From: Hamiltosporidium tvaerminnensis
Lineage: Eukaryota; Microsporidia; Dubosqiidae
DNA: 64,000 nucleotides
Direction: 5' to 3'
Assembly: GCA_022605425.2 (NCBI GenBank)
Contig: CM061255.1
Coordinates: 62,001-126,000, forward strand
The translations under genes and the position numbers were made by a program. This document shows positions 1-64,000 of this stretch, one piece after another (positions within the stretch are counted from its first letter, which is position 1; each line of letters begins with the position of its first letter). A model generated the notes under the pieces. That model did no database searches. It was not told the origin of the DNA and was given only the letters and a program-made list of their open reading frames with translations.

Positions 1-610
1 AATCATTTTGATGTTCTGAGTTGTGTGCTCGTGCATAAATTACATTTTCCAAGGCTTGTTCTGGGTTTAAATCGTATCTAATTGCTATTTCTTTAAGTCT
101 TTCTGGTCTGAAAGTTCCTTCTGTGTCTATGAATGCAGCTTTGTATGTGGAATTGAGTAGTTGTACGGTTACACAGAGTGTGTGAGAAAGTTGTGTTTTT
201 CCTGTTCTAAATTCTCCAAATACTTCTGTTATAGCCATAGTTTGTATACCGCCGTTTAAAAGGGTGTCAAAATCTGACGATCCGGTGGATATTTTAAGGA
301 CTTGTTCTCTTCGACAGTTAAATTGAGAGGCTGTCATAAATGAGGTGGTAGGTGTTAAAGAAGAGTCAAAGAATTTATGGACCGCTTCTTTCATTTTATC
401 TACTTTTGTTTCACTCATACCTTTGATTTTTATAAGATTACGACGAGTGTGCATTGTTAGTCCTTTCAGTGTACAGATGCCTGCTTGTTTTAGTTTAAGG
501 ATGTCTTGACTTGCAATACCAAAGTTTGACAGGTCATCGATTGGGTGTAAGGTTTCTTCTTCTGAGTCTTTCATCTGCTCTGAAAGAATTGTTTGTTCTG
601 TTTCAATCAT
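1..610 (-). CDS. DMC1: DMC1-type meiotic recombinase (RecA/RAD51 family), C-terminus outside the window
   Basis: RecA/RAD51-family strand-exchange ATPase; DMC1 works with RAD51 on single-stranded DNA in meiotic recombination. The ATG is at 608-610 and the frame stays open to the window edge, giving about 203 residues of a usual ~340. Residues ~28-75 form the helix-hairpin-helix DNA-binding N-domain ([16 protein letters not shown], then [14 protein letters not shown]). Residues ~131-138 are the Walker A box GEFRTGKT, followed by [12 protein letters not shown], which is the DMC1 form; RAD51 has [25 protein letters not shown] and [10 protein letters not shown] follow as in the family. One residue pattern (SEHQND at the edge) is where the sequence ends. 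No frame break is seen, so the gene appears intact as far as visible. The family call is very secure; DMC1 over RAD51 is likely, from the Walker A flank. Its presence argues that the organism can carry out, or recently could carry out, meiosis. Confidence 0.93.
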
Positions 611-640
611 GCGAATTTAAATTTTACATTTATTTATACT

Positions 641-660
641 TTTATGCATAAACGCATAAA
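641..660. promoter_or_regulatory. Inverted repeat just upstream of the DMC1-like start
   Basis: TTTATGC and its exact complement GCATAAA flank a 6-nt loop, 31-50 bp upstream of the DMC1-like ATG. The position would suit a regulator site or a core promoter element, but a 7-bp arm in AT-rich DNA can arise by chance. No known operator is recognised. Confidence 0.25.
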
Positions 661-710
661 TAAATATTTTGCTAAAAAAAAAGTGTTATTAGGTAGTGAA
701 GAGTTGATGT

Positions 711-770
711 GGGTAATTCTAGGGATTTAAGGGTTGTATTGGGTAATTCTAGGGAGTGAAGGGTGTATTG
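711..770. repeat. Two 30-bp direct repeats, G-rich
   Basis: GGGTAATTCTAGGGA occurs at 711-725 and again at 741-755, each followed by a diverged AAGGGTTGTATT / AAGGGTGTATTGG half. The period is 30 bp. The G-rich strand is plus, as in the GGGTGTTAA arrays elsewhere in this island, and the second unit is only a few changes from that word. Confidence 0.6.
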
Positions 771-1077
771 GTATTAGGATTGTTAAGTTATAGTCTTTAT
801 ATATTGTATTAGAAACATAAGCATTTATTAGAAATATAAGTATTTAGATTTATGTTTTTAATAAATATTAGAATCTAGATATTTAATTTTAAGTTAATTA
901 TAAGGTTTGGATTATAAGTAATTTATAGGTATTTAATTATAAGGTTTCGACTATAAATATTTAAATATAAAACGTTATTATATGTTAGGTTAGGTTAGAG
1001 TATATAATATGATTTATAATTAATTTAATAAAAAACCTTAAATCTTAAACCTTAAAATTTAAAATTTAAAAATAAAT
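771..1077. other. AT-rich intergenic stretch
   Basis: No coding frame or RNA gene is visible. At 985-998 there are two TTAGG units plus TTAG; TTAGG is a telomere repeat in some microsporidia, but so few units inside a contig are not evidence of a telomere. Confidence 0.5.
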
Positions 1078-1366
1078 TATTTTAGCCCTTGTATTTGCAT
1101 AAAGGAAATTATTGAGAATGAGTATGCAGAGATAAGAGTGGACACCAGAATAAAAACTCATGTTAAAATTTGGAATAATAGACCCGATATATTTATTTTA
1201 GATAGGAAGATTAGTAAGATTATACTTATTGACTTTCTAATTTGTAAGGTTGTATTTGAATTTTAAAAATACACGAATTAAGAAATATTTAGCTAATGAG
1301 TTAGCTCTTATTTATAAAAGTAGTATTAATTTAATTCTTGTATGCGATAGGTTCGTAACTTATTGA
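1078..1366 (+). pseudogene. Remnant of a retroelement C-terminal (restriction-like endonuclease) domain
   Basis: Plus-frame reading from about 1078 to the stop at 1264-1266 gives a peptide with DTRIKTHVKIWNNRPDIFILD followed by RKISKIILIDF. RPDI...D...K...hydrophobic-I-(D/E) is the pattern of the C-terminal endonuclease-like domain of reverse-transcriptase elements seen in microsporidia, ciliates and cnidarians. After a one-base frameshift between 1264 and 1271 the similarity continues as KKYLANELALIYKSS...CDRFVT, ending at TGA 1364-1366; this resembles the KY-LANEL-LIYK-...-V-T tail of the same proteins. There is no start and no upstream RT domain, so it is a short dead fragment. The assignment rests on remembered motif spacing and could be wrong in clade. 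Confidence 0.55.
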
Positions 1367-1725
1367 TTTATTATGTACCCTGATATACTCTTTATACGGT
1401 AAAAAAATATAGAAATGAGTATTCATTTCAGATAATATTTTTTAATCTAAAAAGAGGATTTGGTTAAGATTAATGATTAGATTAGATAAATGCATAAAAT
1501 TATTGATGCTTAATGTGGAAAATACATCGTATTTTCCATTTATTAAGTCTTTATTTAATTAGGAAGAAGGTGCAACCAAAAAAATATTTTTAGACTTTAA
1601 TTGTTAAGGAAATAACCAAAATCAAAGCAAGGACTCAAAATATAAAAAATTCAAAAAAAAGAGAAAATATAAAATAAACTTAAGAGGTATAAAGCTTTAA
1701 TTTATTTTTAATTGAGGGCTTATTA
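1367..1725. other. AT-rich intergenic stretch
   Basis: No convincing frame, RNA or repeat is visible between the retroelement remnant and the 33-bp minisatellite. Confidence 0.4.
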
Positions 1726-1761
1726 CTAATATATGCTAGACATAAGTTTATTCCTTGTAGG

Positions 1762-1910
1762 TATATTTACATTTAAAATATATTCATTACTACCTTGTAT
1801 TTTATTTAAAATATATTTATTTTTAGTTTGTATTTTATTTGAAAGATATTCATTATTAGTTTGTATTTTATTTGAACGATTTTCATTATTACTTTGTATT
1901 TTATTAATTT
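1762..1910. repeat. 33-bp tandem minisatellite, open in a frame on both strands
   Basis: TTGTATTTTATTT begins at 1795, 1828, 1861 and 1894, an exact 33-bp (11-codon) spacing, with a diverged copy before. The plus frame 1733-1942 would give a 69-residue hydrophobic peptide. The minus frame is open for 70 codons between stops (1938 to 1729) and reads as SNKIQTNNEY(L) repeats, much like the Asn/Lys-rich parts of real proteins here, but it has no early ATG. A codon-multiple period suggests descent from a coding repeat, probably on the minus strand, now dead. I do not annotate a gene. Confidence 0.65.
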
Positions 1911-1942
1911 CTGACTTGTCAATACTAGTTTTTCTGGTCTAA

Positions 1943-2100
1943 TCTCTTTGTTTTAAAGTTTTACTTTTAAAATAAACCAATTATAATTACATGTAATTAC
2001 CACCAAGTAACCATTGTATTACTGACAATTTTTAATTATATCACTACCTCTTACCACGTCTCTCACTATACTTCTATCACATCGCTACTCTTACAATCTT
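1943..2100. other. Pyrimidine-rich spacer downstream of the membrane-protein gene
   Basis: The plus strand is rich in C/T with loosely repeated CTCTTACCAC / CTTTTACCACTTCTCTACTA blocks that run into the 3' end of the minus-strand gene. This suggests that the end of that gene contains or borders an old simple repeat. Confidence 0.4.
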
Positions 2101-2976
2101 TTACCACTTCTCTACTACTACGCTTATTATTAATAACCACATTATTTTCATAAACGTAAAATAGACCACTGACCCTTTATTCCCACTACAGTGCCCCTCC
2201 CACCTACCTAATAGTCCAAACAAAGCAGCAAATAAATAACACCTTAAAATACACATAAGATAACAACAATAAGAAGCCAATTCAAATAACTGTAAATTAA
2301 CAAGAATATTAAAAGTAACCGCATATTTAACAATAGAAGAAGTATTTATAAGCAAAAGGGGTGTTAACAAGTAGAAAAAAGATAAAGTAACATTAAAAGG
2401 TATTTCTTGTTTTCTATTATAATAAAAATCTAAAACTGTTTTATATTCCTCAGTAATTAAATTGTACGAATTTTTACCATACAACATACAAAGTGTAATA
2501 TAAAGTCTTTCTATAGCTACAGTATTATGATAGGATATGACAGGTGGAAAGGTTAAATTTTTTATATTTAAATATTGTATGAAAATATAAACTATAAATA
2601 TCGTTTTGTTGTTGTATGGAAGTATTAGAGACATTAAAATGGTTATTGTTTCTATTCTTGTTAATAAATTGATGTTTTCTTTTCTAAGTGTTGTTATACT
2701 TAGATTGGTTACTGTTAGGTAAGTCAAGGATAAAGTATAACCGTATGTTAAATATAAGAGAGGGGTGTTATCTATAAGAGTACTAACAAGTAAAAGGGTG
2801 TTAACTATGAGGAAGGAAATAAAGGGGGTTAAAGGTAAAAATAGCAATAATGTTCCTAAAAGGGAATAAAATAAGAAGAACGGATGAAATTGTTTTGATA
2901 TTTTGAAAGTTACAAGAGAGAGTTGCATGGAATGTTTTAAAATATTTCTAATCAATTCCTTTGGTTGTTTTATCAT
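2101..2976 (-). CDS. Unrecognised multi-pass membrane protein, 291 aa
   Basis: I do not recognise the family. The frame runs from ATG at 2974-2976 to a stop at 2101-2103. Hydrophobic segments lie at about residues 32-66 (probably two helices), 72-95, 108-137, 195-225, 228-262 and 272-288, giving six to eight membrane passes, so an integral membrane protein of the plasma membrane, ER or plastid-less endomembranes is likely. There is no clear cleavable signal peptide; the N-terminus is basic (KQPKELIRNILKH). Its coding strand contains TTAACACCCC-type words encoding LLTPL and LLLVSTL-like stretches, the antisense of the GGGGTGTTAA word in the adjoining array. The start lies about 35 bp from that array, which therefore occupies its promoter region. 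The last ~35 residues (after GLLGRWEGHCSG) look less conserved and may be a readthrough into repeat DNA. It is a good gene call from length and composition, with function unknown. Confidence 0.7.
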   Translation of the reverse strand: MIKQPKELIRNILKHSMQLSLVTFKISKQFHPFFLFYSLLGTLLLFLPLTPFISFLIVNTLLLVSTLIDNTPLLYLTYGYTLSLTYLTVTNLSITTLRKENINLLTRIETITILMSLILPYNNKTIFIVYIFIQYLNIKNLTFPPVISYHNTVAIERLYITLCMLYGKNSYNLITEEYKTVLDFYYNRKQEIPFNVTLSFFYLLTPLLLINTSSIVKYAVTFNILVNLQLFELASYCCYLMCILRCYLFAALFGLLGRWEGHCSGNKGSVVYFTFMKIMWLLIISVVVEKW

Positions 2977-3009
2977 TTGTTTGTTTACAAAATATTTTAC
3001 AATAAATAA

Positions 3010-3390
3010 AAGAGAATAGGAATAAAGGGGGTGTTAATAATATAGAAGAGTATTATGGAAATAAAGGGGTGTTAATGATATAGAAGAGTTATAGTGAATA
3101 AAGGGGGTGTTAATAATATAGAAGAGTATGATGGAAATAAAGGGGGTGTTAATAATATAGAAGAGTATGATGGAAATAAAGGGGGTGTTAAGAATATAGA
3201 AGAGTTATAGTGAATAAAGGGGTGTAAAGAATAATGAAGAGTGTAATCGAAATAAAGAGGTGTTAATAATATAGAAGAATTAGAGGGAATAAATGGGTGT
3301 TAAGAATAGAGAAGAGGATCGAGTGAATAAAGGGGTGTTAACACACTAAAGAAGTGTTATAAATAAAGAAGGGGTGTCAAAACCCATAAA
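3010..3390 (+). repeat. Tandem array, ~38-bp period, core AAAGGGGTGTTAA
   Basis: The word GTGTTA (or a one-base variant) begins at 3031, 3069, 3107, 3146, 3185, 3222, 3260, 3297, 3335 and 3374, so spacing is 37-39 bp over ten units. Each unit is AATAAAGGGGGTGTTAATAA followed by a purine-rich TAGAAGAGT... half that drifts. It lies directly upstream of the minus-strand membrane-protein gene and ends before the 0.72-kb repeat. The period and core match the array at 61.3-61.5 kb, but the rest of the unit differs. Confidence 0.9.
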
Positions 3391-3679
3391 AGTTTGCTCA
3401 AAACTTCTTTTACTACTCGGATAGTCTTTGAAGAAATATTTTATTATTTTTCAGGTAAGAGAACAACAAAATATATAGTTTCTAAGGAATAAAATTATTG
3501 GAATATACCTTTTAGTTAGCATATAAAAATACTGACTCTAATAAGATTCTAATAAGTAGTTTTGACATAAAAGTTGGAAGAAATACAGAGAATAAATACT
3601 AACAACATTTTATTTCAATATTTATATTGAAATACAGTTTATAAGAATAAAAAAGTGTATTTCTCATAGAGTTAAAGTT
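3391..3679. other. AT-rich intergenic stretch
   Basis: Nothing supportable is seen between the tandem array and the interspersed repeat. Confidence 0.4.
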
Positions 3680-4405
3680 TAATCAAAAATATCACATATT
3701 TTTAAAACAGTGGCAAGTGTTAGATTTGTTTTCATGACATTAACGCAGTTCTAGGTTTAGAATAAATGACTGCTACTCCAACACTCCATCGGTAACCCCT
3801 GCGATATCTACGTCCCAAAGCCTTTCATCTAACAGGTGTGTAGAACCTAATTAATTGGCAAAACAGTTGCCCGAAGTTCGATAATGTCCGTTGCATGGAG
3901 TGTGATCGAAGGCCGAAGCCCCCCCTGGGCTCCCCCAAGACTATGCAGCATTCCCACTTACTCTACACTTTCTGAACCCAATAAAATTCTAGCTAAGATA
4001 TATTTCAGAGACTTACATGGGGTCCACCTAGACAGTGCAATGTCATACCACAGGTATAACCTGCTACTTAGCTTTCCTGGCTTTATATGGTTTTTATTTT
4101 TATATCTCTCAGGCACTAAGTCTTCTAACCCGAGTGATCAAGGCTATGTTTCCATGCTTTTACATGACAATTACCTACATGTTCAGCTGCGGTCTCCGAT
4201 CTAGTTACATAAAAAACTACAAATAAATTTGTAGAAAAAGTTTCTCCATTTCTCAGACCTCTCCCCCTCATAACAATTCCCATGGAAGAACCAAAGATGT
4301 AGTGTGCTTATATTCCCGTTAAAAATCCAAAAATTTATCTTAACACCAGTTTACCATACTCATTGCCAAGCAGAAGGTTTTTTATGTGGTTATCCACCTT
4401 CCAGC
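3680..4405 (-). mobile_element. 0.72-kb interspersed repeat, family 1, copy A
   Basis: Near-full copy of the repeat also found at 8513, 15977, 35048, 43535 and 57652. The orientation is set by the 5' head GTGGAGGGAGGATAACCACA, here degraded at the right end (plus strand TATCCACCTTCCAG). The 3' end is AT-rich. The inner part is over 90% identical by eye to copies B and D, including a run of seven C before TGGGCTCCCCC. It is more GC-rich than the flanks and has no conserved open frame: the 106-codon frame at 3884-4204 is not kept in other copies. No clear target-site duplication is seen. Confidence 0.85.
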
Positions 4406-4615
4406 CTAACGCTTCCTAGAAATACAAATATATTTTAGATAACTTTACCATGTTACACATTTAGAACAAAATACGTTTATATTTCACTCAAAGTATAAAA
4501 ATCAAATATTTTTTTAAAATAAAATTTCTTTAAATAATTTAACTCAAATATTTGACAAAAAAACCAATAAAAATATTAAAAATATTTTTTTTCTTTAAAA
4601 AGATGAAATACAACG
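4406..4615. other. AT-rich 5' flank of the RING-BRCT gene
   Basis: Poly-A/T-rich DNA (for example AAAATATTTTTTTTCTTT near 4580-4598) leads into the C-rich block before the start codon. No separate feature is visible. Confidence 0.4.
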
Positions 4616-4628
4616 CCACCCCCCTCCC
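4616..4628 (+). promoter_or_regulatory. CCC-type block directly before the start codon
   Basis: CCACCCCCCTCCC ends two bases before the ATG at 4631 in otherwise 75-80% AT sequence. Microsporidian genes commonly carry a CCC- or GGG-like motif right before the start, tied to very short 5' UTRs. This supports both the lineage and the choice of start. Confidence 0.65.
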
Positions 4629-4630
4629 TT

Positions 4631-6472
4631 ATGAATACCAGTGATAGAAGTATTTCTCATTTAAATAGAATTTTATCGCTTACAAAATGTAAAAACTGTT
4701 TCAAATATAAAATTACAAAAATGAAAATACAATGTCGACATCTTTTATGTTCTGAATGTGATACACTAAGTTGTAAAATATGTTCTAAACATAGTATAGG
4801 TATTGATATACATGTATATACATTTCTTCATGACTTACTTAGTCGTAATTGTAATGAATTAAATGAATTTAAAATTTATCGTAAAAAAGAAGATATTTGG
4901 GTGGAAAGTCAGGAAGTTTTTGAGGAAAATATTTGTGTGAAGAATAATCTTTATAAATATAAGTACGAATCTGAAAAAGAAGGCAAACAGGAATTTTCTG
5001 ATTTGAAAGGAGAAATTATGAATTTAAAAAATATGTTTTTTGGTGAAGAAAAAAATGCGGTGGAAAATAAAAAAAATAATGAAAATGAACCGATTTCTAC
5101 TTTGGCTGAATCTTCATTTGCTATTCCGTTTACAAGTCCCGTTTCAACACAGAAAAGTAATAACGAAAGTAAATTCACTCAATCTGTATCTTCTGATATT
5201 CCAAAAGAAAAGGAAATTAAAAATAAAGAAACCTTATGTGTTACAGGTTTTGATAAAAATATGAATTTAAGAGATAAAGAGAGAACATCTAGACTTATAA
5301 AGGAATCGAAATACGATATAACTGGGAAGAAAATTTCAAATAAAAATAACGAGAATATTGATAAAATTAGTACAAATTTTACAGAAATTTTAAATAAAAA
5401 TAATGAAAATATTGATAAAGTAGGAACAAATTGTACAGAAATTATAAAAAAAGAGAAGCAAATTTTAAATAAAAATAATCAAATTGTTGATATAATGAGT
5501 AAAAATGGTAGAGAAATTATAGAAAAAAATGAGAAGCAAATTTCTAAAAACCGTTTCGATGGTATAAAAATTACCGAAAATGAAACCAACCCCATCATTA
5601 CAACAGAAGATCATCCAAATTCCGAATCAAAAATTTTAAAAAACATTAAAAACTCAATCGAAGATAAAAATATCGATTCTCACAAAAAAACCAAACACGA
5701 AATTTCACCTGAAAAATCTTCTAAAAACCCAATTATTTCACTGACAACAAAATCATGGAAAAATAAAATCACAAAAAACGAAAACTCAACAGAAAATCAA
5801 AACAACTTCTTGCCAAATTTAAAATCCGAACCCCCAAAAAATATAAAAATTTCTCTCCAAAATTCTCCAAATCAGGTAATTCAACCCGAAATACAAAATC
5901 AAACAAATTTAGATGCCTTCGTATTTCTAACCAGTGGACTGTCTTCAGAAGAAAATATTTTTATTTCAAAAACCTTCTGGTCGCTACAAAATAAATTAAA
6001 CATTCCAATCGAAATAAAATCCGAATATTCCTCTTCAATTACACATCTGATTGTAAATATCGATAAAAATGGTTGTTGTTTACGAACATTAAAATATTTA
6101 TTGTGTATTTTGAACGGAGTTAAAGTTGTGTCTTATTCTTGGTATAAAAAACTAATTAAAGTACCTTCAGTAGAAGAAAAGGATTATTTTATAAAAGGTG
6201 ACAATATTTCCGGGGGAAATAACGTTCCTTATCAAATTTATAAAAATGCTCAAAATGGTATTTTTTATTTCAATAAAATTAATTTTTTAATTGAAAAAAA
6301 ATTTATTACAAAAGATTTAAGAAAAGTCATTAAAAATGGAAAAGGAAAAATAAATGAAAATAATTTTGAATTTACCAATTTAAAAGTTCAAAATGAAAAA
6401 GAAATTTATAATTTTATTTCAAATGGAACTTTTCTTAATTATAAAGCGATAAAAAAAGGTAATTTATTGTAA
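4631..6472 (+). CDS. BRCA1/BARD1-like protein: RING finger plus C-terminal tandem BRCT, 613 aa
   Basis: Probable RING E3 ligase/phosphopeptide-binding protein of DNA-damage response. Residues 20-51 form a C3HC4 RING: C20-x2-C23-x11-C35-x-H37-x2-C40-x2-C43-x4-C48-x2-C51. The x11 spacing equals that of BRCA1; the last loop is the shortest allowed. A helix-like IDIHVYTFLHDLLSRN follows, as in BARD1/BRCA1. Residues ~60-420 are Lys/Asn/Glu-rich and probably disordered, with three ~23-residue repeats (NKNNENIDKI..N.TEI) at ~237-308. Residues ~427-515 are BRCT1: SGLSSEE (S435), THLIV, RTLKYL (R485, T486, K488) and VVSYSW (W504) line up with BRCA1 VSGLTPEE, THVV, RTLKYF (Arg1699, Thr1700, Lys1702; Ser1655) and VVSYFW, so the phosphoserine pocket is kept. 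KGDNISGGN follows like BRCA1 RGDVVNGRN. Residues ~541-613 are a short, divergent BRCT2. There are no ankyrin repeats. Start supported by the adjoining C-rich block. Family is strong; BRCA1 versus BARD1 is not settled. Confidence 0.85.
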   Translation: MNTSDRSISHLNRILSLTKCKNCFKYKITKMKIQCRHLLCSECDTLSCKICSKHSIGIDIHVYTFLHDLLSRNCNELNEFKIYRKKEDIWVESQEVFEENICVKNNLYKYKYESEKEGKQEFSDLKGEIMNLKNMFFGEEKNAVENKKNNENEPISTLAESSFAIPFTSPVSTQKSNNESKFTQSVSSDIPKEKEIKNKETLCVTGFDKNMNLRDKERTSRLIKESKYDITGKKISNKNNENIDKISTNFTEILNKNNENIDKVGTNCTEIIKKEKQILNKNNQIVDIMSKNGREIIEKNEKQISKNRFDGIKITENETNPIITTEDHPNSESKILKNIKNSIEDKNIDSHKKTKHEISPEKSSKNPIISLTTKSWKNKITKNENSTENQNNFLPNLKSEPPKNIKISLQNSPNQVIQPEIQNQTNLDAFVFLTSGLSSEENIFISKTFWSLQNKLNIPIEIKSEYSSSITHLIVNIDKNGCCLRTLKYLLCILNGVKVVSYSWYKKLIKVPSVEEKDYFIKGDNISGGNNVPYQIYKNAQNGIFYFNKINFLIEKKFITKDLRKVIKNGKGKINENNFEFTNLKVQNEKEIYNFISNGTFLNYKAIKKGNLL

Positions 6473-8491
6473 ATAAAAAATTATAAATTTAATTTTTAGT
6501 ACTATTTTATATTATATGAATGAGTAAGGGAATTGGATGGAGATATTAATGAGATGTATATGCTTTTGTTAAGATTTTATACTTTATTTAAATTTATCTC
6601 TGTTGATTTTATTATCAACAATAAATCAGTATAATTATAATAAAATTAACTTATCTTAATTAATGTGTCAATTTTCAAATATATTTTAAGTAATTAAAGA
6701 TTGTAATAAATTATTAACGCTATAATATTTCCTTATTTTATAAATTATTGCTATATTTAAAAATTAAACATTAATTAATTTAATCAATATTTGCTTTACT
6801 AATTTTTAAAATAAAATGATTTCCAAGAAGGAAATATTATAAGCTAAAAAAAATAAGAGTTTAAATATACATAAGCAATCTTACTTTCCCAGTTCTCAAT
6901 AATCTGATGTAACTACAGATTTAGGTGAATTGCCTTATAAATAGTATAGTCTTATTTCATCAAAATTTCAACATTTATTCCCAAACTAATCTTAGATTTA
7001 AGATAAGCAAATGATTTTTAATGTTGGTATCTTTACATTACAAATTGCTTTTTAAAAAGGGAAATTTATTGCTTTTACATAATATTAATAGGAAAATTGT
7101 TTTTTAAAGAAAAATTCGTTAAAATTCAAATTCACAACTCTTTTAAATAATTCTTAAATTATAGACTGTTAAACCTAAAAATGTAAATTTATTTTTTTAA
7201 TTTAAGAATCTTCCTAATTATTAATTTTTAATTTTTAATTTAAAATCTTATAAATTGTTCAATATCAAAATATTTAAAATCGCGATATCGAAATATTTAA
7301 AAATGTTTAATATGTCTCTAAGTTAAGAATTGTTTTTAAATGGCTTTCATAGTCTAAATACACATAGAAAAGAGGCGGTATTACATTTTATTAAACTTAG
7401 AACGCGTTTCTAATTTTATAAGTCATATGAATAACAATTTAAAAGTCGAAAGCAATTAAATTCAATGAAAAACCGATTATATAAATATAATTCCTAGAAA
7501 CATTAAGCTTCATTCATTCAAAAGAAATTTATTCCCAGCGCTATTTAAGTTCTTAGTAGATTATATTTGAAAACTATCAATTCTTCAAAAGACTTGTGGT
7601 TCATTCGTAATTTATTTTTTGTTTTTTAAATTAAACATTCAAATTTTATTTTATATTTGAATTTATTTCTATCGAGCTAAAAAATTTGACGATCTATCGT
7701 TTGTGTATTTTTTTCTTAACACTTTCTTGGCTGTTGATTGTGATAGATGTACGCTGCTATTCATTTCTGAACCTTTTTAAGATTTTTATGTGGTTTTTTC
7801 GTTCATAAAGAGATTTCTTTAGGTTGCGTATGAGGGAATGTAAGTCTGTTATGTTGTTTAAATTATCCGAAGAATTGAGAAATAGCTGTTTATAGGTAAA
7901 ATATCGTATAAATGAATCGGATGTGCTCCAAAGACCTAAGAATGCTTACATAAGACGTTTTACGAATCTTGCAATATAATAATAGAAAAAGCGAAATATG
8001 TTACATAGTATTCTTTAGATATAGAAAAATGCGTGAATCTATGATTTACAGATAAATCTTGACATTTTTATGGCTTTTTTTTAGAAAATACAAAGAATTG
8101 ACAATTATTACCTTAAATTTAGTTTATTAGCAGTTTCGAAAAAAATGTTTTTAGTTGCAATTTCGACGATCTTGGAGTTTCAATATAATTGTAAATATAT
8201 TCTTAATTCTGAATCGAGACGTTTAATTTATTATTTTTAAGAAACCGACTTTAATTAGAAATTCTCAAGTGTAAAGTTATATGGAAAAACCGTTTTTTTT
8301 CAAATTTCAAAAATTTTATTGGTATATGTGACCATAAAAGATTTGATTTGGCCATTAAAACAGAACTAAAATGTTGCATATTATGAAGTTTATTTGTATA
8401 AAATATATTGTTATATATAATAAATATAAAAACAATAATTAGAAAATAGTTTAATGGAAAAAAATATATTTATATTTTAAAACCAAAGGTA
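6473..8491. other. Start of the AT-rich gene desert
   Basis: AT-rich DNA without a supportable gene. A minus-strand frame open for 62 codons (7945 to 7760) has a plausible helical composition but begins after a stop, lacks an ATG, and is no longer than many chance frames here. Confidence 0.45.
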
Positions 8492-8512
8492 CTAAATAAT
8501 TATAAAATCTTT
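8492..8512. repeat. Left target-site duplication of repeat copy B
   Basis: A 21-bp stretch starting CTAAATAATTATAAAATC is repeated exactly at 9236-9256 on the other side of the inserted element. A duplication this long is typical of LINE-type (target-primed) integration. Confidence 0.9.
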
Positions 8513-9235
8513 ATTTAAAATATCACATCTTTTATAAAACAGGGGCAAGTGTTATATTTGTTTTCATGACATTAACCCAGTTCTAGGTTTAGAATAAATA
8601 ACTGCTACCTCAAAACTCTATCAGTAACACCTGCGATACCTACGTCCCAAAGCCTTTCATTTACCAGGTGTGTAGAACCTAATTACTAGGCGAGGCAGTT
8701 GCCCGGAGTTCGTTAATGTCCGTTGCATGGAGTGTGATCGAAGGCCGAAGCCCCCCCTGGGCTCCCCCAAGACTATGCAGCATTCCCACTTACTCTACAC
8801 TTTCTGAACCCAATAAACTTCTAGCTAAGATATATTTCAGAGAATTACATGGGGTCCACCTAGATAGTGCAATGTCATACCAACAGGTATAACCTGCTAC
8901 TTAGCTCTCCTGGCTTTAAATGGTTTTTTGTTTTATATCTCCCAGGCGCTAAGTCTTCTAACCCGAGTGAGCAAGGCTAGGTTTCCATGCTTTTACATGG
9001 CAATTACCTACATGTTCAGCTGCGGTCTGCAATCTGGTTACATAAAAAACTACAAATATTTTTTTGAAAAAGTTTCGTTATTTCGTAGACTTTCCTCCTC
9101 ATAACAACTCCTATAAAAAACCGAAGATGTAGTGTGGTTTTATTCCCACCAAAAATCCAAACAATGATCTCACACCAGTTTCACACACTCATTGCCAAGC
9201 AGAAAGTTTTTTATGTGGTTATCCTCCCTCCACTG
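8513..9235 (-). mobile_element. 0.72-kb interspersed repeat, family 1, copy B (intact, 21-bp TSD)
   Basis: Best-defined copy: 723 bp between perfect 21-bp direct repeats. Sense runs right to left: it starts CAGTGGAGGGAGGATAACCA and ends GATGTGATATTTTAAAT next to AAAG. It has an A/T-rich 3' end, no terminal inverted repeats and no long open frame, so it behaves as a non-autonomous retroposon moved by a LINE machinery. It carries GGC-TTCG-GCC (a UUCG tetraloop stem in RNA) and a GCAGG-TATAA-CCTGC hairpin. No parent LINE for this family is seen in the window. Length is long for a SINE; a structured RNA ancestor or a 5'-complete nonautonomous LINE derivative are both possible. Confidence 0.9.
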
Positions 9236-9256
9236 CTAAATAATTATAAAATCTTT
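9236..9256. repeat. Right target-site duplication of repeat copy B
   Basis: Exact match to 8492-8512; marks the other edge of the insertion. Confidence 0.9.
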
Positions 9257-12200
9257 AAAAACAAATAAAAAAATATTTACTAATTTAATAAGATTAGAAT
9301 CAGCTTTCAAAAAAAATTTTTTTACTGATAGATATAAAATAATTTAAATTAGTTTGATGTGAATAATATATGAAAAATCATAAGATTTCATAAGAACCTT
9401 TAAAATATTGTGAATTCTAATTTTGAACAGCAAATAATTATAATATTTAGCTTCCAATATGATTTACACATATATATACATTTGCTTTATTTTGCATGCA
9501 CCATGCTCTAATTCAAATAACCTTCAAATTTTTAACTTTTAGAAACCAAACTTTATTCTGCTGGCATTATGCCAACGAACGAAAATGGTGAGTTTTTCGA
9601 GCAATAAAGTTTTCGGAAAAGAACAAAAGAATTTTAAAACGTAAATGTTCGCCATATATGATATTTATAAACGGAAGAAAACGACTAATAAAGAATCATT
9701 AATCTATTAACAAAGAGTACAATGTACTTTAAAATTAAATATTTTTTTTATTAAAATAATTTTTAAAAAATTTTTGTAAAAAAAATTACAAACGAAAACG
9801 TACTATGGATATTAGTGTTAGCAAGTATATTTTTTGAAACTGTGTATTAAGCAATTTCAAGTTCTCAAATCTTATATTAGAAACTCAATGTGAAATTCTT
9901 GACAATTTTTTTCGTAAAAAGGAATGAAAACAAAAACTTACAAAAATATTTAAATATGTAAACATTATTCTATTAAATTTGATTATACTAAAAAATACTC
10001 GTATTAATGAAATTTATGAAGTTGCAATACCTATGAAAAAGTTATTTTAATTAGATTGTTTTCAAAACAAATGAACCAATTTGTTTTAGAAAAGCCTTTT
10101 TTTTCATCTAAGATATATTATCAATCTCAACATTAACAGCTGGATTTATTTTAACCTTAAAAAAAATTAAAATCCTTAGACAATAAATGATCTAAATTGA
10201 TATGGGCTCAGCTACTTTATTCTTTGACAATGATATCAGTATTTTAAAATTAGAAATTAGCTTTTATTTTAAGTCTATTGTAACGTCAAGAATTAAAATT
10301 AGAAACAGTCGAGTTTTCTTTAAAACAAGATTTACAAAAATAAACGCTAATAGTTAGTTTACTAGAATATGATTAAGCAAATAATCTTAAAAGACTGAAA
10401 ATAATTAGCAATTTGACAATTTGCTTATAAAGACAAGTCATTCTAATGCGTTCCCAGGAAAACCATTGCTAAAAAGCGGTTTTAAAATATTTAAGGCAAA
10501 CAAAGATATTTATCGAATTTGAATTAAATTAAAAAATTTCATGATACATTTATCCCATTAATTTTTTAGAAATAAGCCTATCAACTTAGCCGTTAAGCAC
10601 GTTTATAATCACCATATCGATACTAAAAATATGACCAGTTAGAATATACTAAAATTATCCAAAAAACACATATCTATAACAGTTTTTCCGAAGAATAAAT
10701 TTAAGAAACATGCTTTAAATGTATTTAAGGTGTATTTTAGATGTAAAGCAATAAATCATCATTTATACTCTGAAATTATTTTTGCTAAGATTCTCAAACA
10801 AATCACCTAAAAACCTTAGCCATAAATCTGACAAGTACAAAAATACTATCTTTAATATTAACTTATTCAATTAAAATATTTACAAACTGAGATATTTTAT
10901 ATCAAACAAATATGCATGATGTTAAGAAAGCATATTTAAAATTTGATGAAAAAATTTAAATCACTTCAGACGGAACTAAAAAAGCACAATAATCATAGCA
11001 ATAATGAAATATTAGCATCATTTAACATAATAAATAACATAGATATTTTAATATGAAATTTTACCAGCCGAATTTCTGAGAACCATCTAATCTAAATAAT
11101 TTGTAAATACGCAGTGAATATACAAACTGTCTATTAAACACAATCTACAAATACACCTATTTATAAAATATTTAACATGCCGCTTTTATAGAAATAATAA
11201 TTTATAATAGATAAGCATTGAAATATTAAGCAAATATTCAATTTTATAAATATTATTACAAATAATTCTATTTCTTCTCACACAATATATATTATTGCTC
11301 TATCAAACATAATTGAGATTAGAGACACTTTAGCATCTTAACAGTGGACTAAAATAAAATTATATTCATTTGTCATACAATAGAAAAATTCAGTGTATCT
11401 TCCAAGACTGTTCTGAAATATCAAAAGAAAATATATATGCAGAAAATAAAATCCTAGATATTAAAATTTAAATCTAGAATTATAAAATCGATCTATTAAA
11501 AAAATTTGAGCCGAATGTAGCTAAAAATCGACTATTTGCGACTTGATAAAAGACAAATAGGTTATGTACATTTTTATTTCTAATTGACTATATAATTAAA
11601 AATTAAGTATTTATTTAAATGTATTTTACTAATCTAATTATAATAGCAATAAAGATCGGAATCTGACATATTCCTTCTATAATTTTTACACAGTAATCGA
11701 GATTTTATAATACAATTCCAAATCATTTTGAAACGACAAAATTATTATATTATGATAATATTATTTTAAATATAAGCTGTTCTGCAATTTAAGCCAATTT
11801 ATATCCTGTAAACCTAACATTGGTAACCAAAATATATCCTTCAAATGGAAGCAAAAAGGTTTGATACTAGGTATAGTAGGTATAAAAAAATTAGGGTTAT
11901 GCTTAAATAAAAAGGCATATATTATAATTAAGACTGCTAGCAATTGTTTTATAACATTAATGGGTTAAGTTAAGCTTTCTTTAGACGCATCATTACTTTC
12001 GAAACTCTCTTCTTAATGCGGGATTTTCGGCTTTAGTGTAACATTAAAGCACTTCATTCAATTGATTAAATATTTTACGTTCGACATTTAAAGCAGTTTT
12101 TAACTTATTTCTTAAATTTTTATATGATACTCAGATGTAAGCCTCCCTAAAATTTTGCATATGAAAAATGTGGATAAATTACGAAGCATTTATTTATATA

Positions 12201-15200
12201 TACACTGTTTTTTTCATCAAGTAAACATTTCGATTCCATATACATGCCATCATATTTATTTCGCTGGCATGCAACTTTATACTTTTACTTCATATGAAAA
12301 TTTAGAATCCTTTTCTATAAATATGCGTTTGAGAGCGCTTATTAGTCTTGAAGATAACACTAAACTAAACGAACTAACTTTATACAGAAATTTCTTTAGA
12401 GTCTAAATTGTTTCTAAAGATTTAACAAGGATTAAATCCAGTATTGCACAAATTTATATATTACTTTCAGCAATGCTTAAAAATTGAGATTATTTGAGTC
12501 ATTTACCTCAATCAAATTTTTAAAATTATCTCTAAAAACAAACAGTTAAACATATTTTAAAAACTTTTTTTACGAAAATATTATTTTTATTAGTTTATTA
12601 AATCTTTCATACTTGAAATACATTTATTATTTATACATTCCCATATAATATGAAGAAATTATTCTCTGCAGATTGAATATTTGAAAATTTTTACAAGAAA
12701 AACTTTAGATGTATTTAAATAGGAAAATTAAGTTTGAAAAACAAATAGTGGCTTTAAAAAGGAAAACCAAAAGATTTTGTTATATTACGCAATTATTTAT
12801 TTATTAGCCAACTTCTTAGCATTGCATTTTTTGAAATAAATTTAATTCCAGACCTTTTTTTAAAAAACTTGATAACTTTTATAGTATTCGGTGACATTAA
12901 CGTTTATAAAAAAAAATCTTTTTTGTAATCGTAAAGAGATTTTATCAAAATTTTTGATTTTTTACTAGTTTGATATAGAGCTCGATTATAATATTCCCAA
13001 ACTTAAGTTAGAACCCATCTTACTGTCAATATATTTGTACTAAAATGCAAGATATAAAAAAATGCACAAGTAAATAAAGCATACATAATTAATTAACAAG
13101 TAAATTTAATCAATATAATATCCAATTACTTCTATAATAGCACCAAGAATAATATAATTCAAGAGATATAGTATTATAAGACAATTACGTATTAAATTTT
13201 TCATATTTGGGAGCGTATGCAAATATAAATAGTTTATTTTATAAATTCTCAAATCTTCTATCATGAAAATATACTGTATCATGTATTTCACTTCAAATTT
13301 GACAATTAAAAAAGAGTTTCATTTCATAATATAATGAATTAAATTAATACAAAAATTAACAGTTTTAATAATAATTAAATGTATGTTGTGGTTACCGCAT
13401 AAAGACAAAAGTATCAATTTATTCCACATGTGAATGTTTTTATAAAAGTAGCACAATTATTTTATGATTACAAAACGATACTTCCTTCTTTTAGTTTTAG
13501 AAATTTTACAGTACAAACTTAGTACCTATTGAGAAAAATCAAACCGTATAAAAATTATATTCTGCAAAAAATGTGTTTAATGAAATATATCGAAAAACTT
13601 TTAATTCCGATTGGCAAGAATTTAATGATGTGCGTTTTTTACCATTTTTATATTATTTAATAAGAAAACATCTTTCTATCATAAAAACTTAGATATTACA
13701 AAAGTAGAGTTCTTAATGTTGTATACATTTTCTGTTGTTTTAGACTATAAAACATTATATTAAGTTTTATAGAAAGAGTATTGACAAACTTCTTTTATTT
13801 TTAAGTTTCATAAAGCAGTTATAAAAATTTTAAAATTACTGCAAACCTGCAATTAGTAAATATCTGATTATGTTTACAGATTTTAAAGATATGAACGGAA
13901 CAAGTATGATAAAACACAAACATAATATTAAAAGTAATCTGTTAGATATATGCCAATAGCTTTCACACCAATATGGATTCATGGGCTTGCATTTTATGAT
14001 TCTAGTTTTGCGGATAAACTTTTCGTTTTGTATTATGGGTAAGAACACAATGCATGAGTTCAATATTTTTAAAATTTTTATTTGTGCGTTCTTAGAATCT
14101 TTCAAAGAAAGATCAGGCTATCATCTTAGCCCTGAACTAAATCTGAATTCGAAAGATAATGTGCGAATCGACCAGAGTGCAAACCATTCATTCAAATTTA
14201 TCTCGTAATATATAGCACATAAAAGTAAACCATTGCAGCTCGCGCTTATATTTGAAATTACAAGCTTACCTTTATTATGAAGAAATTTATAATAAAACGA
14301 CTATTAAATGCACAAATTTATTTTTAACGATTTTATACAAGCATTTATTTTTATTATAATTGGCAAATTTCTAAAATAAAATAAAATCTTCGGATAAAAT
14401 ATTAATAGAATCTTTTTTTTATTAACGAACCAAGGAACAAAATAAAATAAATATAAAAATTTTACTTATCTATTAATTAAAACAATACTATCAAAATTAA
14501 CATATCATTATTATATTACTTATGGTTAAGTTTATTTGTGAATTTCTTCGCTTCTATAATATGCCTAAAAGGAACGGATTAGATGAGGTATCCAATATAA
14601 TTCTTTTGAAAAACATTTCTGATGATAATAAAAATTTCTAGATTGATAAAGTTAAAATACTAACATTAGAAGCCACATATTTTATATAATACACTGTATA
14701 ACAACACAAATTATGGTTTGAATTCCATTGTATCAGATTATTCTTGACGCTAAACAAATATCACACTTAAGCTTAAATATAGGTTGCATAATAAACGCTT
14801 ATTTGTGATGCAAAAAAACTACTTTCAAAATATTTATCAAAAATCTGCAAAAGGTGTAAAAAGTTGAGAAAAAACATTCGAAAATATTTGAGACTTACGA
14901 TATTTGTTTATATATCTTTTAAAAACACAAAGGATATGTTTAAAATTAAACGCCTAGCCATTTATAATATCAAAAATAATTTTTACTAGATCCTATTATG
15001 AATTAAGAAATAAAAAAAGTCTATATAACTAGCAGCTTAAGATCATTATTTCTCTATTATTTTAGAATAGCCGCTAGGTGTTTCATTAAAATTATGTATT
15101 TTTATGGTAACATTCATAAAAACTATTTGTAAAGCGCCACCGAAGAATATTTTGCATATGCGCAGGGTAAAAGCTATACAATTCTATGTAGATGTGACAA

Positions 15201-15976
15201 GACACACTTTTATGAAGTTGTCCTTAATTAGCTTGATACCAATCGGCAGATATCCGTGATATGACTTCTCAGATATGACAGCGTCAGATCTTCCTTACTA
15301 AAATATGTCTATGAAAAAAATATTATGTTAGTAAAGTAATTTGTAAAATCTAAAGTATATTTAAAATTTCTTTTTTAAAGCATTAATAGTATTTGAGTAG
15401 TAACACAGTCTATTGTTCGTATAGAAACTTAGTTCGGTTACATTAATTTCTACAGGTTTATGGTTTATTTGAACCTTTGGTCACATACTATATCCTTTTT
15501 TTTCTATTACAAAACTTTATTACGAATAAACTCGCAAACATTATATACTATCTTAAGTTTTCCTATCCGCAAGAACTTTTTGGTGTTGAAGATGAAAATA
15601 TGGAATGACTACGTATTCTTTCAGTGGCCAAACCTAAGAATTTTCTTGGTTTTATAATTTATAATAGATGAAAATTTTTATTAAAATAACAACTTTTTGT
15701 ATCCCATACAATTTTATTGTTTCAAAAACAAATTTTACATTTCAAAAATAATTTATTTTTTAATATTCGTGTTTCTTTAAATTTTAGATTTTCTTGAACC
15801 AATCAATCTCGTTTTATATAAAACAATTTTTTTTGATTTTGTCTAACAGAGCGAGTATACCATCTCATAATAGTCTATATAAAAATATGCTTCTTGAATT
15901 TAATTCCAAAACATACATTCGATCTGGGAAATTTGCAGTATAATTTTTTTTATAATATTTCATATTTAAAATAATA
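9257..15976. other. Gene desert
   Basis: About 6.7 kb at roughly 75-80% AT. The frames of 60-90 codons in it (for example 12155-12406 plus, 13836-14105 minus) show no recognised motif and have the Phe/Ile/Tyr/Lys bias of translated noncoding AT-rich DNA. The 12155-12406 peptide ends with a leucine-spaced stretch that loosely resembles a leucine-rich repeat, too weak to call. Slightly less AT-rich patches lie near 14,000-14,250 and 15,120-15,300. Confidence 0.5.
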
Positions 15977-16697
15977 GTGGAGGGAGGATAACCACATAAA
16001 AAACTTTCTCTTGGCAATGAGTGTCTGAAACTGGTATAAGGATCATTGCTCATTTTTTTGGTAAGGCTCAAATCACACTACATCTTCGGTTGTTCCATGA
16101 TAATTGTTATAAGGAAGAAAGGTCTAAGAAATAGCGAAACTTTTTTACAAATTTATTGTGAGTTTTATGTAACTGGATCAAAGGCCGCAGCCAAACACAT
16201 ATGTAATGGCCATGTATAAGCATGAAAACCTAGCCTTGTTCATTCGGGCTAGAAGACTTAGTGCCCGGGAGATATAAAAATATAAACCATTAAAAGCCGG
16301 GAGAGCTAAGTAGCAGGTTATACTTGTTGGTATAACATTGCACTGTCTAGGTGGAACTCATTTAATTCTCCGAAATATATCTTAGCTAGAACTTCATTGG
16401 GTTCAGGAAGTGTAGAGTAAGGGGGAAGGCTGCATAGTCTTAGTGGAGCTTAGGGTAAGTTCCGCCTTCGATTACAATCCATGCAACCGACATTAACGAA
16501 CTCCGGTCAACTGTCTCGCCTATAAATTAGGTTTTACATACCTGGTAGATGAAAGGCTTCGAGACATAGGTATCGCAGTAGGTACTGATAAAGTGTTGGG
16601 TAGCAGTTATTTATGCTAACCTAGAACTTCGTTAATGTCATGAAAACAAATATAAAACTTGCCACTGTTTTAAAAGATGTGATACTTTACAATAAAG
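15977..16697 (+). mobile_element. 0.72-kb interspersed repeat, family 1, copy C (older)
   Basis: Starts GTGGAGGGAGGATAACCACA and ends GATGTGATACTTTACAATAAAG. It is full length but clearly more diverged than copies A, B and D: the G-run and TTCG hairpin are broken (TTCCGCCTTCG) and many C-to-T/G-to-A changes are visible. Frames on either strand are not shared with other copies. No clear target duplication remains. Confidence 0.85.
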
Positions 16698-17079
16698 GCT
16701 GATATGGAGCAAAAAATGAGTTCAATATAAATACTGAAAGCTTATGGCATCAGATTCAAGAAGAAAAATATATATTACAAAAAAACGTGTAATAAATATC
16801 CGTCCATAATAATATTGATACGAGGTTAAAATATAAAAACATTGCCCTGAATGTTCGAAAAAGAAAAGCTCCTATAAAATATGGTTAGATAGAATTAAAA
16901 TACAGATATCTACAAGATTTTAAATATAACTTTAATAGTTATATGAATCGTAAAAAGCAATAATCAGAGCAACAAAACGTTTTTGCAGACTATACAGGAA
17001 ATTGAAATTACCTCACTCACTTACTTACTTATTCCATTCCGATTTTACTTTTAAGTGTCGATGGAACAATTAAAGTTTA
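16698..17079. other. AT-rich spacer between two repeat copies
   Basis: No gene or repeat is seen except a short TSD-like TAAAGTTTA at 17071-17079 belonging to the next element. Confidence 0.4.
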
Positions 17080-17245
17080 ATATTTGTTTTTGTTAATCGG
17101 TTGTAACTCGGAGTTATAGGGATTGGCCAATAGATCAAGTGTGGTCTATATCCCTCAAAAAAGGCAATAATGAATCACAAGCCAACTCTACGTACTTATT
17201 GCCAACTAGCTGATTTTTAATTGAGCTATCCTCTCTCCACTAGAC
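17080..17245 (-). mobile_element. ~166-bp A-tailed SINE-like element, family 2, copy 1
   Basis: Flanked by a 9-bp direct repeat TAAAGTTTA (17071-17079, 17246-17254). In sense it starts GTGGAGAGAGGATAGCTCAA, the same head as family 1, stays alignable with family 1 for ~120 bp (TTGGCAATAAG; GACCACACTTGATC), then ends GAGTTACAACCGATTAACAA with an A-rich tail. Length and tail are SINE-like. The TTGGCAATGAGTG in the head weakly resembles a Pol III A box; no good B box is seen. Confidence 0.7.
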
Positions 17246-20200
17246 TAAAGTTTACTACTTTAATTCATGAATCAAAAATGAATGCTAGAGTAACCTTAGA
17301 AAATTAACATCTTTTTTAAATTCAAAATTATAGAATATAATGCATGGTTTTCTATTATTAGGTTTAGTAAATAAATAAATTTATGATCTATTTACATATT
17401 GTTTTTATCTATACAAACAATACCCATGATTCAAGTTTCGATCAAATCAATTGTTTTTCATTAAAATGCTGTAAGAAATTTTGTTAGATAACCAGATTTA
17501 ATATTCGCAATTTATTTTGCTCGTATCGGTTAACATATCAAATAAATTTCCGGAATTATCCTACATTTTTTTTTGCCAAGAATACTATAGATTAGCATGT
17601 GTCTATCAATATACGATGATATTTTTCTATATTCACAGTAAAACCTTAAAATTTTTTTTGAAAATTTGTATAGTTATTATAAAAAACAAAAGATATCCAA
17701 AAGACTCAATAAGTAACTACTTAGATATAGTTAAGTCATGTATTGATTACTTTGAGCTAAAACCATTGGATACAGTAGCTAACTAGCCTAAATTATGCCA
17801 TATACAAAATTTTCATATTTGTTCACAAATTATTTCTTTTTAAAAGAAAAAAAAAGAATAATTTGTCTCAATATTATTCGCTTAAGATGTAATATAAACA
17901 AAATATTAAATTTTATAATCAGAAAATAAGACTTATAGATTAATTTTTATCAAAGGTGTGTCCTAAGACAAGTTTAACTTCTCGTTTACCCTTGCTTAAA
18001 CATATTAATTACTTATGTTATAATTATGAGATCTGCATTCTTCTTAATTAATATATATTCGAACATACATTTTGTATTTTCATAAATTATTCAACTTAAA
18101 ATAAGCGGCATACTAAATTGCTATGCCTATTCTCAATTTACTTGCAATCATATATTTTAGCCATCTTAGTTTTGTTAAGTTCTAACGAAAAGTCTTTTTA
18201 CAATTATTAAGTTTGTGCATTAAATATGTACCATAGAATATATTTTTTGATTTTTTGCATAATTTTTTTCTTATGATTTCAAACTAAACTTGCGTTTAAT
18301 TTTTATAAAATCTAATAATAGACTCCTATTTTTCTAAAAACTTTAATATTTATTATTGAATTCATATGGTTAATCCAATTATAATCGATCTCTATTTACA
18401 AAAAACATTCTTAGAAGGCCTCGTATAAAAACATTAAATTAAAGATCTGAATATTTAAAACTTATTGGTTCACAAATGGTTTTTTAATTAAGCCCATGAA
18501 GAATTTCATACATTTATATTTCAATTTAGTCAAAACACTAAACTTTTTATGAGAAATAAATTATGGTCTAGTCATCAATATCATGATTAAAGATTCCATT
18601 TAGTAACGCTCAAAAAAAGCATAATAGAACCGAATATTTATTTTCATAAAGCGTTTAGTCGCTTCTTTTTTTGTGGATTATGTTTATATTGTGTTTCCTA
18701 TAGTGAAATTCCAAGACGAAAGTATTAATCGTATATTTGTATACAGTTAGAAGAAAATGGTTTGTTTAGTATATTTAATCCATTTCTTAATAAAATACAA
18801 GTTTTACGACTAGAAGATATATGGGTTTTTCAAAATTAGATAAAATTTTGTATTTTATAGAAAATTTATAGATTTAAAAAAGTAATATTCGACTTCGCTT
18901 ACGAATTTTATATGAAGTAAATCTCTCTAATCTATTCAATTTTATGTCTTTTAAAATTCCAAAAATCTTAGTTTCAATAGAATCAAAATGTATGTACCAT
19001 GAAGGCTTGATATAGCAATTTCAAGTCAGATTGGACCCTCCAGTATTGTTTCACGAAGTCTAAATACAGATATACCTTTCTTTGTACAAAAAACTCTTTC
19101 TTGTTATGAGGATCTATTATTATTCAAGATATATTTAAAAGTATCTTTGACTTTTTTAGCAATATAAATTCAATTTTGTTATGAATTTTTATCTATGGAT
19201 ATTAATTGACTTTATAACAGCAAAAATGCTTACAAATTGTATTCAAAAAATATATGCATATTTAACTCATATATTTCTTTGAAAATAGAAATATATTTAG
19301 TTTTAGCTATAGAAGAATAAATCAAAAAACTTAGATTATTGTTTAATCATAAAATCAACTAAAAATTTTTTTTTATATTATAAATTAATAATACGCTTTG
19401 TTCTGATAAGGTTTAAATTTTTATAGCCCATTGTTTCTCCTTTTCAAAATAAACGATATGTATTCAAAAATTATAGTTTCATTCTAACACACTAAAACTG
19501 TTAGTTTTTGTTTTTATTTATAAATTATTAAATATATTAGTTTTTCTATATATTTTTTAATAAGATGCAATTTAAATTTAAAATAGATGAGGTTTATAAC
19601 GATGAATAAAATTCTCTTAGGCTAACTGCTCTTATAATTATGAATTCTATAAAAGTACTGTACCCTAATAGGCTTTAAAAGCAACATATTATAAATGTTA
19701 CCTATCAATTTAAACCTTTAATTAAAAAAGTTCTACCTAAAAATACTCGATTTTCTCTACAGAGCCAATCATTGATTTAAGATCTAGTTAGATATATAAA
19801 TAAGTACCAATATATATTTTTGTACAAAAAAACTTGAGGAATTTTTTTATAATTAGAAAATTAATACATTTGCTTAGACGTATATTACAGCATGCTCAAC
19901 TATAAATAGAGTAATAAAATATAATCTGAAGAAGAGTAAACAAGAGAATTTTTAAGCCTATAGTGCATTTCTTAAAATATTGACGGCCACTAAAAAATTG
20001 TGTAAACTTTTTAAGTTTAGTTTTTGTTAATTTAAGCATATTTTTAAGTCAAGCATATTTATAAATATTTGTTAGAAATTACCTGATTGTCACACAATAA
20101 TCATTGATATTTCGGGTATTAAAAACATGCGCAGATAAACACAAAGATTTTACATTTGAATAGAACATCCGACTATGCGATTGGTTGAATACAGTAACAT

Positions 20201-23200
20201 AGATTTAGAAGTTTTAAACAAAAGGCAATGGCAAACCGCACATAAATAGAACTATATATTCCCTATCAGTTTCTTATCTAGTATAATCGATAAATAACGT
20301 TTTAATTTAATGTAAGTAAAGACATTCAAAAATATAAATGTAAGCGTAAATTTTAATCTTATATTGAGTAGAACATTAAACGTTCAAATAAAGAAAACAT
20401 TTCATTGTCCTCAGTTCAACCACGTATATATGAAATGCAGTAAAAATCCCTCTCAGAAATTGGTTTTTTTAAAAAATTGAAATTTACTCCAAAATTTTAA
20501 ACCTATCTTTTTAGCCAGTCATTTTTAGAATTGTGGAAATTATTTTCATACAACAGGCTAAGTATGCCAAAAATTAGAAAATAAGATTGAAAAAAAAAAT
20601 AGTGTACTGAGATAATAAAAATCCCAAAATAAAATTCTTTATATAAGAACTAATAGCTCAAAAGCCTGATATTTTTCTATGTCCTATATCTGACTAAGTA
20701 ACAAAGTTTGGCATATTTTTTAGTAGGAGTATAATTTCGTTGTGAGCAATTGCATTTATAAATAATTGCAAATATGTTTTTAGATAGAAAAGACATGAAA
20801 TTTTATTTATTTTACAATTTGATATATATCGAATAAAATATAAAACTATTAATTTCGATAAGTAATGCTCACAGCTTGATTCTGAAAACAAATATATTGT
20901 TAATTAAGAAAAATTTGTAAGGTTTTGCTTTCAAATGTTTTTCTAAAACTTATTTTCTTCTTACTATATGAAAGAATAAGTAATATTCATCGCATTTCAA
21001 AGAATTAAAACTAGCTATTTTTTTCTATTTTTAAAGACGGTTTAAAAAAATTACTAAAACCTCTAAATATTTGAATAACTTGTTTAAATTTAGTTAAAAC
21101 GCTCGAAATCAGTCATTATCTAAGTATTTTTTGAATAATTCCAAGATTCATGCGTCTTTTAAAAATGTGTCAACTAATTTAAAAATCTAATATAAAATCT
21201 CGACCTTTTAATTTTTCAGATAAAGCGAATTTCAATTCGTAAATCAATCATATCAAAATGTTGACAAAAATATAAGTCCTACCCGTTTATCGAACACATA
21301 TACTATGGAGATTTATATTGTAAACCAATCATTCTTAGAAAATATAATTGAATATTTTGTAAACTGGTTTTGTTTCAATTTGCAAAAAATTATTGAAGTG
21401 CAAATTTTCTATATACTATATTAATAGTCTTTGTTTTAAACGTACAAAAAAAAGTATAATTTAGTGATATTTAATTCTTTACTGCAGATGCATACTAAAA
21501 TACAATAATCAAAATCCAAATTTAAAACGAAAATTAAATAAATTTTGTAGTATATAACTAGCCTATTTAGAAAAGTTTTTATGTATAAACTTTAAGCGCA
21601 AACCAAAAACAAAGACTTTCAATTTAGCTTATAAATTTCTTATCTTATAAAATTAAAGTCAACATATTTACGCAAATATCCTTACAATGAATATTTTTCT
21701 CTAAGATATAGGCAGAAAATTAAGTATATTAAAATAAATTCACAATAAGCAATAAAAATGTTATAATAAACATATATAATGTGACATTATACAAATTTAT
21801 TTGTATGATATTCATAACCTCTTATCAGAGCAACGAGTTGTTTATTTAATGTTCATGGAATCAATAAAAGACTTTTAAAACACAGATCTAGAATGCCCCA
21901 AACATACCATATCCTATTTTTATCCAGAAAAAAAACTTTCAAATAAATAATAAGAGTAGAAAAAACCAAATATATTCTTAATATGTATTCGAATTACAAA
22001 AAACATAGCTTTTAGTATTCTTTAAATAGCTATTTTTTTCAATCTTAATCAAAGCATTCAAACGTAGCCATGTTCTTGAAATGAATGCGAAATACAGAAT
22101 ATATCTTCCGATTAGATTCAAAAAAAATTTTCGATATTAAACTAGATTTGTATAATAACTAAATATATTTTAAGATAAACCATGATACCAGATTACAAAA
22201 AAAAACATGTAAATAGTTTATAATCTATACTCATGCTCAAATTATTAGAATTATAATAACTCCATATATGTTCCATTTTGCTGCCCCTTAATGGAAAAAA
22301 AGCCTTTTTTTTTCGATTTAGTAAACGCTTTCTTTTGCAGGACAAGCAGAACAATCTTAAGTAAGTATAAAAATATTATCTAAGCCTTTTTATTTACATC
22401 TGGATTTGTAACAGAACGAAATATGTCCGAAAATTTTCTAAATATACAGAAATTCTATAAATCAAAATAACATAAAATACCGCAACCCAATATATTTACT
22501 ATAAGCATATAAAACTGCAGTTTTATATAAAATATATCGGAAATTATTGTATACTTTTCTCTTATGATAGATCACACAAAGAATATAATTATCAAAAAAT
22601 CTCGATGATATATTAAATGCTTCGGAATCTTATTTTAACTAAACCGATTCTGATAAAACAATTTGAAAATTTTTTAATATTCTACAATATGAGTTTTTTT
22701 ATTTAGTACTGCAAAAGTTCAAAAAGATTGGTTTAAGTAACCCAAATTTCCGTTTTAATGCGATTTTTAATAGAAAGATTGTATGTATTTACTAATTCTA
22801 TTGGTAACGATCCATAAAACATATATCTTGCTTTTATCAGGCATTATAAAAGCTTAAAAAACTAAATTAAAACTGATTTTTATCATTATTTTAGAGAAAC
22901 TTAAAATTCAGATCGTAGCGTATCAGTATCTATTTTAACTATATTTTTTTGTAAAGGCATAAATCTTGAAAGAATTACTTGAGATCTGTAATACTTAAAA
23001 ATAGTTGATAATTAATAAAAAAAATGTCTTAAAAGTTCTTACAAATGATTATAAGATAAATGTAAAAAAGTTACAAAAAAATTATTGGTAAATCAAAAAT
23101 TATATAATTGCGTATATAAATGAATACTTTTTTGTCTTATAAAGCGTAAGCCTTTTTGAAGTTCACGATTTTCAATTTTGCGTGATAACAGCAACTAAGA

Positions 23201-26200
23201 TTCGAAGATCTAACATTAATACTTTAAAAAGACAAGGAGAAGCGGTATAGATGAAAAATACAACACCTAAGCATATAAAGTTATTTCACAGAAGTAATAG
23301 AATAAGACCATATCATATAAACCAAAACTTTGCAAATATCATAATTTTAATAAATTGTAATAGTACAATAAAAATACCTTAAAGCTGAGAATATTTCAAC
23401 GTAAAAATAAGCAAATGCATTAATGCTCGAATAAAATGATTTTTTTAGACTAGCAAGCTATTAATAATCTAAATACGCTCTAATTTTGGTAGTATAATAT
23501 TTAATCTATAAAGTCAGCCCTCTAGCAATAACTTAAGGTTATAGAGGATTTTATAGAGCCTACATATTTTTGTTAACCTTGAAAATTATATAAGATATTG
23601 TTTTAATACGTATAAGATGCTTATTAGATATATTTTAGAATATTACTTTGTTTTTCAATATTCATAGAAACCCAAATGAAAAAGTCTTTTCTTTTTGACA
23701 AAGAATATACTTATTAAACGAAACAGCTCATACTATTTATGGTTGACAAAGGATAAATTACTATTCTATAATATTAATAAATAAGTCAATCTATTAACTA
23801 CATAACATATTTAAAAATGTAGAAATATAATTTAGAAAAAGTCCAGAAAAACCAGCATTTAATTAAAAACTTATGGTATGAACTGTACGATTTTTAATTG
23901 ATTATTTATTTTTTTTTGTATAAAAGTAACTTTATTTTCGTTTTTAAAAAATTATTATTTTATAATGGTATAGATGTCGATTCCCTCTGCAGAATATCAA
24001 CGAACAAAGTTATTACATAAGATTTCACAGTTTCATTTTTTTAATCTTAACAAGTATTCGAAAAGTAAAATGTACCAAATACATAAAGATAGCTACAATC
24101 CAAAATTTTTCTTATAATTATTAACGCTTTTATTTATATATTAATTAGTTATCGATACACAAGAAACCACTACTTAAAAAGTATTTTAGAGTGTGATATA
24201 TTAAGCAAATGCTCTTTTCTGATATATTTATTTAACTATTTCATGCTGCGTATAAAAGTCAGAAATCTATAACAATACTGGCTTTTTGTAAAGAAATTTA
24301 TTTTCGTTTTTAATTCACTTCATTGGAGTCTAAGGAAATCATCTAGTAAAAGTATATAATTTTTTTGCTACACGTTTGTGCAACCAGGATAGTAATTCTA
24401 AAGAAAAACAATATAGACTTGTTAAACTGTGCTAATTCTATAAGCTAAGAAAGATTCAATATGTTTAATTTCAATACATTTTATGTTTACATATTAAAAT
24501 CTTATTATGGTTTTTTGTATGACATAGATGTTAAGCAATCAATTTCTTGTATCCAAGAGTATTTCAGAATTTTAAAATGAGAATATTGTGTTTTAATTTT
24601 ATGTAGTTTTTTTATAATAAATTCCGATTGTAAATAAAGCGGAATTCAATCTTAATAAAGCGAATAAAAGTTAAAAAATTACCAGGCTAAATATAAATCA
24701 AATAAAAGGTATATTTTCTACAGAAATACATGTGTTTAGTTTATTCTTACTTTTAACCAACAAAATTTCTCTCATTAAATCTAATATAATTGTATTTAAA
24801 TCTAGGTAAACAGTTTGAATTTAATAACGCCCTTTGAACAATCCCTAAATCCTTAAAAACCAATTGTTTACTCAAATTTAATCGTTAATTATTTTCTAGA
24901 CGTTCAATACCGTATAGAGGAATGTTAAAACCATTTTATAAAAAATGTTAATTGCTCATTTTTTGTATTTGTGGTGTTAAAGACTGTATATTATGGTAAT
25001 ATCATGAATTTTAGACATTTCAGATGCATAAAAAAAATATTATAACAATTAAAAAAAGAAAAAGAAACATAATAAAAAATACTTTTTAGGTTTCACAGCT
25101 TTTTCTTATATTATGTGCATAAATTACTGTTAAGCTTATAAACATTTAAACTTTGGTATAATATAATATGACAAATATTTTAAGAGATAAACTTCGTCAA
25201 TCAACATCTAGGTATAGACTTATATAGAGCCATCGCTCTCATATATTATAAAATAAAATAAAGGCTTACACTCTAGACTTAACAGATATAATAGCCAAAT
25301 TTATAGAAAAAGATATTGATGAAAGACTATAAACGTTCATTGAAACACTTTTTTACATATCTAACTACCACTTTCTACCCAAAAATAAGCATAAATCTTA
25401 TAATTATGGCAATGGCAATCTCTAGACAAGTGAAGTTTTGCCTTTCTCTATTTTTTTATAGAAAGGTTTTTCATTAGTAATATGAAATATCTATGGACAA
25501 TGATAATATGCTGGATTCTGTGCTAATTAATATCCGATGAATCACCTTGCTGCAGGAGATGTAAATATTATTTTTTAATACGAAAAGAAAGCTTTAAGGT
25601 TTACTATTTAAGACATTTTAACACCATGTTTTAGATTATATAATAGAATATGTTTTCATCGTAAGGTAAATACATGCTTTTTGATAATAAAAACATCTCA
25701 GTTACTAGTAATGTATTTACTATTCAAAATGAAACAAAAATTCTAAAAGAGATGCTAGAATTTTATGATTCGTTTTGTTAACCATACTAAAAGATATTGG
25801 GAAAAGTAGAAGCCTTTCTTCCATCACATAGTAAACAAAAACCAAAATGCTCTTTTTATAAATATCGCAATGTATTGAACTTTCTGTAATATTCGAATCT
25901 TAAGCTTAAGCTTGTATTTCGAACCGAAAATTAAAACGCGAAGATATATATAAAGTTGTGTATTTTTTTGAAGGTTAAAATTAAAAGTGAAAACTACAAG
26001 CCAATTCTAGACTAAGGCTTTTTTTAGAAATATTATATCACATTGAGAAACTTTTAAATTTTACACACAAACAAAAATCATTACTGTTAGTATACATAAA
26101 TTGACAAAAACTTATGATACATTTTATATTACAATTATTTTATAATTATATTCGTCTAAATAGCTTTATAAAAACCACACTGATATTTAACATTCAAGTC

Positions 26201-28401
26201 ACATTGTTGAATTTGTTTGTATACCTATATATCCTTTAGAACATATCATAATGAAAGAGATTAAGTTCAGCATTTTAATTTACTTGCATGTATATTTTAC
26301 ACTAAGAAAATGACAAAAAAAATCATTTTTTTAATTGCAATTGGAACTTGAAAAAATTCATTACGATTAGTACAAAAATAATTCTATCCCTATGACTGCA
26401 AACTATATGTATACACCGTTCAGTTTTTTACGTTCAAAACGACCTATATTTTTTTATACAAATTAACTTTTCAACTTAGTTTGTAAAATTTTCACATTTT
26501 ATCCCATATATCTAGAGATTTCTGATGAATGTAACAAAATATGCATAGTAAACACTAGCATTACCTCTTAAAAAATTTTAAACAGGATTATATTCTAAAA
26601 AATTAAAAAATATGGTTTATACAATCTATCTTAGATTGTTTAACAAGAACAGGCTTAATCAAATTTATTGAAATGCAAATATTTTCGAAATTATAACATT
26701 AAATATATTTATATCTATGTATACGACAATTTTCAGAATTGCTCTTGCGTTTTTTTTCGGAATTTTATTGTTTTTTTTGCAATAACTATTCATCAGAGAG
26801 CTGTATAAATTGTGGTCAATATATAATAATTATTTCTTGTTGAATAATGTTATCTATTTTTGCTATTTTTTTTAGATTAAAGGCATTCGAAGAATATTAT
26901 TCTGCTGGCAGTATTTCCAGCGAATATATTTCAAAGCCTTGTAGAAGCTCTGTGCCGTCTAAAACCTATTTTAAACTTCAGAAGAGATACCTTTTTTTAC
27001 CAAGAAGAGAAATTTGTATCGTTAGTTTTGAAATGATAAAACGATATTATATACTCTTTTAAATTATAAACAATATAAATTAAGAAAATATTTCAATAAA
27101 AAAAGTACTTATTTTTTAGATAACTATTGTATTAAATTTATCACATATTGTTGCAAACTGCTGTAAGATTTATATTTTTATATTTTTTTGTAAAAATCAT
27201 TCTTCAAATAGCTCTTATCTACACAGCTTAAAAGAATAAAATCTATGCAATGGAATATTGAATGATTTTATTAGAGAAAAATCATAAAGTGTGTTCTATT
27301 CGTGATTTGAAAATACAATATTCCTTTACAACCTTCAGATCTCCAATAGTAAATAAAAAGAAGAAAATTTTATACGTGTCGTTTTACTTTTTGTTAGACG
27401 CTTCATATAAATGAAGAAATAATAAAAAGGGCAATTACTTTGGTCAGATGTAAAAAAAACAATTAAAATTGTATCTATGCTTAGTCGGTCATGTGATACG
27501 AAACATTTTTAACATATAAAAAATCCTAGAAAAAAAATGTAAGTAAAAATATTTCAGAAATAAGATTTCCTGTAGATAATTTTTAAAAAAAGCGCTTTTT
27601 GATAAACATTTTGAAAGTTATTAAAGTCTTAAAATAAAAATATTTGGTTCTAAACTCATCCACCCTGATTTATTTTCTTAAGAATTCTGGAAAAAACCTC
27701 CCAGATGAACCAAAATTCATAAATTCATTTGTAAATATAAAAAAGGTTCTCATTTAAAATCGCAAATTCAATTTACAGAGCCTTTAAAAAATGATAATTT
27801 GGCGATTTAAAGTAAATTTGATGGCAAAATCTATTTAATTGCAAAATCAATGACTTTGATTTACAACAACTACAATATTTTTTATTTAAAGTCATAGTGC
27901 GGTTTTTAATTTATTTTATCAGCAGTGATTTATAAGAAAATAAAGTTTATCGGCTAAATATTATACGATGGTTTCGTTTTTTTAAAATTTTGTATATTTA
28001 GCAAATATATTTTATTTTTGTTCTGTGTTATAATAACATGCTAAATTTGCATCGCTAAAATTATGTTCTGTAAGCGACACTTAAATTGCCATATTTATAT
28101 ATTCATGTCTTGCAAACTTTTTATTATTTTCTTACGTAAGGTTATATTTCTTGCTTTAAAAATCAAAAAAGATATGGTCACAAGAATGATAACCCCAATC
28201 TCAAATTACAATATAGACGAACAATATACTTAATTTCTATAATGCTTTATAGAAAGACATTTTCCTTCAGGTCAATTTCTAATGGCACCCTTTGAAATTT
28301 TTATGCTAATTCTTTAAATGTTAAAAGCCAAGCATAGAAAATTGCCTCTTGAGGCAATTTCATAAATACCTTCCCAACAATCATATTATGTTTACTATTA
28401 C
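17246..28401. other. Gene desert, ~11 kb
   Basis: Long AT-rich stretch without recognised genes or repeats. A strong small hairpin lies at 23519-23547 (CCTCTA...TAGAGG around TAAC-TTAAG-GTTA). A 71-codon frame at 26847-27062 contains GCTGG...CCAGC hairpin DNA near 26,900 and no recognised motif. Confidence 0.5.
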
Positions 28402-28410
28402 CAAAGACAT

Positions 28411-28648
28411 TCCCCAACATTCCGGAAGCAGAAATGGCTTGGTGTATTCTCTGCTTGTCGTAAGAGGCGACTAAAACGGACTGATCCTCCGTGTTGGGAT
28501 TGAAGGTAGGGCTAACAACCCACCTTTTAAAACCACCTTGTTACAGAACCCGAAAGCAAACAAACCCACTAGAAAAAGATCGGCGGGCGATATTACTAAG
28601 AGAGGCCAAGGTTCGACACGGCTGTATTGCCGAGAATGAATGAATTTT
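28411..28648 (+). mobile_element. ~235-bp SINE-like element with GAATGAATGA tail, copy 1
   Basis: 238 bp between 9-bp direct repeats CAAAGACAT (28402-28410, 28649-28657). Contains the conserved block CTGCTTGTCGTAAGAGGCGA followed by CTAAAA, then GGGCTAACAACCC, AACCCGAAA...AAACAAACCC and, at the 3' end, GGCTGTATTGCCGAGAATGA. No reading frame. The block TCGTAAGAGGCGACTAA and the GGCTGTAG-GCC plus short-tandem tail are familiar from arthropod non-LTR elements, and the 3' end resembles that of the LINE at 53485. Confidence 0.85.
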
Positions 28649-28657
28649 CAAAGACAT

Positions 28658-31600
28658 ATTCTTAAAAAGCAAAATTAGGCTTATCATTTTTATACAATAT
28701 GTTTCAGCATTTTTAAAAAAGTATTTTATATCCCGTTTTTAGAAGTAGGTTTTATTAAACCTAAAAAAATATAACCAAAATCCAATATTTAAAAAAAGCT
28801 TTTGAATCCTATTTCACAGTTATATAATGAAATATTTTTTTTAGAATTATAAAAGTCTCGAACTAGGTTCTGACTAGAAACTATAATAATTTACTTTACA
28901 AACGCTTAACTAGAAAAAAATTTTATATCAAGTATATATTTTATATGGCTAACAAATAAACAATGTTAGAATTTAAAAGGCATTAAAGCATTATCTTACC
29001 AAAATAGTAAAGTAAATTTTAAAGTTTAATTATCAATATATCTTGCTATTTCATCGTTAGCCACCCGAAAGCTGATCTAATATAACCAATCACACCCTAA
29101 TTCATTTTAATCTCATACAATATACGTTTTTCGCTAAAAATTTAAGCAAAAAAAAGGCTACGAAAATGTCATAAGATAGTATAATATCAAAAGAGATGCA
29201 AATATTTTAATTAACGAATCTTATTGAATTCTTAGGACAAATATTTAAATTTAATTTATTATAAAGTTATCAAATTTTTATAAATTGAAATATAGTTCGA
29301 TCATATGTTTTTTTACGCTATATTTATAATAATTTTTAATTTAGTGCGTTCTTAGATAGAAAAAAAGTCCTTTGTTATCAAATATATTCCCGACTTTTAA
29401 ATATTTTTTATATGCAAACGACTTAAATCAAAAAACTACTATAATTTATGGACGCGATTTAAAGATAATAATCATACTAAAAAGGTTTTCTACCAAAATT
29501 TCATTAAAATGATAAAGAACGTGTAAATTCCTTGCGAAATGAAAACCACACGACATTTTCGTTTTTTCATTACAATTTACACAGGGAAGAGATAGTATGC
29601 AAAATTAAAAAAATACCAAGCTTTATTTTGTGTTTTCTGCAATTAGAAACGAACTTCGACCAAGAAGTTAGGAAATGTGATCTTAAAGCATATTTCCTTG
29701 TTCTTCGATTACAAGACCATGACTTAGGATATATATTTCATATAATGTAAAGCCATGGATTGCTATATTTCAAAGCGTCTTTTTGGCATGGCTTTGCAAC
29801 GTATAAGTGCCCAAATAAAAGTCGTCAAGCTATATCTTAGCAGAAAGTCTATTTGGTTCAATAAGAGTAGTTTATATTGCAAACAGTCGGGTTTAGGAGC
29901 AAGCCTAAATCAAGAGTCGTTTCTTTACTTTTGGTTCAGGCAAACAAGATTTAAGACATCGGAAAGATCCAGCCTATTTAAAAGTTATAAGCATGCTGAA
30001 TCAAAATTAACCCGATAAGGTTTCGTATTGGAGACCAATCTAGTATAAGAACCAGAATTTCGCAAAGAAATATTCTGCTGCTGTGCGCGTAACCGATAGT
30101 ACTTGTAGCCTTGTCTTTTAAGATTTAAGTATTACAAAACAGCCAAATTTGAAAATACTGACAATTTTTCTTAGAACGTAGAACTATTATAATTATTTGA
30201 GTAAATTTATAAATATATTTTGCTTTAGTATACAAAATGAATTGCATTTTTCTTAATATTTACACACTAAAACAATTTTACCTAGAATTAATAATCATTC
30301 TTTTGTTCGGATTAAGTTTTGATGAAATTATATTGATCTAAATCTTTTTACACATAACACAGCGGGTAGTGCGATCGTTATTATAGGCTTTTGAGCAGAA
30401 TTTTTTTATTCATAGTTAACTGTATAATTTCGGTAACGATCTATATAAAATATTTTTTATTATATCAGAATTTCACATTTAATATCTTGTTTGTTAGGAC
30501 CTTTTTTAATTTCTAACAAACTTAAGAATGCATATTTGGCAACAATTATGGAATTTACAATAAAAAACAGGATATTTGGGAAAATAAATGGGTCTACAAT
30601 GTATTAATAAATCATAATCTTTAAAATAATATATTATTAAAAGAGCCAACTCCTTATTATATACACATTTTCGATTTTTAAATCTTTTAGAAAGTTAGTT
30701 GATTAGAAAAACAGGTATTTATAAATAGCCCAAAAATTTATAAAAGAACGATTGATTCTATAATAAATATTGATATCCGGAATAACAAAACAACTACCTT
30801 AGGCTAATAGATCGTTTATTTTAGATTCTGCAGTTAAGAAGTATGGGTGATAAAAATTAATATAAAACACATAATATGTTATTCAAATTGCGTAATTTTT
30901 TATACGAACTATATAGTATTTGCTGACTATGAAAGCCTAAACATTTCAAAAAAGAAATAGTTAGATTTGACAAATGAGCTATCTGCATACTAAAGAGCTG
31001 TTTTATAATTTAAAATTTTAGAAGCTACATATGAAATTTTTAAAAATATGTAAAATGCATATTCAAGTAAAAATAGTTTGATTCTTATATTGCAGAAAAA
31101 TGTTTTTTTGTTCGGGTAAAAAAGTTTTGATTTTTAAAAAGCAGTCTTCTATCTCATTTTTCATCCATGATGGCCTTTAATGATTTAATACCCGGATAAA
31201 CCTCGAAAATATTTTTTCATCTTTTGACTAACATTATAGAGAATTCCAATTTAGGCTTATTGACAGATTTGCTCATATGTAAAGCTTGATTTTTCATGCT
31301 CTGTTTAACCATAGAATCAACTGATGCGTATTTAACACACTAATTTATATTGTGCTTAATTTATTCTATCTCATAAAAACGTATTGGGAACAATGACAAC
31401 AGTTGCGTTCTAAAAAAGCTACGTTTTTTGGTTTTAAGAATTTACCTTAATCATAAAAGCAGAAAATTTAGAATTTTAACATTTACAAAAAACAATATTT
31501 ATTTTAAATTGATTTGACTTAGAATATATTAAATATGTGTCTCTTCTAATCTATGCTTAAAAATAAAAAAATAGTGATCATGTGTCTATTCTATCGGAGG

Positions 31601-34600
31601 CTCAATCTTTTCAAGGTAAAATTTAGTTTATAAAATCATTTTATTTAAATTTGGATTTTTGGAAACCACTTATAAGTTACAGATTTTTTTTGTAGCAGGA
31701 CGGTATGTTGCTGGCTTTTCATTAACATAAATTTTATCAAGATTATAAAGTATAGAGAACTAAAATTTCCCCATATTTTAAATGTTTTGTTAGAAGGGTC
31801 TTTTTAACTATTAAATAATGTAACATTCATTTTAAAAAAGAATTTTTTATTGATATACTTTTCCCTAAAAACTTTATCATTAAAATAAATATTGAAGCCT
31901 AGTTTTTTATACGAAAATAACACGATGTAAATGTACAATTTAACGGATTGTAGCAAAAACAGAAGTGAATCGGGTTACTTTATGCTTTAAACTATTTTAC
32001 TCTCAATATTTCAATATTTATTTAAATTACATCGAAATAATTTTATAGCTTCATAAAATTTTATTAGCACATAGCTTAAAGAAAGAAATTTGCGTAGTTT
32101 TACTAAGACTTCAAAAATACAGATTTGGATGTTTTAATAAGATTTGCGTTTTACATAGAGATGTCATGGATTAAATAATACAAATATAATCTAAGATTCT
32201 TTTAAAAGAATAAAAAAAATAATTTCTTGTTTGTCTAGACATACTACTGAGTTAATACTTCTAATTTTTTATTGCTACTTTAGGTCTCTTCATAGGAAAC
32301 TTTCTTGCTTTTTGCAATCTTGAAAATTTTTAAAAAAGTTTCCGAGTAAGTCGACTGCTCAAAAAAACATGATCAAATCTAATCGTGTAGGTTTTGCTTG
32401 TTAAAATCTAATCGCTCGTCTCCTTTCCGTAATTATTGATTCTATTTAGAAAGTTCTTTCTAGCCAAAACAAAAAAGTAAATTATATTAAAATCTTAAAT
32501 ACATAGTTTTTTTGTAACTTAAACGGATGGAATTTGTCAAAAGACTCAATCGGGCTTTGCAAGCTGCCATTCCTAGAATTTTTATTCTTTGCTATAATAG
32601 AACAAATGTTAGCCTTTTAATTCGAAATATTATTTTAATAAAAAAAAAACTTTAAAAATTTTAAAGTTTTCGAACATAAATAGGTTGTAAAAAAATCTGA
32701 ATTTCATCTCAAGACATTATTTAATATTTGTAATTCCTAGATTTCATATTTTTTTTACTTTAATAAAGGTTCAATTATGCATTTTATGAAAAATATAGCT
32801 ATATTCCAATTAGCACTTTAAATAAAATACACACGTTCTTGGAAAACTAAACCAGATGGTATATATTTAGCTCGCTGTATAACAAAAAATTTAAAAAAAC
32901 GTTTCTTTAATTTAATACTTGTGAGAACAGTACCTAAAATAATCAACCCATAATATATTAATATATCAATATGTCATAATGTTTCTACTAAATGTAAATA
33001 TCTTAAAGTGATCGTGATCTAAATATGATTCAAAAACATTATTAAAATCGGCTTTAATAAATTTCCACCATAAATCGAATCGCATCTTTTTGTATTATTT
33101 TATTTTTAAATGATTTAAATACAAAAGAATAGTAATACTTTAATTTATGTAATATTGCTTTTGTTTAAACTTAATTATATATCTCTGAGTACAACTTTTT
33201 TTTTTACAATTATAGAAATAAATCTTGCGGACTAGGTTTTTCATGGTATAAAGCATCTTGAAAATATACTATGACATACTTTCTTAAAAAATGTATGTTG
33301 CATAATAGTTTATTAAATCCAAAAAAGATATGTTAAAATAAATAGTAGATCGTATTAAATCGAGGACTATTATTATTCAAGTAATTTATAACTATAAGGT
33401 TTGGTATTTATTATAATCATATATTATATTATAAGATAATCACATTAGCTTTCCTATATATTGCTGCTATACTAAGATAAAATGAAGAAGTAAACGAAAA
33501 TTTATCATAAATTTTATTGAATCGGTAGAAAGCTATTTATTGTCGATGATTAAGGCGATAAATTAAATATGTCAAAATTAAAACTCTTTTGGCAGATTTA
33601 GAAAATAAAAATTCTCTTCTGTCATATCTAACTACCAATATAAGTTATATTCTGATACATATGTAATTTTTTGCCTGTTTAACCACTGGAATCTGAAATA
33701 TCAGATTATTACCTTTTGTATAATAAAAAAAATCAATTGATGCGTTACGGGCCTTCCATTTGATTTTGGCTTTATATGTTTCTTGAAATTTTGTAAACTT
33801 ACTAATACAAGTGATCTTCTGATTTATTTGTATGCTGATTGGTTTAATTCTATTGTAGATTTAAATATATTTTAAAGTATTAAAGAAGAGTAAATTGCTG
33901 AAAAAAATACTATCTTTAAAAACATTTTGAAAATATTTCACACATTGCTTTCAATGTGATTCAAGCAATTGGTTTCTAAAAACACAAATATACAATCAAA
34001 ATCCAATTTCGGATTGTAGAGAAAAAAATTTATACAATATTTCAAATTTATTTTCCAAAAAGCTAAACGATTAAATATTGGATTTTTTACTACACGCATT
34101 TCTAGATCTTTCTTTGATATTATTATGATGGCTTTCTGATATGATAAATCAAATAAAGCTATGATTAAAATATAATATTTAGGAGATTTGTCTTTTAACT
34201 TTAACAATTAATAAAATCAATAAAACCTGTCGATTAAGAACTTTTAAATATTTAATACACGTAGTTACGTAGAATAGGTCTACATAATAAAGCGAAAAAA
34301 AATATAGCATGAGTTACTATTTAAATTTCATAGAATGCGTTATATTACATTATTAAAACCCAAAACATAAAAAAATAATTCTGATCTCAACACATACTAA
34401 AAGAACTACAAAAAATTTGTATTACATATATATTTTGCCTAAATCGCACAACCCATGGTTCTAAAATGCATATATTATCAAATTGTTTGATATTTATTTA
34501 GGAAGGCTTTTATATATATATTCTAAACAACTATGAATTGTTTTTTCTATTTCTGTTTTAAATATCCGAAAACTTAAATTGAGAGTTTAAAGCATTACAT

Positions 34601-35047
34601 TGTTTAGAAATACGATCTATATAATTCTAAAATCAGAAATAAATCAAATTGGTAACAATTAGGTCAAAATAATTACAAAATATGTATGCAAAAAGAAAAA
34701 TAATAAATTATTCGATGATACATGCAAATGTTAAACGAGCTTACAATAGAAATGAAAACACCTTCTGTACTACAAAATAAAACACATGTAAATCATACAT
34801 ACCATGGCGGTTAATAATGTTAATATTTTCCGACAACTTTCGATTTTACAAATATCTGACATCATGAAATGAATACCGCGAAGTAGACTTGCATAGTTTT
34901 TATTGTGAAAATAGTATTAGTCAATAGTTCGAGGCCCAGAAATTGTTTTTAGACGGCTAGGGATTAAAATATGTTTTTATACGCAACATCAGCGACTTTT
35001 ATTAAAGCCAAAAATATATAATTATATATTTTAGTATATTTATTACT
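28658..35047. other. Gene desert with one less AT-rich patch
   Basis: No supportable gene. At about 29,520-30,110 GC content rises and frames of 72 (29532-29750 plus) and 87 codons (29755-30018 plus) lie end to end; the minus strand there also reads as short broken peptides. It may be a dead transposon or gene, but I recognise no motif. Confidence 0.45.
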
Positions 35048-35761
35048 TAGAGAATGGATAACCTCATAAAAAACTATCTGCCTGGCAACGAGTTTGGGAA
35101 ATAGTGTGAAGATGATTGTTTAGATTTTTGCTGGGAATAAAACCACACTAGATCTTCGGTTGTTCTATGGCTGTTTTTATGAAGAGTAGAAATCTAAAAA
35201 ATGGCGAAACTTTTTTTACAAATATATTTGCGTTTTTTATGTAACCGGATCAAAGGCCGAGACACACGTAGGATATTTCCATGTAAAAACATAAAGTTAG
35301 CCTTGCTCCCTCGAATTATAAGACTAAATACCTGTGAGATATGAAAATAATCACCAATTAAATCCGGGAGAGCTAAGTAGTAGGTTATACCTGTTGGTAT
35401 GGCATTGCACTTTCCAAGTGGACATCGTGTAAGTCTTGGAATATATCTTAGCATAAAGTAAAATGAGTTTAGAAAGTGTAGAACAGGTAAGAATACTGCA
35501 TAGTCTTTGAGCGCGAGGGGGGTTTCGGCCTGCATAACACGTAATGCAACAGACATTAACATACTCCGGGCGACTGTCTCGCCTATTAATTAAATTTTAA
35601 ATGTCTGTTCGATGAAAGCCTTTGGGACGTAGGAATCGAAAAAGGTACTGATGGTGTGTTGAGATAGCAGTTATTTATGTCAAACCTAGAATCGAGTTGA
35701 TGTCTAGGAAACAAATATAACACTTGCCACAGATTTAAATGATGTAATAATGTAATCAAAG
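35048..35761 (+). mobile_element. 0.72-kb interspersed repeat, family 1, copy E (old)
   Basis: Starts TAGAGAATGGATAACCTCAT and ends near ATGATGTAATAATGTAATCA. Landmarks are recognisable (CACACTAGATCTTCGGTTGTT, GTAGGTTATACCTGTTGGTA, GGTTTCGGCC, GACTGTCTCGCCTATTAATT) but there are many substitutions and small indels. The TTCG hairpin still pairs. The 122-codon minus frame at 35194-35562 is a by-product. Confidence 0.85.
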
Positions 35762-38700
35762 GTCTACTTTTATATTTTAATTATTTTTGCAATATCTATG
35801 CAAAAACTAAAACCAAAACTTTCTAAAAGGTTTCTGTACCTATATCAAATTTTAAAAGCCTAAACAAATATTTAAGAATTATGCAAGCGTGTATATAATT
35901 TACTACAAATGTATGAATATACTGGACAAAATAACTAAAAATCCAGAAGTCTCCTAGATGTAAATAACATACTTGGAAAGATAATGTTTTTTTATGTAGG
36001 AAAGATTTGAATATTATCTAAAACGTGTCTTTGGTAAGAGTAAATATAAAGTCAGTATTAGTATATGTATCGATTTCGTATATTTAATGAGAAAAAAATA
36101 TTATATTCGGATATTGTAGAATTGAACCGCGTCAAATATCTATATAAATATATTTTAAGTAAATTTCTCGAGGATTGTATATTTTGATACGGGATAAATT
36201 ATAGTTGTGGTGTCACCTGTAAAACAGTTTCTTAAACTTTTTAACAATGTATATCGAGTATATTTTATTTATTTACTTTTTATTTAGTCTCCTGCTTTTA
36301 CATTGTGATAACTTACAATATTTTAATTATTGCCTAATTAACTATATAGAAGCCGCTACTCAACCATTTTTTATACGAAATTCCAAAACGCTAAACGTTA
36401 CAAATTTTCTATATTCATACCCCTTTTCTTTTTTTACACAGCTCTTATAGAATTTTCTACATTATGATCTATGATAAAGAAACATAAGGCCATCGATATT
36501 TATTTACAATTAATGTTTCGATAAAACTTAAAATTATTTTATTATTATGGCAGGTAAATTTTTGAAGATCAAATCAATTATGTGTTATGCATCATATACT
36601 AAAAGCAATGATAAAGTTCGAAGTGTATACAATATAGACCCACAAAAAATAAAAGAATATTGTTTGCTCAACATATGTATTTAATACCAAAAAACTTAAA
36701 TAAGAATGATCGTCAAATATAACGACAAAAAAAGCTAGAACATAGCACAAAATCATAGATAGAAAATTTTAATCTCAAAAGTAGAAACTTTAAAATCTTT
36801 AATGTAAAAAGGATCCGATTAAACCCTTTAGCTATTAGAGAATATGTCAAATCAATTCTGTCATATTAATAAATGTTTTAATAAATTTTAAACAGATATA
36901 AATAATCATATTTATTGTTCAATGAGTAGTTGTATTAAGAAAGCAATAATGAGTACATATTTAAACAAAAAAAATATAGAATATAGGAATAGATGGAAGT
37001 CTGATCTTAATTAATTTGTAATGAAAAATTACATTTCAAAACGGCATTTGTATTTGCTATATAGAACATAGATTTCTTAACTTAAAAATCAAATTGCCTA
37101 ATATTATTTACATTATAAATGAAAATGTGTCAAGATCGTAAAATAGAATTACGAAGTTAAATGTCATATAAAATAATTAGCCATTTCGTTTAATGCCGTC
37201 GCGAATTTTCTAATTTAGGTAATAAAATAAAATTACAATTTCTTAAATAATCTAAGCGTTTATTATATAAATTTAAAAAAATATAAAAGTCAAGTTCAAA
37301 ATACAATATTGGAATTTCGTTTTACGTAGAAATGTTATTTCTTCGGGTTTAAATGTTTCTAAATTATTGAGTTTAAATTGTATGGATTTATTACAAAAAT
37401 ACCAATTCTTTTCTCAATATTTTACTATGTACCCTTATTTTCTATTTTAAATGATCTCAGACTATTGAAATCATTCGCTTTCATGTGCTCTTTTATTTAC
37501 AGCATCATATAGGTTTGTTGTTCCTGTTTGGAAGATGAGTCTAAATTAAGCTTAAACTGTTATTATATTAAGATTTTGGTGTATATACTTCTTAAAATAC
37601 TAGAAATGTATTTTCGCTCATATGAATAAATCTATAAATTATTAGAATGGTCTTTTTCTCACATTAAATTTAATGGATACCTTTGCTTTCTTCAATAAAT
37701 TACAATCAATATATTCTGTAGCAAAAAAATTTTAGATTCATTTGAAAGAAATAAAAGGTTTCCAATTCTTGGTAGCAGTTCATCTTCTAAATTACCCGGT
37801 GTCTATTTGAACATCAAAATATATCATTGTTTAGAAATTGATTTGATTTTGAACTTGTAAATAAATCATCTATTATATATACATAATATTTGCCTTTTTT
37901 ATACTATTTAGAGCATTTTCGATGCAAAGTAATTGTTAAATACACATATAATTATACTAGAAACAGATATTTAGAAAGTATTTTTAGACTGACTAAGTTG
38001 ATTTACTAAAATATTTGTATCATGAAAAGTGGGGCAGATTCAATCAGGGCTATTATCGAAAACTCAAAATTTTTTTCCTCATTGAAATCATATAAATCGG
38101 CTATCATAGAGGAAAATAGCACCAAAATATTAATTATGAAACCCTTAAAAATCTTTGATGTTCTATATATATATAAGATCTATTGAAAAAAAGTACGTAT
38201 TACGTCGCTTCATTTTTTTCTGTTTTTTGAGGTTTATTCCTCAAAAGAAACGTAAATTTTCTATTTACGAAAATGAGATTCACATACAGCAAAATATTTT
38301 GAATTTCAAAGGTGTATACTAGTTATAAATTTAGACTTTGGTAATAAAAAATATCTATCCTAGGAATTCATTTCAAATTGCAATCGCTTTTTTTTAAGAA
38401 TAAGAACGAACGCATAGATTATGTAACTTAAAACTATACGTATATATTTTTTCTGAATCTATATTTATTTCTTTTGCTTTCTTGGCGTAATAATGTTTTA
38501 CAATTGATTTTATTAAAGGTTCACATTTTATAAGATTTTAGGCAAAGAGACAGTGAATGTTAAATAAAACAGTTATTAGATATAATTGTGTGAAACAGCT
38601 ATATACATCTGGATTCGATTTAACGAAGATTAAAAAGTCGGCTTTGAACCAAATAACCACAAATCGAGATAAACTAATAACGAGATCAGCCTTGCTGAAA

Positions 38701-41700
38701 ACTTGTGTTTTTTATGCATTAAAACCTAGGTGAAATATTGCATAATGAATTGATGTAGTTTACTGAAAAATAATCTTAGTCTATAAAAGTACGTTTATTT
38801 TTCTTTAGTATGCCGGAATAGCTATATTAACAATGGTACTAGTAAAGTTTCAAATAATATTCAAAATCTTAAAGAATATATATTAGAGTGAAAAAATATT
38901 CAAATATTGAATCTTTTAGAATAGCAACAATTAATTAGAAGAATATAAGATTTTTTCAAGGTTTTTTAAAGATTTATCTTTAATTTTTGCAATAATCTAC
39001 TCGCAATCAGATATATTATGGAATTTTTCTGAAGATATTAAAGCGATTTTCATGCAAGCCCAAAACATTGTTTTTACAAAAAAACCATTTGATATTTTGT
39101 GATTTATCTATTATGTGCTGTGTGTGGTTTATGATATTTAAGCCCTCTTTCGAGCCAAAAGAAATTTAACTATGAAATGTGACCATCGGGTAATATCTAC
39201 TTCCATATAATGTTATTACAGTAAATAGCCATATTAAAATACCAAGGTCTTGGTTTGATCATAAATGATTTCTTTGCATTAGTTGAGCTGTAAAAAGCAT
39301 TTTAAAAACCCTGAAATGAATTAAAACATTATTTACGTCCATTAAATTGACATTTTTGCTGAACCAAAAAATTATGGAAATTTTGCTTTCATTATTTCTG
39401 AGATATTTTGTATACTGATTTAGAAACAATTTAATTAGAATTATACATTATACTGAAAAAAAATGTATAGTTTATACATTTTTTAAAATTTGTTATTTAC
39501 AGAAGTAATGATGTGGTATATCTGTTTTTTAAAAATTTTTTTTATCATTGGTGTACTTCTTCAGAGAAAAAAATGTTTTTCAAGCATTTAGATTTATTAA
39601 AGTACTGTTTCGACCGAGATTTTTTCGTTTGTAGATTTGAGTCGGTTTGAGGTGACAATACAAATAAATTCCAATATATATATTCGTTTAATTTATTAGT
39701 TAAAAAATACTTTTAATCGTATTTTAATACTTGTGTCGCTTTCTAATTCGAATTTTTATATTTAAAAACATTTCCACTGTATTTTATATTTTTAACCAGT
39801 TGGATGATATATAGTGAATTTAAATTAATATATAAATAATTAAGTATATTTTAGCTAATCATAAGAATGCTTTTTATTATTCTCGGCTATTATATTTGCT
39901 CACGAAAAATGTTTATAAAAACTACAATTATGCCGAATAGATATTGTTTTCTATTTGCTACGAAAATATTCTATTGCTATTATTTTTTTGTATGATACAT
40001 TCCGACTTAAAAAACGACTTGGATTTTCTATACAAACATATTTGCTTATAATTTTATTTATAAAATCCTACATTGATTTTTTAGTGTCTTATATTTAAAA
40101 CCAATGCAAAAGCTTCTGAGAACCAAGAAAGTTAAGAAATTAGTTATAATTAAAATTTCTAGTTCTACAATAAGGATCTAATAAAAATTTTGTTAGAAAT
40201 GTTCTCGTGTTAGGGGAAAATTCGAAATTTAATCGGATGGTTTCTCTAGTTAGTTCTATCCGAAGCATATCAAACAAATTCAATGTATAGTTTTTTAAAA
40301 ACACTACATACGGAAACAAATTGTATGATGCCCAATAAAAACTTGATTTAAAAACCGATCGATTCGTTTCTCTTACGACTGAAATATTCTTTAAATTTTT
40401 CCATGTCATAATTTTCAAAAATTAGAAATCTTATGTTATTTATTGATTTATTCTAGACTGTTATTAAGAGCCCGGATGGTTTAAATATTAAGAATCTAAC
40501 CTGTTGAGATAGCCTTTATGTAAGAAATAAATCTATGCTGTTATTTTTGTATTCTATGTATATGCCAACAGTAAAAACAACGAAACGAGTATTTTAATCA
40601 TCTGAATGTTTCTTGTGATGGGTTTTTATAGGTTTGATAATTATAAGAAATTATAAAATATGATCGAATTTGATACCTTTAAGTTTAGAAAACTTGACTT
40701 TTGCCTTAATTTTAAGAATTATATGCCTTATTTATTGAGTTAACCTAGGCATCTAGCCATTAAAAATAAATTTATTTATTGCCTTGAAATTTCTTTAATT
40801 ATTGTAATCAAATATATATTATATGATAAATGGGGCTCCGAATATCTTTATAAGTCGATATAATGTTGTTTTGAGGCTTTAATTTCTTTTTTGTTTAATT
40901 TAAACTGCATGTTTCAAAAATAAAAATAACACTACAAATTCTGATGTAACACTAATGCTTATAAAATATATAGACTAAAAAAATGTTCGCAAACACACAC
41001 TTTTTTGGCAAAAAAACTCAAATAGCATAAAAATAAATATTTCTAAGTATAAGCAAATCAATGACACAATTTTGAACATATATTTGAATGTTAAATTTTT
41101 AGAAATTATTATTCTATGGAGTTATAATAAAATGTTCGTTAGATGAAGAAAATACACTCATTTGTGTTTTGAATCAATTGTTTCGGTAATTAATGATGTA
41201 GACATATTTATATAAACTTTTATAAAAAATGTGGTTTTAATTAAAGCCTCGGATTTTGGTGAGTATAAAAAATTTAAAATTACTCCTATACGCAGCATTT
41301 TACAAAATATATTTACAATGGAATATAAACAAACAAATAAAAAAATTGAACCATATAGATAATAGATAATTCGGACAAAATTTTCTAAATCAAACTTGAA
41401 ACTCTCATTTAATATAGTTTAAATATTGAATCAAAAAATTCTTACAAGTAATATAATAGCTGATGAAGGTAACATATATGCTTAGACTAATTTCTTTATC
41501 TTAAGGTTCTCATGAAATCTTGGCACTTTTAACAATATTTGATATGTTTTTTATTTTGGTTTCTATAGTTTATTATAAATAGGAATTGATTTAGTATGAA
41601 ATTTTTCTATTTATAGCGCTATGCATAAAAGAAATTCATTATGAATTTGAACCTTCCGTAATCATAATTCCATAACTATTACCTTAAATTTAGATCGTAA

Positions 41701-42407
41701 GAATGGGCAAAGTATCAAATTTTAGACATTAACTCAATATTTAATTGTCTAGTTAAATATATAAAATAAAAATCGTAATTTTAGAGAAAAAAGAAAAGTG
41801 GTTTAAATTAATATGTTCATGCTTTATATTGTATATATTTTTTTGAAAATAATCTTTGCAGCCTAATATTTTATACATCTAGTGTTTCATATATAAATAA
41901 TTTTCTCAATGATATTTTTGTAATAGCATGAGTGAAATTGACTGTTTAAAATACCTAATAAAATTTGGCTTGTTACGAAAATAAATTCGATATCAGGCAT
42001 TATTTTCGAACCCAGGAATATAAATTATACGATGAGTCTGATATAATAATTTTTTAAAACATGATAGTAGGTTTGTGATTGTTTAAACACTCAGATATCC
42101 ACTAGTATTCGGCGCCCTTTAAAATTTTATTATTTTATGAGAGTAATTTAAATGAGAAAAATGTACAATATAAACCTAGGGGAAATAATTAATATGTATT
42201 TTGAATTACTGCGTTTTTTAAATACGTCTATTATTCTTTTATAAGATAAATATTGTTACAATTATCTAAAAATAAAAAAATGTATGGCCATATATATTAT
42301 ATGTGAGGAATTAAAATGAATAAACTTTTTTTTTCCCAAAAATTGAACATATAAAAAAGTTGCGGTAAGCTTTTTTTTTCTTCTTAAAATTAAAAAGTGT
42401 GTTTGCG
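35762..42407. other. Gene desert
   Basis: AT-rich, no supportable gene, RNA or repeat. Frames of 67 (36247-36450) and 92 codons (40140-40418) show no recognised motif. Confidence 0.5.
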
Positions 42408-42570
42408 GCGGAGGAAGAATACCACACATAATACTATCTATGTGGCAACGAATGTGTAAATTTTTTTGAGAATTATTTTTGCATTTTACTTGAATAAAAC
42501 CCATATTTAAACTATATGTCAATCTCATGTAATCTTGAGTAACAAATTAAGGAAACAATTGGAAAACTTA
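42408..42570 (+). mobile_element. A-tailed SINE-like element, family 2, degraded copy
   Basis: Starts GCGGAGGAAGAATACCACAC, then CTATGTGGCAACGAATGTG, and ends CTTGAGTAACAAATTAAGGA. It aligns with the other family 2 copies along its length but is well diverged. No direct repeats found. Confidence 0.55.
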
Positions 42571-43522
42571 TATTTGTTCATCCACAACAGTAGGAGAAAA
42601 AACAACTGAAATTGTAAGCAAAAGTATGTTTTTCGAGTTTTTCAATCGTCAAATTAATTCTAAGGTATCTATGTATAAAAAATGATAAATTTTAATCTTT
42701 CTATAGTGAACCCGTCGACTCGGCCATAAATATTAAAAAAAAGAGAGCTTTTTGCATTTTGTAATTAATTTACTTTATTCAATAGCGAAAAATGGTAACA
42801 AATATATTAATTTTATACTTTTTTAAATGTATCAAAGAAAAAAGAATTCTTTTAAACTATTATCTTATAAAAACTCTAAGCAAATTATATTGACAAAATA
42901 AAATTTGCAAAACGTTTTATGAATTACATTATAAAAGGAACCAAAAATCTATATTATGTTCTGAGAATTTTAAAAATTATTATTTATTTTCGTGGCAGTA
43001 TAGCTGCTTGTAAATGGTAATTTCTTTTAAATTTTTGTTTATAACCTTATAGTTTATATCTTTATCTATAAATATAATGAATTATTGTATATGTCTTACT
43101 CTATTATTTATAATCTTCATAATCTTTAATAATGTTTGTTCATTTTTATAGATTTGGAACTTTCAAAATTTAATTTATGCTATTGTTTTACCCGTGGACT
43201 CTAAAAACAATAAAATAGTTTATTGGTAGGTATTTCAAAAAATTCTGTTATAAAAAAACATATCTAATTTCCAATATGTCTTTTACTTTTATTTCGACAA
43301 AATTTATACAATATATTCTAGTTCGTATATTTGCTCATATTGTACACCGCATGTAATACGATTTAGCAATAAATTTTTAGTTTTTCTGTGATTTTTTCAA
43401 TTTTTACGATACAAATCTTTTTTTGTTGATAAACTAAAAATAATTTACAAACACAAGTAAATAGTATTAATTGAATAGATATCAAAGAAATTTTCGAGGT
43501 ATTTTAACAAAATATAAGAATT
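42571..43522. other. AT-rich spacer
   Basis: Nothing supportable is seen. Confidence 0.4.
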
Positions 43523-43534
43523 TTGTAATGTAAT

Positions 43535-44265
43535 TGGTGGAGGGAGGATAACCACATAAAAAACTTTCTGCTTGGCAATGAGTGTGTGAAACTGGTGTGA
43601 GATCATTGTTTGGATTTTTAGTGAGAATACAACCACACTACATCTTCGGTTGTTCCATGGGAGTTGTTATGAGGAGGAGAGGTCTAAGAAATGGAGAAAC
43701 TTTTTCTACGAATTTATTTGTAGTTTTTTATGTAACCAGATTGCAGACCGCAGCTGAACATGTAGGTAATTGCCATGTAAAAGCATGGAAACCTAGCCTT
43801 GCTCACTCGGGTTAGAAGACTTAGCGCCTGGGAGATATAAAAATAAAACCCATTAAAAGCCAGGAAAGCTAAGTAGCAGGTTATACCTGTTGGTATGACA
43901 TTGCACTGTCTAGGTGGACCCCATGTAAATCTCTGAAATATATCTTAGCTAGAAGTTTATTGGGTTCAGAAAGTGTAGAGTAAGTGGGAATGCTGCATAG
44001 TCTTGGGGGAGCCCAGGGGGGGCTTCGGCCTTCGATCACACTCCATGCAACGGACATTAACGAACTCCGGGCAACTGCCTCGCCTATTAATTAGGTTCTA
44101 CACACCTGGTAGATGAAAGGCTTTGGGACGTAGGTATCGCAGGGGTTACCGATGGAGTGTTGGGGTAGCAGTCATTTATGTTAAACCTAGAACTGCGTTA
44201 ATGTCATAAAAACAAATATAACACTTGCCACTATTTTAAAAAAGATGTGATACTTTTAAATAAAG
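43535..44265 (+). mobile_element. 0.72-kb interspersed repeat, family 1, copy D (intact, 12-bp TSD)
   Basis: 731 bp between exact 12-bp direct repeats TTGTAATGTAAT (43523-43534 and 44266-44277). Starts TGGTGGAGGGAGGATAACCA and ends GATGTGATACTTTTAAATAA plus AG. Very close to copies A and B, so these three are a young group. The GGC-TTCG-GCC hairpin is at 44021-44030. No frame is shared with other copies; the 77-codon frame at 43582-43815 is broken elsewhere. Confidence 0.9.
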
Positions 44266-44277
44266 TTGTAATGTAAT

Positions 44278-45743
44278 AATATAGGGAAATATTACATTTT
44301 TTCTCTAAATGACGAACTTAAGAAAAGTTATATCCTTAAAAACTAAGTAAAAAAGATGTTATATAGGTTACTGGTAATTTGATTAAAAGAAAGCAATAAA
44401 TTGGTAAAATTTGTCTTATTAGTGTTAATTAGTAGAAATCACTACAAAAAATTCATTTATTAGTCTTTACTATATAATTCTTACTTATTTTATAAATGTG
44501 TTCTAAAATTTAATTCCCATATTGGTTTTTGAGAAATGCATTGCTACAATAATAAGAAAGGAACGCTAATAAAACCTAATGCAACTTCAAAAATTATTGT
44601 TCTTTATCCATTTAAAAATAATATTGATATTTAAAAATCCGGTATTGGATAAAGATTCAAATCCTATTATAGCTTATATTTAAAATGAAGTTCTAAAAAA
44701 AACATTTTTACTTTATTTAAAATTTTTCCCGAGGAATTTATAAAATTTAAAACTGTGTGTTATCGGATTTATATATAAGGAAATAATGTTTTGTTACAAA
44801 TGCAAAAAAAGTATATTTTAACTTTTAGCTAAATATGCACTTTATTAGAACCAGATTTTAGAATACAAGTTTCTGTATCATATACGCCATATAATTATCC
44901 ATAAAATTTCGAGGAATTACAAATTAACAGCCAAATTGATTCATATTAGTGTTTAATTAAGCCAACAATAAAACTTTGACCGGTGTTTGTAATCTCATTC
45001 TAAATAAAAAGTATTCATTTCAAAAATATTCCGTTAATTTGAATCTGTTGATAAAAAAAGTATTAAAGACTCACAAGAGCGTATTTGCCTATTTTCATAA
45101 TTTTGCAGACCAAAGTATGCTAACTATTTTAATTCTAATGGCAATGGGTTTCTTCTTTTATCAGTTTTCTTGACTTTTAATTATCTTATATAGTCTTTTG
45201 TAGCATATTTGGGCTCCGAATTAAAACATGGTCTTGATTTTAGTTTTATAATTTAGCTTAGATTTAGTGAATATATAAAAGTCAAGATAGATTATTTTCC
45301 AAAAAAAATCAATGCTATCTGTTACAAATATAAATTCTGTAATAAAAGCTATCGGTTGGAATTTGTTTGATGTTTTTCAGATTGTTAAAAAACTATAAGT
45401 TAGAATCGAACTTTATTTCTAGCGTATATTGTTTGCAGTGTCATTATTATTTTTTCTATCTTAATTTTTTTGTAACTTGTAGGAATTTGAAGCGAAGACT
45501 ATGTATGTGACGCACTTGGCTATACACTAGGTTTAAATGCAAATTTTGTGCTATATTTTTTAAAAAAATATGATGCATAAGGCAATAAGTTCATCATGTA
45601 TCTTGATAATACAGTTTTGTCTATATAAAAATAACAAAAGAATACTAATCAAACATCTGATATTTTTTAGATATTCAAAATATCTGTAAAAATATATATA
45701 CTAAGATTTGGAAATCTTTTAGCTTTATTTCTTTCATAATAAA
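44278..45743. other. AT-rich spacer
   Basis: No gene or RNA seen; a 65-codon frame at 44976-45173 has no recognised motif. Confidence 0.45.
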
Positions 45744-45905
45744 CTTGAGGAAGGATAAACCCATAAAAAACTGTCGACTTGATAATTAGTGTGTGAAATT
45801 TATAACCAGATTCTAGTTAACATTCTGGTGGGATATAAATCACAATTGATTTTTATGCGAATTTCCTAAAATCCTGAGTTACAGCGCTTTAAAGAGACAA
45901 AACCA
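45744..45905 (+). mobile_element. A-tailed SINE-like element, family 2, copy 3
   Basis: Starts CTTGAGGAAGGATAAACCCA followed by TAAAAAACTGTCGACTTG, keeps GGGATATAAATCACAATTGA and CCTGAGTTACAGCGC, and ends in an A-rich GAGACAAAACCAATA. Moderately diverged. No clear direct repeats. Confidence 0.6.
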
Positions 45906-47505
45906 ATATTTAAAGACATTTCAAAAGCTAATCATTGACATGAAATTTAGCTAGATTTATTAAACCTTAAAGTAATAACTTTGAAGAAACATTTGAAGAA
46001 CGTGTGAAATATATACTCATTTACATTGGAAATATGCTTTTATTATTCAGCAAACGCTGTAGGACACGTAACGACATTGTGGTCTGCGGCAGAATGTATT
46101 GGTGTCTATTTGTTCTTCTTTTACTTTGAGCGGTACGAGAAGACGTTAATCAAAAATCTGGAAAGTCATTATTTAACTAATTAAACTTGTGTGTAAGTTC
46201 AATTATATTTTAGTCATTTTAGAATTGCGAATTCGTAGATCGAAATAGATTTTGTATAATCCTACTACCTTGAAATTTTTTTTAATTCTATCTTTTTTTA
46301 TTCGTAGGTTTTCTAATCCATGGATATTTTTAGCAAATAGAATAGAGCAAAAATTGGAGTAAAATGATAAAAACATAATACATGCATTTTTAGAATATGT
46401 AAGCAATGTTTTTGAATTTTAAAAAATTAACGGCAAATGTGTATACTTCATTATGCTTTAGCTTGATTTGATTGATATTCTTTGTATCATCTACTTAGAT
46501 ATAACTCGTAGGCAGAGAGCTCAGTTTAAATGATTTCTTAACTTGTGCTTTTTTATTGTTATATTTTAATTTAAGTAATCTAAAGCACCAAATATTGGCT
46601 AGAAGCCCAAAAATGCGATTAAATCATATTATCTGGTCATTTGGTACTGTAGTGGTTTTTTTATTTGTATAGACTCTTTATGAATACGAAAAAATTTGAT
46701 CTTTATTGCAGAAACTAAATATAAACGAGCAGATTTTTGCGTACTTAGGCTACAATATTTATTCTTTTTTTTAAAAGAAAGTTAATATTAGTAAACAAAG
46801 CTTACAATATAAAATGGGTTTATTTGCTAAGAATCCAAGTATATTAAATATTTACTCAATAATGCAAAAAAATACTCAAAATTAAATAAATTCAATCTTA
46901 GAGTAAGCCTTTCTTATGGTTTTTTTACTTATAATTAAAATAGTATAAACTTTTTGTTACTTTTATATCAGTTTTTAACCTAAAACAGGTGTTCAAGTAT
47001 AGTTCAGTTGTAACTTCGTTTTATACAAACAAATGACTTTAGCTAAATTTGTTTTATTATAAATTTACAAATAATTAAATTTCGTAAGATTCTGAATTAT
47101 AATTTATTATAATTAACTATTTGTTTAAATAATACTAAATGTGTTATTATATTTTTCTACGAATTTTTGCGATTATTTGGACTATTAATTCTTGCAACCT
47201 ATATGCTATGTTATAAGTTGTTATATTAAAGTAATTAAATCGAGTCTAATTTATTCAGAGAACATTACTTTATACTATTAAGCTGTTTTTACAGAACAGA
47301 TTCATACATACCTATATCAGCGAATATTGTTGGTTTAGAAACACTTTTCTTGTTTTCGCTAACATGCTAGCATGGTTTTAAGCAATCTATTTTGCAATTT
47401 AGGTTAATCCAAATTTTTATCTCTAAAATATATAATATTATACAATAAATGGAACTATTAAAAAATGAAGTTTAGTATATAAGGTAGTTTAAATTTAGGT
47501 CTACT
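45906..47505. other. AT-rich spacer
   Basis: A less AT-rich patch at about 46,050-46,145 has no recognised coding or RNA signal. Otherwise nothing is seen. Confidence 0.4.
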
Positions 47506-47519
47506 AATTTAATATATGA

Positions 47520-47751
47520 AGCCCACCATGCCGGGCAGAAATGTTTGGAGTATTCTCTGATTGTCGTAAGAGGCGACTAAAAGGGACCGGTCCTTCATTT
47601 CGGGGTTAGGCGTTGGGCTAACAACCCTTTAAAACTACCTTGTTATTAAACCCGAAAAGGTAAGCAAATCCACTGGAAAAAAACCAAGGGGTGGTATTAC
47701 TGAGGGGGGCCAAGGCTCTTATAGGGCTGTAGTGCCAAGGATTAATCAATA
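47520..47751 (+). mobile_element. ~235-bp SINE-like element, copy 2
   Basis: 232 bp between exact 14-bp direct repeats AATTTAATATATGA (47506-47519, 47752-47765). Starts AGCCCACCATGCCGGGCAGA, carries TTGTCGTAAGAGGCGACTAA, GGGCTAACAACCC and AAACCCGAAAAGGTAAGCAA, and ends GGGCTGTAGTGCCAAGGATT with a decayed tail. Confidence 0.88.
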
Positions 47752-47765
47752 AATTTAATATATGA

Positions 47766-50700
47766 TGTGTATATTAAATTAAATAATGAATTTAAAAAAT
47801 TCATATGATTTTTAAAAAAAAAGAAATTTTTATAGAAAATGATAGAAAACAATAATTTTGAAATAATATATTATTTTCAAAGTAAACATCGAAAAGTTCT
47901 TTGAATAAATCGAAAGTTTTTTATCTCTGTTTAGGCGCTTTGAAAAAATTTCTGCGTCCAAACATATTTCTCAAATGCTAAGACACATACGTATACAGTT
48001 TTTAATACTTTAACAATCTCAACAAGATAAAATACAATGTTTTTTCTAAGTCGTGCTTTGAAAAATAAGTGTTTTAATTTTTATAATAAAACATACTATC
48101 TAAATAGAATGAAAAAAATGAAAATTTTATAAGATTTAGACTTACTGATGTGTTTTCAGAACGCTTAATTGTATTTAAGATGTCGATTCTATCAGCCAAA
48201 GTACATTGGCTATTAAAATTTAAATTCTATAATATTGTATGCTAAAAATTTGCTCGAAAATTGTAATATTAAAGATGCAAAGATAAAAAAATCAATCTTT
48301 ATCTTTACTAAAAATCTACGCGTTCGTGAATATATATTTGGCTTAAAATCATTGTCTTAAACAATTTATGGTTAACCAAAAAATTTCGTTTGTGTTTTTT
48401 AATCAAGAAAATACGTATTATTTAATAATATTATACAATTGAATTCATATGGTTTTAATAGTTATTTGCTAATTGTAAAAATCTCAGGTGGTAATAAATA
48501 TATGTGTCATATTTCGAAAACTGTTCATTTAATTTTAATATAAAGTTTTAATATCTATATCTATTTCATAGACAAACTTTATCTAAACAGGTAGAATTTT
48601 TCGCAATGCAAACATTGCGAGATGTTCAAAATCTTCTTAAAATATTTTTTTTTCTCAAAAACGTTTTCAGATCAAATATTAGTCTTTCATTTTCTCGTTT
48701 AATATAATTAAATCAAAATATATTTGAATAGTTGACATAGTATGAGCTTGCACATTGCAAAATTAAAACTTTAAGATTTCTTTTAAAAATTAAACATATA
48801 TTCTTAAAAAAACATCTCGACGTATAATTTTTGATTGAAGTTTATGTGTCTGTTTTTTTGAAATAAAGTATTCGCTATTTGGTATGAAGTCTAAAGCACA
48901 TTTCATCGATTTATTGATATATTTTTGGTTCATTTTTCTTTTTTTAAGAGAGATTTTAGTGAAAAGAAACTTAATATATGTTTGTATCGATACAGAAAGA
49001 GGATAGCACGAGCTTATTTTCTTTTTGAAATTTTAGCTCATAGGTCTTTCTATTCTATGAATAATTATTTAGATATTCTTGAAATTGCTTACGAGAACGC
49101 ACCGATGCTTGTAAATATTTTATAATAAAATGTTTGAAGCATTATTTAGTCATGGCTATAATGTAAGATTTATGAAACAGAAAAGCCATACTAAATATAG
49201 GAATATTTTGGAAATAAGAAATGATACGAGGCTTATAAAGAGTAAAATTTACTTAATCTGTAATGTAAAGTCTTTTTAAATCTCGAGATTTTTTTGCTAA
49301 TATTCCTTCTTTTGTTCCAAATTTTGCTTTACACTTGCAAAATTTTATTTTTTGGATCTGTAATGAGCATCATATTCCTATAAACTTGTTTTTAGGAATA
49401 AGTTCTTTGGCCCGATGTCCGACTTTTCTTTTTGTTCAAGATACAATTAGCAGCTGATAATATCTGTAGAATATATTTTTGTGTGATTTCGATTTAGAGT
49501 TTACTGGTTTCTCGATTTTCGATACAATACTAATGAAGAGGAAAATATATTGTTTTAATTCTAGGCTTAAATATCCTAAATTCGGGTACTTTTTTGTATT
49601 CAAATGGATTTGATGAATATTATAAGAAATTATTGAAGTAAAAAAATGTTTATTTACATTCCAAAATCGGGGATACTTGAAATTTATTGCTATAAATTAA
49701 TTTTGCTAAATTAAACACAACAAATAAATCATATATAGCAGACCAAATCCTATATATTCCAATAACGATCGTTTCGGTTATAGTTTACCTTTGGTTCTGT
49801 TAAGACAAATACATTTTGTTTCGTCCAGAGGAATTTTGTGTCTTTTTTTGTGTTGTAATATGTATAGGATTTTTATAGTAAATTTATACGGTTCGATTAA
49901 AATAAATTTCGTTATTTTTTGGCTTAAGTTATGAAACTAGTAAGTATGAAAATCTATGGTTCTATCTTTACCTCGTTTAATTTGTTAAGTAGATACGATT
50001 CCTGAATATATATAAATAATTACTGAAAAATAAATATATTTATATAACTTTTATGTTTTCTTATTCTAAGAAAATTTCATAAATTTTGAAAATAGGCTTA
50101 TTATATAATAAATGAATCTTTTGCATCTTAAAAGCATGTTTTTCTTTACTTTTTTAGCATTTATCATATTTTTATTTCAATGTTATATATGTTTGTGTTT
50201 TGAAAGAGAAGTATTTGTGAATTTAGAATGTAAATACTACATAGAAATGAATTTAGATGGTTTATTTTCTAAGTTTAAAAGGCTATTAACAATAACTTAA
50301 GTTCATAAATGTATTTTGATTAGAATATTCTGTGTATCTTGTTTTTTGGCGTTAACTTCGAATAACGACTCTTCTTAGTTGTAAAAATAAGTTTAATAAC
50401 ATATTTTTGAAAATGGCACTTTGTATCTTAAAATAATTTCTAACCAGATATTTCCCAGAGATTGGAAAGTTTTTATGTTCTTCTTAAATTTGTACTATAA
50501 AAATATTTCTTTCAATCCTTATATATTGTTTTTTAAAATAGATTCAGTTGTGTATAAAATTTTCATATGTATTTGGAAAATCAAAATATGTACAATATTT
50601 CATCTATTGGTTTTATAAGGCGACGGTGAGTCAAATATTTGCTCAATAATTTAGTCGTTTTTTTAAAAAAATAGGTTTTAACATAGATTCCTTATTGTTG

Positions 50701-53484
50701 CATATTTTTTTGTTTAAAAAAATATGAAACTCATACTAAGAAACGTTTACCAAGAAAACTTTTATTGTCTAGTTTGACCACAATTTGCAAATTCTCAAAT
50801 ATAAATAGTTCCTGGTTTTGATCGCCAAACTGATATAAGTACTGAAATAATTTTAGTTGGTTATATATCTATAGAAAAACACTCTGGATTTACCGACAGA
50901 ACCATAAAGATAAGTATAATTGATTCTTTTTTAGAAACTATATATCGAAACATTTTGTTCAAATATTTTTATGAGGTTATTGACGCGTAAATACGTTGTT
51001 TTTGAATTTTTTTTCTTGAATTAGTCCCTGATTGAAATTGGCTATATTCGTTGAAAAGGTTGACAAATCCCCAAAAATATACTAATATGTGCTTTTATGT
51101 TCAATGCGCTTATTTTAGACTCGATTTTTTAATTATTTCAAAAATATTTTCTATATTTCTATAGTTTAACGGTTTGGAGTCAATAAATTAATCCCAAGTA
51201 ATTTCATTTAGCTTTTTCAAGATCAAACTTTTGTTATAATTTTTTACAATCGAATTTAAGCATTTTTAGTAGAAATTGTAGGTAGTCTTTTCGTTTGGCC
51301 TCTATAGTTTTACGTAAAATACTTATTTTCTTAATTTTTCTTTAAAAAATACTTGCAGATCTATTCTACTGTGCAATAATACTAACAATCGATACGTTTT
51401 TTTACGTTTAAATAAACAAAATGAACTATAAAATTAATAAAAGAATATTTTATACATTAGCTATGTCTTATAAATTTTATATAAAAGAAACTTAAGTTAA
51501 TATGCATTTGAGGAAAATATTGCTGAGTTTGAATATGGAATATCAAATTACATAGGTTTATTGATTTTGTTCAAACCTAAAAACAGTTTGCCATGTCTCT
51601 TTCTATATTTTGCAATTTAAATGCTAATAATACTTTCGCATTATTGTATTATAAATCTAATCGTAAACATCATAAGTCTAAAGTCAATTTCTTTCGTATT
51701 TCTTTGCATGAAAAAAATTTTGCAAGTTTAGTAACCTTTAATTATTTTTTAGAGCTCAATAGACTTTCTGTTTTATGCTTATAGAAACGATCGAATCTTC
51801 TGTCTTTTAATAATCAAATATATTCATAATACGTAACATTTATTTTTAGTTAGTTTTTAAGCAATCGTATCTATATTTAATCTTAAATACGTGAAATTTT
51901 TCGATGCATTTTTAGATGTGAATTTACATATTTATAAATATCAAACAAATCTTTAAAATTTATCATTATAAAAAATTTCATTTTGATCTTACGCTTTTAT
52001 TTAAAAATTTTATGTATCGGTAGTCCTAGAAGAATTAAACTTGAAATCTTGACTCATAAATATATCTTAGCTTTTCAGAATTGGAAGATAGCAGACAACT
52101 TAAATATTATTTTAAATCACAGGTTTAAATATTAATGATATTCATATAACACTTTAAAGAAAATGCATAAAATTTATTAAGATAATGTTTCTTTTTGAAA
52201 TTATTTTTATTTATAATGATAGTATTCGTGTTCTCAATTCATAATAAATAATTTGCAAAAAGGATAATATTTTTTACAATATTTGATTTCGTATTTTTTT
52301 GCGATGAATCTTACAAATTAAATAAATATTTTATAAGTCCATTAAATATTTTAGTTTGTGATTAAGTCATAAATTTTATATTGAAACGTAAATACATTTT
52401 ACCTTATTATTTTACAACTACTTGTATTTTTAGTAAATTTACTATTTTATTTCTATAGATTCGAATTTATGAAGTAAAAAAAAGTTCAGGTCAAAGATAC
52501 ACCAATTATTTTATAAAGAATTATCATCATTTGAAATAACTGAATCAAAATATTTTTTTTTGGTAGATTCTTACTCAATTCGTAAATTGTTTTACAAATT
52601 AAAAGAAATAACTTAAATATAAATACTGTTAGCTAGGATTGTATAAATTCTATCTTAGGTAAATCTCTGGTTGTTTTTATAACCTAATTGTGTGGTTTTT
52701 TTATATTGCGGATCAAATTAAAGAAAACTATAGTGTTTTTTATATCTTTATTTTAGTAAATATTTCTTAAAAAAGGCAAATGTAATGCTAATCTGGTATT
52801 AAAGCAAGCCATTTTATATTCTGAAAATATATATCATGAATTTTTGTTTTTTAAAAAAGTTATTTTGCTTCTTTTGCAATAAGAATTCTAAATTTTAAGC
52901 TTAACATTATATTTGATGCATGCAAAAATTTAATTCGAAGTATAATTTAAAATACACAAGAAAGTATATGATTTTGAGTGGATTTTGTCGTTCCTATGTT
53001 TAAGAAATTTTATATATTATTGTTTGAATACGAAATATTGCTTAAAATGTCTGTACTTTATTCTATAAAAATGATCATTTGTCTCATACCCTAAAATTTA
53101 TTGTTTAAAAGTTTTTTCCCGCAGCAATAATCTAATTTAAAAAGTAATAATCTTTGATTTTTTTATGGATTCTTCCGGTTAATTTATGAAACACTTAAGA
53201 TCGGTTGTGCTTCTGGTGTGTTAGATCACTCGGATAAGAAGCTTAATATGTTTATAACACTTATTTGCAAAAACATTTATTGAATTTATTTGTGGTTTTT
53301 CTTTAAGAATTTTTTTGCATGGAAAAACAAGGATTAAACTTCCTTAAAAAAATCATCTTGTTATTGTTCAATTCAATTTTATTAAATATTAAATTATCTA
53401 AAGCCTGCAAAATCTCATTTATTCAGATATAAAAAACATTTTTTGCGAAGTAAATTAAAATCGGTATAGTTTAATAACTAAATC
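47766..53484. other. Gene desert
   Basis: AT-rich DNA without a supportable gene; 62-66-codon frames (48925, 50112, 50421, 51593) have no recognised motif. Confidence 0.5.
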
Positions 53485-56400
53485 TACAGCGTTACAGCCT
53501 TTGGAGAGCTCGGGCCTTCTTAACAATTCTTATCCGTTCTTCTCTATTATGCACCAAGTTTTTCCATTGCAAGACATTGAGTTTTCTTAGATCATTTTAC
53601 GCCTCATCTAGTCATCTTTTTCTCGGTCATTCTCGTTTTCTCTTACCTTCGTGTGCAGATATAAGAATTTTGCCAACAGCTTTTTTCGTCGACATTCTTT
53701 CTACCTGCTTTAGCTATCAAAGTCTTCTCTGTCTTAAAGGGTAATCAAATTTGTTTTCTCATAGAGCTCGTAACTTTCTAGATTTGTTCTAATTCCCTAC
53801 TTGTCATTTTGAAATATGAGGCTGTATATTCTTCTTGGTATCATTCTTTCACATATGTCTAGCAGGGCCTAGTCTCTTTTTGTCATCACCAGAGTTTTGA
53901 AGGCATACAATACAACCTATCTTATAATCGCCTATAAATTTGCCTTTTCATACTTCGATTCAACAGGTTTAACCTTAGTAATCGTTGCAGAGCAAAGTAG
54001 GTCTTGTTACCTGCTTTTATCCTTTCTCAAATCTCAAAAGTATTTATGTTATTCTCGTTCAGAAGGGATCCCAGGTATTCGAAGCTTGATACTCCGTCAA
54101 ATATATATTAATCAATTTTTAAAGAGATCTTCGTGTATTCATGGATTAAGGACATGACCATATATTTTATTTTGCTTTGATTATTTTAAGTCTAGCTTAT
54201 CCTAATTCCAACGCTAATGTTCGCAAAATTAATTCTATATCTTCCTGTTTTCTTCCCAAGATGACCAGATCATCTGTATATGCTTATATGGTGTGATTCC
54301 ATTAAATATTGTAAAATCAGTTTATTTTGCCAACTTTCGCATTATTCCTTCTAGCATGAAATTGAACATTTCGCAAGATAATGTATTGCCTTGTCTTGAT
54401 TCTATATTAATGCTAAAATCACTAAATTTTTACGTTTTAACAATACCTTTCTTTTTGTTTGCATTTGTGTCATTTGGATTAAACAAATAATTTTCATAGG
54501 AATTTAAAAATTTCTAAGTGTTCTATACAGAAATACTGAATCCATACTGTCATAAGCTTAGTGTTGGCCTACAAAAAGATTATAAGCTGTATTTTGTATG
54601 CATAGCCTATTTAAAGCATCATTCTTATAGCAAAGATTTTATCCTTTGTTGATCGATCACTTTTGAATCTATATTGATAATCCCGAAGAGCCCTTCCTGC
54701 GTATGGCTCTGATCTTTTTCAAGTTAGTTTCGTGAAAATTTTGTATTATATAATCAGAAGAGATGCGGCCCTGTGTTGGATCCTCGTCTTTTTAATCCTT
54801 TTTTATGAATAGAAAGTATTAGACCAATATTCTTTTCAATAGGTAGATATCCCTGAATCCATATTTCTTTGATTAAGTTATGAAGGGTGAAATAAAGAAT
54901 TCTCCTTCATATTTGAAAAGTTTGGCTGTGAGCTTGTCTTCATCAGGCGCCTTATTATAGCATCTTTTGCCGCAGCCAGTGTTGGCTCTAGAACAATTGT
55001 TTTTTATTCTTCGATAAGATCATTATTTTCTTTCATAAATTTCTCTTTTATTATGTTTTCGCTTCACGTTTAATGTTAGAATATAGATCCTTTCTAAAAT
55101 ATTTTCCCCACTCGTTATAATTTTTTTTGGATCCGTAAGTAAAAATCCTTCGGTACTTTCTACAATATATTTAGTGGTAGACATCTTTCCTGGTTCCTTA
55201 TATTTAAGATATTTTTACGAATCGCTTTGTTTAAAGCCAATTTTTGTTATCATTCGGATCTTATGTGCTTCTCTTAGGCTTTTCTGCTTTCCTAGAATAT
55301 GTGATGCGTTCTTCCTTTTTCGGCTGAACTCTTGCGAGGTGTTTCCAATTTTTTCTTGTAGCGTTTTTAATCTAGCCAATTTTTGATCCTCGATTACATC
55401 AACGCTTTCTTAATCATACCAGGTGTCTTGCTATTCGTATTCCTTATATTCCAGTAGTACATCCGCTGCTTGTTTAATTGATTCTTTAACGCGAATCCAA
55501 TGTATATTTCCCTCATCTTGTAATTCCTATGTATCTTCGCTCAAGCATTTATTCATTTTATTGGCAGATTTTTCCTATGAGTGAATGTCTTGCAATTTTT
55601 CGCAATCGTATCTTTAAGATTTTGGATTCTTTGTTGTTTTGATTTTCACTATGCGCTGTTATATTGTAACCTTAGTAGGAAATGATCGCTATCTATGTCG
55701 ATCTCTCTATAATTGCGTACATCAAAAACACTTGATACATGTCTATAATCTAAAAGTATGCGGTAAACTTGGTTATGCTTCTCTCCATCCGGTGAACGCC
55801 AAGTATATTTATGTATTCTCCTATGCGGAAAAAAGCCGCTGGAAACAGGCATATTTTTGCATACTGCGAAATCATCAAAGCCTATACCATTATTTTTAGA
55901 TTCTAAGTGAATGCTATTTCATATTATTCTGGTTTGTTTATTGTTTCTGTGCCTATTTTGGCATTAAGGTCTCCTATAACAATTTTTATGTCATATCGAA
56001 AAGATTTTCATGTATATCTTCTAATCCATCATAAATTCTGTCATTTTCATCTTCGTTTGCATCACATTCTGGTACATGTACACATATCAAGTTAGTGTTA
56101 AAGAATCGACCTTTTATCCTAATTGAACATAGATATTCGTCTATAGGCTTTTAATCCAAAATCCTATTTAATAAATTGTTTTCCACCGCAAAGGCAGTTC
56201 CAGATGTATGATTTGTATTTACACTGTAAAATTCAGTCTATTTTTTTGTTTTTTAAGTGTCAGTTCCTTTCGATGTACTTATTGCAGAGCCACGTTATCC
56301 ATATTATATTTCTCCAGTTTCTACGTAAGATTAGCTAATGCTCCTACACGCAAAAGGCTGCCTACCTTCCACGTTCCAATATTTTCTTATATATTTTTTC

Positions 56401-56660
56401 TTGTGCTTATGTTTCTTGTAAGAATTTTTTTTATTTATTCCTCGTTTAATTTTGGTTTCGAAGCATAATGATTTCCCGAGATAGAGTCGTTGACCTTTTG
56501 CTCCAACCCTCCTTCTTTATCTGGGCTTGAAACCGGCAGATTGTGACATAGCATAGGCTTTGGCGGAGTTAATTGGTATTGTTGGAGTTCCTAAAATTCA
56601 CTGTATAGCCTATTGTTCAATTTAAGAGCTTCGATTTTAGCATTACTCAGGCCATTTGGG
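53485..56660 (-). mobile_element. Decayed non-LTR retrotransposon (LINE) with AP-type endonuclease and reverse transcriptase, arthropod-like
   Basis: Reading the minus strand across several frames gives an almost collinear LINE ORF2 of the kind often mislabelled craniofacial development protein 2 in arthropods. From 5' to 3': RIKGRFFNTNLICVHVPE (~56,130-56,070, endonuclease; compare KG-F-NVTLICAHAPT); HKYTWRSPDGEKHNQ and DVRNYREIDIDSDHFLL (~55,820-55,680, endonuclease end, in a 67-codon frame at 55649-55852); then RQGNTLSCEMFNFMLEGIMR and AYTDDLVILGKK (~54,390-54,260, the RT catalytic motif, with Thr replacing Ala of YADD); SFEYLGS-like residues (~54,080); and the C-terminal RIVKKARALQRL (~53,530-53,490). 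Many in-frame stops and frameshifts make it dead. Length is close to a full ORF2. Less AT-rich than the surrounding DNA. Ends are approximate; no target duplication found. Confidence 0.85.
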
Positions 56661-57651
56661 CTAAACCTAATATAAATAATACATTTGGATTATTTCTCAA
56701 AAGAAAAAATATTTCTAAACAACTGAAATTCAAAACGCTTCAGTTGCAATTCTCGCAAATTCTAAATTACAGTTTATTTATTCTACACTTTTTAGTTAAT
56801 ATTTGTATTTTTTTCGGAATTAAAACAATTATTCGAATTATTATCAAAATTTTTCTATATTTAATTTGTATTCTTAACTAAAAATATTTGTAAATAAATA
56901 TCCTACAATTTATTTTCTCTTAAATATTTGCATTTCTCTTGCAGTATGTTTTTATATTTTGACTTCTCAAATATTGAAATACGCACGTCATTATTTGCAT
57001 ATTAAAAATCGTTATCTACAATTTAATTTTGTCATCATAAAAATCGCTAATTTTATATTCAGAAAACCATGTTTTGGGTTCAAATTGCATTTAACTGTTT
57101 TTATTTGCCCTTATTGGCTTTTTTTAGAGTTAATTTTTATGAAATGAACAATTTTGCAATCTATATGTTATCATATTGGTTTGCTTATATTAAAACTCAT
57201 TTAATTCGAAAACATTTTCAAAAAGGCGATATTTCATTAAAGAGATTGGTTATTGAAATACTTTTTGGTTTTTTATGAAATTGGCTCTTAAAACTATAAA
57301 AAAAACGTAGTTAAGATATCTTTGGAGATTTATATCATTGTTTTAAAAAAATTGCTTGGATTATAATGGGACCGCCTGTATAAAGTCTTGGTTAATTTGT
57401 TTTTTTAAATATATAATTTCAACTCTTATATAAACATAACTTAGATGTTATTCCGAGAATTTTCGAATGATTTAAGCGAGTTTATCAATAAAATAGCAAA
57501 TGAATGCACATTTTTTTTGTTCCGGTAACAAACCATAAAATTAATTTAACAAAATTTAATAAATATTTTAGTATTTTTCAATAGTTAAGCAAATAATTCA
57601 AAAAAATGAAAAAGAATTTTAATATAATTTTAACCAGTTTTACTTGATAAA
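56661..57651. other. AT-rich spacer
   Basis: Two overlapping frames (56959-57147, 57069-57278) are Phe/Leu-rich with no recognised motif. No other signal. Confidence 0.4.
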
Positions 57652-58220
57652 TATCACATTATTTTTGAAGAAGCAGCTGTTATGTCTTTTTCATGAAATA
57701 AATACGGTTTTTGGTCCTAAATAAATGCCTGCTATCTCACACTCCATCTCTATATATACCTAAATCAAAAATATTTTATATAAAAGATGAGCAGATTTGA
57801 TTTTATTGGCAAAGCAATTGCTCTAAATGTGTCAATTTTTGTTTTCTGATATATATAAACGCGAGCCAAACCCAACTCTGGTCTGTCCAAAGACCTGCAG
57901 CATCATCTCTCACTTTGCACTTACCGACTTAATAAACTCTTCGCTAAAATATTATCTTTTGATCATATTGAATCATCTTAGACTGTTCAATTGCATATAA
58001 ACGTACCTAGCCTGGTGCCGGTTTGCGGCATTTTAATGGAATTTTTTTTCTTCCAGGCGCCATGCCCCCAGACGCGTAAGCCTGAATTTCTATACCTTTA
58101 CATGGTATTTACTCACAGGTTAAATGTGATATGTAATTTTCTAGAGTTAGAACTACAACCAAGTTAATATAAAACGTATACTTTTTTGCAGACCTCTCTT
58201 TCTTATGGGAAATAAGATAG
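57652..58220 (-). mobile_element. 0.72-kb interspersed repeat, family 1, copy F (oldest)
   Basis: Heavily diverged, incomplete at its 5' end. Collinear landmarks with copies A/B on the plus strand: ATATCACATT...TTTTTCATGA, CTAAATAAATGCCTGCTATC, CTGCAGCATC...CACTTTGCACTTACCGA, TCCAGGCGCCATG, CTTTACATGG and GCAGACCTCTC. Together they keep order and spacing. Confidence 0.7.
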
Positions 58221-59484
58221 GCGATTATAAAGTTAGCAAGATTTTTATTCTATCAAAATTGCAAAAAAATATTTTTCTACCTATTTTACATTAAATTTAC
58301 GAAGCAGATGATTTATAAGTTTTTATCACCCGCCATCATATGATTTAAAACTGTATTTAACGAAATATTCAATATAGAATAGTTTTTTACGATCAAAGCT
58401 TAAAATTTTAGCAAATAAATACATCTTTCACTTTTTAATTTACAATTATTTAATATAGTTTATATAAAGTAAATAAATCATTAAAACCATAAATAAAAAA
58501 TGAAATGATTAAGTGTATTTAAAATCCGTAATAATACTTTTTAGGAAAAACGATCTGAAGACTGTTATTAAAAAATAATTTATATTTATTCTTATTTTGG
58601 TAATATCACAATATATAAGGCTATATCGGAACGTATTTTACGAAAATAACGATTATTTTTATTTTTTTTACACTTGATTCGATATTCTTTGCTCGTATTT
58701 TTTGAATCGTATTTCTAAGAATTACATTTTATATATTTAAACACTTCTAGCTAACATCTCTATTATTTAACGATATCTTTTACTTGCCGTTAAGTATCAA
58801 AATTTTTTTAATAGATTATATTGTATTTTCTTTAATTCGGCCAGAATGTAAAGTCTTATTGGAATAAACCGTGAAAAATGGTTTTTTTATTTACAAAAAT
58901 TCAGATGTAAAAAAACGTATGAAATTACAGTTCATTATTAAATTGATTGTCTATATTTGAGCTACAAAGATAATTTTATTTAGTAACAATGTTCGTTTAA
59001 ATAGCCAGAGATCATCAGAATCAATTTCTAAGTTTTAAAAAGCATTTTTATATAATTTCTTTCCTTAAAACAAAACTATGTGCATGGCTTTGCCTATTTA
59101 TCGTCCCGTAATTGTTGAAAAAGGTGAATCTAAATTCTTTTTGAAGGTCTATTTAATTTTTTATAGAGAAATACAGATAACTTTGTATTTCATTGAACAA
59201 TGCTACAGTCTTCTTAATATATTTAAAGATTAATACTCCAAAATGATTTATTTTTTATAATACATGCAATCTTTCTTTATATAAATATATAGCTTAGACA
59301 ATAAAAAATATCTGTTCGTGCCTGAAATTTTAGTTATAAATAAGTTTTACTCGAGATAATAATATATTTCTAAATTTATATAAATTGATTGTAATTTGCT
59401 TTTTCTCATCGTAAATACGAATCTAAAACTAGATTTTAATGGTTTATATTTCCAACGCAGTCCAAAACCAAATTTAACTAGTTA
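58221..59484. other. AT-rich spacer
   Basis: Nothing supportable is seen. Confidence 0.4.
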
Positions 59485-59494
59485 GATATCCGAT

Positions 59495-59725
59495 TTCCCA
59501 ATCATTCTGGGTGCAGAATTGGCTTGGTGTATGCTTTGCTTGACGTAAGAAGAGACTAAAAGTAACTGGTCTTCAAAGTAGGGAAGGGTGTAAATCTAAC
59601 AACTCCCTTTATCCCATTTGTTACGAAACCCAAAAAAGTAAACAAACCCGGTGGAAAAAGACCGGTGGAAGTATTACTGAGGATATATGGCTCTTGCAGA
59701 GCCGTAGTGCCGAGAATGAATGAAT
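59495..59725 (+). mobile_element. ~235-bp SINE-like element, copy 3
   Basis: 231 bp between exact 10-bp direct repeats GATATCCGAT (59485-59494, 59726-59735). Starts TTCCCAATCATTCTGGGTGC, contains CTTGACGTAAGAAGAGACTA and AAACAAACCCGGTGGAAAAA, and ends GCCGTAGTGCCGAGAATGAA with TGAAT tail units. Compared with copy 1, several C/G positions are now T/A. Confidence 0.88.
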
Positions 59726-59954
59726 GATATCCGATATCAAGTCAAGACGTTTTTATTATACTCTTCCATTTGTAAAATTCTAAGTTTTAATTTTCATCTT
59801 TTTTTTATTCATAACTTTTATTTACAGAATAATTATTTTACTCATTAAATTGTAGGTTAAAAAAATTTCCCTTGCTTTACTGTACTTTCCTCCCCACACT
59901 ATATTTTTTTTTCCAAAACTTACTCTTCATTTTTAATTAAAGTCAATTTTTCTA

Positions 59955-60110
59955 AGTGAAGAGAGAATAGTCACATGCAAAACTATCTGCTTGGCAATGA
60001 GTCAATAACATTTGTATTTAAATCATTTCTACCATTTTTTGGATATAAACTACAATGAATTTATAGGGGATCCCCTATAATCTAAAATTACAACCGAGTA
60101 AAAAAAAATA
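59955..60110 (+). mobile_element. A-tailed SINE-like element, family 2, copy 4
   Basis: Starts AGTGAAGAGAGAATAGTCAC, keeps ATCTGCTTGGCAATGAGTC and GATATAAACTACAATGAA, and ends ATTACAACCGAG plus TAAAAAAAAATA. Contains a perfect 20-bp palindrome at 60061-60080 where copy 1 has ATTGGCCAAT. This is the clearest poly-A-like tail in the family. Confidence 0.7.
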
Positions 60111-60645
60111 TGTAAAACTTTCAGTTGTTCCTCCTCGATATCAAAAGATAAAAGAGGAATGGAATAGGAAAGTAACTAAGTATATTTTCGTATCTAAAAT
60201 AGAGAGTATCTTATTTCATGTATTTAATGCCATCTTATTCGATAGTACATGTTTTAAAACAAGTATTGGTTGTTTATACATCTCAACCCCTTCAATAACA
60301 CTAAATGAATGTCTATTCGGAATTCAGTCCTGACTTAAGTCTTCTCCGTTCAACAAAAAAAATTGTCTCGGTTGTCTTCTTAATTACAATCTATTGTAAA
60401 TATGCCTTTACATTCATGAGTATTTGCAGTCTTTTAAGATACTTTTATTTTATTTTGTCACAATACCGTCTCAGGTTATCACATAAGGAATTATCTCTAC
60501 ACTAAACTTGCAAATAAGCACAAGCCATTTGCAAATAAGCCATATATTCTTAGCTTTTCAGTTTCAACCATTTAAAGTGAGTCTTGAGAAAGTAATTCCT
60601 ATTTCAATGAGTGTTATCTTATTTTTCCTCTTATCTAAAATAAAT
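60111..60645. other. Spacer at the desert/island boundary
   Basis: Composition shifts toward more C and longer open frames (60305-60505; 60508-60771 runs into the next repeat), but no gene is recognised. Confidence 0.4.
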
Positions 60646-60770
60646 ATTCCTATTCTATTATCCTTATTCTATTATTTCTATTCTATTATTCCTATTCTAG
60701 TATCCTTATTCTATTATTCTTATTCTATTATTTCTATTCTATTATCCTTATTCTATTATTCCTATTCTTA
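60646..60770. repeat. 14-bp tandem minisatellite
   Basis: About nine units of TCCTTATTCTATTA / TTTCTATTCTATTA / TTCCTATTCTATTA in rotation, so there is also a 42-bp higher-order period. The open frame through it (60508-60771) is a result of the repeat. Confidence 0.85.
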
Positions 60771-61059
60771 AAAATTAATAATAAAAATCCTCAATTCTGT
60801 TTATAAGGGTAAGATTTGGTAAGAAAAAAATACTTTAAACTCAATAACTACTAATAGTAACTCATCCTATCAACTTAAACCTTTGACACTGCTTTAACGC
60901 ACTTTTATTCTACTTTTTAATTAAATACTTCAAAACCTAAAAATAACAAAAAATATCCATTTATGCTCTAAAAACTTTAAATTTTATTAATTTTTTACTT
61001 TGAAAAGTAAAATTGTATTTTATGCTTTAAAACTATAAAATTACATTTGTACGAATTAC
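60771..61059. other. AT-rich spacer
   Basis: No feature seen. Confidence 0.4.
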
Positions 61060-61551
61060 ACCTCCTAGTATTTCTAATTGTTTAACACCCCTTTAGTTGC
61101 TATTATTTCTTAATACTTAACACCCCTTTACTTCCTAGTATTCCATAATACTTCACACCCCTATATCCATACTATCAACTACTGTTACCTAAAACCCGTT
61201 TACCACCTATTAATATTTCTTAATATTTAACACCCTCTTAGTTACTAAATGTATTTCATGTTATTTAACACCCATTTATCTCCTAATAATATTCCTTATT
61301 CATTAACACCTTCTTAGTTACTACATGTATTTCATGTTATTTAACACCCATTTATCTCCTAATAATATTCCTTATATCATTAACACCCCTTTATCTCCTA
61401 TTAATATTCCTTATTCATTAACACCCCTTTATCTCCTATTAATATTCCTTATTCATTAACACCCCTTTATCTCCTATTAATATTCCTTATTCATTAACAC
61501 CCTCTTACTTCCTATATGTATTTCTTATTATTTAACACCCCTATATCCCTA
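61060..61551 (-). repeat. Tandem array with TTAACACCCC word, 38-bp period in its core
   Basis: ATTAACACCCC begins at 61379, 61417, 61455 and 61493 (the last followed by CTCTT), an exact 38-bp spacing with near-identical units; looser copies extend back to about 61,080. Read on the minus strand the core is AAAGGGGTGTTAA, the same word and period as the array at 3010-3390, with a different remainder. It lies immediately 3' of the 736-aa gene and touches its stop codon. Confidence 0.9.
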
Positions 61552-63762
61552 CTACCCTTTACCTATATACTTCTCTTTAATCTCTTCATAGACTTTCCTT
61601 ACATAAAACACTTTATCTTTTTCTAACTTACTTACTAAACTAAGACCCTTTATTCCCATAGTCTCTATAACCTTTAACATTAGAATAACCCTATATCTCC
61701 AATCATTACTGTTATTTAACATATTCTCAATAATTATTACTTTAAATTCTTCTTCATAGTAATTTAACACCTCCATCATACAACCTATAAAATTCTTTCT
61801 TATATTATCATTACTAACACTTACATCTGTTATTATTCTTTTTAAAGATAAAGAGGTACATTCAAAGACACTTAAACCACTTAATAACTCTGAAATTAAA
61901 TAAGGATAATTAGTACTATTGTTTAAAGGGGTGTTAATATCAATAGAGGGGGTGTTATTACTACTACTGTTGTTTAATAGGGTGTTACTATTGCCTAACA
62001 GGTTGCTATTACTGTCTAACAGTGTGTTATTACTACTGTTATCTAACAGGTTATTACTACTACTGTCTAACAGGGTGTTAATACTATTGTCTAACAGGGT
62101 GTTATCATTACTGTTGTCTAACAGGTTATTACTACTACTGTCTAACAGGGTGTTATTACTACTGTTGTCTAATAACCTATTATCATTACTACTAGTACCT
62201 GTGTTATATGTCTCATCATTAAAGGGTGTTATATTACCTAATATATCATTACTATTATAACACCCTTTATTATCTTCTCCTTCTATAACAGTAATATCAT
62301 CTACCTTTAATTCATTTAACCCTTTATCTTTAGATTTATTTCCTAAAGCCTCTTTAATAGAGGGTAATGAACAAAGGGTGTTAATAATAGGAACAGTAGA
62401 GGTATTATTAAAAGTGTTATCACCAAAGGGTATTTCCTCAGTAGTGTTATTAAAGGGTATTTCCTCAGTAGTGTTATTATTAAAGGGTACTTCCTTATCA
62501 CTAAAGGGTACTTCCTTATTAACACCCTCTATTTCCTTTATAACCTCTTCATCCTTATTAACACCCTCTAATCCCTTTATACCCTCTAATTCCTTTATAC
62601 CCTCTTCATCCTTATTAACACCCTCTAATCCCTTTATACCCTCTTCTTCCTTATTAACACCCTCTAATCCCTTTATACCCTCGTCATCCTTATTAACACC
62701 CTCTATTTCCATTATACCCTCTTCTTCCTTATTAACACCCTCTTCATCCTTATTAACTCCCTCTAATTCCTTATTAACACCCCCCTCTCCTATATCACTA
62801 TACTTACTTTCCTTCCCTTTAAATTTACTGTTATTTTCACTTTCCTTAATAACACGTACAACATTAACAAGCCATTTACATAAAACACTTCTTATTTTAT
62901 CACCCCACATCCAATACATACAAACATAAAGCATAACCATTTCTTTTATATTATAATACTTTATAAAGTAACCATAACACCCTGCTAATGGTATACATTC
63001 ATTTACAGATGAACTTGGTGAATTAAGAAGATTAACAGTTGTTTTTACATAATTTATAAGTAAATTAACAGGTATATCTATAGAGGGTGTTATTATACTG
63101 TAAATACTTTTTAAGTATTCTTTAGAAATATAACTAGTAACAGGGTGATAGGTAGTAAGGGGGTGATAATTATTAGGTGTGTTAGTAAGAGGGTGTTGGT
63201 TGGATGGTGTGTTAATAAGGGGGTGATAATTATTAGTACTGTTGTTATCACCCTGTTGTTTAGTAGTACTATGACTAACACCCTCTAATACACTATCCTT
63301 ATCACTAACACCCTCCATCATATCCCTACTATTGCTAACACCCTCTAATACACTATCCTTGTCATTAACACCCTCTAATACACTACTACTGTTACTAACA
63401 CCCTCTAATACAGTATCCTTATCACTAACACCCTCTAATACACTACTACTGTTATTAACACCCTCTAATACACTATCCTTGTTATTAACACCCTCTAATA
63501 CACTACTACTGTTATTAACACCCTCCAATCTACTACTATCATTATCACCCCCTAATATACCCTTGTTATTAATACACCTATTCCATATAGATTTATAAAC
63601 ATAAAGACATATTTCAATATCAGATTCTATAAGACTATTAACACCCTTTAATACCTCTTTACAATATATTCTATCTAAATATTTAGCACATATTATCTTA
63701 TTAGAGGTGTTAGCATTACAATAATTATTATATATATTATAAAGGGTGTTATCCTTAAACAT
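61552..63762 (-). CDS. Repeat-riddled protein with HEAT-like C-terminus, 736 aa as written
   Basis: Frame from ATG 63760-63762 to TAG 61552-61554. Structured segments are residues ~1-75, ~190-311 and ~612-736. The last 50 residues (NDWRYRVILMLKVIE, then LVSKLEKDKVFYVRKVYEEI) fit a HEAT repeat of the type in the PP2A scaffold subunit (D-W-R-R, then KD--VR), so a helical-repeat scaffold is my best guess, at low confidence. Between them lie three low-complexity inserts: ~79-171, ten-residue units LEGVNNSSSV/LEGVSDKDTV (30-bp DNA period); ~321-416, LEGVNKDEEGIKG-like; and ~427-611, NNTLLDSSSNNLLDN and EIPFNNTT. All are built on the GGGTGTTAA DNA word, in minus orientation in the first two and plus in the third. 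The frame is open upstream of the ATG to 63864, and the true start may be earlier (see 63810-64000). Confidence 0.75.
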   Translation of the reverse strand: MFKDNTLYNIYNNYCNANTSNKIICAKYLDRIYCKEVLKGVNSLIESDIEICLYVYKSIWNRCINNKGILGGDNDSSRLEGVNNSSSVLEGVNNKDSVLEGVNNSSSVLEGVSDKDTVLEGVSNSSSVLEGVNDKDSVLEGVSNSRDMMEGVSDKDSVLEGVSHSTTKQQGDNNSTNNYHPLINTPSNQHPLTNTPNNYHPLTTYHPVTSYISKEYLKSIYSIITPSIDIPVNLLINYVKTTVNLLNSPSSSVNECIPLAGCYGYFIKYYNIKEMVMLYVCMYWMWGDKIRSVLCKWLVNVVRVIKESENNSKFKGKESKYSDIGEGGVNKELEGVNKDEEGVNKEEEGIMEIEGVNKDDEGIKGLEGVNKEEEGIKGLEGVNKDEEGIKELEGIKGLEGVNKDEEVIKEIEGVNKEVPFSDKEVPFNNNTTEEIPFNNTTEEIPFGDNTFNNTSTVPIINTLCSLPSIKEALGNKSKDKGLNELKVDDITVIEGEDNKGCYNSNDILGNITPFNDETYNTGTSSNDNRLLDNSSNNTLLDSSSNNLLDNSNDNTLLDNSINTLLDSSSNNLLDNSSNNTLLDSNSNLLGNSNTLLNNSSSNNTPSIDINTPLNNSTNYPYLISELLSGLSVFECTSLSLKRIITDVSVSNDNIRKNFIGCMMEVLNYYEEEFKVIIIENMLNNSNDWRYRVILMLKVIETMGIKGLSLVSKLEKDKVFYVRKVYEEIKEKYIGKG
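63277..63530 (-). repeat. 30-bp coding minisatellite (LEGVNN/LEGVSD units)
   Basis: AACACCCTC recurs at 63307, 63337, 63367, 63397 and onward at 30-bp steps (about nine units). Alternate units encode SSSV and KD(S/T)V after LEGVN/S, so there is a 60-bp higher-order pattern. The frame is kept throughout. Confidence 0.9.
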
Positions 63763-63809
63763 AGATAGATAAGTTGTTATTTTATCTAAGAGTTGTCTAA
63801 CACATGTTA

Positions 63810-64000
63810 AGTTATTAGCAATATTAGTATTATTGTTGTTATGAGTATTAATAAGGTTGTATGGTTAGTATGATTGTTATTATAACCACCATCATTATCA
63901 TTATTATAACCATTATCCTTACTATTGTCAACACCCTTATTATTGTTATCTCTTGGATTACCGTTAGAATCTATATCTACTGTGTTATATTCTAAATCTA
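63810..64000 (-). CDS. Asn-rich frame, probably the 5' part of the 736-aa gene, frameshifted; off the window edge
   Basis: The minus frame starting with base 63998 is open for 63 codons to a TAA at 63807-63809 and continues past the window. It reads DLEYNTVDIDSNGNPRDNNN then GVDNSKDNGYNNDNDGGYNN, a composition like the neighbour gene and including a GVD from GGGTGTTGAC. The neighbour's own frame is open upstream of its ATG from 63864, reading NLINTHNNNNTNIANNLTCV then RQLLDKITTYLS before MFKDN, which looks like genuine protein. The two frames overlap by 55 bp (63810-63864) in AAT-repeat DNA. A single indel there, real or from sequencing, would join them. Alternatively this is the end of a separate gene. 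Confidence 0.5.

Follow-up and report, generated by a model that had tools for sequence, protein, structure and literature searches.

The window, the whole 64,000-nucleotide stretch of DNA analysed, comprises bases 62001-126000 of contig 10 of Hamiltosporidium tvaerminnensis, a microsporidian whose hosts are water fleas of the genus Daphnia. At positions 4631..6472 (+) lies an open reading frame, P0001, that runs from an ATG through 613 codons with no internal stop and encodes an N-terminal RING, a disordered-looking linker, a first BRCT domain (BRCT1) and a BRCT2-like tail. Directly 5′ of the ATG is a C-rich stretch (4616..4630, +), reminiscent of the CCC motifs known to precede start codons in microsporidia. 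The frame is present at only one site when the whole genome (17 contigs, 21,638,905 bases) is searched, and its product shares 93% identity with a protein of Hamiltosporidium magnivora and 97% with a partial one of H. tvaerminnensis. NCBI labels both counterparts as hypothetical, and the UniRef name of the H. magnivora one is BRCT domain-containing. P0001 is a real, intact, single-copy gene. These counterparts bear out the preliminary description, which had recognised a microsporidian-type genome, and the genome fits H. tvaerminnensis, given as 21.64 Mb in 17 contigs with 26.60% GC in the available part of the genome report (PMC10542269).

Among the Hamiltosporidium relatives, BRCT1 shows no difference from P0001 at 105 positions in each of three sequences, and residues 1-90 show none at 90 and 84 positions in the two sequences that cover them. 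Residues 533-604 differ at 2, 1 and 0 of 72 positions in three sequences, and the linker, if insertions are disregarded, differs at 14 and 17 of 337 positions in two of these relatives and at 4 of 107 in a third, partial one. Hamiltosporidium groups with Astathelohania, and 0.012-0.017 substitutions per site separate two of its species, according to the accessible portion of one study (PMC12558613). Because the species are so close and the time span correspondingly short, the unchanged domains argue only weakly for constraint. The linker itself (residues 91-427; 4901..5911, +) is rich in K, N, E and I and contains tandem repeats of 54 and 75 bases (window 5331-5548); the 634-residue H. magnivora protein has an additional repeat-like stretch of 24 residues in its linker. 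At window 6440-6472 the C-terminus of P0001 reads NYKAIKKGNLL, as against NYKSDKKR in three public Hamiltosporidium sequences. An A run near the end of the frame that is longer or shorter by one base could account for this, whether the variation is real or the assembly is in error; BRCT1 is untouched.

Homologs outside the genus were sought with single sequences among about 5.8 billion proteins (E up to 10); of the 8000 and 535 candidates scored, only P0001 and two Hamiltosporidium proteins matched. With a profile that included two BRCA1 rows, the best 120 of 481 matches consisted of four Hamiltosporidium entries (P0001 included) and, for the rest, BRCA1, primate as far as named. Fungal or microsporidian homologs may be among the other 361, and we do not claim that P0001 is confined to Hamiltosporidium.

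The BRCA1-type BRCT1 occupies residues 428-532 (5912..6226, +). Compared with PDB chains by phmmer (E up to 10), the full protein matches 29 sequences, namely 18 of BRCA1 (best 5e-8), seven of BARD1 (best 3.6e-5) and four IAP/TIF1-beta chains that align weakly to the RING region. Residues 428-613 give 25 matches, all to BRCA1 (18; best 1e-8, 38.7 bits) or BARD1 (7; best 3.2e-4, 24.1 bits). BLASTP aligns residues 432-531 with a human BRCA1 isoform at 33% identity (33 of 101 columns; E of 7e-11 for the pair), and comparison of the BRCT1 and BRCA1 profiles, both shallow, gives 95.3% probability over 98 columns. When the BRCA1 BRCT is the query, P0001 scores 36.0 bits, a value that none of 500 shuffles attains (best 13.0), and the genome's Dpb11-like protein scores 1.7. 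The Pfam BRCT model gives 22.4 bits when BRCT1 is scanned alone (cut-off 21.3) and 18.8, below the cut-off, in the whole protein. The sole other Pfam family listed for BRCT1 is RTT107_BRCT_5, a weak match of 16.6 bits, below its cut-off of 27.

The BRCA1 motifs to which the preliminary description had drawn attention are all in place within the 432-531 alignment: SGLSSEE (435-441), THLIV (471-475), RTLKYL (485-490), VVSYSW (499-504) and KGDNISGGN (522-530). The phosphoserine pocket that it had proposed was likewise recovered, S435, R485, T486 and K488 aligning with BRCA1 S1655, R1699, T1700 and K1702. In addition, G436 aligns with G1656, and Phe1704 of BRCA1 is Leu490 in P0001. The numbering of BRCA1 S1655, G1656, R1699, T1700 and K1702 and their roles in the pocket are assumed here. 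A closer relationship of the BRCT to the TopBP1, Rtt107 or PTIP type finds no counterpart in the PDB, where no Rtt107 or TopBP1 chain is matched at E up to 10 and where chains of both are presumably present. Since the PDB matches to residues 428-613 are to BRCA1 and BARD1 only, we consider it very probable that BRCT1 belongs to the BRCA1/BARD1 family, as had been suggested; within it, BRCT1 is nearer BRCA1 than BARD1.

Residues 533-613 (6227..6472, +) have the place and length of a compact second BRCT and are a candidate for one. Of the tandem pair described earlier, the first member stands, but the second has no BRCT match in Pfam (533-613) or the PDB (536-613). Two structure models reached pLDDT values of 42.6 and 42.9, too low to decide, and structural comparison of the first of these low-confidence models (pLDDT about 43) returned no BRCT among its matches. 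Suggested by length and position, the second BRCT is unproven. Here the earlier claim is at its weakest, since BRCA1 binds phosphopeptides partly where BRCT1 and BRCT2 meet.

The RING region (residues 1-90; 4631..4900, +) has its ligands at residues 20-51 (nt 4688-4783), flanked by two stretches that appear helical by eye. The eight ligands of the C3HC4 RING are in order, C20-x2-C23-x11-C35-x-H37-x2-C40-x2-C43-x4-C48-x2-C51, and a RING pattern arises in none of 200,000 shuffled versions of residues 1-90 and none of 20,000 of the whole protein, so that the presence of an N-terminal RING can be affirmed. The Pfam RING score of residues 1-90 is 15.9 bits, under the cut-off of 27. The BRCA1-like spacing attributed to it holds until the last loop, which has four residues as against 13 in BRCA1. 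A BRCA1-like RING by sequence, on the other hand, was not upheld: with Cys and His fixed, 146 of 300 shuffles reach the score of the P0001 RING against BRCA1, and BRCA1 residues 1-110 score -0.4 bits against P0001. Against BARD1, 17 of 300 such shuffles reach the score, placing the RING marginally closer than shuffles, and of 12 other RINGs in the genome, among which mini-RING (described below) is not included, seven exceed P0001 in Z against BARD1. Searched alone against the PDB, the P0001 RING shows a weak preference for IAP RINGs (E 0.0046), with neither BRCA1 nor BARD1 among the matches. At the position of BRCA1 Ile26 it has N22, and BARD1 is likewise polar there; because of this residue, the P0001 RING looks like the partner RING that does not bind an E2.

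A RING partner would be expected elsewhere in the genome, as the preliminary description had foreseen. A 93-residue stand-alone gene, here called mini-RING (L011; G000:C12:866856-867137, equivalent to L019:4857-5138, ATG to stop), is one of 13 RING places detected with one RING profile, and encodes little beyond a BRCA1-type RING and its flanking helices. A gene that we take to be deoxyhypusine-synthase-like follows 152 bases after it. BRCA1 residues 1-110 score 41.5 bits against mini-RING; the runner-up in a set of 14 RING sequences of the genome, which lacks L012, reaches 20.3. In a search of the whole genome with a human BRCA1 isoform, mini-RING (1.5e-8) and the BRCT1 of P0001 (1.5e-7) are significant, and the third and last place is L012 (0.017); therefore, the two conserved ends of BRCA1 lie here on two contigs.

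Among the best 60 of the 78 PDB chains that mini-RING matches, the BRCA1 RING of 1jm7 has an E of 2.5e-10 with both flanking stretches aligned, and RING2 has 2.2e-9; the aligned span is 5-78 with BRCA1 versus 12-73 with RING2. A RING2-BMI1 chimera, in the same best 60, reaches 4.6e-12 by summing two domains, the better of which has 37.6 bits versus 43.3 for BRCA1. Mini-RING also matches the MSL2 model with 31.9 bits (cut-off 31) and the RAD18 model with 31.1 bits, far under the cut-off of 175. An Ile and a Lys of BRCA1 contact the E2, and Lys70-Arg71 dock on the nucleosome. In the alignment, that Ile and Lys are kept in mini-RING; Gly-Asn replaces Lys70-Arg71, so docking on the nucleosome in the animal manner is not supported. 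The expected RING partner may thus be represented by a BRCA1-type RING gene with both flanking helices, but not by a second RING-BRCT gene, and its pairing with P0001 is something that we infer.

Scanning the genome with the Pfam BRCT and RING models reveals no second RING-BRCT gene but also misses P0001 itself; because neither its BRCT nor its RING is listed, such scans are too insensitive to exclude a further diverged gene. The human BRCA1 query, which did find P0001, detects no other BRCT in the genome. The BRCT proteins that the Pfam scans add to P0001 are RFC1-, Dpb11- and Pescadillo-like, a list that may be incomplete given that P0001 is missing from it. These three candidates for a second BRCT subunit were set aside on sequence features, L023 presumably being Pescadillo, L001 RFC1 and L002 a Dpb11/TopBP1-type protein. 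L021, the only place that the BARD1-type RING model picks out (23.1 bits, under the cut-off of 35), was also rejected as a partner, as it reads as what we take to be an Mpe1/RBBP6-type protein. The H2A tail model matches neither this genome nor any control genome and, since the controls too are without a match, the result is uninformative.

The genome has companion genes as well. About 4 kb from P0001, window 2-616 (-) holds the 5′ part of a DMC1 gene (G000:C10:61594-62313 and beyond), which matches DMC1 in the PDB at 2.6e-58 and RAD51 at 5.2e-46. RAD51 itself is present in two copies of opposite orientation (L024, G000:C1:1488211-1488942; L025, G000:C1:1502204-1502935), about 13 kb apart and equal in score (441.6 bits each), and RAD52 and nine E2-like places are also found. 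A BRCA2-like open frame of 690 residues (L027, G000:C15:131609-131917) matches BRCA2 OB1 with 60.3 bits, one BRC repeat with 16.9 bits (below the cut-off of 20.3) and BRCA2 chains at 6.3e-8. A CtIP-like frame of 66 residues (L032, G000:C6:58512-58583) has the C-terminal end only, with C-x2-C, RHR and PPGYW; its 24-position CtIP/Sae2 match scores 21.9 bits (cut-off 19.8), and it is perhaps a CtIP reduced to its tail. The BRCA1-binding motif SPxF was absent from this frame and from the BRCA2-, Dpb11- and Bre1-like frames scanned.

We lean towards reading P0001 as a BRCA1/BARD1-family protein and as half of a RING heterodimer that is a reduced form of BRCA1-BARD1, with mini-RING as the E2-binding half; for the pairing of these two proteins, taken by itself, the case seems to us evenly poised. 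The RING of P0001, which keeps its zinc ligands without the E2-contact residue, would be a structural, BARD1-like partner, and its BRCT module would bind a phosphoprotein at damaged DNA. Mini-RING would be the E2-binding partner, in effect a BRCA1 cut down to the RING and its two flanking helices. Together they may ubiquitylate a target in chromatin or repair and favour strand exchange by RAD51 or DMC1, loaded by the BRCA2-like protein. Either half may be the ortholog of BRCA1: P0001 looks to be on the BARD1 side by its RING and on the BRCA1 side by its BRCT. It is tempting to go further and suggest, rather tentatively, that the BRCA1-BARD1 ligase was dismantled and rebuilt as a minimal pair, a 93-residue RING-only "BRCA1" for recruiting the E2 and a single RING-BRCT subunit bearing the only BRCT of the complex, within a stripped BRCA pathway that has a BRCA2-like protein with one BRC-like repeat and a 66-residue CtIP-like tail.

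A rather unlikely alternative is that P0001 is a BRCA1/BARD1-family relic acting as a lone phosphoprotein-binding scaffold whose RING no longer recruits an E2, and that mini-RING is an unrelated small E3, a remnant of RAD18, RING1 or MSL2 type. The lack of BRCA1 similarity in the P0001 RING outside its ligands fits this account, as do the matches of mini-RING to RING2 (in the best 60 of 78 chains), MSL2 and RAD18. However, in the set of 14 RINGs from the genome it is mini-RING that resembles BRCA1 by far the most, and the BRCA1 RING unit aligns with most of its length.

Two further explanations concern the origin of the BRCT. That it came from another multi-BRCT family (Rtt107, TopBP1/Dpb11 or PTIP) and was joined independently by a RING is very unlikely: the weak RTT107_BRCT_5 match speaks for it, but the PDB yields only BRCA1 and BARD1 for the BRCT region, and the genome has its own Dpb11-like protein, which scores far below P0001 against the BRCA1 BRCT. 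Acquisition of BRCT1 from an animal host by horizontal transfer is most improbable. Microsporidia are known to take up host genes, and the nearest sequences in the comparison, which contained no arthropod BRCA1, are vertebrate BRCA1. Nevertheless, identity is just 33%, and P0001 is one uninterrupted frame, present in two Hamiltosporidium species and set in DNA that is AT-rich, as it is throughout the window; moreover, early-diverging fungi have BRCA1, as the available text of a fungal survey indicates (PMC11061109).

The proposed pair of P0001 and mini-RING may be set beside known systems. Like the BRCA1-BARD1 of animals and plants, P0001 has an N-terminal C3HC4 RING, a long middle and a C-terminal BRCT with the same phosphoserine-pocket residues, and an E2-type BRCA1 RING with flanking helices is present too, here as a second gene. 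Unlike in BRCA1-BARD1, the E2-type RING and the BRCT are on separate genes, no second BRCT-bearing subunit was found in the genome, and BRCT2 is unrecognisable by sequence. RING1B-BMI1 of PRC1 resembles the proposed pair in combining one RING that binds E2 with one that does not, and RING2 is among the matches of mini-RING; yet that family, to our knowledge, has no BRCT, and within the best 60 of 78 chains mini-RING scores higher and aligns longer with BRCA1. Rtt107/Brc1 and TopBP1/Dpb11 are, as P0001 would be, BRCT-based readers of phosphoproteins, but they have many BRCTs and, as far as we know, no RING, and they were unmatched in the PDB searches of P0001.

Microsporidia, a fungus-related group known for gene loss, serve as a textbook case of reduced DNA repair. 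BRCA1 is placed in early eukaryotes and considered lost in model yeasts in the part of one study available (PMC3969565). A survey, as far as its accessible text goes, traced the genes of the Fanconi pathway across 183 proteomes of fungi and five of other opisthokonts and found that early-diverging fungi, like the genome with P0001, have kept a BRCA1-type gene although they are neither animals nor plants, and BRCA2 and RAD51 with it (PMC11061109). The same text names microsporidia twice, for FANCJ and Pso2, and differs from the present case in giving no microsporidian BRCA1 and no split architecture (PMC11061109). In the open-licence PMC literature, in so far as its text is accessible, we saw neither BRCA1 nor BARD1 reported for a microsporidian, nor a split BRCA1-BARD1 arrangement, and two articles on microsporidian repair proteins have no word starting with BRCA1 or BARD1 in the available main text (PMC12134460, PMC9053307). 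The occurrence of the BRCA1-type protein in one genome with the BRCA2-like protein, RAD51, DMC1, RAD52 and the CtIP-like tail suggests that even an extremely reduced parasite can keep a recombination kit of BRCA type. In the transcript list cited next, we take the first genus to be Lobosporangium. BRCA1 transcripts are listed for Lobosporangium, Mucor and Rhizopus in the text available (PMC11061109). Retention was expected to change the picture of when the family was lost; because BRCA1 of early-diverging fungi is already published, retention alone is less surprising than had been held (PMC11061109, available text). The split pair, if true, would show BRCA1-BARD1 naturally pared down to very few parts, and could be used to learn which domain has to be on which subunit.

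A dispersed repeat of about 730 bases occurs in five copies (window 3672-4403, 8509-9266, 15943-16697, 35055-35749 and 43516-44271) that are pairwise 76-94% alike; one copy ends about 230 bases before P0001, and the small frames at 3884-4204 and 35194-35562 lie inside copies. Window 6473-61551, some 55 kb, has a single frame of at least 100 residues, itself inside a repeat, and we judge this a long gene-poor stretch for a microsporidian. A 736-residue frame at window 61552-63762 (-), without a Pfam match at E up to 0.1, is rich in EGVNK- and NNTLLD-type repeats, and similar repeats occur in other frames of the genome (for example, L014 and L026).

Follow-up and report, generated by a model that had tools for sequence, protein, structure and literature searches.

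A RING protein with a BRCA1-type BRCT domain in the microsporidian Hamiltosporidium tvaerminnensis, and a candidate RING partner in the same genome

The DNA analysed here, referred to as the window, comprises 64,000 nucleotides of contig 10 (positions 62001-126000) of a Hamiltosporidium tvaerminnensis assembly. The searched assembly holds 21,638,905 bases in 17 contigs, consistent with the 21.64 Mb and 17 contigs given for this species in the accessible part of PMC10542269. The window contains a gene, single copy in a search of its own genome, that encodes a RING signature followed by a BRCT domain of BRCA1 type (the RING-BRCT gene). The features of this locus, in window coordinates unless stated, are:

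4631..6472, + strand: RING-BRCT gene, a stop-free frame of 613 aa
4616..4630, + strand: C-rich stretch CCACCCCCCTCCCTT, abutting the ATG and similar to the CCC-like signal seen before microsporidian start codons
4688..4783, + strand: RING signature, residues C20 to C51, with eight ligands in C3HC4 order
5018..5713, + strand: variable low-complexity linker, residues 130-361, defined by differences among three sequences
5331-5548, + strand: degenerate repeats inside the linker
5912..6178, + strand: BRCT1 of BRCA1 type, approximately residues 428-516, from PDB matches and a reciprocal search
5933..5938, + strand: Ser435-Gly436, phosphoserine-pocket position, from alignment with BRCA1
6083..6094, + strand: Arg485-Thr486-Leu487-Lys488, pocket positions, from alignment with BRCA1
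6260..6442, + strand: possible shortened second BRCT, residues 544-604, from a low-confidence order of secondary structure
1..610, - strand: N-terminal part of DMC1, whose whole gene spans contig 10, 61585-62610 (DMC1 420 bits, RAD51 334)

The DMC1 gene is cut by the window start and lies ~4 kb from the RING-BRCT gene, a proximity that may be due to chance. The GC content of the RING-BRCT gene (24.5%) is within the range of its surroundings.

Besides its own entry, the protein database contains two copies of the window protein, CWI38_2271p0010 from H. tvaerminnensis (partial) and CWI39_1697p0010 from Hamiltosporidium magnivora. Together with the assembly these copies bear out the view of the initial annotation, made from the letters alone, that the genome is microsporidian. 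Two homologue searches returned sequences from Hamiltosporidium alone (among 1208 candidates three at E ≤ 1, and among 140 three at E ≤ 10, own protein counted); as these searches require common exact words and restrict candidate length, they do not establish absence elsewhere. Residues 1-129 display no differences to either copy (CWI38_2271p0010 lacks residues 1-6), and the same is true of residues 362-543. Within the linker there are 17 differences to CWI38_2271p0010 and 14 to the H. magnivora protein, which also carries a 24-residue insertion in the repeated part. Residues 544-604 differ at one and two positions, respectively, and residues 605-613 at three in each case. As residues 362-427 are invariant despite containing no predicted domain, selection on domains is not the sole possible cause of this pattern. 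The extreme C-terminus (window ~6440-6472, + strand) differs from both relatives as though frame-shifted.

At E ≤ 10 all 25 PDB matches to residues 425-613 were BRCA1 (18) or BARD1 (7), in agreement with the family originally proposed for the BRCT region. The best match was BRCA1 (38.8 bits, E 1e-8), with BARD1 the second-best family, and in the reciprocal search the human BRCA1 BRCT matched the RING-BRCT gene alone in the genome. Identity to the human BRCTs is 24-26%. The BRCA1-like words noted at the outset (RTLKY, VVSYSW and a KGDNISGGN-type motif) are indeed present, and SGLSSE and ILNG in BRCT1 resemble BARD1. The proposed phosphoserine pocket also stands: Ser435-Gly436, corresponding to BRCA1 Ser1655-Gly1656, and Arg485, Thr486 and Lys488, the counterparts of BRCA1 Arg1699, Thr1700 and Lys1702, are all present and aligned, with binding itself a prediction. 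At the level of sequence, BRCT1 is thus firmly placed in the BRCA1/BARD1 family. A BRCT of the TopBP1/Rtt107/PTIP/MDC1 type was considered and rejected, no such chain occurring among the PDB matches at E ≤ 10; solved chains of all four proteins exist in the PDB. The genome does encode a TopBP1/Rtt107-like protein, which is the product of a different gene.

The tandem arrangement of BRCTs that had been annotated is unproven, as BRCT1 is backed by the BRCA1 and BARD1 matches, whereas the second domain would be short and lacks sequence support. Only ~70 residues are left for it, fewer than in the BRCA1 domain. Residues 527-613 matched three PDB chains at E ≤ 10, no BRCT among them, and when residues 534-613 were compared with the second BRCT of BRCA1 or BARD1, 494 and 792 of 2000 shuffles, respectively, scored equally well. 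AlphaFold2 models, which serve as weak secondary-structure hints only, had a mean pLDDT of 29.6 for the full-length protein (three near-identical sequences) and 40.4 for residues 425-613 alone. The single-sequence model (mean pLDDT 40.4) places strand, helix, strand, strand and helix at 545-597, an order that, at low confidence, would fit the first part of a BRCT. In a Foldseek comparison of the 425-613 model with the PDB, 1020 matches had E ≤ 10 and none E ≤ 0.001, and none of the best 50 was named BRCT.

The N-terminal RING had been described as BRCA1-like in spacing. The eight ligands and the BRCA1 spacing of the first six are confirmed; the BRCA1 subtype is not, as RINGs from the IAP family outscore it and the last gap is four residues. 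The top PDB matches, above BRCA1, were BIRC7 and cIAP1 (E 0.006 among 177,635 sequences), whose short last gap the window RING shares, while Pfam RING matches to the window protein fall below the cut-off. BRCA1-specific similarity was sought in this RING by comparison with other RINGs and was not found. Unlike the IAP family, however, the window RING is N-terminal, and the Pfam matches to the protein include no BIR domain. Helices are predicted on either side of the RING (9-14 and 62-71; low-confidence model). Asn22, Lys49 and Ser52 occupy what we take to be the E2-side contact positions of BRCA1 (Ile26, Pro62 and Lys65), and at the first two BIRC7 has Val and Pro. These substitutions suggest that the RING is the non-catalytic half of a pair. 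The RING of BARD1 likewise lacks E2 contacts.

Searches of the whole genome identified a second RING and several recombination genes:

Contig 12, 866856-867134: stand-alone 93-aa RING, the genome's top match to the BRCA1 RING
Contig 15, 130289-132319, + strand: BRCA2-like frame, 677 aa, from OB1, a BRC-like repeat and PDB matches
Contig 1, ~1,488,200 and ~1,502,200, opposite orientations: two copies of RAD51 with identical protein
Contig 6, ~58392-58589, + strand: CtIP-like frame of 66 aa (SAE2/CtIP C-terminus 33.7 bits, cut-off 19.8)

The stand-alone RING scored 41.8 bits in the BRCA1 RING search, the next frame 23.3. It resembles BRCA1 through both flanking helices (34% identity), retains CPIC and CPVCK and, in contrast to BRCA1, has no BRCT. 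Against the PDB, BRCA1 was its top natural single RING, with RING2 nearly as high and level when the ligands were fixed; a RAD18 model matches it in part. Of the 6 candidates from an exact-word homologue search, likewise restricted in candidate length, its own entry was the sole match, a result that does not establish absence elsewhere. A partner RING had been expected elsewhere in the genome, and a RING that may be of BRCA1 type is indeed present on contig 12, its role as partner being that of a candidate.

For the BRCA2-like frame the genome search gave OB1 63.5 bits and the BRC repeat 20.9; scored on the protein, OB1 had 60.4 bits and the BRC repeat 17.0, the latter below cut-off. All three PDB matches were BRCA2. 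The CtIP-like frame, which contains little beyond the SAE2/CtIP C-terminal motif, is possibly a minimal CtIP. A further frame is presumably RFC1. The RAD51 copies are ~14 kb apart with an identical neighbouring frame beside each, an inverted duplication. PI3K/PI4K-type kinase domains occur at several sites. Large kinases are found in repeated copies: three frames of 2462-2464 aa with near-equal PF00454 scores lie on one strand of contig 1 (1612901, 1645229 and 1681403) at ~32-36 kb spacing, and a second pair is at 1169092 and 1269358 of that contig. CCC occurs ≤25 nt upstream of 6 of the 8 genes examined (the RING-BRCT gene, the stand-alone RING, BRCA2, RAD51, RFC1 and the TopBP1-like gene; it is absent from DMC1 and CtIP), compared with 117 of 2001 window ATGs. 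In Encephalitozoon cuniculi a CCC-like signal precedes most genes, according to the section of PMC2803860 available to us.

On balance we lean, if slightly, towards the window protein being a reduced BRCA1/BARD1-like subunit, with a RING and a BRCA1-type BRCT1, the latter being the predicted docking site for phosphorylated repair proteins at DNA breaks. As in BRCA1 (RING, long linker, tandem BRCT) the RING comes first and the BRCT last; unlike BRCA1, the protein has only 613 residues. In animals BARD1 has the order RING, ankyrin, tandem BRCT. The window RING, as the presumed BARD1-like half, would use the helices on either side of it to dimerise with a catalytic RING, for which the contig-12 protein, with its CPIC and CPVCK, is the top candidate. 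Together the two RINGs could attach ubiquitin to chromatin in the vicinity of breaks and assist BRCA2 in loading RAD51 or DMC1. The resemblance of the contig-12 RING to BRCA1 is suggestive, no more, of a split RING partner of the window protein, and the pairing of the two as a split ligase is plausible. An extended proposal, tentative and as a whole more apt to fail than to hold, is that this would be a miniature BRCA1-BARD1 ligase, in which a freed 93-residue catalytic BRCA1 RING joins the BARD1-like BRCT subunit, within a stripped-down BRCA pathway, retained in a parasite related to fungi despite its loss from model yeasts, comprising the 677-residue BRCA2, the 66-residue CtIP, RAD51 and DMC1.

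An alternative is a domain-shuffled E3, in which a BRCA1-type BRCT was joined to an unrelated, IAP-like homodimeric RING; such a protein would be no orthologue of BRCA1 or BARD1 and would need no RING partner. The IAP scores of the RING are weak, however, the RING and the near-C-terminal BRCT follow the BRCA1/BARD1 layout, helices are predicted to flank the RING, and Asn22 and Lys49 depart from the Val and Pro of BIRC7, making this origin unlikely. The short C-terminus lacking a BRCT2 signal, the apparently frame-shifted final residues and the RING without E2 contacts would suit a decaying remnant, a BRCA1/BARD1 inherited from a fungal ancestor and now being lost, with BRCT2 eroded and the RING non-functional. 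Conversely, the frame is open in two species, all eight RING ligands are kept, and residues 1-129 and 362-543 are unchanged among three sequences that differ in the linker, so that decay appears improbable. Least probable is the acquisition, and later reduction, of an arthropod BRCA1-type gene from an animal host, for although the strong matches available are all vertebrate and exact-word searches found no microsporidian relative outside Hamiltosporidium, the PDB is so vertebrate-rich that match ranking names no donor (crustacean and fungal sequences lie outside the comparison), and the 24-26% identity to human BRCTs, the local GC content, the presence of the gene in two species, the microsporidian start signal and the retention of BRCA2 all argue against transfer.

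A reduced BRCA1/BARD1-like subunit in this lineage would bear on the history of the family, which the initial annotation held to be missing from most fungi. That statement requires softening, as the consulted portion of PMC11061109 reports BRCA1-type matches, and expression of BRCA1 and BRCA2, in Mucoromycota, whereas that of PMC8483008 states that a fungal BRCA1 orthologue is absent from databases. In PMC11061109, as far as its available text extends, BRCA1 is defined through PF00533/IPR011364 and neither BARD1 nor Hamiltosporidium is named. The relevant passages of PMC3969565 place BRCA1 in early eukaryotes, with BRCA1 and BARD1 lost in the model yeasts Saccharomyces cerevisiae and Schizosaccharomyces pombe. 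For microsporidia, PMC9053307 is, from its accessible text, concerned with the 9-1-1 clamp, the corresponding text of PMC13174016 describes Microsporidia sp. MB as having Rad51 and Rad52, and the main text of PMC12134460 contains none of BRCA1, BARD1, Hamiltosporidium and BRCT. Full-text literature searches, which exclude most subscription papers, returned no paper combining Hamiltosporidium with BRCT, or BRCA1 with BARD1 in early-diverging fungi; among the matches listed, none describes the RING-BRCT gene and none is on a microsporidian BRCA2. The presence of a RING protein with a BRCA1-type BRCT in a microsporidian that keeps BRCA2, RAD51 and DMC1 would imply that fungal loss was later and patchier than PMC3969565 and PMC8483008 suggest. 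It would also offer a small natural system, with little else attached, for assaying RING, BRCT and BRCA2 functions, and bears on microsporidian recombination and on whether microsporidia have sex.

Other repeats were also observed in the window. A short motif, of the type MSVAW as at the start of a frame, recurs at 3884, 8716, 16470 (- strand), 35533 (- strand) and 44034 (- strand); these five copies, against none expected in shuffles, identify an interspersed repeat. A 736-aa frame at 61552-63762 (- strand), with no Pfam match, is rich in tandem repeats of LEGVN/KGVSNS type, and a contig-17 protein with a RING and a zinc finger is likewise interrupted by similar repeats.
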